NCBI GenBank assembly: GCA_022841665.1
Contig: JALHRB010000015.1
Span: forward strand, 1-64,000
Source: Pseudolabrys sp.
Lineage (GTDB): Bacteria > Pseudomonadota > Alphaproteobacteria > Rhizobiales > Xanthobacteraceae
Direction: 5' to 3'
DNA length: 64,000 nt
Positions 1 through 64,000 of the stretch are shown here, piece by piece (the first letter of the stretch is position 1; each line of letters starts with the position of its first letter). Below the pieces are notes generated by a model. It made no database searches and had not been told where the DNA came from. It worked only from the letters and a program-made list of their open reading frames with translations. The translations under genes were made by a program, and so were the position numbers.

Positions 1-609
<609 letters not shown>

Positions 610-699
610 GCGGCTTGTCGAAGCGCGTCCCGCCCGCCGTAGCTCGCGTGCGAGCGAAGGCGGGAGCGCGAAGGCGGATGAAGGAGGGTGTAACCCTTC

Positions 700-815
700 C
701 GTTCGCCCCCGCGAAAACGGGGACCCATCCCCGCTTGCGCGGGAATGAACGGATTAGCGTTACGCCTCTTCGCAGTCATGCCCGGGCTTGACCGGGCATC
801 CACGACTTCTTCAGA
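700..815. repeat. Cluster of intergenic palindromic repeats (REP-like)
   Basis: CGTTCGCCCCCGCGAAAACGGGGACCCATCCCCGCTTGCGCGGGAATGAACG, then GTCATGCCCGGGCTTGACCGGGCATCCACGAC; multiple inverted repeats in non-coding DNA. Confidence 0.65.
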
Positions 816-885
816 TGCGCAGTGCGAGTTGGCGGAAGGCTGGCCTACGTTTTCTTGTTGTGGGAAGCGGACTACGCCAAACTAG

Positions 886-1650
886 CTATAGCGCCTTGAA
901 TTCCTCCAACATCTTATTGCCGAGCTCCTCTATCGTGAGGAAATCCGAGAGTAGCTGGCCGTGGAACGGAACGAGACTCTGAGCCTCTATTAGCGAATGC
1001 GTCATCATCGGCTGGAACACGAGCATCTTACTCTGCTCAGCGCTTAGCCGATCATACTCCGCCGTATCGAACCGTCTCAGCGCCTCGCTCATCTGGCGCT
1101 CAAATTGATTGAACTCAGACATCTTGCTCCTCGGCACACCGCCTGGCGGAATGTAAAGCGGAATGCGGTGCGCGAGCGCATCGCGGAAATCTACCAAATA
1201 TTCCATCCAGTCGTCGCGGGCCTCAAGGTAGGCTCGAAATGCCGGCCGAAGGGTCGCGCGTACATCTGCGTTGGTCTTACGGAGGCCTACACGATTACGC
1301 GAAATTTTCTTATCGAGCGCCTTCTCATAAACCCACACCCACGCGAGATTGTCGATACACCCATACACGTTCGCGACGCAGGCCTGAATATTGATTTGCG
1401 CATCGTAAAGCTGATCGCGTGACGGAATGCGCACCGTGCCTGGAGGGATAATCTTATATACGTTTAGAAGGGCCCGGCGCAGCGTGCTAACTCGCCGTGA
1501 GAACCCGTGCGTGGCATATTCGCGCGCCTTATCAGTCTTCCATGAATTGTACGTATACTTCATCAAGAGGGTGTTAGCCCGACGGTCGACTTTTGCGAGC
1601 TCGGCTCGGAAGTTAGCGATGTGCTTCTTCTTAAAGTAGCGCTTCGTCAT
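886..1650 (-). CDS. Hypothetical protein (254 aa)
   Basis: Open frame with normal composition and lower GC than surroundings; no family recognised. Confidence 0.7.
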   Translation of the reverse strand: MTKRYFKKKHIANFRAELAKVDRRANTLLMKYTYNSWKTDKAREYATHGFSRRVSTLRRALLNVYKIIPPGTVRIPSRDQLYDAQINIQACVANVYGCIDNLAWVWVYEKALDKKISRNRVGLRKTNADVRATLRPAFRAYLEARDDWMEYLVDFRDALAHRIPLYIPPGGVPRSKMSEFNQFERQMSEALRRFDTAEYDRLSAEQSKMLVFQPMMTHSLIEAQSLVPFHGQLLSDFLTIEELGNKMLEEFKAL

Positions 1651-1799
1651 TCGGATATTTCCACTTCCGCGCGTCGCAGAGCTGGACCAACGGTTCTATG
1701 AAGATGAAGTCAAGCAAGCATGCCGCGGATGAGCGATAGCGAAATCCGTGGACGACTTTGCCGCCAACAATTCCGCATTCCGCTTCGCTCCATGCATAT

Positions 1800-2123
1800 C
1801 TACTTGCTTTCGCTTTTCTCTGATGTTTTTCCGAGCACCGCACCCAAAGCGATGAAGAACAGGACACGTAAAATGATCTGCCAGCCGAAAATTCCGCCAA
1901 TATTTAGGCAAAGCCAATAGATGGTGCCAGCGGCAGCAAACACGATCAGCGCCACGATTTTCGATGCCTTTAACTTCGTCGCCGGTACTAGAAAGGTCGC
2001 AATGCCCCATCCCACGAGCGCGCCCAACATGACCACCAGCGCCAATTCCTTTTCCCTCTGCGTGTAATACTCCGGCACCAAAAGATACTTACTTGCGAGT
2101 TCGATGGCGGCAGGAATATCCAT
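1800..2123 (-). CDS. Small predicted membrane protein (107 aa)
   Basis: Several hydrophobic segments (LALVVMLGALVGWGIATFLVPA, IVALIVFAAAGTIYWLCLNIGGIFGWQIILRVLFFIALGAVLG); start codon directly abuts the stop of the upstream ORF. Confidence 0.65.
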   Translation of the reverse strand: MDIPAAIELASKYLLVPEYYTQREKELALVVMLGALVGWGIATFLVPATKLKASKIVALIVFAAAGTIYWLCLNIGGIFGWQIILRVLFFIALGAVLGKTSEKSESK

Positions 2124-2999
2124 TTAAAGAAAGCTTGGTCCGGAGCAACTGATCATAGTTTCGGCTTGCGACAGACAAATTGCCATGCCGCCCGCGATCT
2201 CCTCGAGCGTGCCATTAAATATCAAGTCTAGAGACGCCCTACTCTCACCGCTGCCAACGATAATCGAATTGCGGTTTGCGACATCGTTGTTCTTGAAAAA
2301 ATCCATCAAGACCGCGTCTTTTGTTTTAGACACAAGTGGCTTGTCGCCAAATTGCACTAGCGGCGTAATTTTCTTGATGTATTCCGAGTTTACAAACGCA
2401 TTTAGGTCGCTACTCGATTTCACTGAACGGGGCAGTATAAGATAGAATACCGGTCTTTCTCCATTCATGCCGGCGCGGACTTGGACCGTCTTCTTTTCCT
2501 TATTGGGTGCGTAGCTGATTGCAAACCGAAACGGCCGCTTCGATCCGCCTTCGATTCTTGGGCCACCACCCTCGATGGATGCGAAATAGATCTGATTGCC
2601 GGCCTTTAAGTCCGGCAGGAAGACATCTGTATCGTAAGGCGAGCCTTGGTTACTCGTGAGACGGCTTCCGCCAATTCGCTTGGCATTCTCAGAAGAACTC
2701 CGCCAGGTCAGACAGTTGCCGTATTCAACGCCGGTCGCGCCCGATACCCAATTCAGTTTCGACCAATAGAAAACGAGCGTAGCATTCGATACAGAGCAGA
2801 CTTTGTGAATGAGTTGCACGCGATCGCGAGTCTCCCGATAACAGCTTGAAGAATAGAAAAGCTTTGAACTGGGGGTGGGCGGCCCAGCGGCGTGATCGTC
2901 GCAGTCGGCGGCGGCCGCCGCCGACACGAACACCAAGCCCAAAATCGCCGTCGATAGGCCTAGGCGGCCAAGACCCCTTTGCACAGTCGCTCCTTGCAT
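2124..2999 (-). CDS. Hypothetical exported protein (291 aa)
   Basis: N-terminal signal-like segment LGLSTAILGLVFVSAAAAADC; translationally abutting with ORF 1800-2123. Confidence 0.7.
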   Translation of the reverse strand: MQGATVQRGLGRLGLSTAILGLVFVSAAAAADCDDHAAGPPTPSSKLFYSSSCYRETRDRVQLIHKVCSVSNATLVFYWSKLNWVSGATGVEYGNCLTWRSSSENAKRIGGSRLTSNQGSPYDTDVFLPDLKAGNQIYFASIEGGGPRIEGGSKRPFRFAISYAPNKEKKTVQVRAGMNGERPVFYLILPRSVKSSSDLNAFVNSEYIKKITPLVQFGDKPLVSKTKDAVLMDFFKNNDVANRNSIIVGSGESRASLDLIFNGTLEEIAGGMAICLSQAETMISCSGPSFL

Positions 3000-3043
3000 A
3001 TTTATTCTACTCTAGCGAGTTTCTACGATTTATGCACGCTCTT

Positions 3044-3093
3044 CGAGACGCCGCTAAGCGGCCTCCTCAGAATGAGGCCGATAAGGCGTCTCG
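3044..3093. repeat. Nested hairpin (CGAGACGCC ... GGCCTC/GAGGCC ... GGCGTCTCG)
   Basis: Perfect 9-nt outer arms 3044-3052 and 3085-3093 enclosing a second hairpin. Confidence 0.75.
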
Positions 3094-3622
3094 CCCGCCA
3101 CCGGCAAAAAATCTTCCCCTAGGACTATTGACTCGCTCTGCCTTCCTAGACTATATTCCTCCCCATCCCACCCGCCGAGGGGCGTCTTCCGGAGACGAGC
3201 CGAAGATGGGGTGGGAGGCGGCGCCTGCGGGCGGGGCTCGTAACCCTGCCCCCGGGAGGCCCCGGGCCAACCGTCCGCCGGCACTACGACCGGCCGCCCC
3301 CGACTGGGGCTGGACGCTGGCGGAAGACGAAAGGCGGCGGGAGCCGCCCGGATGGGAGGTGCCGAAAGCCCTCCCGGTCATGCCGCCCGGAAGATCGGTC
3401 CCCGGGGACTTACGAAGAACGCCGCAAGCGGAGCGCCGGGAGGCGCGCCTTCGCACAGCGCTCGCGAAGGCGGGACGCCTCAAGCGTCTCGGGCGGCCGC
3501 GCCGGCCGCTCAGGAGGGTGCGCAGCCCTCCGCGTTTCCCGGCGCTCCGCTCCCCTCGCTTTTATTGGGGAGACGCGCGACGGCTCTCCCCGGGCCGGTC
3601 AAGAACAGGGGCGGCGGAGCAT
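3094..3622 (-). repeat. GC-rich structured non-coding repeat, copy A (diverged homologue of 57797-58390)
   Basis: No convincing CDS. Collinear with copy B through shared blocks GCTCCGCCGCCCCTGTT, CCCCGCCCGCnGGCGCCGC, GACGCCCCTCG and a T6 tract. Confidence 0.7.
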
Positions 3623-3732
3623 TGGCTGTTTGACATTCGAATCCGCAAACGAAAGCGCGCGCCGCGCGAACGTATCGTCCGGAGAGAACGCCAACGCATC
3701 GCCCGAAGAGAGAGAGCCTCGCGTTGCGAAAC

Positions 3733-4704
3733 CTACTCGCCCAACACGCGCGCCAAACACGCCTTGAATTCGGTGTTGCCGGTGAAGCCGTTGCAGGCGT
3801 TGGTCACCGAGCGCGCCTGGATGTCGCCGAGGAAGCAAGGCTGCCAGGCCTTCTGCTTGCAGTTCTCGTAGCCGGCGATCACCTGCTGCACGAAGCTGCG
3901 CGGGCGCGCGGAGGAAAGCCCTGTGCGCAGGTCGGCGTTGAGCTTGCGCTCGCAGACGGCGCAGGCATAGCGCGGCGCGCGCTGGCCGGCCGGGCCCATC
4001 GCTTCATCGGTGGAAGACTGGTCGGCCGCCGGTGCCGGTTGCCCCGGCGCACGCCGTTGCGTTCCCGCCACCGGCCGTTTCGACGGCAGGAGTTGCGCGC
4101 TGGTGCCGGGCTGGCACGCGCGCACCGTGCAGGAGGCCTGGCCGGAATGCGTGCGGCATTCGGAAAGCGCGCGCGCCCGCGCTTCGCCCTCGGAAGCGAA
4201 GCTCCACGAATAGCCGCCGCGGCCGTTGGCGGCCTGCGCGTAGCAGCCCCAGTTGCCGGTATCGGCGATGGTGCCGTCCGGCGCCGCTTGCGGCGGCGGC
4301 GCGGTGCGCTGGCGCGCGGGCGCATTGCCGGCGCTGGTGCCGCGCTGGCAATAGCGCACGCTGCACGAGGAGCCGCCGCGCGCGCGGCATTCGTTGAGCG
4401 CGCGGCTGCGGGCGTCGCCTTCGCTGGCAAAGCCCCACGAATTGCCGCTCGCGCCGTTGCTTGCCCGCGCGAAGCAGCCCCAGTTCTCGGAATAAGTCTG
4501 GCCGCCGCCGCGCGGGCCGCGCGCGCCGACGCAGGCCGTGGTCTGGTAGTTGTAGACGCCGCCCATGCAGACGCACCAGCTCATATAGCCGGCAGTGTAG
4601 GTGCGCGGATCGGGCGGCGAGCCGCAGTTTTGCGCGCGCGCCTGCGCCCCGGCGAAAAGCGCCATGAGCATGATGGCCAGCGCGACGGAGGCCCGGCGGG
4701 GCAT
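3733..4704 (-). CDS. DUF4189-like exported protein with two repeated domains
   Basis: Signal peptide from the internal Met (MPRRASVALAIMLMALFAGAQARA); two repeats of NWGCxAxAxNGxxGxSWxFASEGxAxxRALxECRxxGGxxCxVRxCQxGTSA. Confidence 0.8.
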   Translation of the reverse strand: MPRRASVALAIMLMALFAGAQARAQNCGSPPDPRTYTAGYMSWCVCMGGVYNYQTTACVGARGPRGGGQTYSENWGCFARASNGASGNSWGFASEGDARSRALNECRARGGSSCSVRYCQRGTSAGNAPARQRTAPPPQAAPDGTIADTGNWGCYAQAANGRGGYSWSFASEGEARARALSECRTHSGQASCTVRACQPGTSAQLLPSKRPVAGTQRRAPGQPAPAADQSSTDEAMGPAGQRAPRYACAVCERKLNADLRTGLSSARPRSFVQQVIAGYENCKQKAWQPCFLGDIQARSVTNACNGFTGNTEFKACLARVLGE

Positions 4705-4866
4705 GAGGCGAACTCGCGGTCGACGTCCGCCGACGATACTCCGCCTGCGGGCCGGTTGAATCAAGACGCCAGGCTTCGTTGCAACGGTAGCCGGGGATGC
4801 GCGCATGGCGGAGAACGCGCGGGTGCCGCGCTGCGCGTGCCTGTGCAACCGCCGATCCGTACAGCA

Positions 4867-4893
4867 AAATGGCCGGGACAAGCCCGGCCATTG
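4867..4893 (-). terminator. Rho-independent-type terminator downstream of ORF 4921-5376
   Basis: Minus strand AATGGCCGGGCTTGTCCCGGCCATTTTGC. Confidence 0.6.
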
Positions 4894-4920
4894 CGCGACT
4901 CGGATCGAACGCCCGCGCGC

Positions 4921-5376
4921 CTACCGCATCGAGATCGCGAGCCCGTTCAGGTCGGCGGCGACGATGGCGCCGACCGAGCGGCCGGACAGCGTGAGCACCG
5001 CGCCGTTCTGGTTGGTCAGCACGATCGCGCTCGCACCCGGGCCGATCGCCGCGCCCGCGCCGGCCGCGGCATAGACGCCGGTGACGTCGGACGGGCGGCG
5101 GATGTTGGACACGCGGCCGTGGAATTCGGTCGACGAGGCGCCGAACGTGAAGCCGTAGCTGATGCCGCCGATCGAGATCGGATAGTTGCGGCCCTTGAAG
5201 CGCAGCGTGCCGCTGCCACCCGAGCCGCCGAAGATGAAGCCGGCCTTGAGCACGCTGAAGCGGATCGAGCCGCTGTCGGCAAAAGCGGGGCTGGTGGTGA
5301 GCGCGGCGGTGGCGCCGGCGCCGGCAAGCGCGGTCACGGCGACGAGCGCGGCGCGAAGTGCAGTCGGGATACGCAT
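4921..5376 (-). CDS. Exported protein, DUF1134-like/EipA-like (tentative)
   Basis: MRIPTALRAALVAVTALAGAGATAALTTSPAFA signal; GSIRFSVLKAGFIFGGSGGSGTLRFKGRNYPISIGGISYGFTFGAS. Confidence 0.7.
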   Translation of the reverse strand: MRIPTALRAALVAVTALAGAGATAALTTSPAFADSGSIRFSVLKAGFIFGGSGGSGTLRFKGRNYPISIGGISYGFTFGASSTEFHGRVSNIRRPSDVTGVYAAAGAGAAIGPGASAIVLTNQNGAVLTLSGRSVGAIVAADLNGLAISMR

Positions 5377-5538
5377 AAGAAAAGCTCCTTGGGTGGGCGA
5401 AAGGCGGTCTGCGCGCGGCCGCGCGTGATGCGTCCGGCCGCGGCAGGAAGAACGGGTGTCCAGCAACAATCCGCCAGCCTCGCTCCGGTTCCATGCCAGG
5501 AACCGGGAAGCCTCCCGAAAGCGGCGGCCGGGCCGGCG

Positions 5539-6039
5539 CTAGCGCTTGAACAGGCCCATGATCGTGGCTTTCGCCAGCGTCTTGAAATGCAGGTTGAAGC
5601 CGATCTGCGCCGCCGGCGTGTCTTCCTTCACGCCCAGCATTTCGTTCACCGCATGGACCGTGAACAAATAGCGGTGTGGGTGGTCGCCCTCCGGCGGGCA
5701 CGGGCCGCCGTAGCCGGCGAAGCCGTAGTCGGTGCGCGTCTGCAGCGCGCCCTTGGGCAGCGCGCCGCCCTTGTTGCCGGCGCCGAGCGGCAGCTCGGTC
5801 ACGTCGGGCGGAATGTTCACCACCAGCCAGTGCCAGAAGCCGGAGCCGGTCGGCGCGTCGGGGTCGTAGCAGGTGATGGCGAAGCTCTTGGTGCCGGCCG
5901 GGCCGGGCGACCATTTCAGGTGCGGCGACACGTTCTCGCCGCCGCAGCCGAAGCCGTGATCGGCCGAGCCGGCATGCGTCATCTTCAGGTAGTCGCCGTC
6001 CTTGAAGCTGTTGCTGGAAATCGTGAACGCCATGACCAT
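5539..6039 (-). CDS. YbhB/YbcL family Raf kinase inhibitor-like (PEBP) protein
   Basis: ENVSPHLKWSPGPAGTKSFAITCYDPDAPTGSGFWHWLVVNIPPDV and GYGGPCPPEGDHPHRYLFTVHAV motifs. Confidence 0.92.
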   Translation of the reverse strand: MVMAFTISSNSFKDGDYLKMTHAGSADHGFGCGGENVSPHLKWSPGPAGTKSFAITCYDPDAPTGSGFWHWLVVNIPPDVTELPLGAGNKGGALPKGALQTRTDYGFAGYGGPCPPEGDHPHRYLFTVHAVNEMLGVKEDTPAAQIGFNLHFKTLAKATIMGLFKR

Positions 6040-6111
6040 CTCCTTGCACCGTCGCGCGCGGCCAAGCCTAGCCCGTCCGCGGCAATGTGCAACGGGCGAA
6101 TTGCCCGGCGG

Positions 6112-6351
6112 CTATTTGCCCGCCGCCTTGCGCAGCGCGGCGTTGATGCGGTCCTGCCAGCCCGGCCCCTCCTCCTGGAAGAAGTCGAGCACGTCGCGGT
6201 CGATGCGCAGCGACACCATCTCCTTGGCGCCGGGAATGGACGGCGCCGCCGGCGGCAGCTCGGCCGGCTTGGTGGTCGCGGCCTTGAAGGCCTTCTCGGC
6301 CTCGGAGCGGGAATCGAATGTGGGACGTCGGGCCATGCCATCTATTAGCAT
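6112..6351 (-). CDS. BrnA-like antitoxin family protein
   Basis: GAKEMVSLRIDRDVLDFFQEEGPGWQDRINAALRKAAGK is the typical BrnA C-terminal block. Confidence 0.8.
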   Translation of the reverse strand: MLIDGMARRPTFDSRSEAEKAFKAATTKPAELPPAAPSIPGAKEMVSLRIDRDVLDFFQEEGPGWQDRINAALRKAAGK

Positions 6352-6418
6352 GGCGGGACTCCCGCAACCATTGCCGCGTTCCTAGGTTGAGGTCGGACAA
6401 GCCAACGCGAGGTGTGCC

Positions 6419-6664
6419 ATGGCGCAAGTGATTTACGAGATCGTCGAGCATGACGGCGGCTGGGCCTACAAGGCCGAAGGCGTGTTCTCGGAGACCTATC
6501 CTACGCACGCCGCGGCGCTCAAGGCGGCGCAGGCCGCCGCGGCCGAGCAGCGCGTGCCGGGGCCGACCGAGGTCATCCAGTACGAGGACGAGAAAGGCCG
6601 CTGGCACACCGAGACCGCGCGCGGCATCGACCGCCCGGAGACGGCGGTGAAGGACAAAGAGTAG
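6419..6664 (+). CDS. DUF2188-like small protein
   Basis: YEIVEHDGGWAYKAEGVFSETYPTHAAALKAAQAAAAEQ...YEDEKGRWHTE. Confidence 0.7.
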   Translation: MAQVIYEIVEHDGGWAYKAEGVFSETYPTHAAALKAAQAAAAEQRVPGPTEVIQYEDEKGRWHTETARGIDRPETAVKDKE

Positions 6665-6722
6665 CATGCTATTCTTGCCCCGCGCCGCCCTCCTGCGGCG
6701 GTCACTGGCAAGGACAAATCTC

Positions 6723-7361
6723 ATGCTCACGCTTTATTACGCGCCCGGCACCTGCGCGCTCGCCACCCATATCGCGCTGATCGACGCCGGCGCCGCTTTC
6801 GACCTGGTGCGCGTGAACTTCGCGCAGGAAGAGCAGCGCAAGCCCGACTACCTGTCCGTCAATCCCAAGGGCCGCGTGCCTTCGCTGCGGACCGAGCGCG
6901 GTATCCTCACCGAGACCCCGGCCCTGCTCGCCTATGTGGCGCAGCGTTTCCCGCAGGCGAAACTGGCGCCGCTCGACGACCCCTTCGCCTTCGCGCAAGC
7001 GCAGGAGTTCAACAGCTACCTCTGCTCGACCGCGCATGTCGCCCATGCGCACCTGCGGCGCGGCCATCGCTGGGTCGACGCCAATGACACCGCGGCGATC
7101 GAGGCGATGCGCCGCCACGTGCCGGTGTCGGTCACGCAGATCTTCGAGCTGATCGACACGAAAATGCTCAAGGGCCCCTGGGTGCTCGGCGACACCTACA
7201 GCATCTGCGACCCTTATCTCTACACGCTCGCCACCTGGCTGGAAGGCGACGGCGTCGACCTCAACCGCATCCCCAAGGTGCGCGAACACCGGGAGCGCAT
7301 GGCGGCGCGTGACAGCGTCAAGCGCGCCCATGCCGAGCAAAGCAAGGCCGCGGCCGCGTGA
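6723..7361 (+). CDS. Glutathione S-transferase family protein
   Basis: MLTLYYAPGTCALATHIALIDAGAAFDLVRVNFAQEEQRKPDYLSVNPKGRVPSLRTERGILTETPALLAYVA. Confidence 0.93.
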   Translation: MLTLYYAPGTCALATHIALIDAGAAFDLVRVNFAQEEQRKPDYLSVNPKGRVPSLRTERGILTETPALLAYVAQRFPQAKLAPLDDPFAFAQAQEFNSYLCSTAHVAHAHLRRGHRWVDANDTAAIEAMRRHVPVSVTQIFELIDTKMLKGPWVLGDTYSICDPYLYTLATWLEGDGVDLNRIPKVREHRERMAARDSVKRAHAEQSKAAAA

Positions 7362-7374
7362 GGACGAACCGGAA

Positions 7375-7980
7375 ATGAGCAGATCTCCGCTTCCCCTCGC
7401 CGCACTCATTTTGGCTCTGCTCATGCTCGCCGCCGCGCCGGCCGCCGCGCAGTTCTTCGGCCGCTTGACCGAGCCGACCATCGAGGACGTCGCACCCGGC
7501 GTCGACCATGGCTCGAGCGAGGAAGGCATCGGGGAGGAATGGCGCAAGCGGCCGGTGTTCTACCGCACCGACCAGCCGCCCGGCACCATCATCGTCAACA
7601 CCAACGACCGCTACCTCTATCTGGTGATGGGCAACAACAACGCCATGCGCTACGGCATCGGCGTCGGCCGCGACGGCTTCACCTGGGGCGGCACGCAGAA
7701 GATCACGCTCAAGCGCGAATGGCCGGACTGGGTGCCGCCGCCGGAGATGATCGCGCGCCAGCCTTATCTGCCGCGCTGGATGGCGGGCGGGCCGGGCAAT
7801 CCGCTCGGCGCGCGCGCGATGAACCTGGGCGCCACGGTCTACCGCATCCATGGCACCAACGCGCCGGAGACGATCGGGCACGCGGTGTCGTCGGGCTGCT
7901 TCCGCCTGGTGAATGACGATGTGGTCGATCTCTACAACCGCGTCCCGCTCGGCACCAAGGTGATGGTGCTGCACCAGTAG
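7375..7980 (+). CDS. L,D-transpeptidase (YkuD domain)
   Basis: IIVNTNDRYLYLVMGNNNAMRYGIGVGRDGFTWGG...YRIHGTNAPETIGHAVSSGCFRLVNDDVVDLYNRV (HGT...SxGC.R catalytic motif). Confidence 0.95.
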   Translation: MSRSPLPLAALILALLMLAAAPAAAQFFGRLTEPTIEDVAPGVDHGSSEEGIGEEWRKRPVFYRTDQPPGTIIVNTNDRYLYLVMGNNNAMRYGIGVGRDGFTWGGTQKITLKREWPDWVPPPEMIARQPYLPRWMAGGPGNPLGARAMNLGATVYRIHGTNAPETIGHAVSSGCFRLVNDDVVDLYNRVPLGTKVMVLHQ

Positions 7981-8000
7981 CGGAGGCCGCGCCGCCCGCC

Positions 8001-9221
8001 TTACGCGGCCGCCTGCTTGCCGTGCTCGATGTCGATTTGCGGCGGTAGCGTCGCCCCGAGCGCAGCGTGCAGATAGCAGGTCCTGGCCGCCACCGTCATC
8101 AGCATCTCGTAGGCCTCCTCGCTCTCCTCGCCGTTGAGAAAGAGATGCGTATCCACCGGCTCGGCCGCACCGGTCCAGGCGCCGGCCGGCGCGCCGCTCA
8201 GCGCATAAGGTGACGCCTGCACGATGCGCACGCCGCGGATCTTCAGCTTCTGATGCTCGATGTAGCGCAGCAACTGGGTGATGTAGCAAAACACGATGCC
8301 GGCGCTGGTGAGCGCGAGGCCACAGGGCGCGCTGCCGCCGCCGGCGCGCTCGTCGGAGCGGATCGCAAAATGGCTGGTGCGCGGAAAACCGAGCCTCACC
8401 ACCGTTTCCGTCAGGCCGGCAGGATCGGTGAGGCGGCAATTGCCCCAGACATCGATGACCACGCGGCCTTTGGTCTCGGCCGCCTGGTAGACGAACTCGC
8501 CCTGCGTGGTCCCCCCGGTCTTATAGACGAGATCGCGCGGCGCGGCGGCGCCTTCGAGCGGCGCCGGCGGCTTGCGGTAAGTGACGAAGGGATCGACGGC
8601 ATCCGGCGATGGCGACACCGGCAGCCGCGTCACCTGCCGACGCCGGCCGTTGACATACAGCGCGAACGTATTGACCAGCGGCACGCGCATGGTCGCCAGC
8701 GCCGGCGAAGCCAGCGCGGCGTCGCGCACCAATTCATCGATCTGCGCCGAACTGGCGCGCGAGTCGACGCGCACCTTGAGCTTCGCCGGCTCGGCGGCAC
8801 CGACGCCGGTGCCCTGGAAGAACGAGCCGGTCATCGAATAGCGATTGTGCACTTCGACATCGAGGCTGGCGAGCGCGATGGCGCGCGTGCGCGCCAGCGC
8901 AACGATGCGGTTGACGAGATCGGCATTGAGCCCGGCGCTGTAGAAGCCGAGCGGAAACGGCGCGAGGTCGGTGCCCTTGAGCTGCGCGCCCTCGTCGCTG
9001 ACCAGCCGGAAGGCGCAGCCGCCTTCGGCTTCCTGCGCTACGCATTCCTTCTGATGCCCGCCGATCTGTCGCGCCTCGGCGAGAAAAACAGCACGCCCGC
9101 TGGCGGACGCGGCGGCCGTGGCCTGCCCCTGCCGCACTTTGAAGGCGAGCGGAAAGCCGGAGCTTTCGATCGATTCAATTGACGCCATGGTTTTGCTCTC
9201 TTCTCCGACAGGCGATGACAA
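8001..9221 (-). CDS. OsmC family protein with two OsmC-like halves (start may be MASIESIES)
   Basis: Two halves each with an OsmC-like pattern (DLAPFPLGFYSAGLNADLV...; GLALTSAGIVFCYITQLLRYIEHQKLKIRGVRI...). Confidence 0.75.
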   Translation of the reverse strand: MSSPVGEESKTMASIESIESSGFPLAFKVRQGQATAAASASGRAVFLAEARQIGGHQKECVAQEAEGGCAFRLVSDEGAQLKGTDLAPFPLGFYSAGLNADLVNRIVALARTRAIALASLDVEVHNRYSMTGSFFQGTGVGAAEPAKLKVRVDSRASSAQIDELVRDAALASPALATMRVPLVNTFALYVNGRRRQVTRLPVSPSPDAVDPFVTYRKPPAPLEGAAAPRDLVYKTGGTTQGEFVYQAAETKGRVVIDVWGNCRLTDPAGLTETVVRLGFPRTSHFAIRSDERAGGGSAPCGLALTSAGIVFCYITQLLRYIEHQKLKIRGVRIVQASPYALSGAPAGAWTGAAEPVDTHLFLNGEESEEAYEMLMTVAARTCYLHAALGATLPPQIDIEHGKQAAA

Positions 9222-9299
9222 TGTCGCGTGCCGACGCGCGATGCAACGCTGCGGTCCCGTTTTACAGGACGGCAGCGCCGGCCGCGCACGGCCTGGGCG

Positions 9300-9692
9300 C
9301 TACTCCCACAGCCCGTAGCCGGCCCAGCGGCTTTCCGGGATTTCGTCGCCGACCTTGTACGTAAAGCTGAGCACCTTGAGGCGCTCGGCGTCGGCCGTGC
9401 AGCGGTAGGTGAGCGCGTACCATTTCTTGCGGCTGCGAAACGCCGCGCCCGTGGCCTCGATGGCGTGCGCACCGACAGCGACCGGCTCGCTCATCGCGCT
9501 CGCCACCGTGCGGTCGGGGCGGTACTTCTTCGAATCCTTCCGGATATGCGTCATCGCCGTGTAGGCGCAGAGCTGCTCCAGCCGCTCGTTCGGACCCAGC
9601 ATTTTCAGGCTGCGCTGGAAGCGGTCTTCGCGCGCACCGGCTTGCGCCGTGCCGGCGGAAATCAAGACAAAGGCCAGCGCGAGCAGCCGCAT
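9300..9692 (-). CDS. DUF930 family exported protein
   Basis: MRLLALAFVLISAGTAQA signal; RFQRSLKMLGPNERLEQLCAYTAMTHIRKD...YRPDRTVASAMSEP. Confidence 0.82.
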   Translation of the reverse strand: MRLLALAFVLISAGTAQAGAREDRFQRSLKMLGPNERLEQLCAYTAMTHIRKDSKKYRPDRTVASAMSEPVAVGAHAIEATGAAFRSRKKWYALTYRCTADAERLKVLSFTYKVGDEIPESRWAGYGLWE

Positions 9693-9751
9693 GCAGGAAC
9701 ACTCCGTGTATGAGAGGCCGCTTGTCTCGGCGAAAGAAGGCGGCAAGAAGG

Positions 9752-10147
9752 TCAGGTGTATTTGGGATCGCGGTCGAGCAACTCGATGGAGATGCCCTGC
9801 GGTCCGCGCAGAAAGCAGACCTTGATGCCCGGCCGCGGCGAGTGCGGCTCCTTGGTAAACTCGACGCCCTTGGCTTTCAATTCGGCAGCCACGGCGTCGA
9901 TGTTGGACACCTTGAGGCCGAAGTGGTCGAGGCCTTGGTAGGGCGTCGAGGGCGCCGGGTTGACGCCGTCGCCCGACTTCACCTGCGCGGTAAAGATCAT
10001 GGCGCCGCCGAGCTTGATGTCGACGCGCGGCTGGCCCTGCTGCGTCGAGCGGATCACCTCGGCGCCGAACATGCGCTCGAACCATTGCGCGGTCGCTTCC
10101 GGATCGGGCGTGCGCAAGTGGATATGATCCCAGGTATAAGTCGGCAT
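9752..10147 (-). CDS. VOC (glyoxalase/dioxygenase superfamily) protein
   Basis: YTWDHIHLRTPDPEATAQWFERMFGAEV...GLDHFGLKVSNIDAVAAELKAKGVEFTKEPHSPRPGIKVCFLRGPQGISIELLDR. Confidence 0.93.
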   Translation of the reverse strand: MPTYTWDHIHLRTPDPEATAQWFERMFGAEVIRSTQQGQPRVDIKLGGAMIFTAQVKSGDGVNPAPSTPYQGLDHFGLKVSNIDAVAAELKAKGVEFTKEPHSPRPGIKVCFLRGPQGISIELLDRDPKYT

Positions 10148-10269
10148 GGCGGTGTCTCCCGTGACGCGGCGCGCATATGGCCATGGTCGCGGCGCGCGCG
10201 CAACCGGGTCCGGCCGGCGCCTGCTCGTCGGCGACAGCCGCGCCGCGAATCCACTCGCTTTCCTGCGGT

Positions 10270-10283
10270 TTGATCCACATCAA
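10270..10283. promoter_or_regulatory. FNR/FixK-type binding palindrome TTGATCCACATCAA
   Basis: Exact TTGAT-N4-ATCAA, 50 nt upstream of the ATG at 10333. Confidence 0.7.
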
Positions 10284-10332
10284 GGCAGAGGGAAGCTGGT
10301 TTCACTCTAATATTAGATCATAGGAGGGTGCC

Positions 10333-10548
10333 ATGTGGTGGTGGGACTATTGGCCTATGCCATTCATTGCGCCGCTTTTCATGTTCATCATGCTCCTTTT
10401 TTGCATCGGCATGATGGCGATGATGATGCGGGGCGGCATGCATCGTCATCGTGACAGTGGAGCGCTCGACGTTCTCAAGGAGCGCTACGCGCGCGGCGAG
10501 ATCGACAAGCTGGATTATGAGGAGCGGCGGCGTGTGCTGCTGTCCTGA
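10333..10548 (+). CDS. SHOCT-domain small membrane protein
   Basis: Hydrophobic Met-rich N-terminus followed by ALDVLKERYARGEIDKLDYEERRRVLLS; AGGAGG upstream. Confidence 0.85.
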   Translation: MWWWDYWPMPFIAPLFMFIMLLFCIGMMAMMMRGGMHRHRDSGALDVLKERYARGEIDKLDYEERRRVLLS

Positions 10549-10550
10549 CG

Positions 10551-10769
10551 ATGACGACACAATCAGCCGCGACAACCTACATTTGCCCGATGCATGCGCA
10601 GGTTCGGCAGCCTGAGCCGGGCGCGTGCCCGGTCTGCGGCATGGGGCTGGTGCCGGAGGGCACGCGCTTCGCTTTGCTGAAGCACATGGCCAGCCGGCCG
10701 ATGCATCTTGTCGTGATGCTGGTTGCAATGGTGGCCTTGATGGCCGCCGCCATGATGATGATGCGCTGA
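10551..10769 (+). CDS. Small heavy-metal-binding-domain (YHS/HMBD-like) membrane protein
   Basis: TTYICPMHAQVRQPEPGACPVCGMGLVPEG motif plus C-terminal TM segment; 2 nt downstream of the previous ORF. Confidence 0.85.
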   Translation: MTTQSAATTYICPMHAQVRQPEPGACPVCGMGLVPEGTRFALLKHMASRPMHLVVMLVAMVALMAAAMMMMR

Positions 10770-10932
10770 GCGAAAACAGCTTATCACACGGGCACGGCCG
10801 TCTATTTCGCCATGCCGGAGAACTATTTTTCGCGTGCCCCCTTCCCGCCGCCCACGCTCATGGGCATCATCCGCGCGAAAAGCCGTGGCCGCCTGCAATG
10901 AGCCACGCGCCGAAAACCGTCCGAGGAGCACC

Positions 10933-11913
10933 ATGAGCACAACCAATCGCCGCCGTTTCCTGACGCTTGCTACCGCCGCGCTCGCCGCACCCGCGCTGCC
11001 GCGCGCCGCCTTCGCCGACTGGCCGAAGGACAAGGTCATCAAGGCCATGGTGCCGTTCAGCGCCGGCTCGACCATCGACATCATCGGCCGCATCGTGATG
11101 GACCCGGTCTCGCGCCAGTTCGGCCAGAACATCGTCATCGAGAACCGCGGCGGCGCCGGCGGCAGCATCGGTTCGGCGCAGGTCGCCAAGGCCGATCCGG
11201 ACGGCTACACGCTGCTGATCAACGCCGCCGCGCATTCCGGCGCGCCGGCCGCCTATCCTAACCTGCCCTACGACGCGGCCAAGGACTTCGCCGGCGTCGC
11301 CTGCTTCGGCAGCGTGCCGAACGTGCTGCTGGTCAATCCGAAGTCGGGCATCAAGTCGGTTAAGGAATTCGCCGAGAAGGCGAAGGCGTCCGGCCAGATG
11401 ACCTACTCGTCCGCCGGCGTCGGCAGCGCCACGCACTGGGCGGCTGAACGCTTCCGCGTCAGCGCCGACATCAAGGGCACGCATGTGCCGTTCCGTGGCG
11501 GGCCGGAGGCGCTCACCGAGGTTATGACCGGCCGCGTCGACTTCGTCTTCATGGGCATCTCGTCGGCGATGTCGTTCATCCAGAACGGCCAGCTGGTGCC
11601 GCTGGCGGTGTCCTCGGCCAAGCGTTCGCCGTCGCTGCCGAACATTCCGACCACGCTCGAGTCCGGCTTCGCGAACTCCGACTACAATTACTGGACCGGC
11701 CTGCTGGTGCCGGCCAAGACGCCGAAGCCGATCATCGACCGGCTGCATGCCGAAGTGACCAAGGCGCTGGCGCTGCCCGACGTAAAGGAAAAGCTCGCCA
11801 AGCAGGGCGTCGAGCCGAACCCGCTGACGCCTGCCGAGATGGACGCGATGAACAGGCGCGAGATCGACCTTAACCTGAAGATCGCCAAGGCGGCCGGGCT
11901 GAAGTTCAACTGA
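10933..11913 (+). CDS. Bug/TctC-family tripartite tricarboxylate transporter substrate-binding protein
   Basis: RRRFLTLATAALAAPALPRAAFA signal; IKAMVPFSAGSTIDIIGRIVMDPVSRQFGQNIVIENRGGAGGSIGSAQVAKADPDGYTLLI. Confidence 0.95.
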   Translation: MSTTNRRRFLTLATAALAAPALPRAAFADWPKDKVIKAMVPFSAGSTIDIIGRIVMDPVSRQFGQNIVIENRGGAGGSIGSAQVAKADPDGYTLLINAAAHSGAPAAYPNLPYDAAKDFAGVACFGSVPNVLLVNPKSGIKSVKEFAEKAKASGQMTYSSAGVGSATHWAAERFRVSADIKGTHVPFRGGPEALTEVMTGRVDFVFMGISSAMSFIQNGQLVPLAVSSAKRSPSLPNIPTTLESGFANSDYNYWTGLLVPAKTPKPIIDRLHAEVTKALALPDVKEKLAKQGVEPNPLTPAEMDAMNRREIDLNLKIAKAAGLKFN

Positions 11914-11937
11914 GCTTCGTCCCGCTCTCCTTGCGGC

Positions 11938-11969
11938 ATGGCCGGGCATCCGCCCGGCCATTTCGTTTT
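11938..11969 (+). terminator. Terminator after the Bug gene
   Basis: ATGGCCGGGC-ATCC-GCCCGGCCAT followed by TTCGTTTTG. Confidence 0.65.
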
Positions 11970-12202
11970 GCGACCAGCATGTTGGAAATCCTGCGCTTTT
12001 GCCGCGGTCGGCCTCGGCGCGCGCCGGGAACCAAAGCGGCCCCGCAGGCGTAAGCGGACGCACCCGCAGCTGTCCGGCCGGGTGACCGATTTATGACGAG
12101 ACCACTGGCGCTCCGCGTTGCCCACAAGCCGGACGTGCCCGCGCATTTTCATTCACAGGAATCAGCGCATTTTGCTACACAAACCGACGGACGATTGAAG
12201 CG

Positions 12203-12997
12203 ATGGCACGCAAACCGATTCAAGCGGCAGGAGGCATCGTGGTGCGTAACGGCGCGCGCCCGCTGATCGCCATTGTGCAGCGCGCCAAAGACGACCGCTG
12301 GGTGCTGCCGCGCGGCAAATTGAAAATCAACGAACGGCCCGTCGCCGGCGCGCGCCGCGAGGTGGTGGAAGAGACCGGACATCGCGTGAAGGTGCGCGAA
12401 TTCCTGGGCGCCATCACCTACCGGGCGCAAGGGCGCGCCAAGCTGGTGCAGTTCTGGCACATGCGGGCCGCGGTCAATCCCAGCCACGACCTGATGAAGG
12501 ACATCGCCGCGGTGGCCTGGCTGCCGCTCGCCGAGGCGGCGCGCCGGCTGAGTTATCCGCTCGAGAAATTGTTTCTGCGCAGCGTCGGCCGCGCGCTGGT
12601 GCGGCATCGGCGGCGCAAAGCAAGCAAAGCGAGCGCGCGCCGCACCAAAACAAAAGTTCGCCGCAAGAGCCGGATACGCAAGCGGAGCGCCGCACGCAGC
12701 AAGACGCGCGCGCGCGCGGCGAAAAGGAAGGCGCGGCGTGCCGGCACCACTGCCGCTCGTCGCCGCGCGGCGGCGTCCAAATCACGCACGCCAAAGTTCG
12801 TCGCCATGAAGCCCGTCGCAACGGCCGCGCCCGTGCAGCTCGCAGTGGTGGCGGCGGCATCGCCTGCGCCGCTTGCCGCGGCTCCGCCCCCAGCCGCCGT
12901 CACGGCACCGGTGGTTCCGATGCCGATCCGCAAGCCGCTCGCGCCGGCGAAGCAGCGCAGCGTGCTGGGGCGGGTGCTCGGCCGTCTGGCGAACTGA
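12203..12997 (+). CDS. NUDIX hydrolase with long basic Lys/Arg/Ala-rich C-terminal tail
   Basis: Nudix box-like ARREVVEETGHRVKVREFLGAITY; tail RHRRRKASKASARRTKTKVRRKSRIRKRSAARSKTRARAAKRKARR... Confidence 0.9.
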   Translation: MARKPIQAAGGIVVRNGARPLIAIVQRAKDDRWVLPRGKLKINERPVAGARREVVEETGHRVKVREFLGAITYRAQGRAKLVQFWHMRAAVNPSHDLMKDIAAVAWLPLAEAARRLSYPLEKLFLRSVGRALVRHRRRKASKASARRTKTKVRRKSRIRKRSAARSKTRARAAKRKARRAGTTAARRRAAASKSRTPKFVAMKPVATAAPVQLAVVAAASPAPLAAAPPPAAVTAPVVPMPIRKPLAPAKQRSVLGRVLGRLAN

Positions 12998-13249
12998 CGG
13001 CGCCCGGTGCGCGCCAAGCGGAACGGCTGCCCCATTCCTGCCGCAAGCCTTGCCGAAATTTAATGCTGGCACACGGCCCCGTGCGCCTTTCCCAAACGTT
13101 TCATTCACCGACCATTCACGGGCCGGGCAGGAACCTCGCCCGCAAGACCGGCGTTTTCTCGCGCGAAATCGAGCGCAGGAAAAGGAACCCCGGCACGTTG
13201 ATTAGATACGGTCCGGCCATGTGCTGGAAAACGTTCACAAGGATCAGGT

Positions 13250-13567
13250 GTGCCAATGACGAAGATCAGCAAGACGCTTACGACCCTCGCGGCCGCCACC
13301 ACGCTGGCGATCGCCGCGGTCGCCGCTCCGCAGCAGGCGGAAGCGCGTGGACGCGGCGGCGCCGTCGCTGCCGGCATCATCGGCGGCCTGGCCGCCGGCG
13401 CCATCATCGGCGGCATCGCCTCGCAGAACCGCGGTTATTACGGCCCCGGCCCCGGCTATTACTACGGCCCCGGCCCGGTCTATTACGCTCCGCGCTGCTA
13501 CTGGACGCGCGAGCGTTATTGGGACGGCTGGGGCTGGCGCAGCCACCGCGTGCGGGTCTGCAGCTAA
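13250..13567 (+). CDS. Small exported Gly-zipper/Gly-Tyr-rich protein (start 13250 or 13256)
   Basis: Signal peptide, GGAVAAGIIGGLAAGAIIGGIA, CYWTRERYWDGWGWRSHRVRVCS. Confidence 0.85.
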   Translation: MPMTKISKTLTTLAAATTLAIAAVAAPQQAEARGRGGAVAAGIIGGLAAGAIIGGIASQNRGYYGPGPGYYYGPGPVYYAPRCYWTRERYWDGWGWRSHRVRVCS

Positions 13568-13590
13568 CCCGTTTCCGACCATCGATGGAA

Positions 13591-13624
13591 AGCCCGGGTC
13601 CCTACAAGGGATCCGGGCTTTTTG
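13591..13624 (+). terminator. Rho-independent terminator
   Basis: AGCCCGGGTCCC-TACAA-GGGATCCGGGCT followed by TTTTT. Confidence 0.85.
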
Positions 13625-13699
13625 CTTGCCGCTGTCGGGGCTCGCCGCCATCTTGGCTATCTGCTGAGAAGGAAACCTGGTCCGGGGGGGGGGGACTCC

Positions 13700-13927
13700 A
13701 TGCGCAAGGCCCTGCTGAGCGTGCTGGCCGCCGGTTTTGCCGCCCTCGCCGGCCCGGCCTCGGCCAAGGTCACGACCTACAAGCCGGCCGCCGGTGAAGA
13801 GCGCGCTTATGGTTACTTTCGGGCCGCCCCCTCCCAATGCCCCGGCGGCTATTGGGCCCGCCAGCGCCAATTCGACCGCTGGGGCAATGTCAAAGGCCTG
13901 AGCCGCCCGCGTTTCATATGCCCTTAA
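13700..13927 (+). CDS. Small exported hypothetical protein (75 aa)
   Basis: MRKALLSVLAAGFAALAGPASA signal peptide; G11 tract immediately upstream. Confidence 0.7.
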   Translation: MRKALLSVLAAGFAALAGPASAKVTTYKPAAGEERAYGYFRAAPSQCPGGYWARQRQFDRWGNVKGLSRPRFICP

Positions 13928-14005
13928 GCTTCGCGTAAGGCCTGCGGTGCATGATCCCGCCAACCCTTTACCGCCTGCAAAGGACTTGGAGCAGAGGACC
14001 TGGAG

Positions 14006-14317
14006 ATGAAACATACCGTCATCGCGCTTGCCTTGGCCGGCTTTGCGGCCGCCGCGCTGCCGACCTCCGCCGATGCCCGTGACCGCGGCGGCGCCGTCGC
14101 CGCCGGCGTCATTGGCGGTATCGCCGCCGGCGCCCTCATCGGCTCCGCGCTGGCCGGCCCGCCGGGCGGCCCGGTTTATGTCGAGGCGCCCCCACCCCCG
14201 CCCCCGACCTACTACTACGAGGAAGACGACGACGGCCCGGTCTGCCACGTCGAGCGCCGCCGCATCTGGGTCGAAGGCTACGGCTGGCGGACGCGGCGGA
14301 TCGAAACCTGCGACTGA
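14006..14317 (+). CDS. Small exported Gly-zipper protein, paralogue of 13250-13567
   Basis: DRGGAVAAGVIGGIAAGALIGSALAG and C-terminal CHVERRRIWVEGYGWRTRRIETCD; same architecture as the 13250 ORF. Confidence 0.85.
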   Translation: MKHTVIALALAGFAAAALPTSADARDRGGAVAAGVIGGIAAGALIGSALAGPPGGPVYVEAPPPPPPTYYYEEDDDGPVCHVERRRIWVEGYGWRTRRIETCD

Positions 14318-14340
14318 ATACCTGACCTTCGGTCATGAAT

Positions 14341-14372
14341 CGAAACGCCCGGCTCAAAGCCGGGCGTTTCGC
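14341..14372. terminator. Bidirectional terminator hairpin between convergent genes
   Basis: CGAAACGCCCGGCTCAAAGCCGGGCGTTTCG. Confidence 0.75.
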
Positions 14373-14380
14373 TTTCGCGC

Positions 14381-15589
14381 TCACCGCCGCATGTGCGCCA
14401 GCACCGCCGCCGTCGGCCAGCAATCGACCTTCAGCCCGTTCTTCTTCTGATAGGCGCCGAGCGCGGCGCGCGTCAGCATGCCGGCCTTGCCGTCGACCTT
14501 GTCCTTGTAGAGCCCCAACGATGTGAGCCGCTGCTGCATCGCCTCGACGTCCGACGTCTTCATCTGCGCAGTCTTTCTCCACGGCGTGACGAAGGATTTC
14601 GCGCCGGCGATGCGGTCGCTGAGGTGGCCGACGAACAGAACGTAGAGATCCGAGTAGTTGTAGTCCTTGAGCACGAAGTAGTTCTTCGGTGTCAGGAAGG
14701 ACGGGCCGTAGGTGCCTTCCGGCTGCAACAGCGAAGCGGGGAGCGCGCGCTCCATGACGCTCAAGGAACGACCGTCAGCGATGACGAAGCCGCGCGCCAG
14801 CCAGTCGCCGATGGGCATCTGCGTCTCCGGCGTGCCGAGCGTGCAATCGGCGCTCTCGGGCGCGCGCACTTCGTAGGCCCAGCGCTCGCCGCGCTCCCAA
14901 CCCTTGCCGGCGAGCTGCTTCGCCGCCGAGGCCAGCGCGTCGGGCACCGAGCGCCAGATGTCGACGCGGCCGTTGCCGTCGAAATCGACGGCGTACTTGA
15001 AATACTCCGACGGCAGGAACTGGGTGAGGCCGAGCGCGCCGCCCCAGGACGAGCGCATGTCGGCGCGCGGCACGCCTGTCTCCAGCATCTTGAGCGCGTG
15101 CAGGAATTCGTTGCGGAAGAGCTCCTTGCGCCGGCCGAGGTAGCCTTGCGTCGCCAGCACGCGGATGGCGTCGTGCGGCAGCTTGTAGCCGCCGTAGTCG
15201 GTTTCGCGCGCCCAGATTGCCAGCACGATGTTGCCCGGCACGCCGATCTCGCGCTCGATGCGCGCCAGCGTGTCGCGGTATTGGGCGGCGAGCTGGCGCC
15301 CGCGCGCGGCCAGACGGTCGAAAGTCGTCTCGCGCAGGTACTGCGACGGCGTCTGCACGAATTCGGGCTGTGACGGCGGCGGCGCGGTGCGTCCCGGAAT
15401 TTCCAGATCGGGCAGCGAGGTGTCGGGCTCGAGCCCGGCGATCGCCTTGTCGAAAGTCGACCGCGACACGCCTAAGCCCTGCGCCTCGGGCCAGGTGCCA
15501 GCGAGCCATTGTTGGAACGCCGCGTCGGCGGCGTGCGCCGCCGTCAGCGCGGACCAGGCGATCACAAGCCATGCGGCGATGCGAATCAT
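14381..15589 (-). CDS. Lytic murein transglycosylase (MltB-type) with C-terminal peptidoglycan-binding domain
   Basis: WARETDYGGYKLPHDAIRVLATQGYLGRRKELFRNEFLHALKML...SSWGGALGLTQFLPSEYFKYAVDFDGNGRVDIWRSVPDALASAAKQL; VEAMQQRLTSLGLYKDKVDGKAGMLTRAALGAYQKKNGL. Confidence 0.95.
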   Translation of the reverse strand: MIRIAAWLVIAWSALTAAHAADAAFQQWLAGTWPEAQGLGVSRSTFDKAIAGLEPDTSLPDLEIPGRTAPPPSQPEFVQTPSQYLRETTFDRLAARGRQLAAQYRDTLARIEREIGVPGNIVLAIWARETDYGGYKLPHDAIRVLATQGYLGRRKELFRNEFLHALKMLETGVPRADMRSSWGGALGLTQFLPSEYFKYAVDFDGNGRVDIWRSVPDALASAAKQLAGKGWERGERWAYEVRAPESADCTLGTPETQMPIGDWLARGFVIADGRSLSVMERALPASLLQPEGTYGPSFLTPKNYFVLKDYNYSDLYVLFVGHLSDRIAGAKSFVTPWRKTAQMKTSDVEAMQQRLTSLGLYKDKVDGKAGMLTRAALGAYQKKNGLKVDCWPTAAVLAHMRR

Positions 15590-15724
15590 GGGCCCCAATC
15601 TAGTTTGCCGCGGCAAGCCCGTCACCGGCCGCGCCCCACCTCCCGCGCTACACCGCACGTTAAGCGAACTATGGTGTTCTGGCGCGGCAACCCACGCCCG
15701 GCCGGTCGGATTTCATTAACCAGA

Positions 15725-17089
15725 ATGCACGGCGAAAAGACGACGCAGCAAATCCGCCTCGCCGAACTGCTCGGCGCGCTCAGCTATGCACTCGATTTGG
15801 TCGAGGGGCAGCCCGCCGGCCATTGCGTGCGCTGCTGCTGGATCGGCATTCACATCGGCCGCGAGATCGGACTCACCGAGCCCGAGATCCGCGAACTCTA
15901 CTACACGCTGCTGATGAAGGACCTTGGCTGCAGCAGCAATGCGGCGCGCATCTGCCAGCTCTATCTGACCGACGACATCAGCTTCAAACGCGACGCCAAG
16001 GAGATCGACGGCAGCCTGCCACAGGCGCTGCGTTTCGTGCTGGCGCATACCGGGCTTAAGGCCGGCCTGGCCGACCGCATGCGCGCGCTGGTGACCGCCT
16101 TCCAGACCGCCGGCAGCGCACCGCGCGAACTGGTGGAAACGCGCTGCCAGCGCGGCGCCGAGATCGCGCGCACCATGCGCTTTTCCGAAGCGGTCGCGCA
16201 GGGCATCCAGAACCTCGACGAGCACTGGGACGGCGGCGGCTTGCCGACCGGCGCGCGCGGCGAGACCATCCCGGTCTATTCGCGCATCGCGCTGCTGGCG
16301 CAGGTGGTCGACGTGTTCCAGACCGGCACCGGCATCGAGGCCGCGCGCCGCGAAGTCCACCAGCGCGCCGGCGGCTGGTTCGACCCGCGCCTGGTCGAGG
16401 CCTTCGAGCGGGCCGCAGCCGATGACCGTTTCTGGCACATGCTGCGATCGCCGGACCTGCAGCAGGCGTTGCTTGCGCTGGAGCCGGGACAGGACGTGCG
16501 GCCGGTGGACGAGGACCATCTCGACGACATCGCCGCCGCCTTCGCCAAGGTGATCGACTCCAAGAGCCCCTACACCAGCGGCCACAGCGAGCGCGTGACG
16601 CTGTACGCCGACCTGATCGCCGAGCAGCTCGGCTTCACCGCCGAGCGGCGGCGCTGGCTCAAGCGCGCGGCGCTGCTGCACGACATCGGCAAGCTCGGCG
16701 TGAGCAATTCGGTGCTCGACAAGCCGGGCAAGCTCGACGCGGAGGAATGGGCCGCGATGAAGCTGCACGCGGTCTATTCGGAGCAGATTCTCTCGCGCAT
16801 CGCCGCTTTCAGCGACATGGCGGCCATCGCCGCAGCGCATCACGAACGGCTCGACGGCAAAGGCTATCCACGCGGCCTCAAGGGCGATGCAATCGTGCTG
16901 GAAACGCGCGTCATCACCACGGCGGACATCTTCGACGCCCTGACCGCGGAGCGGCCCTACCGCGCAGCCATGCCGATACCGAAAGCATTGGCGATCATGG
17001 GGCAGGACGTCGGCACCGCGATCGATGCGGACTGTTTCGCCGCGCTCAACCGTGCGCTCAAGGCGCTAGACGCCGCGCGCGCCGCGTAA
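15725..17089 (+). CDS. HD-GYP-like HD-domain phosphohydrolase
   Basis: TSGHSERVTLYADLIAEQLGFTAERRRWLKRAALLHDIGKLGVSNSVLDKPGKL...HHERLDGKGYPRGLKGD; upstream HD-like region. Confidence 0.92.
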   Translation: MHGEKTTQQIRLAELLGALSYALDLVEGQPAGHCVRCCWIGIHIGREIGLTEPEIRELYYTLLMKDLGCSSNAARICQLYLTDDISFKRDAKEIDGSLPQALRFVLAHTGLKAGLADRMRALVTAFQTAGSAPRELVETRCQRGAEIARTMRFSEAVAQGIQNLDEHWDGGGLPTGARGETIPVYSRIALLAQVVDVFQTGTGIEAARREVHQRAGGWFDPRLVEAFERAAADDRFWHMLRSPDLQQALLALEPGQDVRPVDEDHLDDIAAAFAKVIDSKSPYTSGHSERVTLYADLIAEQLGFTAERRRWLKRAALLHDIGKLGVSNSVLDKPGKLDAEEWAAMKLHAVYSEQILSRIAAFSDMAAIAAAHHERLDGKGYPRGLKGDAIVLETRVITTADIFDALTAERPYRAAMPIPKALAIMGQDVGTAIDADCFAALNRALKALDAARAA

Positions 17090-17117
17090 CGGCGGCGCTA
17101 GGGCACAATCCCGTGCG

Positions 17118-17696
17118 CTAGTGTGGCGTCTTGTGCGTGTAAGCCGCGATGCTCAGCTTCTCGACATAGGCGATGCCGATGGCCGACACGACGAACAGGC
17201 CGTGAATGATCGCCTGCCACATCACGCCGGTTTCGGTGTAGGGCGCGGTCGGCGTGCCGAGCGAACCGGCATAGATGAACGTGCGCAGCAGGTGGATCGA
17301 CGAAATGCCGATGATGGCCATCGCCAGCTTGATCTTCAGCACGCTGGCGTTGACGTGGGAGAGCCATTCCGGCTGGTCGGGGTGTTTCTCCAGCTCCAGC
17401 CGCGACACGAAGGTTTCGTAGCCGCCGACGATGACCATGATCAGCAAATTGGAGATCATCACCACGTCGATCAGGCCGAGCACCACCAGCATGATCTCCT
17501 GCTCGGAGAACTTCATGGCGCCGAGCACGAGATGCCAGAGCTCCTTCAGGAACAGCACAACATAGACGCACTGGGCGACGATCAGCCCGAGATAGAGCGG
17601 AAGCTGGAGCCAGCGCGAGCCGAAGATGAGCTGCGGCAGCGGCCGCAGGCCGGGATAACCGGGCGGGACGGGGGGGATATCGGCAGACATGGACAT
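17118..17696 (-). CDS. UPF0114/TIGR00645 family membrane protein
   Basis: [29 protein letters not shown]...[34 protein letters not shown]...[24 protein letters not shown]. Confidence 0.92.
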
Positions 17697-17817
17697 GGGG
17701 TCACCTGAGGGGCGCAGCACGGCGGGGCGCCGGCGCGCAGCCACGGGGACTTATATGCGATTCGAGGGGGTGTAGGGATGGCGGCCTAGGCGCGCCACCG
17801 GGTCGCAGATCGGCGCC

Positions 17818-20184
17818 TCAATTACTTAAAGGACGCGCGGTAGCTCGTCTAACCAAGGCTCCCAGCCTGGCACGATCGAGTGACGTCAAGCCGATGCCGC
17901 CGGGACAGTCCTCCCTGTCGGCGGCCGTCAATCGACCCGCGATTTTTTCAAGCTCTGGTCCGGCTTCAGCAAGCCTGCGATTGACAATCAAACGGCGGGC
18001 CACGAAAGGAGCTCCGTTCGCGTTGCACGCCAGTGCGGCGATCAATTGCGCAAGCCTATATTGAGCGCTTGCGGCAGCCGCTTGCGCGGCAGACGGTGTC
18101 TCGGATGCGGGTTCGGACGTAGGGACTGGTTCAGTCGCAGCCACGGGCTGCGGTATTTGCTTCGCTACATCACCAACATGTGCGGCCGGCGGCGCGAGTT
18201 CGGCAAGTTTTTCCTTCAATTGGTCGCGCGCCGATTCTTCGGAAAGTTCCTTCAAGATGCCGTCGCGCCAGCTTTCAAATTCACCGGCTCTGTAAGGCGC
18301 GCCGTCCAGTTTCGCACCGACCGGCGAGGTCTTTGCGTCGCTTTCGGGCAATCTCGCGCGCCAGAGCCCCGCTTCCTTGAATATCGCCAGATCAATGGTC
18401 GCTTCGCTCAAGTCTGCGCCCTGCAATCGCGCATTGCGAAACAAGGCGCCCTCAAGGCTCGCCTCACCAAACGAGGCGCCGATCAATCGCGCGTTTGTCA
18501 GCGTTGCCATCTGCATCGTTGCGCTGTTGAACTCCGCCCCATAGCCGAACGTACTAGCAAGGTTCGCCGCAACAAGATGTGCGGATGAAAACTTCGCGTT
18601 GACCATTCTGGCAAGCCCGAACGATGCACCGCGGAGATATGCGCTCTTGAAAGTCACATTGTTCAAGCGCGCGCCTGTAAAGTTGGCGCCGTCAGCCTTT
18701 ACCTCGTCGAGCAGCGCACCAGACAAGTCGCCCCGCCTGAAAGAAGCCTCAACGAGCTGCGCCCCGCGCAGATCGGCATATTTTAGGTTGGCATTGTCGA
18801 GCCTCGCGCGGTTCAGTTGCGCACAGCCCAGGCTGTCCGGCGCTTCTTCATCCTCCTCATCGATGGCGTCGGGTTGATTCTTCGCCTTCTTAGGCGCGCC
18901 GCGATCGGCGCAGCCGAAACGGCTCCGGTCGAGCAACGCGCCCTGAAAATTGACGCCATCGAGGTTGGCCCCGGTGAAGTCGCTGCGCCGCAGATCGGTA
19001 CGGGACAAGATGGCCTGTGCTAGATTGCGCCCCCTGAACGAGTGTTCGATCTTGAATTCACCCGGCTTCAGATTCTTCTCGGCCACATCGAGAGCCTTGA
19101 CAGTATCGTCACCGGAAATCCGCTTGTCGGGCAGAACGATCGTATTGGAAAAGAACCCACGCGGCACGCCGATCACGTAATCGACACGCGGCTCCAGGAA
19201 CATTTCCGTTATCGAGAAGGATTCAACCGGCTTGCGGATGCGCATGCCCCGCACTATTTCCGGCTCAACGCGCCAAGATAGAATCCATTTTGTCACGGCG
19301 GATTCCGGCCCGCGCCATTGAGCGACCGTGGCCGGCAGTCGCGTCAGACCGTTCGAATATAGCGGCTCGCTCGGATAGACGACGATCAGCCAGGACACGA
19401 CCAAAAGCAAAACGCCGGGCACGGCGCGCGCGCCGAGGCCGACGCAGGAACGTGCAAGCCGCTCGCGCCGGGGGTCCCTGACGTACAGGTCAAACGACCA
19501 GAGGCCGTGGCCGCGACGATACGCGGGCCACAACACCCACAGCATCACGAGATCCAATGACAAAGCGGCGCGATGGAACGTGGTGAGCCATTCATGATGA
19601 TACGGCAGGAACTGCAACTGAATGAGAAGCAGAAGGCCAAGGGGCAGCCAGATGACCGTAAGCCACGCCGTCAAACGGATGAACCAACTGTTGCAGCCGT
19701 TGCGCTCGGGTTCCGGACCGGCGATCAATTGGACGAACACCGAATTGTCGAGGCGCATCCGCAGGCTGTTACTGCTTTCGGCCGGCAGCGGTGCGACCGC
19801 TCCCTCGAAAGCCGAGGCCGTGCGCGTCAGCAAGATCAACTGTGTCAAAAAGTAGAAATGGAAGATCAGAAAGAATGCCGGCGCAATCAAATAGAAGTTC
19901 GTCAGCGGCAGATCGATGTTGAACAGCGGCAGCTTGACCGCGCCGGAGAGAAACAACTTGATGTGCGTCGTTTCAAGAACGGTGACGGTAAGATAGGCGC
20001 CGAAGGAGATGAAGCTGATCCAAAGTGCTTGAATGCGTTGCGCTACGGAATTTACCGTCGCCAAAAAGGATTCAGCTGCCTTGATCTGCGTCTGAATATC
20101 GGGCGGCTCGGCCGTGGCAGCGGTCGCCGCTTCGGGCGCTGCAGCCGATTGAGGCGCGCTGGAGTCCGGCCGCTTTCTGCGCAT
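17818..20184 (-). CDS. Multi-TM protein with extended pentapeptide repeats (788 aa)
   Basis: N-terminal TM segments; repeats such as ADLRGAQLVEASFRRGDLSGALLDEVKADGANFTGARLNNVTFKSAYLRGASF. Confidence 0.88.
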   Translation of the reverse strand: MRRKRPDSSAPQSAAAPEAATAATAEPPDIQTQIKAAESFLATVNSVAQRIQALWISFISFGAYLTVTVLETTHIKLFLSGAVKLPLFNIDLPLTNFYLIAPAFFLIFHFYFLTQLILLTRTASAFEGAVAPLPAESSNSLRMRLDNSVFVQLIAGPEPERNGCNSWFIRLTAWLTVIWLPLGLLLLIQLQFLPYHHEWLTTFHRAALSLDLVMLWVLWPAYRRGHGLWSFDLYVRDPRRERLARSCVGLGARAVPGVLLLVVSWLIVVYPSEPLYSNGLTRLPATVAQWRGPESAVTKWILSWRVEPEIVRGMRIRKPVESFSITEMFLEPRVDYVIGVPRGFFSNTIVLPDKRISGDDTVKALDVAEKNLKPGEFKIEHSFRGRNLAQAILSRTDLRRSDFTGANLDGVNFQGALLDRSRFGCADRGAPKKAKNQPDAIDEEDEEAPDSLGCAQLNRARLDNANLKYADLRGAQLVEASFRRGDLSGALLDEVKADGANFTGARLNNVTFKSAYLRGASFGLARMVNAKFSSAHLVAANLASTFGYGAEFNSATMQMATLTNARLIGASFGEASLEGALFRNARLQGADLSEATIDLAIFKEAGLWRARLPESDAKTSPVGAKLDGAPYRAGEFESWRDGILKELSEESARDQLKEKLAELAPPAAHVGDVAKQIPQPVAATEPVPTSEPASETPSAAQAAAASAQYRLAQLIAALACNANGAPFVARRLIVNRRLAEAGPELEKIAGRLTAADREDCPGGIGLTSLDRARLGALVRRATARPLSN

Positions 20185-20267
20185 GGCTCACCCCCAGCGA
20201 GGAATAAGCCACAAACAACCTATACGCGCAATATGCGTCGGCGATACAGCCCCTCACAGCGCCCGGC

Positions 20268-20322
20268 CCGTCATCCTTCGAGGCTCGCCGTCAGCACGGC
20301 TCGCACCTCAGGATGACGGCCT
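20268..20322. repeat. REP-like palindrome
   Basis: CCGTCATCCTTCGAGGCTCGCCGTCAGCACGGCTCGCACCTCAGGATGACGG. Confidence 0.65.
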
Positions 20323-20381
20323 GGACAAAACTAGGTATTTCACCGTAACCGCGCCATGCTCCCCCCCGACACAGAAGTGTC

Positions 20382-21917
20382 ATGCCCGCGCGCTATGCGA
20401 TTGAGGTTTCCGAGACAAATCGCATGCGTAACGACGATGGCCAAGGTGACGCACGCGCCGTGCTCGCCGACGTCGTGGCCTTGCGCCACGCCATCGCCGC
20501 GCAGGGCCGGGCGAGCTTCCGCGCCTGGCGGCCGCGCATCGAGCGGCCCTGCTTCCGGCTCGGCGCCTTCAACCTCGCGCATTATCTCGCCTTTCGCCGC
20601 CAGGACCTGCGGACGCTGCAGCGCCGGCTGATGGCGCTCGGCCTGTCGTCGCTCGGCCGGGCGGAGGGCCGCGTGCTGGCCTCGCTCGACGCGCTCATCC
20701 TCGCGCTGTCGGCGCTGGCGGGTGCCGCGAGGCCGGCGGGCATCCACCGGCCGGTACAGCGGCAGTTCTTCCGCGGCGAGCGGCTGCTCGCGCGCAACTG
20801 CGCCGAGGTGTTCGGCGCGCGCCCGCCCGGGCACGCCGGGCGCATCCTGGTCACGCTCGGCACCGACGCGGCGCTCGACCCGCAGGTCATCGCCGCGCTG
20901 GCGGCCCACGGCGCCGACGCCTTCCGCATCAATTGCGCGCATGACGGCGCCGACGCCTGGGGCCGCATGATCGCGCATGTGCGCACGGCGGAAAAGGAGA
21001 CCGGCCGGCGCATCCCGGTGCTGATGGACATCGGCGGGCCCAAGGTGCGCACCGACCGCGTGAGCACGCCGCCGGGGCAGGACCGGCTCCATATCGGCGA
21101 CGAGCTTCTTTTGGCCAACGGCGACGCCGGGGGCGACGGCCTGCCCGCCTTCCGCACCGCCTGCACGCTGCCGCAGGTGTTCGCGCGCGTGAAGGTCGGC
21201 GATTCCGTTTCGCTCGACGACGGCAAATTGCGCGGCCGCATCGTGCGGCAGGTGCCGGGCGGCCTGGTCGCGCGCATGGAGGAAGGGCGCGACAAGGGCG
21301 TGCGGCTGAAGGCCGAGAAGGGCCTGAATTTCCCGGGCGTCGATCTCGGCATCGATCCGCTCACCGCGCGCGATCGCGCCGACCTCGACTTCATCGCGAA
21401 GAATGCCGACATGGTCGGCTACTCCTTCGTGGAAACGGCGGCGCATGTCGCCGCGCTGCAGGAAGAGCTGGCGGCGCGGCGCGCCGACTGGCGCAAGCTC
21501 GTGCTGGTGGCGAAGATCGAGACGCCGCGCGCGGTGCGCAACCTGCCGGCCATCATGGTGCAGGCCGCCGGCCGCCAGCCGCTGGCGATCATGATCGCGC
21601 GCGGCGACCTCGCCATCGAGCTCGGCTTCGAGCGGCTGGCCGAAATGCAGGAAGAGATCCTGTGGCTGTGCGAGGCCGCGCACGTGCCGGCGATCTGGGC
21701 GACGCAGGTGCTGGAAGGGCTGGTGACCAAAGGCCTGCCCTCGCGCGGCGAGATGACCGACGCCGCCATGGCCGCACGCGCCGACTGCATCATGCTCAAC
21801 AAGGGCCCGAACGCCGCCGCCGCGGTGTCGGCGCTCACCCGCCTGCTGGCGCGCATGGGCGAGCACCAGCAGAAGAAGACGCCGACCTTAAGGGCGTTAA
21901 GGTCGTGGGCGGACTGA
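20382..21917 (+). CDS. Pyruvate kinase-like protein, atypical (N-terminal extension, ends after barrel)
   Basis: ILVTLGTDAALDPQVIAALAAHGADAFRINCAHD...VLMDIGGPKVRTD...LTARDRADLDFIAKNADMVGYSFVETAAHV...VAKIETPRAVRNLPAIM...IMIARGDLAIELGFERLAEMQEEIL. Confidence 0.87.
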   Translation: MPARYAIEVSETNRMRNDDGQGDARAVLADVVALRHAIAAQGRASFRAWRPRIERPCFRLGAFNLAHYLAFRRQDLRTLQRRLMALGLSSLGRAEGRVLASLDALILALSALAGAARPAGIHRPVQRQFFRGERLLARNCAEVFGARPPGHAGRILVTLGTDAALDPQVIAALAAHGADAFRINCAHDGADAWGRMIAHVRTAEKETGRRIPVLMDIGGPKVRTDRVSTPPGQDRLHIGDELLLANGDAGGDGLPAFRTACTLPQVFARVKVGDSVSLDDGKLRGRIVRQVPGGLVARMEEGRDKGVRLKAEKGLNFPGVDLGIDPLTARDRADLDFIAKNADMVGYSFVETAAHVAALQEELAARRADWRKLVLVAKIETPRAVRNLPAIMVQAAGRQPLAIMIARGDLAIELGFERLAEMQEEILWLCEAAHVPAIWATQVLEGLVTKGLPSRGEMTDAAMAARADCIMLNKGPNAAAAVSALTRLLARMGEHQQKKTPTLRALRSWAD

Positions 21918-21975
21918 GCGGCGCGGCGTCATGCCCGGCACAAGGCCGGACATGACGGAAAAAGCCGCAGCCACT

Positions 21976-22944
21976 CTAACCCGACGCCTTGATGTTGTTC
22001 TCGCGCACGACCTGGCCCCAGAACTTCACCTCCTTGTCGAAGAAGGCGCCCATCTCCTTGGGACCGCCGAGCACGAGCGTCATCTGTTGCGAGTCGCGCA
22101 GTTTCGCGGCGGCTGCGGGATCGGCCAGGCTCTGCCGGATCGCCTTCTCCACGGACGCGATCACGTCGGGCGGCGTGCCCTTCGGCGCGAACACGCCCCA
22201 CCAGGCCAGCGTCTCGAAATCCGGGAAGCCCTGCTCGATCGCGGTCGGCGTGTCCTTGAGGGACGGCAGCCGCGCACGGCCGGTCTGCATGATGGCGCGG
22301 ATGCGGCCACCGCCGAGCTGCGGCGTGATAAGCGCGGCCGAGCCCGCAATCAGATCGACGTGCCCGCCGAGCACATCGTTCATGGCGGGACCGCCGCCGC
22401 GGTAGGGAACGTGCGTGATCTCGACGCCGGCCTTCTTGGCCAGCACCGTCATCGCCAGATGGCCGAGCGTGCCGATGCCGACCGAGGCGTAGCGCACCGA
22501 GCCGGGCTTCTCCTTGCACGCCTTCACCACGTCGGCGAAATTCTTGTAGGGCTTCTCGGCATTGGCGGCGATCACATAGGGCGCGGTGCCGACCAGGAAA
22601 ACCGGCATCAGGTCATTCGCCACATCGAGCGGCGGCTTATCGAGGATCGCCGGGATGACCGCGTGCGAGTCGAAGGTCACCAGGAACTGCGACCCGTCCG
22701 GCGGGCTCTTGGCGACCTGCGCCGCGCCGATCGAGCCGGCGGCGCCCGACTTGTTCTCGACCACGACGTTGCGGCCGAGCGCGGTCTGCAGCCCCGGCTG
22801 CAGCATGCGCGCCAGCGCGTCGGTGGAGCCGCCCGGCGGAAACGGCACGACCAGCGTCGTCGACGACGGGCTGGCCAGCAAAGGCGGCGCAAAGGCCAGC
22901 GCGGCCGATCCGGCCAGCAGCGTGCGGCGTGTGAGCTTCTCCAT
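21976..22944 (-). CDS. Bug/TctC-family substrate-binding protein
   Basis: MEKLTRRTLLAGSAALAFAPPLLA signal; LVVPFPPGGSTDALARMLQPGLQTALGRNVVVENKSGAAGSIGAAQVAKSPPDGSQFLV. Confidence 0.95.
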   Translation of the reverse strand: MEKLTRRTLLAGSAALAFAPPLLASPSSTTLVVPFPPGGSTDALARMLQPGLQTALGRNVVVENKSGAAGSIGAAQVAKSPPDGSQFLVTFDSHAVIPAILDKPPLDVANDLMPVFLVGTAPYVIAANAEKPYKNFADVVKACKEKPGSVRYASVGIGTLGHLAMTVLAKKAGVEITHVPYRGGGPAMNDVLGGHVDLIAGSAALITPQLGGGRIRAIMQTGRARLPSLKDTPTAIEQGFPDFETLAWWGVFAPKGTPPDVIASVEKAIRQSLADPAAAAKLRDSQQMTLVLGGPKEMGAFFDKEVKFWGQVVRENNIKASG

Positions 22945-23298
22945 GATCCCTCCAATTCCGGTTCTGTTTTTTCGTTGCGACGCGCCCGGCGGAATGAGCA
23001 TCGTCGCCCGGAAGGCTAGCAGCTGGCCGCCCCGGGGAGAATACCGAATCGTGAGGATGGGTCCGGCGATATGAAAAGGGGGCAGCCCGGCCGGTCCGCC
23101 CCTGTCGCAGTGCAAAAGAACGGCCTCCGAACAGCATCGAGCCGACGGGCAATCGTCCTAATGAAGGAGAGCCTAAAGCGATACGACTTGCATGATCCGC
23201 TCTGCTTCCACCGGCACATTGTTGACGGATGCAGAACGCGACGGAGTTGGTGTAGTGTCGCCAAAGACAATTGTTGAAACCGCGGAAACTACCGTCAA

Positions 23299-25368
23299 AT
23301 GGCACCAGTAGGCGACAATACTTTTAGCCAGGCGATGGCGGCATTTCAATCGGGAGCGTTGAACGACGCCGAACGGCTTTTCAAAAAGGCGCTGCGGCAA
23401 CAACCAAGGCATTTTGACGCCCTGAACCTGCTCACCATCGTCCTGATGCTGCTCGAACGACACGCTGAAGCGGAGCGCTATATTCTATCGGCGCTGAAAG
23501 TGAATGCGAATGCCGACGTATCGTTGAGTAATTATGGCTTCATTCTGAAGACGTTGAAAAGACCCGACGAGGCCCTGGAACGATTTAGCCAGGCGCTGGC
23601 GATCAATCCTGACAACTCGCTGACATGGCACAACCGCGGTGCTGTTTTATGCGATCTCAATCGCTACGAGGAGGCCATTGCCGACTTCGATAAAGCCACA
23701 TTGCTGGATCCGAGCATGTTCGACGCATTCTGTCTCAAAGGCAACTCTTTGGGTCAGCTCAAACGTTACGACGAGGCGCTCGTCGCTTACGACAAAGCGC
23801 TTACCCTCAATCCCGATCATGCAGACGCCTGGCTCGGTCGCGGTACCATTTTCAGAGAACTCAAGCGAAGTGACGAGGCCTTTAGCGCTTACGACAAGGC
23901 GGTGTCACTGAACCCTGATTTTGCCGAGGCCTGGCTTGGTCGCGGCCATGTCTTCCTCGATCTCAAGCGGCATGACGAGGCCTTCGGCGCTTACGACAAG
24001 GCACTCGCCCTGAAACCCGATCTTGCCGGGGCATGGCTTGGCCACGGCAACGTCTCCTTCGATCTCAAGCGGCACAATGAAGCGATCGGCGCTTACGACA
24101 AGGCGCTTGCCCTCAAGCCTGATTTTGCCGAGGCCTGGCTAGGCCGCGGCAATGTTTTCTCCGATCTCAGGCGTTATGACGAAGCGTTTGGCGCTTACGA
24201 CAAGGCGATTGCCCTCAAACCTGATCTTGCCGAGGTGTGGCTCGGTCGCGGCAATGCCTTCTTCGGTCTCAAGCGCTTTGCCGAATCTCTTGACGCCTAC
24301 GACAAGGCGCTGGCACTGAACCCCGATCTTGATGGGGCATGGCTTGGGCGCGGCAATGTGTTTTTCCAACTAAACCGCGACGAAGAAGCCCTCTCCGCTT
24401 ATGACAAGGCGCTCGATCTGAAAAAAGATTTTGTTGATGCATATTTCAACAAGTCCCTCGTCCAATTATCGCTTGGCGAATACGACGAGGGTTGGGCGCT
24501 GTACGAGTGGCGATGGAAAAGCAGGTCCTTTACATCGCCTGTCAGAAATTTCAGCCAGCCGCTTTGGCTTGGCAATGACAGCATCGCCGGCAAGACAATC
24601 TTGGTGCATTCGGAGCAGGGATATGGCGACACAATTCAGTTTTGCAGATATCTCCCCAAATTAAAGGCGCTTGGTTGTGAAATCATATTTGAGACTCAGG
24701 CGCCGCTTGTTTCGCTCATCAAGACGCAGAATTTGAATTGTCAAATTATAAGCAAGGGAGAGCCGCTGCCTGACTTCGACGTTCATTGTCCTCTGCTTAG
24801 TCTGCCATTTGCTTTCAAGACGACATTGGAGACGATCCCCGCATCAACTCCATACTTGTTTCCGTCAACTGAAAAGCAAGAACTCTGGCGGGCCAAGCTC
24901 GGCATAAGCAAAAAACCCAGGATTGGCTTGTCCTGGTCAGGAAATCTGCTGCCGGACTTTAGGCGGAGCATCCCGTTGGAATTGCTCCTGCCAATGATAG
25001 GCGCAACCGCAGAATGGCATTCTCTGCAAAAAGAAGTTCGAGAGAACGATCGCCGCAGGTTGGATTCCGGTGTGGCGATCGTGGATCATGCTCATTCCTT
25101 GAACGATTTCTCCGACACCGCCGCCCTGCTCGCAGAGCTTGATCTTGTTATTTCGATCGATACAGCGGTGGCCCATCTGGCGGGAGCTTTGGGCAGGCCC
25201 GTCTGGATACTGCTCCCATTTCACCCGGACTTCAGGTGGTTGCGTAATAGAGAAGACAGCCCGTGGTACCCAACGGCAAGGCTATTCCGACAAGCACAGG
25301 ATGGAGAATGGAAGGACGCTATTGATCGCTTGTCTGACGAACTGAAAGTATTTCTTGCGGGCACCTAA
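23299..25368 (+). CDS. TPR-repeat protein with C-terminal glycosyltransferase-like domain
   Basis: Tandem 34-aa TPRs (AYDKALALKPDxAxAWLGRGNVFxDLKRxDEAFG); C-terminus ILVHSEQGYGDTIQFCRYLPKLKALGCEIIFETQAPLVSLI...DTAVAHLAGALGRPVWILLPFHPDFRWL. Confidence 0.9.
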   Translation: MAPVGDNTFSQAMAAFQSGALNDAERLFKKALRQQPRHFDALNLLTIVLMLLERHAEAERYILSALKVNANADVSLSNYGFILKTLKRPDEALERFSQALAINPDNSLTWHNRGAVLCDLNRYEEAIADFDKATLLDPSMFDAFCLKGNSLGQLKRYDEALVAYDKALTLNPDHADAWLGRGTIFRELKRSDEAFSAYDKAVSLNPDFAEAWLGRGHVFLDLKRHDEAFGAYDKALALKPDLAGAWLGHGNVSFDLKRHNEAIGAYDKALALKPDFAEAWLGRGNVFSDLRRYDEAFGAYDKAIALKPDLAEVWLGRGNAFFGLKRFAESLDAYDKALALNPDLDGAWLGRGNVFFQLNRDEEALSAYDKALDLKKDFVDAYFNKSLVQLSLGEYDEGWALYEWRWKSRSFTSPVRNFSQPLWLGNDSIAGKTILVHSEQGYGDTIQFCRYLPKLKALGCEIIFETQAPLVSLIKTQNLNCQIISKGEPLPDFDVHCPLLSLPFAFKTTLETIPASTPYLFPSTEKQELWRAKLGISKKPRIGLSWSGNLLPDFRRSIPLELLLPMIGATAEWHSLQKEVRENDRRRLDSGVAIVDHAHSLNDFSDTAALLAELDLVISIDTAVAHLAGALGRPVWILLPFHPDFRWLRNREDSPWYPTARLFRQAQDGEWKDAIDRLSDELKVFLAGT

Positions 25369-25442
25369 CATTATGCAGCCTGCAATCGAGCGGTGCGCCC
25401 GCCCTAACCAATTTGCCTGGCGTTCGAAGTCGCCATGAATTT

Positions 25443-27098
<1,656 letters not shown>

Positions 27099-27644
27099 TG
27101 AAACCCCTGAAAACCGAATCCGCCCGTGCGCCGCCGCGCGCTGTCAGGACGCCATGTCGGAAATGCCGGGCTGATGTAGCGAGCGGAACCCCAAAGGGCA
27201 AGCGCGCGGCCCGCTCCGCGGTCCCGGTAAGGCTCTGGAAAGGCTGATTTCAAAACAGGGCTGCCGCCAACCGCCCCTTAACGGGTGCGGGCGCATGCTC
27301 CCCGCATGAACCTGGGCGCCTTTGCCGGCGACCCATGGACAGCGGACGAGTGGCGCCCGCTTTTACAGGGTGTACGGCCATGGGTCGGGCCATCGCGGCA
27401 ATATCGGTTTCGGCGGGCGCCTGGATGCCCCGCCCCCTCGCCGGCCTCGGCCCGTTCCTCGCTGCCTTCTGGCAGACTATCGCCAACCCCTACCGCCCCG
27501 AGCTGCATTACATGCGCGGCCCCGGCCCCGCCTGGCACGCCAAGCATGGGCGGAAGGCCAGCTAGACCCCCTTCCCTTTCAATGTCGCCGCCCTAATGTG
27601 GCGCCGCCCGGCATACGGGCTGGAGCAAACAAGGACGTAGGCGC

Positions 27645-28598
27645 ATGTTGAAGGCAGCCATTCTCGACGACTACCAGAACGTGGCGATGAAGTTCGCCGA
27701 CTGGTCGCCGATCGCCAAGGACGTCGAGATCAAGGTCTTCGACAAGCCTTTCGCGAACGAGGCCGAGGCGATCAAGGCGCTACAAGGCTTCGCCATTGTC
27801 GCCGGCATGCGCGAGCGCACGCCCTTCCCGCGCAAGGTCATCGAGGCGCTGCCCGACCTGAAGCTGCTGATCACCACCGGGGCCAAGAACAATTCCTTCG
27901 ACATCAAGGCGGCGGCCGAACGCGGCGTCACGGTCTGCGGTACCGGCAGCGTCGGCAATCCGACCACCGGCATCGTGTTCGGCCTGATGCTGGAACTGAC
28001 GCGCAAGATCGGCTTCGAAAACGCGCGCATGAAGGCGGGCGAGCCCTGGCAGGTGACCATCGGGCAGGACCTCGAAGGCCTCACCCTCGGCATCGTGGGC
28101 TTGGGCAAGCTCGGCGCGCGCGTCGCCGCGGTCGGCAAGGCCTTCGGCATGAAAGTCATCGCCTGGAGCCAGAACCTCACGCCAGAGAAGGCGAAGGAAG
28201 CCGGCGCGGACGCCGTGTCGAAGGAAGACCTGTTCAGGAGCGCGGATTTCGTCACCATCCACTACCAGCTCGGCGAGCGCTCGCGCGGGCTGATCACGGC
28301 GGAAGACATCGGCCGCATGAAGAACAGTGCCTATCTCATCAACACGGCGCGCGCGCCGATCGTCGATCAGGCGGCGCTCTTGAAGGCGCTGCAGGAGAAG
28401 AAAATCGCCGGCGCCGGGCTCGACGTGTTCGAGGTCGAGCCGCTGCCGGCCGACCACCCCTACCGCAAGCTTGACAACGTCGTGCTCACGCCGCATCTCG
28501 GCTATGTCAGCGAGCAGAACTACCGCAAGTATTTCCCCGACATCGTCGAGGACATCCGCGCCTTCATCGACGGCAAGCCGGTGCGGGTGATAGGCTAG
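27645..28598 (+). CDS. D-2-hydroxyacid dehydrogenase family protein
   Basis: LEGLTLGIVGLGKLGARVAAVGKAFGMKVIAWSQNLT...AYLINTARAPIVDQAALLKALQEKKIAGAGLDVFEVEPLPADHPYRKLDNVVLTPHLGYVSE. Confidence 0.95.
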   Translation: MLKAAILDDYQNVAMKFADWSPIAKDVEIKVFDKPFANEAEAIKALQGFAIVAGMRERTPFPRKVIEALPDLKLLITTGAKNNSFDIKAAAERGVTVCGTGSVGNPTTGIVFGLMLELTRKIGFENARMKAGEPWQVTIGQDLEGLTLGIVGLGKLGARVAAVGKAFGMKVIAWSQNLTPEKAKEAGADAVSKEDLFRSADFVTIHYQLGERSRGLITAEDIGRMKNSAYLINTARAPIVDQAALLKALQEKKIAGAGLDVFEVEPLPADHPYRKLDNVVLTPHLGYVSEQNYRKYFPDIVEDIRAFIDGKPVRVIG

Positions 28599-28720
28599 GC
28601 GGGTTCCACCGCCTTTTTCCGGCCTTCAGGATCGAAACTTACCGTGAGGTTCCCCGGCGAACCATTGGGCCGACCATGCGTTGTCCTTCACCGGGAAAAA
28701 CCGGAAACAGGAGGACATTC

Positions 28721-29020
28721 ATGAACACCAAGCTTCTCGCCCTGACCGCCGCCGGCGCTTTCTTTGCCGCCACCACCGCCGGCATGGCGCAGTCCGTGAA
28801 CGGCTCGATGAACAGCAACTCGGGCGCGTCCGCCACGGCACCGGGCGTCCAGATGCAGCAGAAGGGCTCGGTGAAGGGCACGACCGGCGCGTCGGGCTAC
28901 GCCCCCGGCCAGACCAAGAGCACGACCGGCGCGGACGTCAAGTCCAACACCGGCGTGAAGGCCGGCGGCGCCAATGTGAATACCGGCGTCGACGCCGGTG
29001 CGAACGTCAAGACGAAGTAA
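28721..29020 (+). CDS. Small exported low-complexity protein (Thr/Gly/Ser-rich)
   Basis: MNTKLLALTAAGAFFAATTAGMAQS signal; GAGG RBS upstream; terminator follows. Confidence 0.75.
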   Translation: MNTKLLALTAAGAFFAATTAGMAQSVNGSMNSNSGASATAPGVQMQQKGSVKGTTGASGYAPGQTKSTTGADVKSNTGVKAGGANVNTGVDAGANVKTK

Positions 29021-29041
29021 CCGCGCATCCGCGCGTGACAA

Positions 29042-29075
29042 AGAGGCCGCCCGGACGGGCGGCCTCGCTTTCTTT
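29042..29075. terminator. Terminator between convergent genes
   Basis: GAGGCCGCCC-GGAC-GGGCGGCCTC followed by GCTTTCTTTT. Confidence 0.75.
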
Positions 29076-29083
29076 TGCGGAGC

Positions 29084-30028
29084 CTACAGCCCGAGCAGGC
29101 GCGCCGCGTTGTTGAAAGCGATGTCGGCGCGCAAGGACTCGTCGATCGCCACGGTGTCGAGGAACTCGCAGCCCGGCCAATCGAATGGGTAATCGGCCGA
29201 GAACATGACGCGGTCGCGGCCCAGCGCGTCGACCGAGCAGCGCAGCGGCGGCAGGTCGTACATGCCCGATGTCGTCACCCAGACGTTCTCGCGCATGTAC
29301 TGCGACGGCGGCTTCGGCAGGTTCCACCCGTAAGGCGCCGAGCGGCTGTCGAAGCGCCAGAGCTGGAACGGCAAGGTCTCGCCGAGGTGGCCGAGGATGA
29401 GCTTGGCCTTCGGATAGCGGTGGAAGACGCCGCCGCAGATGATGCGCAGCGCATGCGAGCCGGTCTCGACACCCCAGCCCCACATCGGGCGTGCCAGCAC
29501 ATTGTAGCCTTCGATCGCCTTTAGCGGCGCCGCAGGATCGGCGGGGTGCAGGTAGATGGGCGCGCCAAGGTCCGCCGCGCGCTCCCAGAAGGGATCGTAG
29601 CTGCGGTCGTCGAGGTATTTTCCGTTGGTGTGGCCGTCGATCATCGCGCCGCGAAACTTGAGCTGGCGCACGCAGCGCTCGAGCTCGTCGGCGGCGGCCT
29701 TGGCGTCCTGCATCGCGAGATGGGCGAAGCCCGCATAGCGGTCCGGCCGCTTCTGGATTTCCTTGGCGAGGAAGTCGTTGGAGGCGCGGGCGTTGCGCAC
29801 GGCGACGGCGGTGTCGCGCTCGACCTGCACGCCCGGCCCGGCGATGGCCAGGACCGCGCGCGCGACGCCGGTCTTGTCCATGATGGCCAGCCGCTGCTCG
29901 CCGAAATCCGTCAGCGCGCCATAGAGTTGCTCGACCTTGGCCGGCGCCACGTCGACCATGGTCGGCCGCCAATAGGGCTCGGTGGCCGGGTCTAGGAAAT
30001 GCTCCTCGAGCGCAATCTTCTGAACCAT
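29084..30028 (-). CDS. Amidohydrolase family (ACMSD / gamma-resorcylate decarboxylase-like)
   Basis: MVQKIALEEHFLDP...RYAGFAHLAMQDAKAAADELERCVRQLKFRGAMIDGHTNGKYLDDRSYDPFWERAADLGAPIYLHPADP...FSADYPFDW. Confidence 0.9.
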   Translation of the reverse strand: MVQKIALEEHFLDPATEPYWRPTMVDVAPAKVEQLYGALTDFGEQRLAIMDKTGVARAVLAIAGPGVQVERDTAVAVRNARASNDFLAKEIQKRPDRYAGFAHLAMQDAKAAADELERCVRQLKFRGAMIDGHTNGKYLDDRSYDPFWERAADLGAPIYLHPADPAAPLKAIEGYNVLARPMWGWGVETGSHALRIICGGVFHRYPKAKLILGHLGETLPFQLWRFDSRSAPYGWNLPKPPSQYMRENVWVTTSGMYDLPPLRCSVDALGRDRVMFSADYPFDWPGCEFLDTVAIDESLRADIAFNNAARLLGL

Positions 30029-30160
30029 GCGTCTCCCCGCTCTCGGGCGCTGCTCCGGCCCGAATTTTTTGCTTTTTGCTGTACCGGATATTGGTCTATC
30101 GTGTCCCACGATGCAAGGCGGCGTGAGACCGCCGGTCGCGTAGGGGTGAGAAGCGTCCCG

Positions 30161-30946
30161 ATGAACCGTCACGGCACCAACGACAAATCGCAGGTGCAGG
30201 TGATCGCGCGCGCCGCGACCATCCTGCGGGCGCTGGAAGAAGAGAGCGCGGGGCTCAGCCTCGGCCAGATCGCCCAGCGCGTGAACCTCGCCCGCTCCAC
30301 CGTGCAGCGCATCGTCGCCGCGCTGGAGACCGAGAAGCTGGTCATCGCCGCCACGCCGAACGGGCGCGTGCGGCTCGGTCCCACCATCCTGCGGCTCGCG
30401 GCTTCGGTGCGCAGCGACTTCGTCGCGCTGGCCCGGCCGTTCCTCGAAAAGCTGTCGGAAGACCTGCACGAGACGGTCGACCTCTCGACCGTGAAGAAGG
30501 ACCATCTCGTCTTCATCGACCAGGTGATCGGCGGCCAGCGCCTGCGCACGGTGTCGGCCGTCGGCGAGACCTTCCCGCTCTCCTGCACTGCCAACGGCAA
30601 AGCCTATCTGGCGCAATTATCGGACGCGGCGGTGGAAGCGCTGATCGGCCGCACCTACGAAGCGCGCACGCCCAATACCATTACCAAGCTCGAGCCGCTG
30701 CTCGCCGAGTTGAAGAGCGTACGCCGCACCGGCGTCGCCTTCGACCGCGAGGAGCACACCACCGGCATCTGCGCCGCCGGCGTCGCCATGCACGACCCGC
30801 TCGGCAACGCGGTCGCGATTTCCGTGCCGGTGCCGAGCCAGCGCTTCGCCGACCGGCAGAAGCTGATCGCGGACAAACTGCTGGCGACCAAGCGCGCCAT
30901 GGAAACACATATGAGTGCCTCCGCCGCATGTGGCGGTGGTGACTGA
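30161..30946 (+). CDS. IclR family transcriptional regulator
   Basis: IARAATILRALEEESAGLSLGQIAQRVNLARSTVQRIVAALETEKLV...FDREEHTTGICAAGVAMHDPLGNAVAISVPVPSQRF. Confidence 0.95.
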   Translation: MNRHGTNDKSQVQVIARAATILRALEEESAGLSLGQIAQRVNLARSTVQRIVAALETEKLVIAATPNGRVRLGPTILRLAASVRSDFVALARPFLEKLSEDLHETVDLSTVKKDHLVFIDQVIGGQRLRTVSAVGETFPLSCTANGKAYLAQLSDAAVEALIGRTYEARTPNTITKLEPLLAELKSVRRTGVAFDREEHTTGICAAGVAMHDPLGNAVAISVPVPSQRFADRQKLIADKLLATKRAMETHMSASAACGGGD

Positions 30947-30983
30947 CGATCAACGCGCGACGCGCAAGAAAAGGGAGGATGCC

Positions 30984-31826
30984 GTGGCCAAAAGAATTCG
31001 CGGCGTGATGTTCGAAGAAAACCTCAAGAACAGCATGGGGCTGGAGTTCGTCAACCTGTCCCACCGCTTCGGCTACCAGTCGCCGAACTGGCCGTATTTC
31101 GAGGACGTGAAGATCGAGCGCATCCACTACATGGCAAAGTCGGGCGTGCTGTCGCAGCGCATCACCACCTCGATGCACAACACCACGCACATCGACGCGC
31201 CGGCGCACGTCATCCAGGGCACGCCCTTTATCGACGAAGTGCCGCTGCCGCACTTCTTCGGCTCCGGCATCGTGGTGTCGATCCCAAAGAAGAAGTGGGA
31301 GCCGATCACCTATGACGACCTCGAAAAAGCCGCCGGCAAGGTGGTGCGCCCGCGCGACGTGGTGATCGTCAATACCGGCTGGCACAAGTTCTACGAGGAC
31401 TCAGAGGACTATTTCTGCCGCGCGCCCGGCTTCGTGCCGTCGGCCGCCGACTGGTTCATCGAGAAGAAGGTGAAGGTGGTCGGCCACGACACCCAGGCCA
31501 ACGACCATCCGCTCGCCACCGCCATCGGCCCGCAGCGCAACGGCCCGCTGCACCCGCATCTCGAAAAGGAATACTACGAGTGGTCGGGCGGCCGCGACTG
31601 GAAGGACGACTTCCCGGAATGGGAACCGGTGCACCGCAAGATCTTCCAAGCCGGCATCATGGGCATCGAGAATGTCGGCGGCGACCTCGACAAGGTCACC
31701 GGCAAGCGCGTCACCTTCGCCTACTTCCCCTGGAACTGGGACCGCGGCGACGGCTGCATCGTGCGCCTGGTCGCCATCACCGATCCGACCGGAAAATATC
31801 GCATCGAGCGCGGCAAGAAGTTCTAA
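30984..31826 (+). CDS. Cyclase family protein (kynurenine formamidase-like superfamily), GTG start
   Basis: EFVNLSHRFGYQSPNWPYF...TTSMHNTTHIDAPAHVIQGTPFIDEVPLPHFFGSGIVVSI...VVIVNTGWHKFYED; AAGGGAGG upstream. Confidence 0.92.
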   Translation: MAKRIRGVMFEENLKNSMGLEFVNLSHRFGYQSPNWPYFEDVKIERIHYMAKSGVLSQRITTSMHNTTHIDAPAHVIQGTPFIDEVPLPHFFGSGIVVSIPKKKWEPITYDDLEKAAGKVVRPRDVVIVNTGWHKFYEDSEDYFCRAPGFVPSAADWFIEKKVKVVGHDTQANDHPLATAIGPQRNGPLHPHLEKEYYEWSGGRDWKDDFPEWEPVHRKIFQAGIMGIENVGGDLDKVTGKRVTFAYFPWNWDRGDGCIVRLVAITDPTGKYRIERGKKF

Positions 31827-31858
31827 CGAACGCGCCAACATAAAGGGGAGCCACGCTC

Positions 31859-32200
31859 ATGCACGTCAAACGTTTCAAGGACGCCAAGGCCTACGACGCG
31901 CCGAACCACCGCGCCTGCACGTCGCTGCGCCTGTTCGGCGCGGAAGCCGGCGGCACCAAGGGGCTGATCGTCGGCCTGTCGCACTTCCTGCCCGGCGGCG
32001 GCGCCGGTCCCGACGCCTCGCCGCCGGAGAAGGCCTATTTCGTCCTGTCCGGCGAACTGACGGTGATCGTCGACGGCAAGGAGACGGTGCTCAAGGCTAA
32101 CGACAGCTGCGTGATCGAGCCGAACGAGACGCGCGAGATCATCAACCGCGGCAACGAGGTCTGCACCATCGTGGTCGCGGTGGCGATGCCGCCTAAATAG
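31859..32200 (+). CDS. Cupin-domain protein
   Basis: GLSHFLPGGGAGPDASPPEKAYFVLSGELTVIVDGKETVLKANDSCVIEPNETREIINRGNEVCTIVVAV. Confidence 0.92.
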   Translation: MHVKRFKDAKAYDAPNHRACTSLRLFGAEAGGTKGLIVGLSHFLPGGGAGPDASPPEKAYFVLSGELTVIVDGKETVLKANDSCVIEPNETREIINRGNEVCTIVVAVAMPPK

Positions 32201-32202
32201 CT

Positions 32203-32307
32203 GTCATTCCGGGGCGCGGCCGAAGGCCGCGAGCCCGGAATCCATAAACACAAACCGGGAGTATGGATTCCGGGTCCGCTCGCTTCGCTCGCGTCCCGGA
32301 ATGACGA
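32203..32307. repeat. Intergenic palindromic repeat (CATTCCGGG...CCCGGAATGAC) with two internal hairpins
   Basis: GTCATTCCGGGGCGCGGCCGAAGGCCGCGAGCCCGGAATCCATA...TATGGATTCCGGGTCCGCTCGCTTCGCTCGCGTCCCGGAATGAC. Confidence 0.8.
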
Positions 32308-32317
32308 GGAGACGAAA

Positions 32318-33121
32318 ATGTCCGAAGCCTTCCTGAAAAATCCGCTCGGCCTGTTCGACATCAAGGGCAAGACCGCCATCGTCACCGGCGCGTCGGGTGC
32401 CTTCGGCGCGCTGGCGGCCAAGGTGCTGGCCGGCGCCGGCGCCAATGTCGTGCTGGCGGCGAGCAAGGAAGACGAGATCAAGAAGGTCGCGGCCGAATGC
32501 GAGGCGCTCGGCGGCAAGGCCGCGGCGATCGCGCTGCGGCCATCGTCGGAAGCCAACTGCGACAAGATCGTCGCCACGGCGGTGGAGAAGTTCGGCGGCG
32601 TCGACATCCTCGTGGTCGCGTCCGGCCTCAACAAGGTGTCGAAAATCGTCGACCAGAAGGTCGAGGACTTCCTCGACGTCATGGACGCCAACGTCAACCA
32701 GTCCTGGCTGATGGCGCGCGCCGCCGGCCGGCAGATGCTCAAGCAGGGCCGCGGCGGCAAGGTGATCCTCACGTCCTCAGCGCGCGGGCTGCTCGGCCAT
32801 CCGGCCGGCTACACCGCCTATTGCGCGTCGAAGTCGGCGGTGGACGGCATCACCAAGGCGCTCGGCTGCGAATGGGGCGAAACCGGCATCACCGTGAACG
32901 CGCTCGGGCCGACCGTCTTCCGCTCGCCGCTCACGGCCTGGATGTACGAGGACACCGAGCGGGCGCAGACCGTGCGCAAGGGCTTCCTCGCGCGCGTGCC
33001 GAAGGGCCGCCTCGGCGAGCCGGAAGACCTCGCCGGGCCGCTCCTGTTCCTCGCCTCGAAGGCGTCCGATTTCTACACCGGCCACATCCTCTACGCCGAC
33101 GGCGGCTATACCGCGGGGTAA
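32318..33121 (+). CDS. SDR family oxidoreductase
   Basis: IKGKTAIVTGASGAFGALAAKVLAGAGANVVLAASKEDE...YTAYCASKSAVDGITKALGCEWGETGITVNALGPTVFRSPLT. Confidence 0.96.
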   Translation: MSEAFLKNPLGLFDIKGKTAIVTGASGAFGALAAKVLAGAGANVVLAASKEDEIKKVAAECEALGGKAAAIALRPSSEANCDKIVATAVEKFGGVDILVVASGLNKVSKIVDQKVEDFLDVMDANVNQSWLMARAAGRQMLKQGRGGKVILTSSARGLLGHPAGYTAYCASKSAVDGITKALGCEWGETGITVNALGPTVFRSPLTAWMYEDTERAQTVRKGFLARVPKGRLGEPEDLAGPLLFLASKASDFYTGHILYADGGYTAG

Positions 33122-33124
33122 ACC

Positions 33125-34027
33125 ATGGCCAAGGCGCGCATCGCGGTCGTCGGCGCCGGCCTGATGGGGCACGGCATCGCGCAGGTATTCGCGCTCGCCG
33201 GCCATGACGTCGCCATCACGGATTCGTTCAAGCCCAATCTCGACACCGCCAAAGAGCGCATCGCCAAGAACTTGCGCGATCTCGGCGACGACGAGCGCGC
33301 CGTCGAGCGCGTGCGCACCTCCCCGATGGGCGACGCCGTGCGCGACGCCGACTTCATCGTCGAGGCGGTGATCGAGGACTTACCCATCAAGCAGAAGATC
33401 TTCGCGGAGATCGAAAGTCACGCCAAGCCGGACGCGATCCTCGCCAGCAACACCTCGGTCATCCCGATCACCGGCATCATGCAGAACCTCAAGCGGCGCG
33501 AGCGCGCGCTCGGGACGCACTGGTGGAATCCGCCCTATCTGGTGCCGCTGGTGGAAGTGATCGAGACGCAGTGGACGTCGCCAGAGGCGGTTGCCTTCAC
33601 GATGAAACTGCACGGCGACGCCGGCAAGAAGCCGGCGCATGTGAAGAAAGACGTGCCCGGCTTCATCGGCAACCGGCTGCAACACGCCTTGTGGCGTGAG
33701 GCGATTTCACTGGTCGAGAACGGCATTTGCGACGCCGAGACGGTCGACGCCGTCATCAAGGCGGCGTTCGGCCGCAGACTGGCGGTGCTGGGACCGCTGG
33801 AGAATGCCGACATGGTCGGCACCGACCTGACATTGGCAATCCACAAGACCGTGCTGCCGGCGATCGACAGCCGGCCAGGGCCATCGCCCTATTTGGAAAA
33901 ACTCGTGAAAGACGGCAAACTCGGTTTCAAGAGTGGCGAAGGCTTCCGCAAGTGGAGCCCTGAACAACAGCAGGAGCTGCGCACGAAAGTTCTGCAACAT
34001 CTCAAACAAGCACGCGCCCGCGACTGA
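33125..34027 (+). CDS. 3-hydroxyacyl-CoA dehydrogenase (NAD-dependent) family protein
   Basis: IAVVGAGLMGHGIAQVFALAGHDVAITDSF...LASNTSVIPITGIMQNLKRRERALGTHWWNPPYLVPLVEVI...DVPGFIGNRLQHALWREAISLVENGI. Confidence 0.94.
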   Translation: MAKARIAVVGAGLMGHGIAQVFALAGHDVAITDSFKPNLDTAKERIAKNLRDLGDDERAVERVRTSPMGDAVRDADFIVEAVIEDLPIKQKIFAEIESHAKPDAILASNTSVIPITGIMQNLKRRERALGTHWWNPPYLVPLVEVIETQWTSPEAVAFTMKLHGDAGKKPAHVKKDVPGFIGNRLQHALWREAISLVENGICDAETVDAVIKAAFGRRLAVLGPLENADMVGTDLTLAIHKTVLPAIDSRPGPSPYLEKLVKDGKLGFKSGEGFRKWSPEQQQELRTKVLQHLKQARARD

Positions 34028-34078
34028 ACGCTGCCGCTGCAAAGGCATCTGTCGATGCACAAGGAGAAGTGAGAGCTA

Positions 34079-35083
34079 ATGAGCCCGATCATCGACATCT
34101 ATTGCCACATCTTCCCGGAGCGCTACTTCCAGGAGATGACGCGCATCGCGCCGAAGCTGGAAAACATCGGCAAGCGCCTGCGCGGCGTCACCAAGCTGTT
34201 CGACCTCGACGCCCGCTTCAAGGAGATGGACGCCTTCGGCGACTACCGGCAGATCATCTCGCTGCCGAACCCGGCGATCGAGGACATCGCGACGCCGGCG
34301 GAGGGCCTGCAACTCGCCCGCATCGCCAACGACGCCATGGGCGAGCTGTGCCGCAAATATCCGGAGCGCTTCCCGGCCTTCGCCGCCGCGCTCTGCATGA
34401 CCGACGTGGAAGGCTCGGTGGCGGAAGCGCGCCGCGCCGTGAAGGACCTCGGCGCCCGCGGCGTGCTGCTCTACACCAACGTCGCGGGCGAACCCCTCGA
34501 CAACCCGAAATACGAGCCGATCTTTGCCGCCATGGCGGCGCTCGACCTGCCGATCTGGCTGCACCCTGTCGGCACGGCGGCGATGCCGGACTATCCGGCC
34601 GAAAAGAAATCGCGCTACGAGATGTGGTGGTGCTTCCACTGGCCCTACGAGACCTCGGTGGCCCTGGTGCGCATGGTGTTCTCGGGCCTGCTCGACCGCT
34701 ATCCGAAGCTGAAAATCGTCACCCACCATCTCGGCGGCATGATCCCCTACTTCGACGGCCGCGTCGGCAACGGGCTCATGGTGCTCGGCCAGCGCACGTC
34801 GGACGAGGATTATTCGAAAATATTGCCGTCGCTGAAGCGGCCGCACATGGACTACCTGCACGACTTCTACGCCGACACCGCCATGTTCGGCGGCGGCGTG
34901 CACGCGACGCGTTGCGGCTACGAGTTCTTCGGCGCCGACAAGGTGGTCTTCGCCACCGACACGCCCCTCGGCCCGATCGGGCCGACGATTGAGACGGTGA
35001 AAAAGCTACAGCTTGCGCCCGGGGACGAGCGCAAGCTGTTCTGCGGCAACGCCGAAACGCTGCTGAAGATGAAATTCGGCTAG
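34079..35083 (+). CDS. Amidohydrolase family (ACMSD/decarboxylase-like)
   Basis: IIDIYCHIFPERYFQEM...LDLPIWLHPVGTAAMPDYPAEKKSRYEMWWCFHWPYETSVALVRMVFSGLLDRYPKLKIVTHHLGGMIPYFDGR...FATDTPLGPIG. Confidence 0.93.
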   Translation: MSPIIDIYCHIFPERYFQEMTRIAPKLENIGKRLRGVTKLFDLDARFKEMDAFGDYRQIISLPNPAIEDIATPAEGLQLARIANDAMGELCRKYPERFPAFAAALCMTDVEGSVAEARRAVKDLGARGVLLYTNVAGEPLDNPKYEPIFAAMAALDLPIWLHPVGTAAMPDYPAEKKSRYEMWWCFHWPYETSVALVRMVFSGLLDRYPKLKIVTHHLGGMIPYFDGRVGNGLMVLGQRTSDEDYSKILPSLKRPHMDYLHDFYADTAMFGGGVHATRCGYEFFGADKVVFATDTPLGPIGPTIETVKKLQLAPGDERKLFCGNAETLLKMKFG

Positions 35084-35277
35084 TGCTTTTTCTTGTTCTT
35101 GGTCACGTCGGCGGCGCCGGTCGTGCCGGGATTGAAGGACGGCGGATCGCTGGCCGGGAAGCTTTCGTCGGAACTGATGACGACTTCGTCTTCCTGTTTC
35201 TCAATGCGCCCTCGCTCCTTCTCGGCTTTTTTTTCGACCGGCTTGTCTTGCCGCGGCGAATGTCCACGATTGTCCAT
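35080..35277 (-). CDS. Small hypothetical hydrophilic protein (65 aa)
   Basis: MDNRGHSPRQDKPVEKKAEKERGRIEKQEDEVVISSDESFPASDPPSFNPGTTG; plausible conserved small ORF. Confidence 0.65.
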   Translation of the reverse strand: MDNRGHSPRQDKPVEKKAEKERGRIEKQEDEVVISSDESFPASDPPSFNPGTTGAADVTKNKKKH

Positions 35278-35393
35278 GTGAAAACTCCCTCTTCGCGCGC
35301 GTGCGGCAAGCCGCCGCCCGCGAGTCTTGATCGGGGTATCTCTGAAAACGCGCGATCCGCAGAGAGGTTCCCATGGGGGAACCCGGCGCTCGG

Positions 35394-36011
35394 TCAGGCT
35401 GTCCGGGCAAGCACCTTGGCGCAGACCTTGAGATCGGCGACGAAGCGGCGGTACTGTGCGCGCTTGTCGGCCTCATCCTCGATGCGCAGGATGTAGGAAG
35501 GATGGATAGTCGCCAACATACGACCTCCGTTGGCCAGATCGACGATCCGACCGCGCACCTTGTTGATTGCCAGCGGACGACCGGCAACGCTGCGCAACGC
35601 GGTGGCGCCGAGCGCGACGACGATCGACGGTTTCACCAGCTTCCTCTCGATGTCGAGCCACCAGTGGCAGCGGTCGATCTCATAGGCGTTCGGGCGCTTG
35701 TGCAGACGGCGCTTGCCGCGCGGTTCGAACTTGAAGTGCTTGACGGCATTCGTGATGAACACGTCACCGCGCGCCAGGCCGGCTTCGGCCAGCGCCTTGT
35801 CCAGCACGCCGCCTGCCGGTCCGACAAAGGGACGGCCCTGCTTGTCTTCCTGGTCGCCCGGCTGCTCGCCGACCAGCATGAGGCGCGCCCGCGCCGGCCC
35901 TACGCCGGGCACCGCCTGCGTGGCGTTCTTGTAGAGCGGGCAGCGCGTGCAGGCGTTCTCCGCCGCGCGCAGCGCCTTGTGCGAGCGGATGTCGGGCAGC
36001 GGCTTGTCCAT
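35394..36011 (-). CDS. UdgX-type uracil-DNA glycosylase
   Basis: GEQPGDQEDKQGRPFVGPAGGVLDKALAEAGL...ITNAVKHFKFEPRGKRRLHKRP...ALGATALRSVAG...ATIHPSYILR: UdgX motif A (GEQPGDxED) and the UdgX-specific KRRxH loop. Confidence 0.9.
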   Translation of the reverse strand: MDKPLPDIRSHKALRAAENACTRCPLYKNATQAVPGVGPARARLMLVGEQPGDQEDKQGRPFVGPAGGVLDKALAEAGLARGDVFITNAVKHFKFEPRGKRRLHKRPNAYEIDRCHWWLDIERKLVKPSIVVALGATALRSVAGRPLAINKVRGRIVDLANGGRMLATIHPSYILRIEDEADKRAQYRRFVADLKVCAKVLARTA

Positions 36012-36125
36012 CGCGCGGTCTCCCTTCGTGCGGGAACGGCTGCGGGCGGGGGGGCGTTCCCAGCCTAGCATTGACGGGCGGGCATTGCTGCTGTTGGGTC
36101 GGGACGAACGGCCGGGGGGACTGCA

Positions 36126-37100
36126 ATGCTTCGCACGGCGATCTGCGGTGCTGGACACTGGGGTACGCGGCTCATCGAGTCGGTGCAGGGCAAGAGCGGG
36201 AAGGTCCGCTTCACTCAGGCCGTCACGCGCGACCCGGCCGGCAAGCGCGCGCTGGCCGAGCGTTTCGGGCTGGCGCTGACGAGCGACTATGCGGCGGTGC
36301 TTGCCGACGCGAGCATCGACGCCGTAGTGCTGGCCACGCCGCACTCGCAGCATGCGGCCGAGATCGCCGCCGCAGCCAAGGCCGGCAAGCACGTTTTCGT
36401 GGAGAAGCCGTTCACCCTCACCCGCAAAGACGCCGAAGCGGCTATCGCCGCCTGCAAGGCTGCCGGCGTCACGCTGGCCGTCGGCTTCAACCGCCGTTAC
36501 GCGCCGGCCTATGCGGATATGGTGCGCCGGATCGCGGCGGGACAGATCGGCAAGGTGCGCCACATCGAAGGCCAGTTCTCCGGGCCAGCGAGCTACCAGA
36601 CCGAGCCCGGCAACTGGCGCTCCAACCAGACCGAGAGCCCCGGCGGCGCCATGACTGCGCGCGGCGTGCACGTCGTGGACAGCATGGTGCATATCGCCGG
36701 ACCGGTCGAAACCGTGTTCGCCTTCAGCGAGAAGCAGCAGCACACAATCGACGTCGATGACACGACCGCGTGTCTGTTCCGCTTCGCCGGCGGCGTCACC
36801 GGCACGCTCGGCACGCTGCATGCGGCCAGCGCCTTCTACCGCATCCATGTCTTCGGCGCGCAAGGCGCGCTGGAAATGCGCGGCGAGACCGAGCTACTCG
36901 TGTCCGATCTCAAGGGCAATGTCGAGCGCGTGACTTTTCCAGCCATCGACAAGGAGCGCGCCGAACTGGAAGCCTTTGCCGACGCGGTGGCGGCGGGCAC
37001 GGGGTTCGTCATTGCGCCGACGGAGATCGTCAACACCGTCGCGGTAACGGAGGCGGTGGTGGCGTCGGCGAGAAGCGGCAAGGCGGTGGCGATCGGTTAG
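36126..37100 (+). CDS. Gfo/Idh/MocA family oxidoreductase
   Basis: AICGAGHWGTRLIESVQ...VVLATPHSQHAAEIAAAAKAGKHVFVEKPFTLTRKDAEAAIAACKAAGVTLAVGFNRRYAPAYADM. Confidence 0.95.
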   Translation: MLRTAICGAGHWGTRLIESVQGKSGKVRFTQAVTRDPAGKRALAERFGLALTSDYAAVLADASIDAVVLATPHSQHAAEIAAAAKAGKHVFVEKPFTLTRKDAEAAIAACKAAGVTLAVGFNRRYAPAYADMVRRIAAGQIGKVRHIEGQFSGPASYQTEPGNWRSNQTESPGGAMTARGVHVVDSMVHIAGPVETVFAFSEKQQHTIDVDDTTACLFRFAGGVTGTLGTLHAASAFYRIHVFGAQGALEMRGETELLVSDLKGNVERVTFPAIDKERAELEAFADAVAAGTGFVIAPTEIVNTVAVTEAVVASARSGKAVAIG

Positions 37101-37103
37101 CAC

Positions 37104-37240
37104 GTGCCCCGGACGCGATGCAGCACGAGCCGCAGGCGAAGTGATGCATCGCAGATCCGGGACCCAGCTTGATCGAGGTCCCGGGTCTGCAGCGCACCGT
37201 TCACTTCGTTCGCGCTGCGCTGCGCCCGGGACACGGGAGC
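37104..37240. repeat. Intergenic palindromic repeat between convergent genes
   Basis: CCCCGGACGCGATGCAGCAC...GATCCGGGACCCAGCTTGATCGAGGTCCCGGGTCTGCAG...CGCGCTGCGCTGCGCCCGGGACAC. Confidence 0.65.
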
Positions 37241-37241
37241 T

Positions 37242-39131
37242 CTACAAATCCTGCCTGATCCACTCGCCCTGCACGTCGGCGCACCAGTTGCCGACGTTCC
37301 ACTGGCCCCAGGCGCCCAGGCCGCCGCGCTCGTCCGGGCCGCTGTAGACCGGCACGTGCACCACGCAGAGGCCGGGATAGGCCTGTGCCGCCGTGAGCGC
37401 GGCGCGCAAGGCGGCGGCATCGTCGCCGCCGAACACGGCCTTCACGCCTTTCACCGCGCCGGCGAGCTGGACATAGTCCACCGCCACGCGGTCGTTGGTG
37501 CGGAATTCGCGGTTGTACTGCGCGAGTTGAAGGCCGGTGATGGCGGCCATGCGGCGGTTGTCCAAGATCACGATCATGCCGCGCACGCCGTGCTCAACCG
37601 CGTCGATCAGCACCTGCGGGTTCATCATGAACGAGCCGTCGCCGGTGAAGGCGATATTGTAGCGCGGGTTGGCGACGTGCGCCGAGCCGAGCAGCGCGCT
37701 CACCGCGAAGCCCATGTAGGACGCGCCCGATTCGGTGAAGGTGTCGCCGGTGCGGTCGTCCTCGACGATCTGGAAGCCGTTGGCCTGCACGTCGCCGGCG
37801 TCGAAGAACTTGGCGGCGCCGATTTGCTTGGCGAAATCGGCGACGATCTTGATGGCGGCGGGCTGGGCCAGCACCGGCCGGCCCCAGACCTTATCTTGAA
37901 GCGGCGGACATTCGAAGCGCGTCCGCTTGTAGTCCGCCCATTCCTTCTTCTTGGCGGCGCAGGCCTCTAACCAGGCGCGCTTGTTGGCGTTCGCTTTCGC
38001 AGATTCGAGTTTGGCGGCCAGGCGCTCGGCGACCGCCGAGATATCGCCCACCAGCGCGGTCGTGTTGTTGTAGTGCAGCGCGTCGGCGAGATCGCCATTA
38101 ATGTTGATGACGGCCTTGGCGTTCTTGTAGCCGATGCCGGAGCAATCGGCCTGGCACACGGCGCGCGAGCCGATGACGATCAGGAGCTCGGCCTCGGCCA
38201 TCGCATGGTTGCCGCTGATCGAGCCTTTGGAGCCGCCGACATGCATGTTCTGCGCATGCGCGTCGGGCAGCACCCCGGTCGAGCCCGGAGAGAGCACCAC
38301 CGCCGCGCCGGCGGCTTCCGCCAGCCGGCGGATGGCGGAATCGTGCGTGCGCGTACCACCGCCAGCCTTGATGGCGACCTTTTGCGCCTTGGCGATGAGA
38401 TCGGCGGCTTCCTCAAGCGCGGCATCGTCGGCGGGCACGAGCTTCGGCAACGCCGGCTTGGTCGGCAGCGCGGCCAGATTGACGGTGACCCGCGCCGGCT
38501 GGGTGTTGAGCGGCAGCAGAAGAAAGAACGGGCCGGCGCGGTAGGGGTGGTTCACGCACAGCGCGCCGCGGCGCAGCGCGTCGCGCAAGCCTTCCGGCGT
38601 GTGCAGCACGTAGGACTGGCCGAGCACGGCGGTCATGCGGCCAAACAGGCCCTGCTCCTCCTTCGGCACCTGCTGCATGTTGTAGCCTTCGCCGAAGGTC
38701 GTTTCGTCGCCGTAGATGTGATAGACGCCGACACCGTTCGAGGCCGCCGCCAGCGAGCCGGCGAAGGCCTGCATGGCGCCGGGCCCGATCGAGGTCACCA
38801 CCGCGGACGTCTCACCGTATTGCCAGCGCAGCGCGGTGGCGGCATGCGCCATCTCCACCTCGTTGCGGCAATTGATCGTGCGAGTGGCGCCCTCCTCCTC
38901 ATAGATGCGCAGCACCTCGCCGAGATCGGTCGAGCCGTGGCCGAAGATGGCGAAATACTTGCGCACGCCCTGCTTCATGAGGCCGAGCACCAGCGCTTCG
39001 GACAGCGTGGTTTCGACCAGCTTCGGCAGCGCGCCCGCTGCCAGCGCCTGCTCGACACCGCCGGCCTTGGCGAGCGCGCGCGCGCGGGCGCGCATGGCGG
39101 CGGACGGATCGGTCTTGCTGGGATCGAGCAT
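37242..39131 (-). CDS. Thiamine pyrophosphate-dependent enzyme, IolD-like (3D-trihydroxycyclohexanedione hydrolase / acetolactate synthase superfamily)
   Basis: KYFAIFGHGSTDLGEVLRIYEEEGATRTINCRNEVEMAHAATALRWQYGETSAVVTSIGPGAMQAFAGSLAAASNGVGVYHIYGDETTFGEGYNMQQVPKEEQGLF; C-terminal TPP motif AFTGDGSFMMNPQVLIDAVEHGVRGMIVILDN. Confidence 0.88.
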   Translation of the reverse strand: MLDPSKTDPSAAMRARARALAKAGGVEQALAAGALPKLVETTLSEALVLGLMKQGVRKYFAIFGHGSTDLGEVLRIYEEEGATRTINCRNEVEMAHAATALRWQYGETSAVVTSIGPGAMQAFAGSLAAASNGVGVYHIYGDETTFGEGYNMQQVPKEEQGLFGRMTAVLGQSYVLHTPEGLRDALRRGALCVNHPYRAGPFFLLLPLNTQPARVTVNLAALPTKPALPKLVPADDAALEEAADLIAKAQKVAIKAGGGTRTHDSAIRRLAEAAGAAVVLSPGSTGVLPDAHAQNMHVGGSKGSISGNHAMAEAELLIVIGSRAVCQADCSGIGYKNAKAVININGDLADALHYNNTTALVGDISAVAERLAAKLESAKANANKRAWLEACAAKKKEWADYKRTRFECPPLQDKVWGRPVLAQPAAIKIVADFAKQIGAAKFFDAGDVQANGFQIVEDDRTGDTFTESGASYMGFAVSALLGSAHVANPRYNIAFTGDGSFMMNPQVLIDAVEHGVRGMIVILDNRRMAAITGLQLAQYNREFRTNDRVAVDYVQLAGAVKGVKAVFGGDDAAALRAALTAAQAYPGLCVVHVPVYSGPDERGGLGAWGQWNVGNWCADVQGEWIRQDL

Positions 39132-39934
39132 CAGGCCCTCCCTTCGTGTTCGCGCAAGAAGCTGTCGACGATCGGATTCCACTCCTGCCAATGGCGGCGA
39201 TAGGAGTAGTGACCGCCCTCCTCGACGATGACGAGCTTAGAACCTTTGACCGCCTTGTGCAGGTCTTCCGACTGGTAGACCGGCACGGTGGCGTCGTCGC
39301 GCGTGCCGATAATCAGCGACGGATTTTTGATCTTGTGAAGGTCGGCGGTGCGGTCGTGGGTCAGCGTCATGTCGAGCCGGCCGGCCAGCACCTCGACCGG
39401 CGCCACGGTCTTGAGCGCACGCCGCTCCAGCTCCATGACCTTGTCGAGGTCGTAGCGGAACTGCATGGCGCCATTGGTGAACAGCGAGGACACCTTGACG
39501 TATTCCTCCGGCCCATAGGACAGCGCGATGCGCTTGCGCGTCATCTGCACGCGCGTGATGTATTCGTCGGCCTTCACCCAGGTGTTGGAGAAGACGCAGC
39601 AGTTGAGGCGGTCGGGGTAGTCGATGGCCAGATTCTGCAGCACACAGCCGCCGGTCGAGGTGCCCGCCACGTGCGCCTTGTCGACGCCGAGCTTGTCCAA
39701 AAGCGCGACGGCGTCGCGCGCGATCGCTTGCGTCGAGTAGGAGTCCTTCGGCTTGTCGCTGTCGCCGGTGCCGCGGTGGTCGAAGGCGATGCAGCGATAG
39801 CGCCTGGAGAATTCCGCCATCTGGAATTCCCAGGCATTGAGCAGGCCGACGAGCCCCGGAATGAACAGGAAAGCCGGACCCTGCCCGCGCTCCTCGTAGT
39901 TCAATGTGATGTGACCGACGTCGATGCGGGCCAT
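39131..39934 (-). CDS. Alpha/beta hydrolase
   Basis: FLFIPGLVGLLNAWEFQMAEFSRRYRCIAFDHRGTGDSDKP...AHVAGTSTGGCVLQNLAIDYPDRL...VIVEEGGHYSYRRH. Confidence 0.95.
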   Translation of the reverse strand: MARIDVGHITLNYEERGQGPAFLFIPGLVGLLNAWEFQMAEFSRRYRCIAFDHRGTGDSDKPKDSYSTQAIARDAVALLDKLGVDKAHVAGTSTGGCVLQNLAIDYPDRLNCCVFSNTWVKADEYITRVQMTRKRIALSYGPEEYVKVSSLFTNGAMQFRYDLDKVMELERRALKTVAPVEVLAGRLDMTLTHDRTADLHKIKNPSLIIGTRDDATVPVYQSEDLHKAVKGSKLVIVEEGGHYSYRRHWQEWNPIVDSFLREHEGRA

Positions 39935-39938
39935 CGCG

Positions 39939-40949
39939 CTATTCCCCGCTCTTGAGGATCTCGTCGACGTCGACGGCGCGGCCCTCGCGCGCGCTGCGCA
40001 CGCCGGCCTTGATCACCGCCAGATTGCGCGAGGCCCAGAAGGCGTCGGTTTCCGGCGACCCGCCGTTGCGCACGCAGGCGACGAACTCGTCCAATTCCTC
40101 GCGGATGGCGTCGTTCTTCTCGGTCGCGACCGGCTTCGGCTTGTCTTCGCCGCGCTTGAGGTGGCGCAGACCGTTGAACAGGTCGTAATAGGCGCTGGCT
40201 TCCTTGCCGTAGATGTTCATCATGTAATATTCGGAGGCCGAGGCGTAGGACGCGGTCAGGTTCGAAATCGCGCCGTTCTCGTGCTCGAGGATCAGGTTCG
40301 CCACGTCCGGATTGTCGCCCGGCAGCACGAGCTGGTTCGACATGCCCGACACGCGCTTGACCTTGCCCATCAGCATTTCCAGCACGTCGACATAGTGGAT
40401 GCCGATCTGCAGCATCACGCCGCCCGGCATGCCGGAGGCCTGATAGCGCCAGGACGACAGGTCGATCTTGCCGAGACGGTCGCGGCTGATATTGGCCTCG
40501 GCCTGCACCAGCTTGCCGAAGCGGCCAGCGTCAATCTCGCTCTTGATCCAGCGGAAGTGGCTTTCGCGCCGGCGCTGATAGCCGAGCGCCAGCACGATGC
40601 CGGCCTTTTTGCCGATGCGCGCGATCTCCATGCCTTCGGCCACCGTGTTGGCGATCGGCTTGTCGAGGAAGACGTGCTTGCCAGCGTCCGCCGCCTGCCG
40701 CGTCGTCTCAAGATGCACGCCGTTCGGCGTGGTGTTGATGATGGCCTCGATGGACCGGTCCTCGAGGATCGCCTCATAACTTTCGGCCTGCGCGCAGCCG
40801 TATTTCTTGGCGAAGGCCGCGCGCTTCTCCGGCGAGCGGGTGTAGCAGGTCGCAATGTCAAAACGGTCGGACCGCTTGCAGGCATCCGCCAGCACGTCCG
40901 ACCACCAGCCGATCCCGAGGACGGCAACACGCAAAGGCTTCATTGGCAC
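39939..40949 (-). CDS. Gfo/Idh/MocA family oxidoreductase (start 40949 or 40943)
   Basis: VAVLGIGWWSDVLADACKRSDRFDIATCYTRSPEKRAAFAKKYG...AIINTTPNGVHLETTRQAADAGKHVFLDKPIANTVAEGMEIARIG. Confidence 0.95.
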   Translation of the reverse strand: MPMKPLRVAVLGIGWWSDVLADACKRSDRFDIATCYTRSPEKRAAFAKKYGCAQAESYEAILEDRSIEAIINTTPNGVHLETTRQAADAGKHVFLDKPIANTVAEGMEIARIGKKAGIVLALGYQRRRESHFRWIKSEIDAGRFGKLVQAEANISRDRLGKIDLSSWRYQASGMPGGVMLQIGIHYVDVLEMLMGKVKRVSGMSNQLVLPGDNPDVANLILEHENGAISNLTASYASASEYYMMNIYGKEASAYYDLFNGLRHLKRGEDKPKPVATEKNDAIREELDEFVACVRNGGSPETDAFWASRNLAVIKAGVRSAREGRAVDVDEILKSGE

Positions 40950-41020
40950 GCTTTTCTTCTGTTTGGACGAAATGCACCGCCGCGAAGGTCACATCGCGGC
41001 GGTGCGGGATGGGTGAAGTC

Positions 41021-42007
41021 TCAGTTCGGCTTGGACGACGCGGCCGCCTCCTTCAGGATCGGCGCCCAGCGCGGAATGTCGGAGGCCACCGTCTTGCGCA
41101 GGAATTCCGGCCCGCGCTCGGCCTTCGGCGGCACGGTGCCGCCGAGCTTGCCCAGCCGCTCCGCCGTCACCGGATCGTCGAGTGTCTTGTCGAGCGCGTC
41201 GGCAAGCTTGGCCACGATCTCCTTCGGCGTGCCCTTCGGGGCATAGATGCCACTCCAGATGTTGAGTTGGAAGCTGTCCAGGCCGGCTTCCTTGGCGGTC
41301 GGCACGTTCGGGATCACCGACAGCCTGTTCGGTCCGGCGAGGACCATGCCTTTGACCTTCTCGCCCTGGATGGCCGCCACCATGACGACCGCCTGCTCGC
41401 AGGCGATGTCGATGTGTCCGCCCATCAGGTCGTTCATGCCGGGACCCATGCCGCGATAGGCCACCATCGTCGGCTTGATGCCGGCGACGTCGTTGAACAT
41501 CAGGCACGCCATGTGCGAGGTGCCGCCGACGCCGCCATGCGCCTGCTTCAGGTCCGGGCCCTTCTGCTTCGCGTAGGCGATGAATTCCTTGATGTCCTTG
41601 ACCGGAATGTTCTTGTTGATGGAGACGGCCGCCGGCGCGTTGGCCGACATGCCGATCGGCTCGAAGTCCTTGTTCGAGTCGTATTTCAGGTTCGGGTAGA
41701 AGGTCGGCGCCGCGATGATGGTGCCCATGCTGGCGGCAAACAGCGTATAGCCATCCGGCTTCGCCTCCGCCGCACGTGTCGCGCCGACCGTACCGCCGGC
41801 GCCGGCAACGTTCTCGATCACGATGGTCTGGCCGAGATGCTTGCTCATGCCCTCGGCCGCGATGCGCGCGACGATGTCGCTTGGGCCGCCCGGCGGGAAC
41901 GGCACGATCACCACGATGTTGTGGCTGGGATAGGTCTGCGCCTGCGCGGCGCCGGCCAACAGGGCGGCGGCGGCAAACGTCGTCAACAAGCCTGCTGTCT
42001 TCCTCAT
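41021..42007 (-). CDS. Bug/TctC-family substrate-binding protein
   Basis: IVVIVPFPPGGPSDIVARIAAEGMSKHLGQTIVIENVAGAGGTVGATRAAEAKPDGYTLFAASMGT. Confidence 0.95.
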   Translation of the reverse strand: MRKTAGLLTTFAAAALLAGAAQAQTYPSHNIVVIVPFPPGGPSDIVARIAAEGMSKHLGQTIVIENVAGAGGTVGATRAAEAKPDGYTLFAASMGTIIAAPTFYPNLKYDSNKDFEPIGMSANAPAAVSINKNIPVKDIKEFIAYAKQKGPDLKQAHGGVGGTSHMACLMFNDVAGIKPTMVAYRGMGPGMNDLMGGHIDIACEQAVVMVAAIQGEKVKGMVLAGPNRLSVIPNVPTAKEAGLDSFQLNIWSGIYAPKGTPKEIVAKLADALDKTLDDPVTAERLGKLGGTVPPKAERGPEFLRKTVASDIPRWAPILKEAAASSKPN

Positions 42008-42036
42008 TGCTCCCTCCCCTTTTACTCGTTTGTTTT

Positions 42037-42903
42037 CTAGAGCTTCAGTTCGCTTCCAATTGACTTGCTTCGGACCAGGGCCTCGAAATGGGCGTCGTCA
42101 TGGGTCACCAGCATGGTCACGTTGGGCTCATTACGCAACACGCCATTGAGCCAGCGCAACTGGCCGATGACGGCGGGCACGTCCTCCTTCACCCAGGGCG
42201 CCGCCTTGCCTTTGACCTGGCGGATATTCTCCATGACCCAGCCGACGTCGACGCTGTCGAGGATTTCGCGGCCGTCGGCGAGAGCGACATAGACCATCTG
42301 GTGATCAACGCTGTGGCCGTGCGCCTTGATCAGCACCATGCCGGGGGCGATCGGATGGTACTCACCGTAGTCGAAAATATTCAGCCGGTTCACCTGTTCC
42401 GCCGTCATGGCGAGATGCGGCTTGTGCGGCGTATTCAAAAGACATCGAGCGGTTGCCACGCTGACGAATGTTTTGCGCGCCAGCGCATCGTAGTTGGCTG
42501 CGCGTGTGACCCCGGCAACATGGTCGGCGTGAAAATGCGTAAGCACGATCATGCGCGCGGCATCGAGCGCGCGTTGGAGCTTGGCGAACTGGTCGGGAAA
42601 ATAAGGCTCGCGCTTGTCGGGCGTCGAGAAGCTGTCGTGCGTCTCCTGATCGAGTCCGGCGTCGATCATCACGGTGCCGTCCGGATAGACCACCTGAAAG
42701 GCCGTGCGCGGCATGGTGATGGGGCGGTCATCGCCGCCCTCGATCACGAAACGGTTGGGACGGATAGAGGCGGCAACGCGGATGCCATTGACGGCGACCG
42801 GCTTCGCCCCGGGCATGAGATGGGCGAGGCGGCGGATGTCGTAAAGGTCGGCCGTGAACGGCACCTCCCGAACCGCACTCGCCACCGCTTCGACCGCACT
42901 CAT
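42037..42903 (-). CDS. MBL-fold metallohydrolase (N-acyl homoserine lactonase-like)
   Basis: GTVMIDAGLDQE...MIVLTHFHADHVAGVTRAANY...GMVLIKAHGHSVDHQMVYVAL. Confidence 0.93.
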   Translation of the reverse strand: MSAVEAVASAVREVPFTADLYDIRRLAHLMPGAKPVAVNGIRVAASIRPNRFVIEGGDDRPITMPRTAFQVVYPDGTVMIDAGLDQETHDSFSTPDKREPYFPDQFAKLQRALDAARMIVLTHFHADHVAGVTRAANYDALARKTFVSVATARCLLNTPHKPHLAMTAEQVNRLNIFDYGEYHPIAPGMVLIKAHGHSVDHQMVYVALADGREILDSVDVGWVMENIRQVKGKAAPWVKEDVPAVIGQLRWLNGVLRNEPNVTMLVTHDDAHFEALVRSKSIGSELKL

Positions 42904-42916
42904 ACACGACTCTCGT

Positions 42917-43933
42917 CTACTCTGCGGCTTGCGCCATGGCGGCGTCGCGCCGCTCCTTCTCGCGGATCGCCATCAACACCTTCTCCGGCGTCGCCGGCAG
43001 CGCGGTGATGCGCACCCCGACGGCGTCGTAGATCGCGTTCATGATGGCCGGAATGGTCGGCACCATGGCCGGCTCGCCGATGCCCTTGACGCCGAGCGGG
43101 CCGATCGGGTCGCGCTCCTCGACGATGATCGAGTTCACGCGCGGCACGTCGAGCGAGGTCGGCAGGATGTATTTGGCGAAACCGTGGGTGGAAGTGTGGC
43201 CCTGGTCGAGCTTGTAGTCCTCCATCAGACCCTGGCCGAGCGCCTGCACCACGCCGCCTTCGATCTGGCCTTCGACGCCCTGCGGATTGACCGCGCGGCC
43301 GACGTCGTGTGCAGCCCAAATGCCGAGCACCTGCACCTCGCCGGTGACGGTGTCGACCTCGACCTCGGCCACCTGTGCGCCGAACACGTAAGCCTGCCAA
43401 GGGCGGCCGGCGCCGTCGGTCGGCGCAAGGCCGGTGGTGTCGGTGCCGAAACTGGCGGAACCGACCGGGACCACGCCCTTGCCTTTGGCGCAATGCACCG
43501 CCTCGCCCATGGTGATGCGGTGGTTGGTGTTCTCGGCCCAGATCTCGCCGTTGCCGGTGCGGATGGCGTCAGCCTCGACGTCCCACACGTCCGCCATGAC
43601 GTCGACCAGGCGCTTGCGCGCCTCGCGCGAGGCGAGCGCGACCGCGTTGCCGATCATGTAAGTCTGGCGCGTCGCGCCGGCGTGCGCGGCTTCGGGGCTG
43701 CGCGCGGTGTCGTTGTCGCCGATGACGACGTGCTCGGGCTTTACCCCCATCTCGTGCGCGGCGATCTGCGCCAGCACGGTGAGAATTCCCTCGCCGATCT
43801 CGGTGACGCCGGTGACGATCTTGGCCGAGCCGCCGTCGTCGATTTCGGCCCATGCGGCGGCGCGGTCCACCGTCGCGGTGCGCGCGATGCCGTACCAGCA
43901 CGCCGCCATGCCTCGTCCGCGTTTACGGGCCAT
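42917..43933 (-). CDS. Xanthine dehydrogenase-family molybdopterin-binding subunit, C-terminal half
   Basis: RGRGMAACWYGIARTATVDRAAAWAEIDDGGSAKIVTGVTEIGEGILTVLAQIAAHEMGV...GVEGQIEGGVVQALGQGLMEDYKLDQGHTSTHGFAKYILPTSLDVP...GPLGVKGIGEPAMVPTIPAIMNAIYDAVG. Confidence 0.93.
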   Translation of the reverse strand: MARKRGRGMAACWYGIARTATVDRAAAWAEIDDGGSAKIVTGVTEIGEGILTVLAQIAAHEMGVKPEHVVIGDNDTARSPEAAHAGATRQTYMIGNAVALASREARKRLVDVMADVWDVEADAIRTGNGEIWAENTNHRITMGEAVHCAKGKGVVPVGSASFGTDTTGLAPTDGAGRPWQAYVFGAQVAEVEVDTVTGEVQVLGIWAAHDVGRAVNPQGVEGQIEGGVVQALGQGLMEDYKLDQGHTSTHGFAKYILPTSLDVPRVNSIIVEERDPIGPLGVKGIGEPAMVPTIPAIMNAIYDAVGVRITALPATPEKVLMAIREKERRDAAMAQAAE

Positions 43934-43936
43934 GCG

Positions 43937-45814
43937 CTACTCCGCCGCTTCCTGCTTGCCGGGAGCCTCGAAACGCGCACCGAGCGCGACCGGCGGGCGG
44001 GTATCGGCACGGCCGAGGTCCTTGCGCGTCGCGCCGCGCTGCTCCGGCGGGCCGGCTTCCCAGCCGCAGGCTTTTTCCAGCGCGTCGAGCCCCTTCGTGA
44101 GGCTCACTTTGCCGAGCTTCTGCTTGGTGTGCGTAAAGCCGCCGTCCTGCATGGCGTTGATGCGCCGGATCTCGAACGGGTCGAGGCCGAGGCGTTCGGC
44201 CGCCATGTCGAGATGGCTCTCGGTGGCGAATTGCGTCTGCAGCGCGCCGAAGGAGCGGAAGGCGCCGGACGGCGTATTGTTGGTGTAGATGCCGTAAGTG
44301 TCGACCTGCACGTTCGGGATGGCGTAAGGCCCCGCCCCAAGGATCGCCGCCTTGCGCATGACGCCTTCGGTGGACAGTCCATAGGCGCCACCGTCGCAGA
44401 CCATCTTCATCTGCAAGGCCTTGATGCGGCCGTCGCGCGTCAGCCCCATGCGCAAGGTGGTGCGCGAGGGATGCCGCTTGGCCGTGGAGACGATCGATTC
44501 CTCGCGGGTGAACACCAGCCGCACCGGGCGGTCGGTCTTCATCGCCAGCAAAGCGAGCATGCCCTGGTAGATCATGTCTTCCTTGCCGCCGAAGCCGCCG
44601 CCCACCGGGCTCATGATGAAGCGCACCTTGGAGATCGGCTTGGCGATGATGCGCGCCAGCATGTGGCGGTGGTGGGTGATGTTCTGGCTCGGCGACAGCA
44701 CCGTCACCACGCCGTCGTGGTCGACGTAGGCCAGCCCCGCCTCCGGCTCGAGATAGGCGTGTTCGATGGCCTGCGTCGAATAAGTCTCCTCGATCACCAG
44801 GTCGGATTCGGCAAAGCCCTTTTCGACGTCGCCGACGCGGATGGGGATGTGCTTGGTGAGGTTGTCGGGCGCATAGTCGTGCAGCACCGGCGCACCCGGC
44901 TGCATCGCCTCGAAGGCGTCGAACACCGCCGGCAGGGCCTCGTACTCGACCTTGATGGCGGCGAGCGCTCGCCGCGCGGTGACGAGGTCTTCGGCTGCGA
45001 CCGCGGCGATGGCCTCGCCGACATAGCGCACCTTGCCGCGTGCCATGATCGGCTGGTCGTTGACGAAGACGCCGAAGCCGTCCTCGCCCGGCACGTCGGC
45101 GCAGGTGATGACGCCCTCGACACCCTCCATGGCCTCGGCGGCAGAGGTGTCGATCGACACGATGCGGGCGTGCGCGTGCGGCGAGCGCAGCACCTGCACA
45201 TGCAGCATGCCGGGCATGGTCATGTCGCCGGCATATTTGAGCTTGCCGGAAACCTTGCTCGGCGCGTCGAGCCTGCGCACGTTCTTGCCGATGAAGTCGC
45301 CGTCGGTGTAGTCTTCCTCCAGCAGCGCGGAGGCCGGCAAGCGGCCGTTCTGCACGTCGCGCGCGAGCTCGACAGCGTCGAATATCTTCTGATAGCCGGT
45401 GCAGCGGCAGATATTGCCGCCGAGGCGTTCCTTGATTTCCTCACGGTCGGCAAAGGGATTGATGCGCAGCGCGGCGGTCGCCGCCATCACCATGCCGGGA
45501 ATGCAGTAGCCGCACTGGCTGGCGCCGGCCTTGTGGAAAGCCTTCTGCAGCACGCTCAATTCGCCGGTCTTGGCGAGCGATTCCACCGTGTCGATACGCG
45601 CGCCCTGCGCCTTCGCCACCGGCAGCAGGCAGGACTTCATTAGTACGCCGTCGACGAACACCGAGCAGGTGCCGCACTCGCCGGCGCCGCAGCCTTCCTT
45701 ATTGCCCGTGAGATTGAGGTCGTCGCGGATGAAATCGAGCAGCCGCTGGCTCGGCTTGGCGGGGCGCGAGACCTTGCGGCCGTTGATGACGGCGTCGAGG
45801 CGGAAATCAACCAT
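43937..45814 (-). CDS. Fused [2Fe-2S] subunit plus xanthine dehydrogenase-family Mo subunit, N-terminal half
   Basis: LDFIRDDLNLTGNKEGCGAGECGTCSVFVDGVLMKSCLLPV...CGYCIPGMVMAATAAL...GGNICRCTGYQKI; then VRRLDAPSKVSGKLKYAGDMTMPGMLHVQVLRSPHAHARI...PVGGGFGGKEDMIYQGMLALLAMKTDRPVRLVFTREES. Confidence 0.94.
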   Translation of the reverse strand: MVDFRLDAVINGRKVSRPAKPSQRLLDFIRDDLNLTGNKEGCGAGECGTCSVFVDGVLMKSCLLPVAKAQGARIDTVESLAKTGELSVLQKAFHKAGASQCGYCIPGMVMAATAALRINPFADREEIKERLGGNICRCTGYQKIFDAVELARDVQNGRLPASALLEEDYTDGDFIGKNVRRLDAPSKVSGKLKYAGDMTMPGMLHVQVLRSPHAHARIVSIDTSAAEAMEGVEGVITCADVPGEDGFGVFVNDQPIMARGKVRYVGEAIAAVAAEDLVTARRALAAIKVEYEALPAVFDAFEAMQPGAPVLHDYAPDNLTKHIPIRVGDVEKGFAESDLVIEETYSTQAIEHAYLEPEAGLAYVDHDGVVTVLSPSQNITHHRHMLARIIAKPISKVRFIMSPVGGGFGGKEDMIYQGMLALLAMKTDRPVRLVFTREESIVSTAKRHPSRTTLRMGLTRDGRIKALQMKMVCDGGAYGLSTEGVMRKAAILGAGPYAIPNVQVDTYGIYTNNTPSGAFRSFGALQTQFATESHLDMAAERLGLDPFEIRRINAMQDGGFTHTKQKLGKVSLTKGLDALEKACGWEAGPPEQRGATRKDLGRADTRPPVALGARFEAPGKQEAAE

Positions 45815-46727
45815 AGGCCGCCTCCAGTTCGGGCGTGAGCGCGGCCGGATCCGCACCAGCGCGCTTGGCGGCATTGATGAGGCCACGCAGCATGAAGCCG
45901 CGCACCACCTCGCGGCGGTATTCCTGCCGCGTGCGCGAGGCGACCAGCGGCGCCGGCATATCGGCAGCCTGCTCGAGCAGACCGGCGCTGAGCGCTTGCC
46001 CGCGCAGAAACTGCTCGACTTGCGCGAGACGCAAGGGCCTCGGGCCGATGCCGGCAATCGACAGGCGCAGATCCTCGATGGTATGGCCGGCCGCGTCGAG
46101 CTTCACCAGCACGGCCAGGCAGACGAGCGAGATCACCAGCGAGCGGCGGTGGCCGACCTTCTCGAAGCTGCCGCCATAGCCCGGCAGCGCGTCGCATTCG
46201 ACCGCGGTAAGCAGTTCGCCGTCGGCGAGCCCAGTGCGGCTCGGACCCTGCACGAAGTCGGCGAGCTTCATGCGGCGGCGCGCGATCTTGCCGCCCTCGT
46301 TCTTGGCGAGCTCGACTTCAGCCTCATGCGCGATCAAGCAGGGCGTGGCGTCGGCCGCCGGCGAAGCGTTCACGATGTTGCCGCCGATGGTGGCCTGGAC
46401 ACGGATCTGGTCGTCGGCGAACCAGACGGCGCAGCGCGGCATCGCGGGCAACGCGCGCGCCAGCGCCGGATCGTCGAGGAAGCTCTGAATCGAGGTCGCG
46501 GCGCCGAGGCGCACGCGCCGCTCGTCCACGCGGCGCTCGTTCAATTCGGGAATCCTGGAGACGTCGATGAGCACGGGAATATTGACGTCGCCGGCGCGGC
46601 CTTCGCGCGCCCAGGGCAGCGTGTCGGTGCAGCCCGCGACGATGCGCGAACGCCCGCGATGCTGCGCCATCGCGGCAAAGGCCTCGTCGAGCGAGGCGGG
46701 CGTGAGATATTCGTCGCAGATGAGCAT
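45807..46727 (-). CDS. Xanthine dehydrogenase-family FAD-binding (subunit M) protein
   Basis: AAMAQHRGRSRIVAGCTDTLPWAREGRAGDVNIPVLIDVSRIPELNERRVDERRVRLGAATSIQSFLDDP...ATIGGNIVNASPAADATPCLIAHEAEVEL. Confidence 0.94.
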   Translation of the reverse strand: MLICDEYLTPASLDEAFAAMAQHRGRSRIVAGCTDTLPWAREGRAGDVNIPVLIDVSRIPELNERRVDERRVRLGAATSIQSFLDDPALARALPAMPRCAVWFADDQIRVQATIGGNIVNASPAADATPCLIAHEAEVELAKNEGGKIARRRMKLADFVQGPSRTGLADGELLTAVECDALPGYGGSFEKVGHRRSLVISLVCLAVLVKLDAAGHTIEDLRLSIAGIGPRPLRLAQVEQFLRGQALSAGLLEQAADMPAPLVASRTRQEYRREVVRGFMLRGLINAAKRAGADPAALTPELEAAYG

Positions 46728-46747
46728 CTTATGTACGTCTCCTGTGC

Positions 46748-46875
46748 TCCCTCTCCCCGCGTGCGGGGAGAGGGTCGGGGTGAGGGGGCGTTTCCATGAG
46801 CCTGAGCCTGTCGAATGGCCCCCTCACCCGGACCGCTTCGCGGTCCGACCTCTCCCCGCAAGCGGGGAGAGGTGA
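46748..46875. repeat. Composite palindromic repeat within the operon
   Basis: CTCTCCCCGCGTGCGGGGAGAG ... GTGAGGGGGC ... GCCCCCTCAC ... GGACCGCTTCGCGGTCC ... CCTCTCCCCGCAAGCGGGGAGAGG. Confidence 0.85.
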
Positions 46876-46878
46876 AGA

Positions 46879-48048
46879 CTACTCCGCCGCTTCCTTCTGC
46901 GCGGCGTCGTATTTCGCTTTCACCACCACCTTGATCGCGTCCTCGACGCGATCCTTGGCGTAACGCAGCGCCTCCGGCAGGTTGTCGAGCGCGAAGGTAT
47001 GGGTGTGGATCAGCGTCGCGTCGAAACGCTTCTGCCGCATATAGGCTTCGGCGCGGTGCGTGGCGCTCTTGCCCTCGCCGCGGATGCCGTAGATGTAGAT
47101 GTTGTTGCGCACGATGTGCGCGATGTCGACCAGCGCCTTGTCGTGCGGGAAGGCAGCGAGACAAACCTTGCCGCCGCGGTTGACCATATAGAGCGCCTCA
47201 TTGACCGCGTTCGGCGCGGCCGAGCATTCGACCACGTAATCGACACCCTTGCCGCCGTTGGCTTTCTTCACTTCCGCGACCACGTCCGGCGTCTTGCGGA
47301 TGTTGATCACCGCGTCGGCGCCGAGCCGCTTGCCGATGTCGAGGCGGTTGTCGCGCGTGCCGGTGAGGATTACCGGCTGGGCGCCGAGCGCCTTCGCCAC
47401 CGCAACCGCCAAAAGGCCGATCGGGCCGGGGCCGGTGACGACCACGCTTTCGCCGGCGACCAGGCCGCCGAGTTCAGTCAGCGCATACATCGCGGTGCCG
47501 GCGGTGACGACGAGGGTGCCCTCCTCGTCCGACATCTCGTCCGGAATCGCCACCAGCGTGTTGATGTTGTTGACCTGGTATTCGCAGAAGCCGCCATCGG
47601 TGGTGAAGCCGTTGGCGCGGTGGCCCTTGTCGACGTCGCCATAGTTGAGGCCGTAGTTGTGGCACGAGGTGTACATGCCCTCGCGGCAGCGCTTGCACTG
47701 GCCGCAGCCGGCATGGATCTCCACGCTCACGCGCGTGCCGATCTTGTACTCGTCGACGCCCGGCCCGAGCGCGACCACCGTGCCCATGTATTCATGACCG
47801 GGGGTCCAGTTCTTGTTGAACGGCAGGCCACCTTCGATCATCGCCGGGGGGCCGTGATAGATGTTGTCGAGGTCGGTCGCGCAGATCGCCACCGCGTCGA
47901 TACGCACCAACACTTCTGCCTTCTTTGGCACCGGCACCGGCTTGTTGGTGAGCGAGAGCTGGCCGGGATCGCCCAGCACCCAGGCGCGCATGCTCTCCGG
48001 CACGGGGAATTCATTATGGTTGGTCTTCACGCCAGGCGGTGCGTACAT
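46879..48048 (-). CDS. Zinc-dependent alcohol dehydrogenase family protein
   Basis: VLVRIDAVAICATDLDNIYHG...WTPGHEYMGTVVALGPGVDEYKIGTRVSVEIHAGCGQCKRCREGMYTSCHNYGLNYG...VVVTGPGPIGLLAVAVAKALGAQPVILTG. Confidence 0.95.
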   Translation of the reverse strand: MYAPPGVKTNHNEFPVPESMRAWVLGDPGQLSLTNKPVPVPKKAEVLVRIDAVAICATDLDNIYHGPPAMIEGGLPFNKNWTPGHEYMGTVVALGPGVDEYKIGTRVSVEIHAGCGQCKRCREGMYTSCHNYGLNYGDVDKGHRANGFTTDGGFCEYQVNNINTLVAIPDEMSDEEGTLVVTAGTAMYALTELGGLVAGESVVVTGPGPIGLLAVAVAKALGAQPVILTGTRDNRLDIGKRLGADAVINIRKTPDVVAEVKKANGGKGVDYVVECSAAPNAVNEALYMVNRGGKVCLAAFPHDKALVDIAHIVRNNIYIYGIRGEGKSATHRAEAYMRQKRFDATLIHTHTFALDNLPEALRYAKDRVEDAIKVVVKAKYDAAQKEAAE

Positions 48049-48081
48049 GGTTCCTCCAGAAAAAACGGAATTCCGCGCCGC

Positions 48082-48939
48082 CTAATTGGCGGCGACCTGC
48101 GGGGTGGCGGCTTGCGCGCCGGGCTCGCCGAACTCGGCCGACAGCGCGCGCGTCGCATTGACGATCTCGTCACGCATGAGCGCAATGTGCTCGTCGGTCG
48201 CGCGCATCGCCGGCGTCGACGCGCTGATGGCGCCGATGACCGTGCCGGCATGATCGCGAATGGCGGCGCCGACGCAGAATACGCCGGGCAGATGCTCTTC
48301 GTGGTCGAGGGCGTAGCCGTTGCGGCGCACGATACGCAGCGATTCCAGGAGCGCCGGGAATTCGGTGATGGTGTGCTCGGTGTAGCGCTTCATGCCGTGG
48401 GCGAGGATGCGGCGCATCTCGTCTTCCGGCAGCCAGGCGAGGATAGCCTTGCCAATCGAAGTGGCGTGCGGACCCTCAATCCTGCCGGTGCGGCCGGTGT
48501 CGACGCGCACGGCGTGGCGCGCCTCGCGCACCGCCAGGGTGACGACCGAGTCGCCCTGCAGGGCGGCGAGATGCACGGTTTCGCCGGTGGCGCGGTTGAT
48601 CGCCTCCAGATAGGGCTGCGCCCGGCGCGGCAGATCGACCTGCAGGCAGGCGTGGCCGAGATAGAGAATGCGCGGCCCGAGCGCGTAGAGCCGCCGGCCC
48701 GGCACCTTGGCGGCAAAGCCGCGCTGGATGAGGGTCGCCAGAAGGTGATGACAGGTGGAGATGTTGAGGCCGGTGCGGTTGGCAAGATCGGTCAGCGTCG
48801 CTTCGCCGCCCGCCTCCGCGATGGTCTCCAGAAGGAACAGCGCCCGGTCAACCGATTGGATGCTGTGACGTTCGCCGTCGGCGCGGGGACGCGGCGGCCG
48901 CGCCTTGGCCCCGGGTCCCGGAAGGATCGTTGCGTCCAT
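48082..48939 (-). CDS. IclR family transcriptional regulator
   Basis: SVDRALFLLETIAEAGGEATLTDLANRTGLNISTCHHLLATLIQRGFA...YALDHEEHLPGVFCVGAAIRDHAGTVIGAISASTPAMR. Confidence 0.95.
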   Translation of the reverse strand: MDATILPGPGAKARPPRPRADGERHSIQSVDRALFLLETIAEAGGEATLTDLANRTGLNISTCHHLLATLIQRGFAAKVPGRRLYALGPRILYLGHACLQVDLPRRAQPYLEAINRATGETVHLAALQGDSVVTLAVREARHAVRVDTGRTGRIEGPHATSIGKAILAWLPEDEMRRILAHGMKRYTEHTITEFPALLESLRIVRRNGYALDHEEHLPGVFCVGAAIRDHAGTVIGAISASTPAMRATDEHIALMRDEIVNATRALSAEFGEPGAQAATPQVAAN

Positions 48940-49025
48940 TTGTTTGTTTCTCCCTGGGCGGTAAGGGAAAAGGTCCTGGCGGACGGAGTCAAGCGGTTTT
49001 CAGCATGCGCCACGTCGATTTCATG

Positions 49026-49062
49026 ATATGAAAATATAAAAGAAAAACCCGCGAAAGCGGGC
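49026..49062 (-). terminator. Terminator downstream of the SIS-domain gene
   Basis: Minus strand GGCCCGC-TTTC-GCGGGTTTTTCTTTTATATTTT. Confidence 0.8.
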
Positions 49063-49085
49063 CGAAACTTAGATGTTTGAGCCGG

Positions 49086-49682
49086 TTAGGCGCCGGACGG
49101 CGTCAGCCCGAGCTCGATTTCCAATGCCCCGCAGAGCATCTGGCCGAGGGTGATGTGCATCTCCTGGATGCGCGCGGTGGTGTCGGAGGGCACGACCAGC
49201 AGGTGATCGCAGAGCGGGCCGAGGCCACCGCCCCCTTTACCGCCGAAAGCCGCCGTGACCACGCCCATCGCTTTCGCCTGCTTGAGCGCGGCGAAGATGT
49301 TCGGGCTCTTGCCGGAAGTGGAGATCGCAACCGCGACGTCGCCGGGTCGGCCCAGCGCCTCGATCTGGCGCGCGAACACGCGCTCGAAGCCGAGGTCGTT
49401 GCCGGCGGCGGTGAGCGCCGACGTGTCCGTGGTGAGCGCGAGCGCGGCGATGGCGGCGCGGTCGCTCTTGTAGCGAACAGTCAGCTCGGTGGCGAGGTGC
49501 TGCGCATCGGCGGCGCTGCCGCCATTGCCGAAAAACATGAGCTTGCCGCCGCCGCGGATGGACTTCACGCAAGCGCCGACCAGCCCGGCGAAGGCACCCG
49601 CCAGCGCGGCTTCGCTGCGGCGCGCGACCTCATGGTGCTCGGCGAACTCCGCTTTGAAGAATGCATTCAGGTCCATCGACAT
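49086..49682 (-). CDS. gmhA: SIS-domain protein, D-sedoheptulose-7-phosphate isomerase-like
   Basis: SIRGGGKLMFFGNGGSAADAQHLATELTVRYKSDRAAIAALALTTDTSALTAAGNDLGFERVFARQIEALGRPGDVAVAISTSGKSPNIFAAL. Confidence 0.93.
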   Translation of the reverse strand: MSMDLNAFFKAEFAEHHEVARRSEAALAGAFAGLVGACVKSIRGGGKLMFFGNGGSAADAQHLATELTVRYKSDRAAIAALALTTDTSALTAAGNDLGFERVFARQIEALGRPGDVAVAISTSGKSPNIFAALKQAKAMGVVTAAFGGKGGGGLGPLCDHLLVVPSDTTARIQEMHITLGQMLCGALEIELGLTPSGA

Positions 49683-49699
49683 GCTCAGAGTTTTAAGTG

Positions 49700-49748
49700 G
49701 CGCATGATCTTATCCGAAAACCGGTGCCCACTTTTCGGGATCATGCGC
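49700..49748. repeat. Short palindromic repeat of a type common in Hyphomicrobiales (GCGCATGATC...GATCATGCGC)
   Basis: GCGCATGATCTTATCCGAAAACCGGTGCCCACTTTTCGGGATCATGCGC: 10-nt terminal arms plus inner CCGAAAA/TTTTCGG. Confidence 0.85.
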
Positions 49749-51658
49749 TAGGCCGCCTCGCCGCGGAATTCCGGCACGGCGTCACGCAGCAGATTGTAGA
49801 TCGCCGCGCGCTCGTTGCGCGACAGCCCCTGCTCCAGCGTAGCGAGCCAGGCGCGGATCGATTCAAGCGGCGGCTGCGCCGGCTTGGCGGCGACGATGCC
49901 GGGAATGCCGATGTCGGCGGTTTCCTCCTCGCGCGCAAACAGGATCTCGTGCAGGCGCTCGCCCGGGCGGATGCCGGTGAAGGTGATCTTGATGTCGCGC
50001 CCCGGCTCGAGGCCGCTGAGGCGGATGATGCGCTCGGCAAGATCGACGATCTTCACGGGCTGGCCCATGTTGAGCACGTAGATGGAGACGTCGTCGGTCG
50101 CAGGGCTGAGCGCATGGCTGGCGGCGGTGACGACCAGGTCGCAGGCTTCGCGGATGGTCATGAAGTAGCGTACCATGTCGGGATGCGTGACGGTGACCGG
50201 GCCGCCCGCCTCGATCTGCGCCTTGAACTTCGGCACCACCGAGCCGTTCGAGGCCAGCACGTTGCCGAAGCGCACCGAGATCAGGCGCGTGCCGCGCTTG
50301 CCGTTGCCGCCGCGGCGCGCGATCTCGTCGTTGAGACCCTCGCAATACATCTCGGCCAGCCGCTTGGTGGCGCCGAGCACCGACACCGGCTCGATCGCCT
50401 TGTCGGTCGAGATCATCACCATCGCCTCGGCGCCGGCCGCCACCGCCGCATCGGCAACGTTGACCGAGCCGAATACGTTGGTCTTGATGCCTTCGTCCCA
50501 GTCCCGCTCAAGAAGCGGCACGTGCTTGAGCGCGGCGGCATGGAAGACGATGTCGGGCTCGAACTCGGCGATCAGCATCATCATGCGCTGGCGGTCGCGG
50601 ATGTCGGCGATGCGGCCGACGATCTCGGCCTCGCTCTGCTTGCCGCGCAGCGCTTCCAGCACCGCGTGCAAAGCCGGTTCGGAATTCTCGATCACCAGGA
50701 GGCGTGACGCGCCGAAGGTGACGGCGCGGTCGCAGATTTCCGAGCCGATCGAGCCGCCGCCGCCGGTGACGACGATCGACTTGCCGGCGACGAAGGACTC
50801 CAGCCGCCGGTAGTCGATCTTCACGCTCGGCCGCAACAGCAGATCCTCGACCGCGATCGGCGCGAGCTGCACCGCCGGCCCGTCCGAATCGAGCGACGGC
50901 ATCTGGCTCATGCTCAGGCCGAGCCGGCGCGCACGCATGAGCAGCGACTCCGGCCGCGCCTCCGGCGACAGCGCCGACGGCGTCAGCACAAGCCGCATGA
51001 CCCGGTCGCCACGTTTGGCGAGATCCGCGACGATGGTTTCGAGGTCCTCGATGTCGCCGAGCACCGGAATGCCGCGGATGGTCTGGCCGCGGTCGCTCAC
51101 CGCCGGCGACAAAATTCCGACTGGCCAGAGCTTTTTCACCGCGCCGCTCTCGATGGCGCGCAGCAGAACCTCGGCATCGGCGGCGCGGCCGAGCACAAGC
51201 GCGGGCGCGGCGTCCGCCACTTTCACGCGCTGCAGCATCCTGGCGTAGTGGAAATACCGGTAGGCGACGCGCGTGCCGCCGAGCAGGAACATCTGCAGGA
51301 ACCAGTACAGCAGGATGGTGATCTTGCCGAAGAAGAAGGTGCCGAAGAAATTGGGCCCAAGCAGAACATAGTCGAGCGCGAGCAGCGACAGCGCCAGGAA
51401 GGTCGAGGCGCGGAATATGTTGAACAGGTCGGGAACCGAGGTAAACCGCCACTTGTTGAGATGCATGCCGATGACGAGATAAACCGTCGCGGCATAGATC
51501 ATGAACAACGGCAGAATCAGCTGGAGACCGTACAGGCGGTCGTCCAGCGCATTGCCCTCGAACCGCATCAGGAAGGTGAGCACGATCGCCGCCGCCGTGG
51601 CGATGACGTCGTGCGCCACGATCAGCATCTGCCGCGGGCTCAGCTGCAAACGCCTCAT
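49748..51658 (-). CDS. Polysaccharide biosynthesis protein, membrane-anchored nucleotide-sugar epimerase/dehydratase (CapD/WbpM-like)
   Basis: N-terminal TM region; GKSIVVTGGGGSIGSEICDRAVTFGASRLLVIENSEPALHAVLEAL...FHAAALKHVPLLERDWDEGIKTNVFGSVNVADAAVAAGAEAMVMISTDKAIEPVSVLGATKRLAEMYCEGL. Confidence 0.96.
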   Translation of the reverse strand: MRRLQLSPRQMLIVAHDVIATAAAIVLTFLMRFEGNALDDRLYGLQLILPLFMIYAATVYLVIGMHLNKWRFTSVPDLFNIFRASTFLALSLLALDYVLLGPNFFGTFFFGKITILLYWFLQMFLLGGTRVAYRYFHYARMLQRVKVADAAPALVLGRAADAEVLLRAIESGAVKKLWPVGILSPAVSDRGQTIRGIPVLGDIEDLETIVADLAKRGDRVMRLVLTPSALSPEARPESLLMRARRLGLSMSQMPSLDSDGPAVQLAPIAVEDLLLRPSVKIDYRRLESFVAGKSIVVTGGGGSIGSEICDRAVTFGASRLLVIENSEPALHAVLEALRGKQSEAEIVGRIADIRDRQRMMMLIAEFEPDIVFHAAALKHVPLLERDWDEGIKTNVFGSVNVADAAVAAGAEAMVMISTDKAIEPVSVLGATKRLAEMYCEGLNDEIARRGGNGKRGTRLISVRFGNVLASNGSVVPKFKAQIEAGGPVTVTHPDMVRYFMTIREACDLVVTAASHALSPATDDVSIYVLNMGQPVKIVDLAERIIRLSGLEPGRDIKITFTGIRPGERLHEILFAREEETADIGIPGIVAAKPAQPPLESIRAWLATLEQGLSRNERAAIYNLLRDAVPEFRGEAA

Positions 51659-52413
51659 TTCGCGATCTTCCAGGTCGAGCGCTGCTTCACGCTTGTGGCG
51701 GGCAGGCGCAGGAACGTCGTGGCGAAAGCATACATATACCAGCGTAGATAGGCCGGCACCCATTTCAGTATCTGGAAGCGGCTGGCGCCTTGCTTGCGCT
51801 CGAACCACTTGGCCGGCACGTCGGCCACCGGCAGGCCGAGCCGATGCGACTTTACCAGCAATTCCAGGCTGTAGCAGAAGCCGCTGTCGGATTCGACCGG
51901 GATCGTGTCGACGACCCGGCGCGAGAACAGGCGGAAGCCGTTGGTGGCATCGCGGGTCGGCAACCGGGCTATGTAATAGAGCGTGAAGGCGGCGGTGCGC
52001 ACCAGGGCGGCCTTGAGCCAGCGGCAGCCGACCATGCAGCCGCCTGGAATGAAGCGGCTGGCGCAGACGATTTCGTAGCCCTGTTCGGCCTTGGCCACCA
52101 TGGCGTCGAGGATGCCGGCATTAAAATCGTCGTCGGCGGGAAACACGACGACGAAAGGCGCCTGGCTCGCGGCCATGCCGCTCATCACCGCGCCATGGAC
52201 GCCGCGCGCCCGGTTAAGGACGAATTCGATCGACATGCCCGCGAGACCCTCGCGGTTGGCGTCGATCGTTGACAAGGTGTCGTCCTCGGGACGGTCGTAG
52301 CAGATGAGGATGCGCGCCGGCGTCTTCACCTCGCGGCGAAGCGCGTCGAGCGTCGTCAGGATGATGTTTCCCTCGTTGTAGACGGGAATGATGATATCGA
52401 GCCGGGCCGCCAT
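51655..52413 (-). CDS. Glycosyltransferase family 2
   Basis: LDIIIPVYNEGNIILTTLDALRREVKTPARILICYDRPEDDTL...VVVFPADDDFNAGILDAMVAKAEQGYEIVCASRF; 4-nt overlap with the downstream gene. Confidence 0.95.
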   Translation of the reverse strand: MAARLDIIIPVYNEGNIILTTLDALRREVKTPARILICYDRPEDDTLSTIDANREGLAGMSIEFVLNRARGVHGAVMSGMAASQAPFVVVFPADDDFNAGILDAMVAKAEQGYEIVCASRFIPGGCMVGCRWLKAALVRTAAFTLYYIARLPTRDATNGFRLFSRRVVDTIPVESDSGFCYSLELLVKSHRLGLPVADVPAKWFERKQGASRFQILKWVPAYLRWYMYAFATTFLRLPATSVKQRSTWKIAK

Positions 52414-52415
52414 GC

Positions 52416-53657
52416 TCAGGACACGATATTTCCCGCCTTGAGGAAGCCCCACACGTCGACCACCGGCTTGTTCTTGAGGTCGGCGTCCGCATAGGCGGAA
52501 TGCGGCGTGCACAGGATCAGAATGTCGCTGCGCGCGACCACCTGATCGAGCGGCAGCAGCGCCGGATCGGTGGTGACGTAAGGATCGGTGGTGAGCACCT
52601 CGCGTGCGCACATTTGCAGTGTGCGCTTGAGCTTATAGCTGAGCGAGGCGCGGGTGTCGTCGATCTCGGCCTTGAAGGCCATGCCGAGCAGGCCGACCGT
52701 CATGCCGGAGAGGTCGTAGCCGCGGCGCAGGTCCTCGACGAGCTGCAGGACCAGCCCCTCGTTCACCTGCATGGCGGCGTGGCCGAGGCCGAACTGATTG
52801 CGCGCATAGGCCGCGAGCTGCATCGTGTCCTTGAACAGGCACGGGCCGGCGGAGAAGCCGGGGCCGGGCAGGCTCCGCAGCCGCGGATAATTGTGCTTCA
52901 TCGCCCGCATCACCGCCTGATAATCGGCGCCGGCCTGCTTGGCGATCATGTAGAACTGGTTGGTCGCGGCGAACTCGATGTAGCGGTAGGCGTTGCTGAA
53001 CAGCTTGGCGAACTCGGCTTCGAGCGGCGTGGCGGTGACCAACTCGGGCACGATGCGGCGGAACAGGTCGGCGGCCTCCTGCTCGGCTTCCGGCGAGGTG
53101 CCGCTGACGATCTGCGGCATCGCCGCCAACTCCTTGATGCCGTAGCCCTGCACGACGCGCTCTGGGCAGAAGGCCACTTTGTTTTTGCGTCCGATGCGCC
53201 TGAGATAGGCATCGAGCCAGTCGGTGGTGCCCGGGTAGACGGTCGAGCGCAGCACCAGGAGCTGTTCGTCGGCAAGATGCGGCAGCAGGTCGTCGATGCA
53301 GCGCTGCACCGAGCCGTGCACCGGATTGAGGAATTCATCGACCGGCGTGCCGATGGTGACGATCACCGGTCCGCGGCAGGAAATGCCGGCGGGCGAGGAC
53401 GAAAAAACGAGCCTCTGGCCGGCCAGCGCCTTCTTCAGCAGCGGCTCGGCGCCGTGCTCGATGAACGGCAGCTTGCCGGCGCGTAAGGTGGCGAGCGTAT
53501 CTTCGTTGAGGTCGTTGACGTTGACGGTCATGCCGGCTTCGGCAAAGGCGAGCACCAGCGGGATCCCCACATGCCCGGCGCCGCCAACCACGGTGAGATC
53601 GGCCAGCGCCGGGGCGCTGGTGGCGGCCGAAAAGGACTTGGTCGAGGGGTAGTTCAC
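52416..53657 (-). CDS. Nucleotide-sugar dehydrogenase (UDP-ManNAcA/UDP-GlcA dehydrogenase family)
   Basis: LTVVGGAGHVGIPLVLAFAEAGMTVNVNDLNEDTLATLRAGKLPFIEHGAEPLLKKAL...PVIVTIGTPVDEFLNP...VLRSTVYPGTTDWL...CPERVVQGYGIKEL...GPCLFKDTMQLAAYA. Confidence 0.95.
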   Translation of the reverse strand: MNYPSTKSFSAATSAPALADLTVVGGAGHVGIPLVLAFAEAGMTVNVNDLNEDTLATLRAGKLPFIEHGAEPLLKKALAGQRLVFSSSPAGISCRGPVIVTIGTPVDEFLNPVHGSVQRCIDDLLPHLADEQLLVLRSTVYPGTTDWLDAYLRRIGRKNKVAFCPERVVQGYGIKELAAMPQIVSGTSPEAEQEAADLFRRIVPELVTATPLEAEFAKLFSNAYRYIEFAATNQFYMIAKQAGADYQAVMRAMKHNYPRLRSLPGPGFSAGPCLFKDTMQLAAYARNQFGLGHAAMQVNEGLVLQLVEDLRRGYDLSGMTVGLLGMAFKAEIDDTRASLSYKLKRTLQMCAREVLTTDPYVTTDPALLPLDQVVARSDILILCTPHSAYADADLKNKPVVDVWGFLKAGNIVS

Positions 53658-53806
53658 GCGTCACCTATGGCTGATTTGCCGGACACCTTTGGCAGATTGC
53701 AGCCCTATCCTAAAGGAAATTCGATCTCGCGCGCAGGTCCCTGGCCGGCGAGGTAAAAGGCCCTTTTTCGTAGCTGTAGCCGGCCTAAGCGGCGGGATAT
53801 GGATTG

Positions 53807-54094
53807 CTAGTGGGCGTTAAGTGGATTGCGGGCGCGCAATATCGGAACGCCTTTAATTATGCGGTCTATCAAGGAATCCAAATATTTTTGGCCTTCTTGT
53901 TGAACTTCACTAGGTAATGCGGTCATCCCTTGAATCGCGTCAAAGCGAATAGCGCTCAACATTGCATTCGCCAGTTCAAAATCGGGGTCGTTTCGAGAGT
54001 TCGCTATGTACAAGCCCAACGTGGCGCTTGTTAAACACTCGAGGACCGCAAGACGCGCCACGATTTGTACCACCGGATCATTCTCATTTGTCAT
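53807..54094 (-). CDS. Small hypothetical protein (95 aa)
   Basis: Lower-GC ORF with non-biased composition; no family recognised. Confidence 0.55.
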   Translation of the reverse strand: MTNENDPVVQIVARLAVLECLTSATLGLYIANSRNDPDFELANAMLSAIRFDAIQGMTALPSEVQQEGQKYLDSLIDRIIKGVPILRARNPLNAH

Positions 54095-54209
54095 GTCCCT
54101 GGCCTGCTGTGGGATTGAGGTCTATGCATAATGGTATATAGACAAACCTTAGGTTGCAATATGTACAAATACAATCTTTAGAGTCGCCTCTTACGCTGAG
54201 GGCAATACC

Positions 54210-54407
54210 ATGTGTGCAGAACGAGAACGCAACGCCGCGTATATTGCCGAACAGACGGTACGCCTCGAAAAAATTGCCCAAGACAATGATCTAAAAACGT
54301 TGGCCTTCATGCTGTCCATAGCCAGGCTGGAAGCGACTACTTTTGCACTGACTTCCGCGGCCTTAAAGAGAGCTGCAGAATTGCTCGACCTGAACCCTCG
54401 CACCTAG
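54210..54407 (+). CDS. Small hypothetical protein (65 aa)
   Basis: AAYIAEQTVRLEKIAQDNDLKTLAFMLSIARLEATTF resembles short helical proteins common in this order. Confidence 0.6.
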   Translation: MCAERERNAAYIAEQTVRLEKIAQDNDLKTLAFMLSIARLEATTFALTSAALKRAAELLDLNPRT

Positions 54408-54507
54408 CCATTTATCTAGACAAAGGGGCGGCTACTTGCACCTCGTACGGTAGCGTGCGAATGCCATTGCCTCGCGACAGCGTAATAAAGCAAGGGACAC
54501 TGCGTCT

Positions 54508-55479
54508 ATGCGACGCTTGCTGCTGCTGCTGCTGAAGGCCGTCGTCTCGGTCGCGCTACTTTATGTATCGCTGCGCTCGGTCGACCTCGCGGCGGTTGGC
54601 GCGCGTCTTGCCCGGCTCGAGAGCGGCTGGATCGCGCTCGCCCTCGTCCTCCTGGCGATCCAGGTCGCGCTGGTGGCTGTGCGCTGGCGCGCCATCGCCG
54701 CCGTCTGCGGCGCGCCGGTCGGCCTCGGCGCCGCCACGCAGATCACCTTCATCGCCATGTTCTTCAATCAGGTGCTGCCCTCGACCGTCGGCGGCGACGC
54801 CGCGCGCATCTGGCTCCTGGCGCGCAAGGGCGGCGGCTGGGCGAGCGCCACCTATTCGGTGCTGATCGACCGCATTGCCGGCGTCTCCACACTGGCACTA
54901 TTCGTGCTCGCCTGCCTGCCGTGGACGCTGACGCTGATCGGCGATCCGCTGGCGCGCAGCGTGCCGGTGCTGATCGGCATCGGGGCGGTCGCCGGCGCGC
55001 TCGCGTTCCTCGCTATCGGCGCTGCGCCGCGCGCGCTCATGGACCGCTTCCTGCTGACGCGGCATCTGGCCGAGAGCGCGCGCATGGCGTTGCGGCTGTG
55101 CCGCGCCTGGCGGACCGCGGCGCTGGTCATTGCCTGCTCGTTCGCGGTTCACGCGCTCACCGTCACCGTGGCCTGGTGCTGCATGAAGGCGGTCGCCGCG
55201 CCGGTCGGTTTCGCGGCGGTGCTGGTCCTGCTGCCGCCGGTGCTGCTGATCGCCACTGTGCCGATCTCGATCGCCGGCTGGGGCGTGCGCGAGAGCAGCA
55301 TGATGGTCGCCTTCGCCTATGCGGGCCTGGCGCAGAGCGACGGGCTGACCCTGTCGGTGCTGTTCGGCGCGGTGTCCTTCGTTATCGGCATCGTCGGCGG
55401 CATCGTGTGGATCGCCAGCGGCCTCAAGGTGCGCCCGCCCGAGCAGATGGCCGACGAGGCGGTCGCGCGCCATGGCTGA
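54508..55479 (+). CDS. Lysylphosphatidylglycerol synthase TM-region / UPF0104 flippase-like membrane protein
   Basis: FIAMFFNQVLPSTVGGDAARIWLLARKGGGWASATYSVLIDRIAGVSTLALFVLACLP...VPISIAGWGVRESSMMVAFAYAG. Confidence 0.94.
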   Translation: MRRLLLLLLKAVVSVALLYVSLRSVDLAAVGARLARLESGWIALALVLLAIQVALVAVRWRAIAAVCGAPVGLGAATQITFIAMFFNQVLPSTVGGDAARIWLLARKGGGWASATYSVLIDRIAGVSTLALFVLACLPWTLTLIGDPLARSVPVLIGIGAVAGALAFLAIGAAPRALMDRFLLTRHLAESARMALRLCRAWRTAALVIACSFAVHALTVTVAWCCMKAVAAPVGFAAVLVLLPPVLLIATVPISIAGWGVRESSMMVAFAYAGLAQSDGLTLSVLFGAVSFVIGIVGGIVWIASGLKVRPPEQMADEAVARHG

Positions 55480-55990
55480 CAAGCGTCCGGCCGCCTTTCT
55501 CGACCGCGACGGCGTGCTCAACGTCGATCATGGCTACGTCTTCAAGCCGGAAGAGCTGGAATGGATCGACGGCGCGCGCGAATCCGTGCGGCTCTTGAAC
55601 GAGGCCGGCTACCTTGCGCTGGTCGTCACCAACCAGGGCGGCGTCGCGCGCGGTTTCTACGACGAGCCGGCGGTTAACGCCTTCCACGCCCACATGCAGC
55701 AAGACTTGGCCGCGCAGGGTGCGCATATCGACGCCTTCTATTATTGCCCGCATCATCCGGAAGGCGTCGTGAAGGCGCTTTCGGTGCGCTGTCTCTGCCG
55801 CAAGCCGGGCATCGGCATGCTGGACCAGGCGGCGCAGGACTTCTCCATCGACAAGGCGCGCAGCTTCCTGATCGGCGACAAGCCCGGCGACATGGGCGCG
55901 GCGCAAGCCTTCGGCATTCGCGGCATCCCGTTCCACGCCGGCAGCCAGTCGCTGCTCAATATCGTGCAGCGCGAGATCGCAGGCCGTTAG
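55472..55990 (+). CDS. gmhB: D-glycero-beta-D-manno-heptose 1,7-bisphosphate 7-phosphatase-like HAD-IIIA phosphatase
   Basis: AAFLDRDGVLNVDHGYVFKPEELEWIDGARESVRLLNEAGYLALVVTNQGGVARGFY...CRCxxCRKPGIGML-like block; FLIGDKPGDMGAAQAFGI. Confidence 0.93.
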   Translation: MADKRPAAFLDRDGVLNVDHGYVFKPEELEWIDGARESVRLLNEAGYLALVVTNQGGVARGFYDEPAVNAFHAHMQQDLAAQGAHIDAFYYCPHHPEGVVKALSVRCLCRKPGIGMLDQAAQDFSIDKARSFLIGDKPGDMGAAQAFGIRGIPFHAGSQSLLNIVQREIAGR

Positions 55991-57750
55991 CCCTCTACAT
56001 AGCGTCCATCCTCGAAGCGCAGCAGCCGGTCGCAAGCGGCCAGGCTTTCGGCGCGGTGCGCGACGGCCACAATGGTGGGCCGCGGGACAAGCGCACGCAG
56101 GCGGGCGAGGATATCGCGCTCGCCGGCGACGTCGATGGCGCTGGCGGCCTCGTCGAGCACCAGCACGCGCGGCTGCCGCAGCACGGCGCGCGCAATTGCC
56201 AGCCGCTGGCGCTCGCCGCCGGAGACGAGCACGCCGCGTTCGCCCACTACCGTATCCAGACCGCGCTCCATGCGGCGCACTAGGTCGTCGGCGCCGGCCA
56301 GCGCGAGCGCGCGCCAGATCGCATCCTCGCTCGCTTCCGGCGCAACCCAGCTCAGGTTGCGGCGTACGCTGTCGTGAAAGAGGAAGGCGTCCTGCGGCAC
56401 ATAGGCGATGGCACGCCGCCAGGCGGCAAGCACGGCGCCCTGCAAAGGCAGGCCGGCGACGCGCACGCTGCCCTCTTGCGGCGGAAACAGTCCAGCCAGC
56501 AGATCGGCGAAGGTCGTCTTGCCCCCGCCGGACGGCCCGGTGACGCCGACGAAGGTGCCGGGCGCGATGGTCAACGTGACGTCGCGCAGGCCGCGTGGCG
56601 CGCCGTCGCTTTCCGCCGGGTGCAGGAAGGTGACGCGCTCGAAGGCGATCGGCCCATCCGGAAGCGGAGCCGGCGTGGTGCTTTCGGGCGCCGGCGACAG
56701 CGCCGCGGCAAGATCGCGGTCCAGTTCCGTCACCGCCCGATAGGCCGGCAGCGCATGGGCGAACAGTTCGACATTCTGCTGGATCTGCTGGGCGGGACCG
56801 CTCATACGCGCGACCACGATCAAAAGGGCGATCAAAGTCGGCGCCGGCAGCTCGAAATAGCCGAAGCCGACCAGCACCAGCAGGCCGGCGGCAAGCCCCG
56901 CCAGCGTGGCGAAGGCGAGGCGCCCGTTGCTCTGCTGGCGCATGAACGCGAGCTGGCGGCGCGCGATGTCCTGCAGCGTCTGCCTGAATTCGGCGATGAA
57001 GCCCGCCTGCAAATGCTGGCTCATGGCGAACTTCAGGCCGCCGAGGAATTGCGCCGCCGAATTGAGCAGCGAGAGATTGGCCTGCGTCACGAACGCGCCG
57101 AGGCGATGCGCGCGCCGCGCCAGCGGCACCAGCGCGATGGCGGCCGCGAGCGGCAGCACGATGGCGATGGCCGCCAGCGCCGGCGCCAGCAGCAAAGCGA
57201 ACGCGGCCTGCGCGGCCAGCATCACCGCCGCGACGGACGTGCGCAGCACGATGGCCACCAGCATGCCGATGCGCTGGATGTCGCCGCTCATCAGTTGCGT
57301 GACGCGGGCGTGGCGCAGCCGCACGACTTTGTCCCACGGCGCGCCGGCGAGCGCCTGCGCGACGCGCAGACGCTGCGCTTCCGTGAAGCCGACCTGCAGC
57401 GCCGCCACTTTCGCGTCGCGCGTCGCGATGACGACGGCGCGCAGGATCATCACGGCGGCGAAGCATGCGACCAGCATGGCAAGCTTTTCGAACGGCGTGA
57501 CTGCGCCGGTGCGCGCGGCAAGCGCCGAGACGGCGCGTTCGAGCGCACCAAACGAGGCGCCGGAGCCGGTGACGATCGCGATCAGGGGCACCAGCAGCGC
57601 GAGGCTGACGCCCTCGAGCAGCGCGCCGAGGAAAATGAACAGCGCGGCGACGGCGCCGCGCCGTCCCGCAAAGACGGCGAAGTCGCGCAGGAACCGGCGC
57701 CCCAGCGCGAGCACTTCGCCGCGCAGCAGTTCGGGATTTTCAGGCGACAT
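55987..57750 (-). CDS. ABC transporter ATP-binding/permease protein (start 57750 or 57771)
   Basis: TM domain then FVGVTGPSGGGKTTFADLLAGLFPPQEGSV...GERGVLVSGGERQRLAIARAVLRQPRVLVLDEAASAIDVAGE. Confidence 0.95.
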   Translation of the reverse strand: MSPENPELLRGEVLALGRRFLRDFAVFAGRRGAVAALFIFLGALLEGVSLALLVPLIAIVTGSGASFGALERAVSALAARTGAVTPFEKLAMLVACFAAVMILRAVVIATRDAKVAALQVGFTEAQRLRVAQALAGAPWDKVVRLRHARVTQLMSGDIQRIGMLVAIVLRTSVAAVMLAAQAAFALLLAPALAAIAIVLPLAAAIALVPLARRAHRLGAFVTQANLSLLNSAAQFLGGLKFAMSQHLQAGFIAEFRQTLQDIARRQLAFMRQQSNGRLAFATLAGLAAGLLVLVGFGYFELPAPTLIALLIVVARMSGPAQQIQQNVELFAHALPAYRAVTELDRDLAAALSPAPESTTPAPLPDGPIAFERVTFLHPAESDGAPRGLRDVTLTIAPGTFVGVTGPSGGGKTTFADLLAGLFPPQEGSVRVAGLPLQGAVLAAWRRAIAYVPQDAFLFHDSVRRNLSWVAPEASEDAIWRALALAGADDLVRRMERGLDTVVGERGVLVSGGERQRLAIARAVLRQPRVLVLDEAASAIDVAGERDILARLRALVPRPTIVAVAHRAESLAACDRLLRFEDGRYVEG

Positions 57751-57796
57751 CGCGACGACACTGCCTTTCATCCTTGCGAGGCGATCATTGCATAAA

Positions 57797-58390
57797 GCAT
57801 AGCTCCGCCGCCCCTGTTGTTTGCTCGGCCCCGCCTTCGCGCTGCGCGCTTCGGCGGGCGAGCCGGGCATAGCTCTGCCGCCCGTATTCTTTGGCAGGCG
57901 CCGGGTGCGCCCCTATTCCCCTTTCCCCTCCAAACAGAGAGGGGGACGGCGCGCCGAGTGACGCGACGTTCTTTCGTTAAGCGCACCTTCGTTTTGCGAA
58001 GGTGCGGCGCCTCTCGGCGCGCCATCGCGGCGATTTGAAGAGAGCTTTCTCTCCAGCGCCGGGCCGCGCTTTTCGGTGTCACCCGATGTCCGGTTTCTTT
58101 TTCAGCGCGCCTCCTTCTGGGCCGACGCACCGTCCAAGCCACCGGCAATCGAAGCGAATTGCCGTCAGCGAGCTCCTCGCAGCGGGTCATAGTGCCCGCG
58201 GGCGGGGTCCCGGCGCCGCCCGGGGTTGCGGGGGTACGTTCGTCCCCGCCCGCGGGCGCCGCATCCGATCCCACCATCAAGACGCCTCTAGATGACGCCC
58301 CTCGACGGACCGGACTCAGGCAGGATTACATACCTTGGGAATAAGATCAATAGCGTGGGAAAGTATTTTTTACCGTCCCACCGCCGCGGC
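57797..58390 (+). repeat. GC-rich structured non-coding repeat, copy B (diverged homologue of 3094-3622)
   Basis: No convincing CDS; nested hairpins at 57948-58023; collinear shared blocks with copy A and a common T6 tract. Confidence 0.7.
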
Positions 58391-58395
58391 CCGGC

Positions 58396-59157
58396 TCACA
58401 CCTCCAGAAACCGGCAGCCGCCCTCGTCCAGCACGGCGCAGGTCAGGCGGCCGCTGGCGAAAGCGCCGGTGTCGAGATTGATGCGGTTGGGCAGTACCTC
58501 GGGCGCGGCGACCGGCGTGTGGCCGTGCACGACGACCTTGCCGAAGTCGGCTTCGCTGCGCAGGAAGTCCGAGCGTATCCACAACAGGTCGTGCTCGTCC
58601 TGTTGTTCGAGCGGGACGCCGGGGCGGACGCCGGCATGGCACAGGAAGTAGCGCCCGAAGGTGTAGGAGAGCTGGAGCGATTGCAGGAAGCGCCAATGTT
58701 TCTCGGGCAGCGCCTGCCGCAGCTGTTGGGCCGCCGTCTCGTTCGTCCGCCCGACCAGTAGCGCCCGCGTCATCACCCCGTAGGACTGCAAGGTCTCCTT
58801 GCCACCCTGTCGGCGCCAGTGCATGCCGACCGAAGGATCGTGGAGGAAATCCTCGAGCATGGCCTCGTGGTTGCCCTTGAGCGCGACATACGGCGTCGAA
58901 AACGGATTGCCGGCCAGCCGCTCGATCACGCCGGCGGAGTCCGGCCCGCGATCGATGTAGTCGCCGAGCGTGACGGTGACCGCATCGCTGCCATGCGTTG
59001 CCACGTCGCGGCCGATCGCTGCGATGGCGCGCTCAAGCAGATCCAGCCGCCCGTGAATATCCCCTACGGCATAAACGCGCTTTATATCGTTGGGAATTGC
59101 GGCGTCCTCCGTTATGAGGGTGTTCCGCGCCGGTGCGCTGCGCCGGAACCGTCCCAA
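58396..59157 (-). CDS. Metallophosphoesterase / serine-threonine protein phosphatase family
   Basis: VYAVGDIHGRLDLLERAIAAIGRD...VTLGDYIDRGPDSAGVIERLAGNP...ALKGNHEAMLEDFL...CHAGVRPGVPLEQQ...VVHGHTPV. Confidence 0.96.
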   Translation of the reverse strand: MGRFRRSAPARNTLITEDAAIPNDIKRVYAVGDIHGRLDLLERAIAAIGRDVATHGSDAVTVTLGDYIDRGPDSAGVIERLAGNPFSTPYVALKGNHEAMLEDFLHDPSVGMHWRRQGGKETLQSYGVMTRALLVGRTNETAAQQLRQALPEKHWRFLQSLQLSYTFGRYFLCHAGVRPGVPLEQQDEHDLLWIRSDFLRSEADFGKVVVHGHTPVAAPEVLPNRINLDTGAFASGRLTCAVLDEGGCRFLEV

Positions 59158-59198
59158 CTGCCTCCGTCCACAATTGTCGGTTTACGAGCTCATTGGCA

Positions 59199-60401
59199 AT
59201 GCCGGAATTCCCGTCCCTATCGTCGCGCGCGCCGTCGGCCGCCGCCGTGTTCACCGCCCTGCTCCTGCTCTGGCTTGCCGGCAACGCGCTGCGCCTGACC
59301 ATCCTGGCGGTGCCGCCGGTCATCCCGCAGATCCATGACGACCTTGGCCTCAACGCCACGCAGATCGGCATTCTCACCGGCCTGCCCTCGCTCCTGTTCG
59401 CCATCGCAGCGGTGCCGGGCTCGCTGCTGATCGCGCGGCTCGGCGTGCGCACCGCGATGACGGTCGGGCTTTTGCTGACCGCGCTCGGCGGCGCGCTGCG
59501 CGGCGCCCTGCCCGACGTCATGTGGCTCTACGCCATGACCGTGGTCACCGGCGCCGGTGTCGCGGTGATGCAGGTAACCATGCCGCCGGCGGTGCGCGCC
59601 TGGGTGCCGAACCGCATCGCCTTCGCTACGGCGGTTTACACCAACGGCCTGCTGATCGGCGAGACACTGCCGGTGGCGCTGACGCTGCCGCTGGTGCTGC
59701 CGCTCACCGGCGGCAGCTGGCAGTGGGGATTCGTGTTCTGGAGCATGCCGGTCGCGCTCATTGCCGTTCTGGTGCTGGCGCTGGCGCCGCGCGCGGCCGG
59801 CGGCGGGGCTTCAACCATCGCCCGGCGCTGGTGGCCGGACTGGAAGAACGGCCTGATCTGGCGGCTCGGCCTCATCCTCGGCACGGTGAACGCCATCTAT
59901 TTCGCCACCAACGCGTTCGTGCCCGACTATCTGCGCGGCAGCGGGCAAGGCGAATGGATCAGTGCGACCCTGACCGCCTTGAACGTCGGCCAATTGCCGG
60001 CCTCGTTCCTGCTGCTCGCGGTCGCCGGACGGCTTCAGGGCAAGGCCTGGCCCTATGTCGTGTGCGGGGCGCTGCAAGTCGTGGCGACACTCGGCATCGT
60101 GTTCGGCGCCGGCCCCTGGATTGTCGCGGCGGCCGCGGTACAGGGCTTTGCCGCCGCTGTCGTCCTCGTTCTGGCGCTGGCGCTGCCGCCGCTGTTGAGC
60201 CCGCCCGACGACGTGCATCGCGTCACCGCCGCCATGTTCACCGTCAGCTATAGCTGCGCGGTGATCGTGCCGGTGATCAGCGGGCTGGCCTGGGACATGA
60301 GCGGCATCGCCGCCGCCGCCTTCGCGCCGATCGCGTTGATGGGAGTGCTGCTGATGGCGCTCGCCCCGGCGATCAACCACGTGCCGCGTGCCGGAGGCTA
60401 G
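59199..60401 (+). CDS. MFS transporter (CynX/NimT-like)
   Basis: LLLLWLAGNALRLTILAVPPVIPQIHDDLGLNATQIGILTGLPSLLFAIAAVPGSLLIARLGVRTAMTVGLLLTALGGALRG. Confidence 0.93.
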   Translation: MPEFPSLSSRAPSAAAVFTALLLLWLAGNALRLTILAVPPVIPQIHDDLGLNATQIGILTGLPSLLFAIAAVPGSLLIARLGVRTAMTVGLLLTALGGALRGALPDVMWLYAMTVVTGAGVAVMQVTMPPAVRAWVPNRIAFATAVYTNGLLIGETLPVALTLPLVLPLTGGSWQWGFVFWSMPVALIAVLVLALAPRAAGGGASTIARRWWPDWKNGLIWRLGLILGTVNAIYFATNAFVPDYLRGSGQGEWISATLTALNVGQLPASFLLLAVAGRLQGKAWPYVVCGALQVVATLGIVFGAGPWIVAAAAVQGFAAAVVLVLALALPPLLSPPDDVHRVTAAMFTVSYSCAVIVPVISGLAWDMSGIAAAAFAPIALMGVLLMALAPAINHVPRAGG

Positions 60402-60409
60402 AGCCCGCG

Positions 60410-61099
60410 TCACACCCCCCTGGGCAGGTCGGCATACAGAGACACGCGGCTCGACATGCTCCGCACTCCGGGGATGCCCTCGACCGCCACCCGGATCGCC
60501 TCCTTCTCGGCTGCGGAATTGACCACGCCCCAGACTTCGACATTGCCGTCCTCTACCAGGACGTTGATGTCGCTCGGCGACCACGGCTGCGATTCCAGTT
60601 TGGCCAGCACGTCGGCCCGCAAAGCGGTGTCGTCCACCTTCTTCTCCGCGGCGGTCTTATGACCGCGCACCAGCGCCTGAACGAGATTGGCGCGGCTGAC
60701 GATGCCGACGAGCTTGCCGTTGTCCACGACCGGCACGCGCTTGATGCGATGCTTTTCAAACAGCGACGCGACTTCGCCCAGCGGGGTGCCCGGCGCAACG
60801 GCGATGACGGGACGGCTCATCAGGTCGGCGGCCTTGCGCGCATGCGACTTGATGAAGTCGCGCGCCAATGTTTCGTGCGTCGCCAGCAATTCGAGCCACC
60901 AGGCGCGATGCCGTTCGGTGCCCGCTTCCACGCGGTGAATGAGATCGCCCTCGCTGATCAGGCCGACCAAGGCGCCCGCGCCGTCGACCACGGGCACGGC
61001 GCTGATCCGGTTGGCGAGCAAGGTTTCGGCGACGGTCTCGACCGACGCATCGGAAGCTACGGTGACGACCTTCGTGGTCATGACGTCTGCGGCGTTCAT
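60410..61099 (-). CDS. CBS-domain pair plus C-terminal BON domain protein
   Basis: MNAADVMTTKVVTVASDASVETVAETLLANRISAVPVVDGAGALVGLISEGDLIHR...DLMSRPVIAVAPGTPLGEVASLFEKHRIKRVPVVDNGKLVGIVSRANLVQAL; BON-like VEDGNVEVWGVVNSAAEKEAIRVAVEGIPGVRSMSSRV. Confidence 0.95.
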   Translation of the reverse strand: MNAADVMTTKVVTVASDASVETVAETLLANRISAVPVVDGAGALVGLISEGDLIHRVEAGTERHRAWWLELLATHETLARDFIKSHARKAADLMSRPVIAVAPGTPLGEVASLFEKHRIKRVPVVDNGKLVGIVSRANLVQALVRGHKTAAEKKVDDTALRADVLAKLESQPWSPSDINVLVEDGNVEVWGVVNSAAEKEAIRVAVEGIPGVRSMSSRVSLYADLPRGV

Positions 61100-61154
61100 G
61101 GTGCTGCTCCCTTTGCCATTTGGGAAAGGCTGAAACGGCCCGCGCTTGGCCGCC

Positions 61155-61168
61155 TTGACTTGCGTCAA
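61155..61168. promoter_or_regulatory. FNR/FixK-type binding palindrome TTGACTTGCGTCAA
   Basis: TTGAC-N4-GTCAA, 55 nt upstream of the CBS-BON start codon (61099). Confidence 0.6.
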
Positions 61169-61259
61169 GGGCGGCAGGGAAAAGGCGCACCGCGCGCCCT
61201 ATCGGGCTGGCAATCGCCGCGGCGGCGGCCGATCATGGCCGCGGCAAGGGAGTTGAACC

Positions 61260-61658
61260 ATGCGGCCGATACCGGTGGGAGCCAAGGGCACCTATTCGCT
61301 GCGCGTGATGCCGGCGCATCTCGCCAACCAGTTCAAGGACGCGGTGCTGCCGCAGGTCTTCGCCACGCCGATGATGGTCACCATCATGGAGAACGCCGCG
61401 CTCAACGCCGTGCGCGACTATCTCGACCCGGGCGAGAGCGTGGTCGGCACGGTGGTCAACGTGCGCCACCTGGCGGCGACGCCGGTTGGCCACCGCGTCA
61501 CCGCCGAGGCGGAGGTGACCAAGGTCGACGGCCGCCGCATCGAGTTCAAGGTGAGCGCGCGCGACGAGATGGAAGCGATCGGCGAAGGCACGCACGAGCG
61601 CATGGTGGTCGACATGGCGCGGTTGACGAAGAAGCTGGCGGCGAAGAAGCCGGGTTAA
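61260..61658 (+). CDS. Thioesterase (hotdog/FlK-like) family protein
   Basis: MRPIPVGAKGTYSLRVMPAHLANQFKDAVLPQVFATPMMVTIMENAALNAVRDYLDPGESVVGTVVNVRHLAATPVGHRVTAEAEVTKVDGRRIEFKVSARDEMEAIGEGTHERMVV. Confidence 0.93.
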   Translation: MRPIPVGAKGTYSLRVMPAHLANQFKDAVLPQVFATPMMVTIMENAALNAVRDYLDPGESVVGTVVNVRHLAATPVGHRVTAEAEVTKVDGRRIEFKVSARDEMEAIGEGTHERMVVDMARLTKKLAAKKPG

Positions 61659-61686
61659 GGGCACAGCCCGGCAACAAGACTGGAAA

Positions 61687-61762
61687 TGGTGGGCCCGCCT
61701 GGACTCGAACCAGGAACCAGACCGTTATGAGCGGTCGGCTCTAACCATTGAGCTACGGGCCC
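61687..61762 (-). tRNA. tRNA with CAU anticodon (probably tRNA-Ile2 precursor; Met not excluded), CCA encoded
   Basis: Minus strand GGGCCCGTAGCTCAATGGTTAGAGCCGACCGCTCATAACGGTCTGGTTCCTGGTTCGAGTCCAGGCGGGCCCACCA; paired acceptor, anticodon stem GACCG/CGGTC, T-arm GGTTCGAGTCC. Confidence 0.95.
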
Positions 61763-62012
61763 TTCGCCTCACTTCTATCAATGCGCGCTGGGCTAGCGCA
61801 ATCGAAAGCCCCCTCTCCTGCACGGGCGCGGCCTGGGCTAGGCTTGCCGCCGCAGCCCGGGAGCACGCCGCCAGGCACGTCTTCAGCCTCGAACGCGAGC
61901 GCGTACGCTACGGCGCCGACATGCGCCCGCATCACATCGACGGCGCGGCAACAAGCACTGGAAGCAGTCGGCGGCGGACGCCGACAACTATCGGCGCCAC
62001 CCGGTCGCCCGA

Positions 62013-62978
62013 TCACATCTTCAGCAGCCGCTTGGCGTTGCCGCTCAATATCTTGACCTTGTCCGCGTCGGACAGCGGCACGTCCTTCATCCAGTCCACC
62101 GCCGGCGGGTTCTCCACGAAGGGCCAGTCGACCGCGAACAATATGTGGTCGACGCCCATCTCCATCACGCAGCACAGCAGCGCCGGGTTGGAGAAGAAGC
62201 CGCTGGTGGTGACGTAGAAGTTCTTCGAGAAGATGTCGCGGAAGCTCATCGGCTTCTGCCCCGGCCGCTTGAGCGCGGCGTCGATGCGCCAGAGCAGGAA
62301 GGGCAGCGTTTCGCCGAAGTGGCCGAGGATGATCTTCAGGTTCGGATGCGCGTCGAACACGCCCGACAGCACCAGGCGGATCGCCTGCGTCGCGGTCTCG
62401 ACCGTGAAGCCCCAGGCCGGCCGCACCACCAGCGGGAAGTCCTTGGCGTAGTCCTGGTAGTAGATCTCGGTCACCTGCGCGTTCGGCAGCGAGGGGTGGA
62501 AGTAGATCGGCACGTCGAGCTTCTCGGCGCGCGCGTAGATCGGCCAGAACTTCTTGGCGTCGAGGAATTCGCCGTTGGCCATGCCGTGGATCATGGCGCC
62601 CTTGAAGCCGAGCTTGGTGACCGCGCGCTCGAGCTCGTCGGCGGCGGCGTTCGGGTCGGCGGTCGGCAGCGCGGCGAAGGCGGCAAAGCGCTTCGGGTTG
62701 GCGGCGCAGACCTTGGCGAGGCGGTCGTTGACCTGCGCGGTGAGCTCGGCGGCGATGTCGAGCGGCAGCTTCTGGCTGGCGGGCGCCCCGTGCGAGAGCA
62801 CCTGCACGTCGATGCCGGCCTCGTCCATTTCCTTCAGGCGCAGCGCGCCGAGGTCGAACAGCCTCTCGTCGGTCTGGTTGCCGCGGCCGGCCTCGAGGCC
62901 GGTGTAATGCTTGGTCAACTCCGGGTCCCAGTAGTGCTCCTCGATCGCAATGATCGGGCAGTTGGGCTTTTTCATCAT
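62013..62978 (-). CDS. Amidohydrolase family (gamma-resorcylate decarboxylase-like)
   Basis: IIAIEEHYWDPELTKHYTG...RFAAFAALPTADPNAAADELERAVTKLGFKGAMIHGMANGEFLDAKKFWPIYARAEKLDVPIYFHPSLP...ILFAVDWPFVENPPAVDW. Confidence 0.93.
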   Translation of the reverse strand: MMKKPNCPIIAIEEHYWDPELTKHYTGLEAGRGNQTDERLFDLGALRLKEMDEAGIDVQVLSHGAPASQKLPLDIAAELTAQVNDRLAKVCAANPKRFAAFAALPTADPNAAADELERAVTKLGFKGAMIHGMANGEFLDAKKFWPIYARAEKLDVPIYFHPSLPNAQVTEIYYQDYAKDFPLVVRPAWGFTVETATQAIRLVLSGVFDAHPNLKIILGHFGETLPFLLWRIDAALKRPGQKPMSFRDIFSKNFYVTTSGFFSNPALLCCVMEMGVDHILFAVDWPFVENPPAVDWMKDVPLSDADKVKILSGNAKRLLKM

Positions 62979-63144
62979 TCGGCTTCCCCCCGCGTATTTC
63001 AAAGGCGTTGGTAGCAACCGCGGCCGGCGCTGTCACGGCCTGTCCGTGCCGTGGGCCGCGCAGACTCGTTTTGCGTGCAGCAATCTCGCGCGATCCCTGT
63101 CGAGCAGGCTTTGGAAAATATGCCGACTCAGTTATGCCCAACCC

Positions 63145-63822
63145 ATGCTGCCGATTCTTCGGATTCTGCCAGTAGGCGGCGTACTCCTCGCCATTCTCAT
63201 TCTGGTCCTGGCGCTCAAGACGCCGGAGACGCGCGCGCTGCCCGATTTCATCGCGGCGCGCGGCGCGCTGATCGATCGCGACGATCATCCGGAGTGGCGG
63301 CAGTTCCTGATCCAGGCCGCATTGCGTCGTGCCGACGAATTGAATCGCCTGCGCGAACTGGCGGACACGCCGGTGCGCGCACTCCCCAATTTACCCGAAG
63401 CCGATGTGGAATACGGCAAGGCATCCGACGACCCGGCCACGACGGTCGCGGGCTTGCCGGCGACGCGCGTCGACGCCGACCCGGACGCCGACGATGTCAC
63501 CGGCGCGACCGACGCGGCACACACGGCAACCATCCCGGTCGATATCGGCGTGACCTCGGGTTTCGAATTGCCGGTCTTGCCGGTGGAAGAGACCCCGCCC
63601 ATTATCCGCACGCCCGAGCGGGCGAAGCCGGCAAGCGAAATCAGCAAGAAGCCGGCGCGGAAAGTCAGAAGGGCGAAGGCGAAGCAGGCGCCGGCCGCAC
63701 AGACCACGGAGTTGCCGCCGCCGTTCAATCTGCTGCAAGTGCTGTTCAGCGGCAGCACGACCAAGCCCGACGCGAAGGCTCAGACCGCGGAGCCGCCGCA
63801 AACGCGCGCCGGCCTCAACTGA
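63145..63822 (+). CDS. Hypothetical protein with single N-terminal TM segment
   Basis: MLPILRILPVGGVLLAILILVLALKTPETRALPDFIAARGALIDRDDHPEWRQFLIQAALRRADELNRLRELAD. Confidence 0.75.
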   Translation: MLPILRILPVGGVLLAILILVLALKTPETRALPDFIAARGALIDRDDHPEWRQFLIQAALRRADELNRLRELADTPVRALPNLPEADVEYGKASDDPATTVAGLPATRVDADPDADDVTGATDAAHTATIPVDIGVTSGFELPVLPVEETPPIIRTPERAKPASEISKKPARKVRRAKAKQAPAAQTTELPPPFNLLQVLFSGSTTKPDAKAQTAEPPQTRAGLN

Positions 63823-63848
63823 GGCCGGCTGCGCATTGCGGACGCGGC

Positions 63849-63998
63849 TTACTGATAAACGAACCGATGGGGCTTCAAGGCGAGGTCAGCGGCAGCGTTC
63901 TTGCCCGCGACACCGTCGGTGGCCTGAGCCTGCGCATCCGCGCCTTTAAAGAGGCTGATGTCGGCGGTCTGGGTGTCCACGCCCTTGCGCTTGGCGGC
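63849..63998 (-). CDS. C-terminal end of an unidentified protein (5' part beyond window)
   Basis: Open minus frame AAKRKGVDTQTADISLFKGADAQAQATDGVAGKNAAADLALKPHRFVYQ ending in TAA; no start in window. Confidence 0.4.
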   Translation of the reverse strand, partial: AAKRKGVDTQTADISLFKGADAQAQATDGVAGKNAAADLALKPHRFVYQ

Positions 63999-64000
63999 AT

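Follow-up and report, generated by a model that had tools for sequence, protein, structure and literature searches.

Few large structured bacterial RNAs are known beyond the classic set, and most of them are single-copy or phage-borne. Structured RNAs also occur on mobile elements, as is the case for the HEARO/OMEGA RNAs and the ORF-less group II introns, which are sometimes protein-less and multicopy. OLE and GOLLD form homo-oligomers, the evidence being covariation of adjacent loop nucleotides between palindromes along with cryo-EM, and ROOL is associated with phages and prophages (PMC12286853). In Bradyrhizobium the dispersed intergenic repeats Br-REP1 and Br-REP2 have RNA-structure potential and are palindromes of about 20–40 nt; a larger element around Br-REP2 was mentioned, not described (PMC5082802). 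The window analysed here, a stretch of 64,000 nucleotides from a Pseudolabrys genome, carries two copies, A and B, of an element that is likely to represent a new family of dispersed, independently transcribed structured RNA genes that spread as non-autonomous mobile elements. When the whole window was compared with Rfam 15 only a tRNA matched, A and seven other copies gave only implausible sub-threshold matches at a lax E-value, and no description of the element was found in the open literature. The family is absent from Rfam 15 and was unnamed before, and the window has no Br-REP2 sequence, even if three mismatches are allowed.

A and B had been recognised in a preliminary description as a diverged pair in opposite orientation, and the pair is genuine. 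Local alignment of 3094–3622, reverse-complemented, with 57797–58390 gave a score of 100.5, as compared to a mean of 20.6 (sd 3.3, maximum 30) for 300 pairs of dinucleotide-preserving shuffles and to 25 for the wrong orientation, and the sequence blocks quoted in that description were found at the positions it gave. Only two copies had been seen, however, while the genome has nine matches to the covariance model R1 described below. Relatives proved to hold copies as well; in a blast search with A, ten matches were obtained in its own genome and 20 of 41 whole genomes were matched, some with 14 or 15 scored matches. A third copy is found on the same contig just past the end of the window (G000:C15:70875-71031). 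The element is longer than had been described; A runs from about 3128, at the promoter, to about 3644, at the boxA-like end (Table 1). The orientation had been read opposite to the sense strand. Promoter and base-pair evidence, including a preference for G-U, indicates that the RNA would be transcribed from the other strand, i.e., the plus strand for A and the minus strand for B. The T tract (T6) formerly regarded as the RNA end is an A-tract of the sense strand and lies upstream of the promoter. A run of five A at this upstream tract was found in 16 of 84 copies, compared to 2.4 after shuffling, and T6 is therefore not a 3' end and is ruled out as a terminator.

Table 1. Parts of copies A and B and their positions in the window (CM, covariance model).
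Feature	Position	Strand	Remarks
A, sigma-70-type promoter TTGACT-18-TATATT	3128-3157	+	-35 at 3128-3133; -10 TATATT at 3152-3157; spacer 18
A, RNA body to boxA-like end	3164-3644	+	predicted start near 3164; CM R1 match 3164-3319, 138 bits, E=2.7e-24 in own genome
A, long-range pairing, 5' strand CGAGGGG	3176-3182	+	complement of CCCCTCG 3552-3558; covaries across copies
A, P2 loop palindrome TCCGGA	3188-3193	+	self-complementary hexamer; proposed kissing-loop dimer site
A, hairpin GCCGG-CACTACGA-CCGGC	3277-3294	+	best-covarying hairpin (helix 5)
A, long-range pairing, 3' strand CCCCTCG	3552-3558	+	partner CGAGGGG 3176-3182
A, boxA-like 3' end GGCTGTTTGACATTCGAATCC	3624-3644	+	contains GGCTGTTTGACA
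B, promoter-like block TTGATC + TATGTAAT	58350-58345 and 58332-58325	-	aligns with TTGAC block of other copies
B, RNA body	57802-58316	-	CM R1 match 58159-58316, 124 bits, E=1.4e-21
B, long-range pairing, 5' strand CGAGGGG	58298-58304	-	partner CCCCCTC 57939-57945
B, P2 loop palindrome TCTAGA	58287-58292	-	self-complementary hexamer
B, long-range pairing, 3' strand CCCCCTC	57939-57945	-	partner CGAGGGG 58298-58304

In an alignment of 14 copies the sequence CTTGAC-N16 to 18-TATA was observed at the supposed 3' end, pointing into the element on the other strand. In the closed Pseudolabrys genome G020, 12 copies have a block of about 440 bp in common, which begins at the promoter in nearly all 12 and is preceded by unrelated DNA. 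The consensus fold, derived from an alignment of 33 diverse copies (A1), has 31 pairs with double changes at 23 of these, and its best hairpin has zero broken pairs in the 33 copies. Among the fetched loci the covariance model R1 gave 87 matches, 84 of which are distinct. Over these 84 copies, in an alignment that is fitted to R1 so that the counts lean towards the model, 96.8% of cells are paired and the covariation looked for is present, with 526 double-change cells as against 155 with the 3' letters shuffled (which leaves sequence relatedness in) and at most 100 with the partners slid by 1–3 columns (a control that keeps relatedness); the unfitted 33-copy alignment gives the same picture. 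In helix 5 as many as 99.8% of cells are paired and double changes are seen at all five pairs. Non-Watson-Crick cells are G-U in 330 cases and A-C in 17, which argues for the promoter strand as the source of the RNA, and a full-length consensus fold of 12 copies gave -155.7 for the sense and -116.4 for the antisense strand, the 3' part of the alignment being rough. An RNA structure on a defined strand is demonstrated by these alignments. The predicted RNA is about 430–500 nt long, non-coding and has at least five covarying helices, and its fold is under selection in the family. The element had been described as a structured RNA or a dispersed element rather than a gene, and both hold, as the family is dispersed and has a structured RNA as its unit. 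In the copies L051, L054, and L055 the conserved 5' domain is interrupted by a short insertion that separates the P2 region from the P3 region.

The loop of the second hairpin, P2, is a self-complementary hexamer in 80 of the 84 distinct copies, compared to 22 (maximum 32) with alignment columns shuffled. Nine hexamer sequences occur, the commonest being TCATGA, TCTAGA, TCCGGA, and TCGCGA. As adjacent loop nucleotides are unable to pair within one molecule, the covariation between palindromes is evidence for pairing of two molecules, and the RNA probably forms a homodimer by kissing of its nearly always palindromic P2 loops. Alternatively, the palindrome may possibly be a DNA dyad that is bound by a dimeric protein. 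It is also possible that a local hairpin, P2a, competes with the supported P2b helix; with 381 against 363 after shuffling P2a is weakly supported, and a monomer-dimer switch is therefore not claimed. A second contact may join the 5' and 3' parts of the RNA. Directly after the 5' strand of P1 the sequence GAGGGG is found and its complement CCCCTC lies about 300–430 nt downstream, with compensated changes (GAAGGG/CCCTTC, TGAGGG/CCCTCA, CCGAGGGG/CCCCTCGG) in which one side changes and the other often follows. Of the three positions adjoining the G-run 2.38 are paired on average, compared to 2.10 in shuffled data (maximum 2.28 in 1000 shuffles). This is good, not decisive, evidence, and a long-range 5'–3' pseudoknot can be proposed with modest confidence.

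Conservation of the promoter is likewise demonstrated. TTGAC/T is present 30–40 nt upstream of the conserved RNA start in 60 of 84 copies (1.7 after shuffling), and the strict form TTGAC/T-14 to 18-TATA in 34 of 84 (0.7 after shuffling, 0 antisense). In A it is the only promoter-like site that a consensus scan found between 3000 and 3800 on either strand; the promoter of B is weaker than that of A and was missed by the scan. Ten of the 84 copies have, by pattern, a second upstream block, ATCCCC..CTTA, and 14 have neither promoter type by the patterns used. At L064, L077, L083, L091, L149, L165, and others, belonging to several families, this second, conserved block, TTATCCCC..AACCTC.CTTA, replaces the TTGAC promoter; it may serve as a promoter that is recognised by a different sigma factor.

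At the other end of the unit, downstream, 25 of 75 copies have the motif TTGGCTGTTTGA(C/A)AATTGAATC (TGTTTGA[CA]A) on the sense strand, and none of the 75 has it on the antisense strand or upstream. The 12-mer GGCTGTTTGACA occurs three times in the whole genome, i.e., in A, at C1:59189 in an element-like context similar to that of A, and in the 16S rRNA leader. GCTGTTTGACA agrees with the boxA consensus GYTCTTTAANA, which is gamma-proteobacterial, at 9 of 11 positions (PMC5725501), and exactly this motif is present in its own genome's 16S leader; boxA is absent from B. boxA recruits NusB and S10 and can oppose Rho in rRNA, and at E. coli suhB it promotes Rho-dependent termination (PMC5725501). 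In rRNA leaders boxA precedes the RNA that it protects, whereas in this family it lies at the unit's 3' end. The sense strands of A and B showed no intrinsic terminator, and for a boxA in this position, where such a terminator is lacking, end formation is the simpler guess. Presumably, the Nus complex (NusB/S10) is recruited by boxA and would act on transcription at this end, either by Nus/Rho-dependent end formation as at suhB or, alternatively, by antitermination. Each full copy is probably a transcription unit of its own, with a sigma-70-type promoter, an RNA of about 430–500 nt and, if complete, a boxA 3' end.

In a survey of the bacterial family the element was present in 169 of 300 genomes and in 34 of 47 genera. 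In the order it was present in 17 of 298 genomes, several of which have their own multicopy sets and two a single copy, and in the class sample none of 288 other genomes matched; these large samples were searched with stricter filters, so that weak matches may be lost. The hosts include many relatives of Pseudolabrys from soil and water. Closed genomes with the element have 3 to 50 copies each, and related genomes differ in copy number, from 0 to about 50. Named matches include MAGs of Pseudolabrys, Rhodoplanes, and Pseudorhodoplanes. Similar regions had been mentioned for Bradyrhizobiaceae, which is correct in that the family is spread through this group, but not for genus g41 (genomes of 6–9 Mb), where no match was found in the members listed in the order search although most sister genera have the element. 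This absence is useful for a presence/absence search for a partner protein. Two genomes of a distant family (f11) carry clear single-copy homologues, L094 and L095, with different neighbours; these are possibly relics or recent arrivals. Phage or plasmid cargo was considered and rejected, as collections of phages, plasmids, and viral contigs gave no match by blastn or exact pattern, a type of search by which distant phage or plasmid members could be missed.

The dispersal of the copies is accompanied by empty sites. At the site of B the aligned flanks are separated by 605 nt here and by 50–148 nt in five Pseudolabrys relatives, and in a sixth relative the joined flanks match contiguously. At a second locus, in another genus, the element is found in three genomes and missing from six. 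The empty orthologous sites at these two loci point to movement of the copies. B is flanked by a phosphatase gene and an ABC transporter gene, and in a seventh relative (L193, G002) a separate copy, in opposite orientation, is located after the same phosphatase gene, the neighbourhood of which is possibly a preferred target. The copies have sharp ends and unrelated flanks. Promoters and stems are swapped mosaically between copies within a genome, which is a sign of gene conversion, and it may be by this process that copies are homogenised. A comparison of 13 copies from one genome gave no consistent terminal inverted repeats or target duplications. At 177 element loci no neighbour protein was found to recur, be it a nuclease, a transposase, or a reverse transcriptase, and the commonest neighbour ORF, acetyltransferase-like or HigA-like by eye, was seen at no more than 4 other loci of the 177. 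An autonomous element with a protein encoded in cis is ruled out, as no protein recurs nearby; the copies would be moved in trans by an enzyme encoded elsewhere. Directly upstream of A a REP-like palindrome (TTCGAGACGC..CTCCTCA..TGAGG) is found at 3038–3092, and the same palindrome lies directly upstream at L041, L042, L045, L048, L049, L135, and L197, in different genomes, which suggests that the repeats share insertion neighbourhoods or are linked. At 16–609 on the plus strand of the window a ThiC-like C-terminal ORF has an apparent in-frame low-complexity insertion of 22 residues, perhaps a coding region entered by a repeat.

Several other readings of the element have to be weighed. That it is a protein-coding gene or a small-ORF family is refuted for the copies tested and has next to no probability. 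Long GC-rich ORFs do occur, and A is overlapped by three, of 341, 110, and 93 aa, but substitutions between A and two paralogues are even by phase (17/21/21 and 23/27/27), indels are mostly of 1, 2, 4, 5, 8, or 10 nt and thus mostly not multiples of 3, no frame is consistently open (8–15 of 79 copies per frame), and the search for a conserved ORF gave no purifying selection between copies. For annotation this is a warning not to take the long GC-rich ORFs of these gaps for genes. It is very unlikely that the element serves as a 5' leader or cis-regulator of the gene downstream. The ABC transporter gene downstream of B is on the same strand as B, and boxA motifs can act in leaders, but A faces a gene on the opposite strand, downstream genes are on the same strand in 14 cases and on the opposite strand in 20, i.e., without bias by rough gene calls, and no downstream gene recurs. 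Dispersed intergenic copies with empty sites and a palindromic hexamer would also agree with a DNA-level repeat, REP- or MITE-like, the symmetry of which serves a DNA-binding or transposing protein while the RNA structure is incidental. This explanation is disfavoured and has little probability, because the excess of G-U over A-C reveals that selection acts on the RNA of one strand, covariation extends to many long-range pairs that are not palindromic, terminal inverted repeats and target duplications were not consistently present, and the aligned promoter is on one strand only.

The strongest competing explanation is a housekeeping or regulatory RNA, present in several copies, that serves the host, for example by scaffolding or titrating the Nus complex or ribosomal protein S10, with selection for dosage and dispersal as a by-product. 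Such a role is possible, if somewhat doubtful, and agrees with the strong purifying selection that the fold experiences in many lineages, the promoters of its own, the rRNA-like boxA 3' ends, the gene conversion that keeps copies alike, and the single-copy members L094 and L095 in another family. Against it stand the swings in copy number between related genomes and the sites that are polymorphic within a genus, both of which fit a mobile element better than a dosage-fixed gene, as well as the many genomes of the order from which the element is missing. It is tempting to speculate, and no more than tentatively, that the element is a selfish mobile RNA gene, the whole payload of which is a homodimerising structured RNA, transcribed independently, that borrows boxA and Nus and drives its own spread with no protein. 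A mobile element and a host-serving RNA can both be true together.

If the likely reading of a mobile family of RNA genes is correct, a class of mobile elements built from RNA alone and a new use of the rRNA boxA signal are possible. More than half of the sampled genomes of its bacterial family carry the element, with up to about 50 copies in a genome, and on an evolutionary time scale its movement continues. It is also a clean test case for RNA homodimerisation, as loops can be swapped between natural palindromes. With MITEs and classical DNA transposons it has insertion polymorphism in common, but not terminal inverted repeats and target-site duplications. Of a boxA/Nus target the family has the motif match, which the rrn leader shares, but only 25 of 75 copies carry it. 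Like Br-REP1 and Br-REP2, the family is dispersed, intergenic, of RNA-structure potential and from the same bacterial group, but those repeats are short palindromes. The HEARO/OMEGA RNAs and group II introns resemble it in being structured, mobile, and sometimes present in many copies without a protein, and differ in that the present family gave no Rfam match and has a unit that starts with its own promoter. ROOL differs in its phage association, as searches of phage records and of viral contigs, at the sensitivity that was applied, gave no family member. OLE, ROOL, and GOLLD are likewise large multi-helix non-coding RNAs with symmetric palindromic kissing loops (PMC12286853), and the palindromic loop that covaries between palindromes, as in OLE and GOLLD, is seen here in the aligned sequences (80 of 84 copies, nine hexamers). 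The family is distinguished from these three by its lack of an Rfam match, by its 3 to 50 dispersed copies per closed genome, by a promoter of its own for each copy, and by a boxA end in part of the copies.
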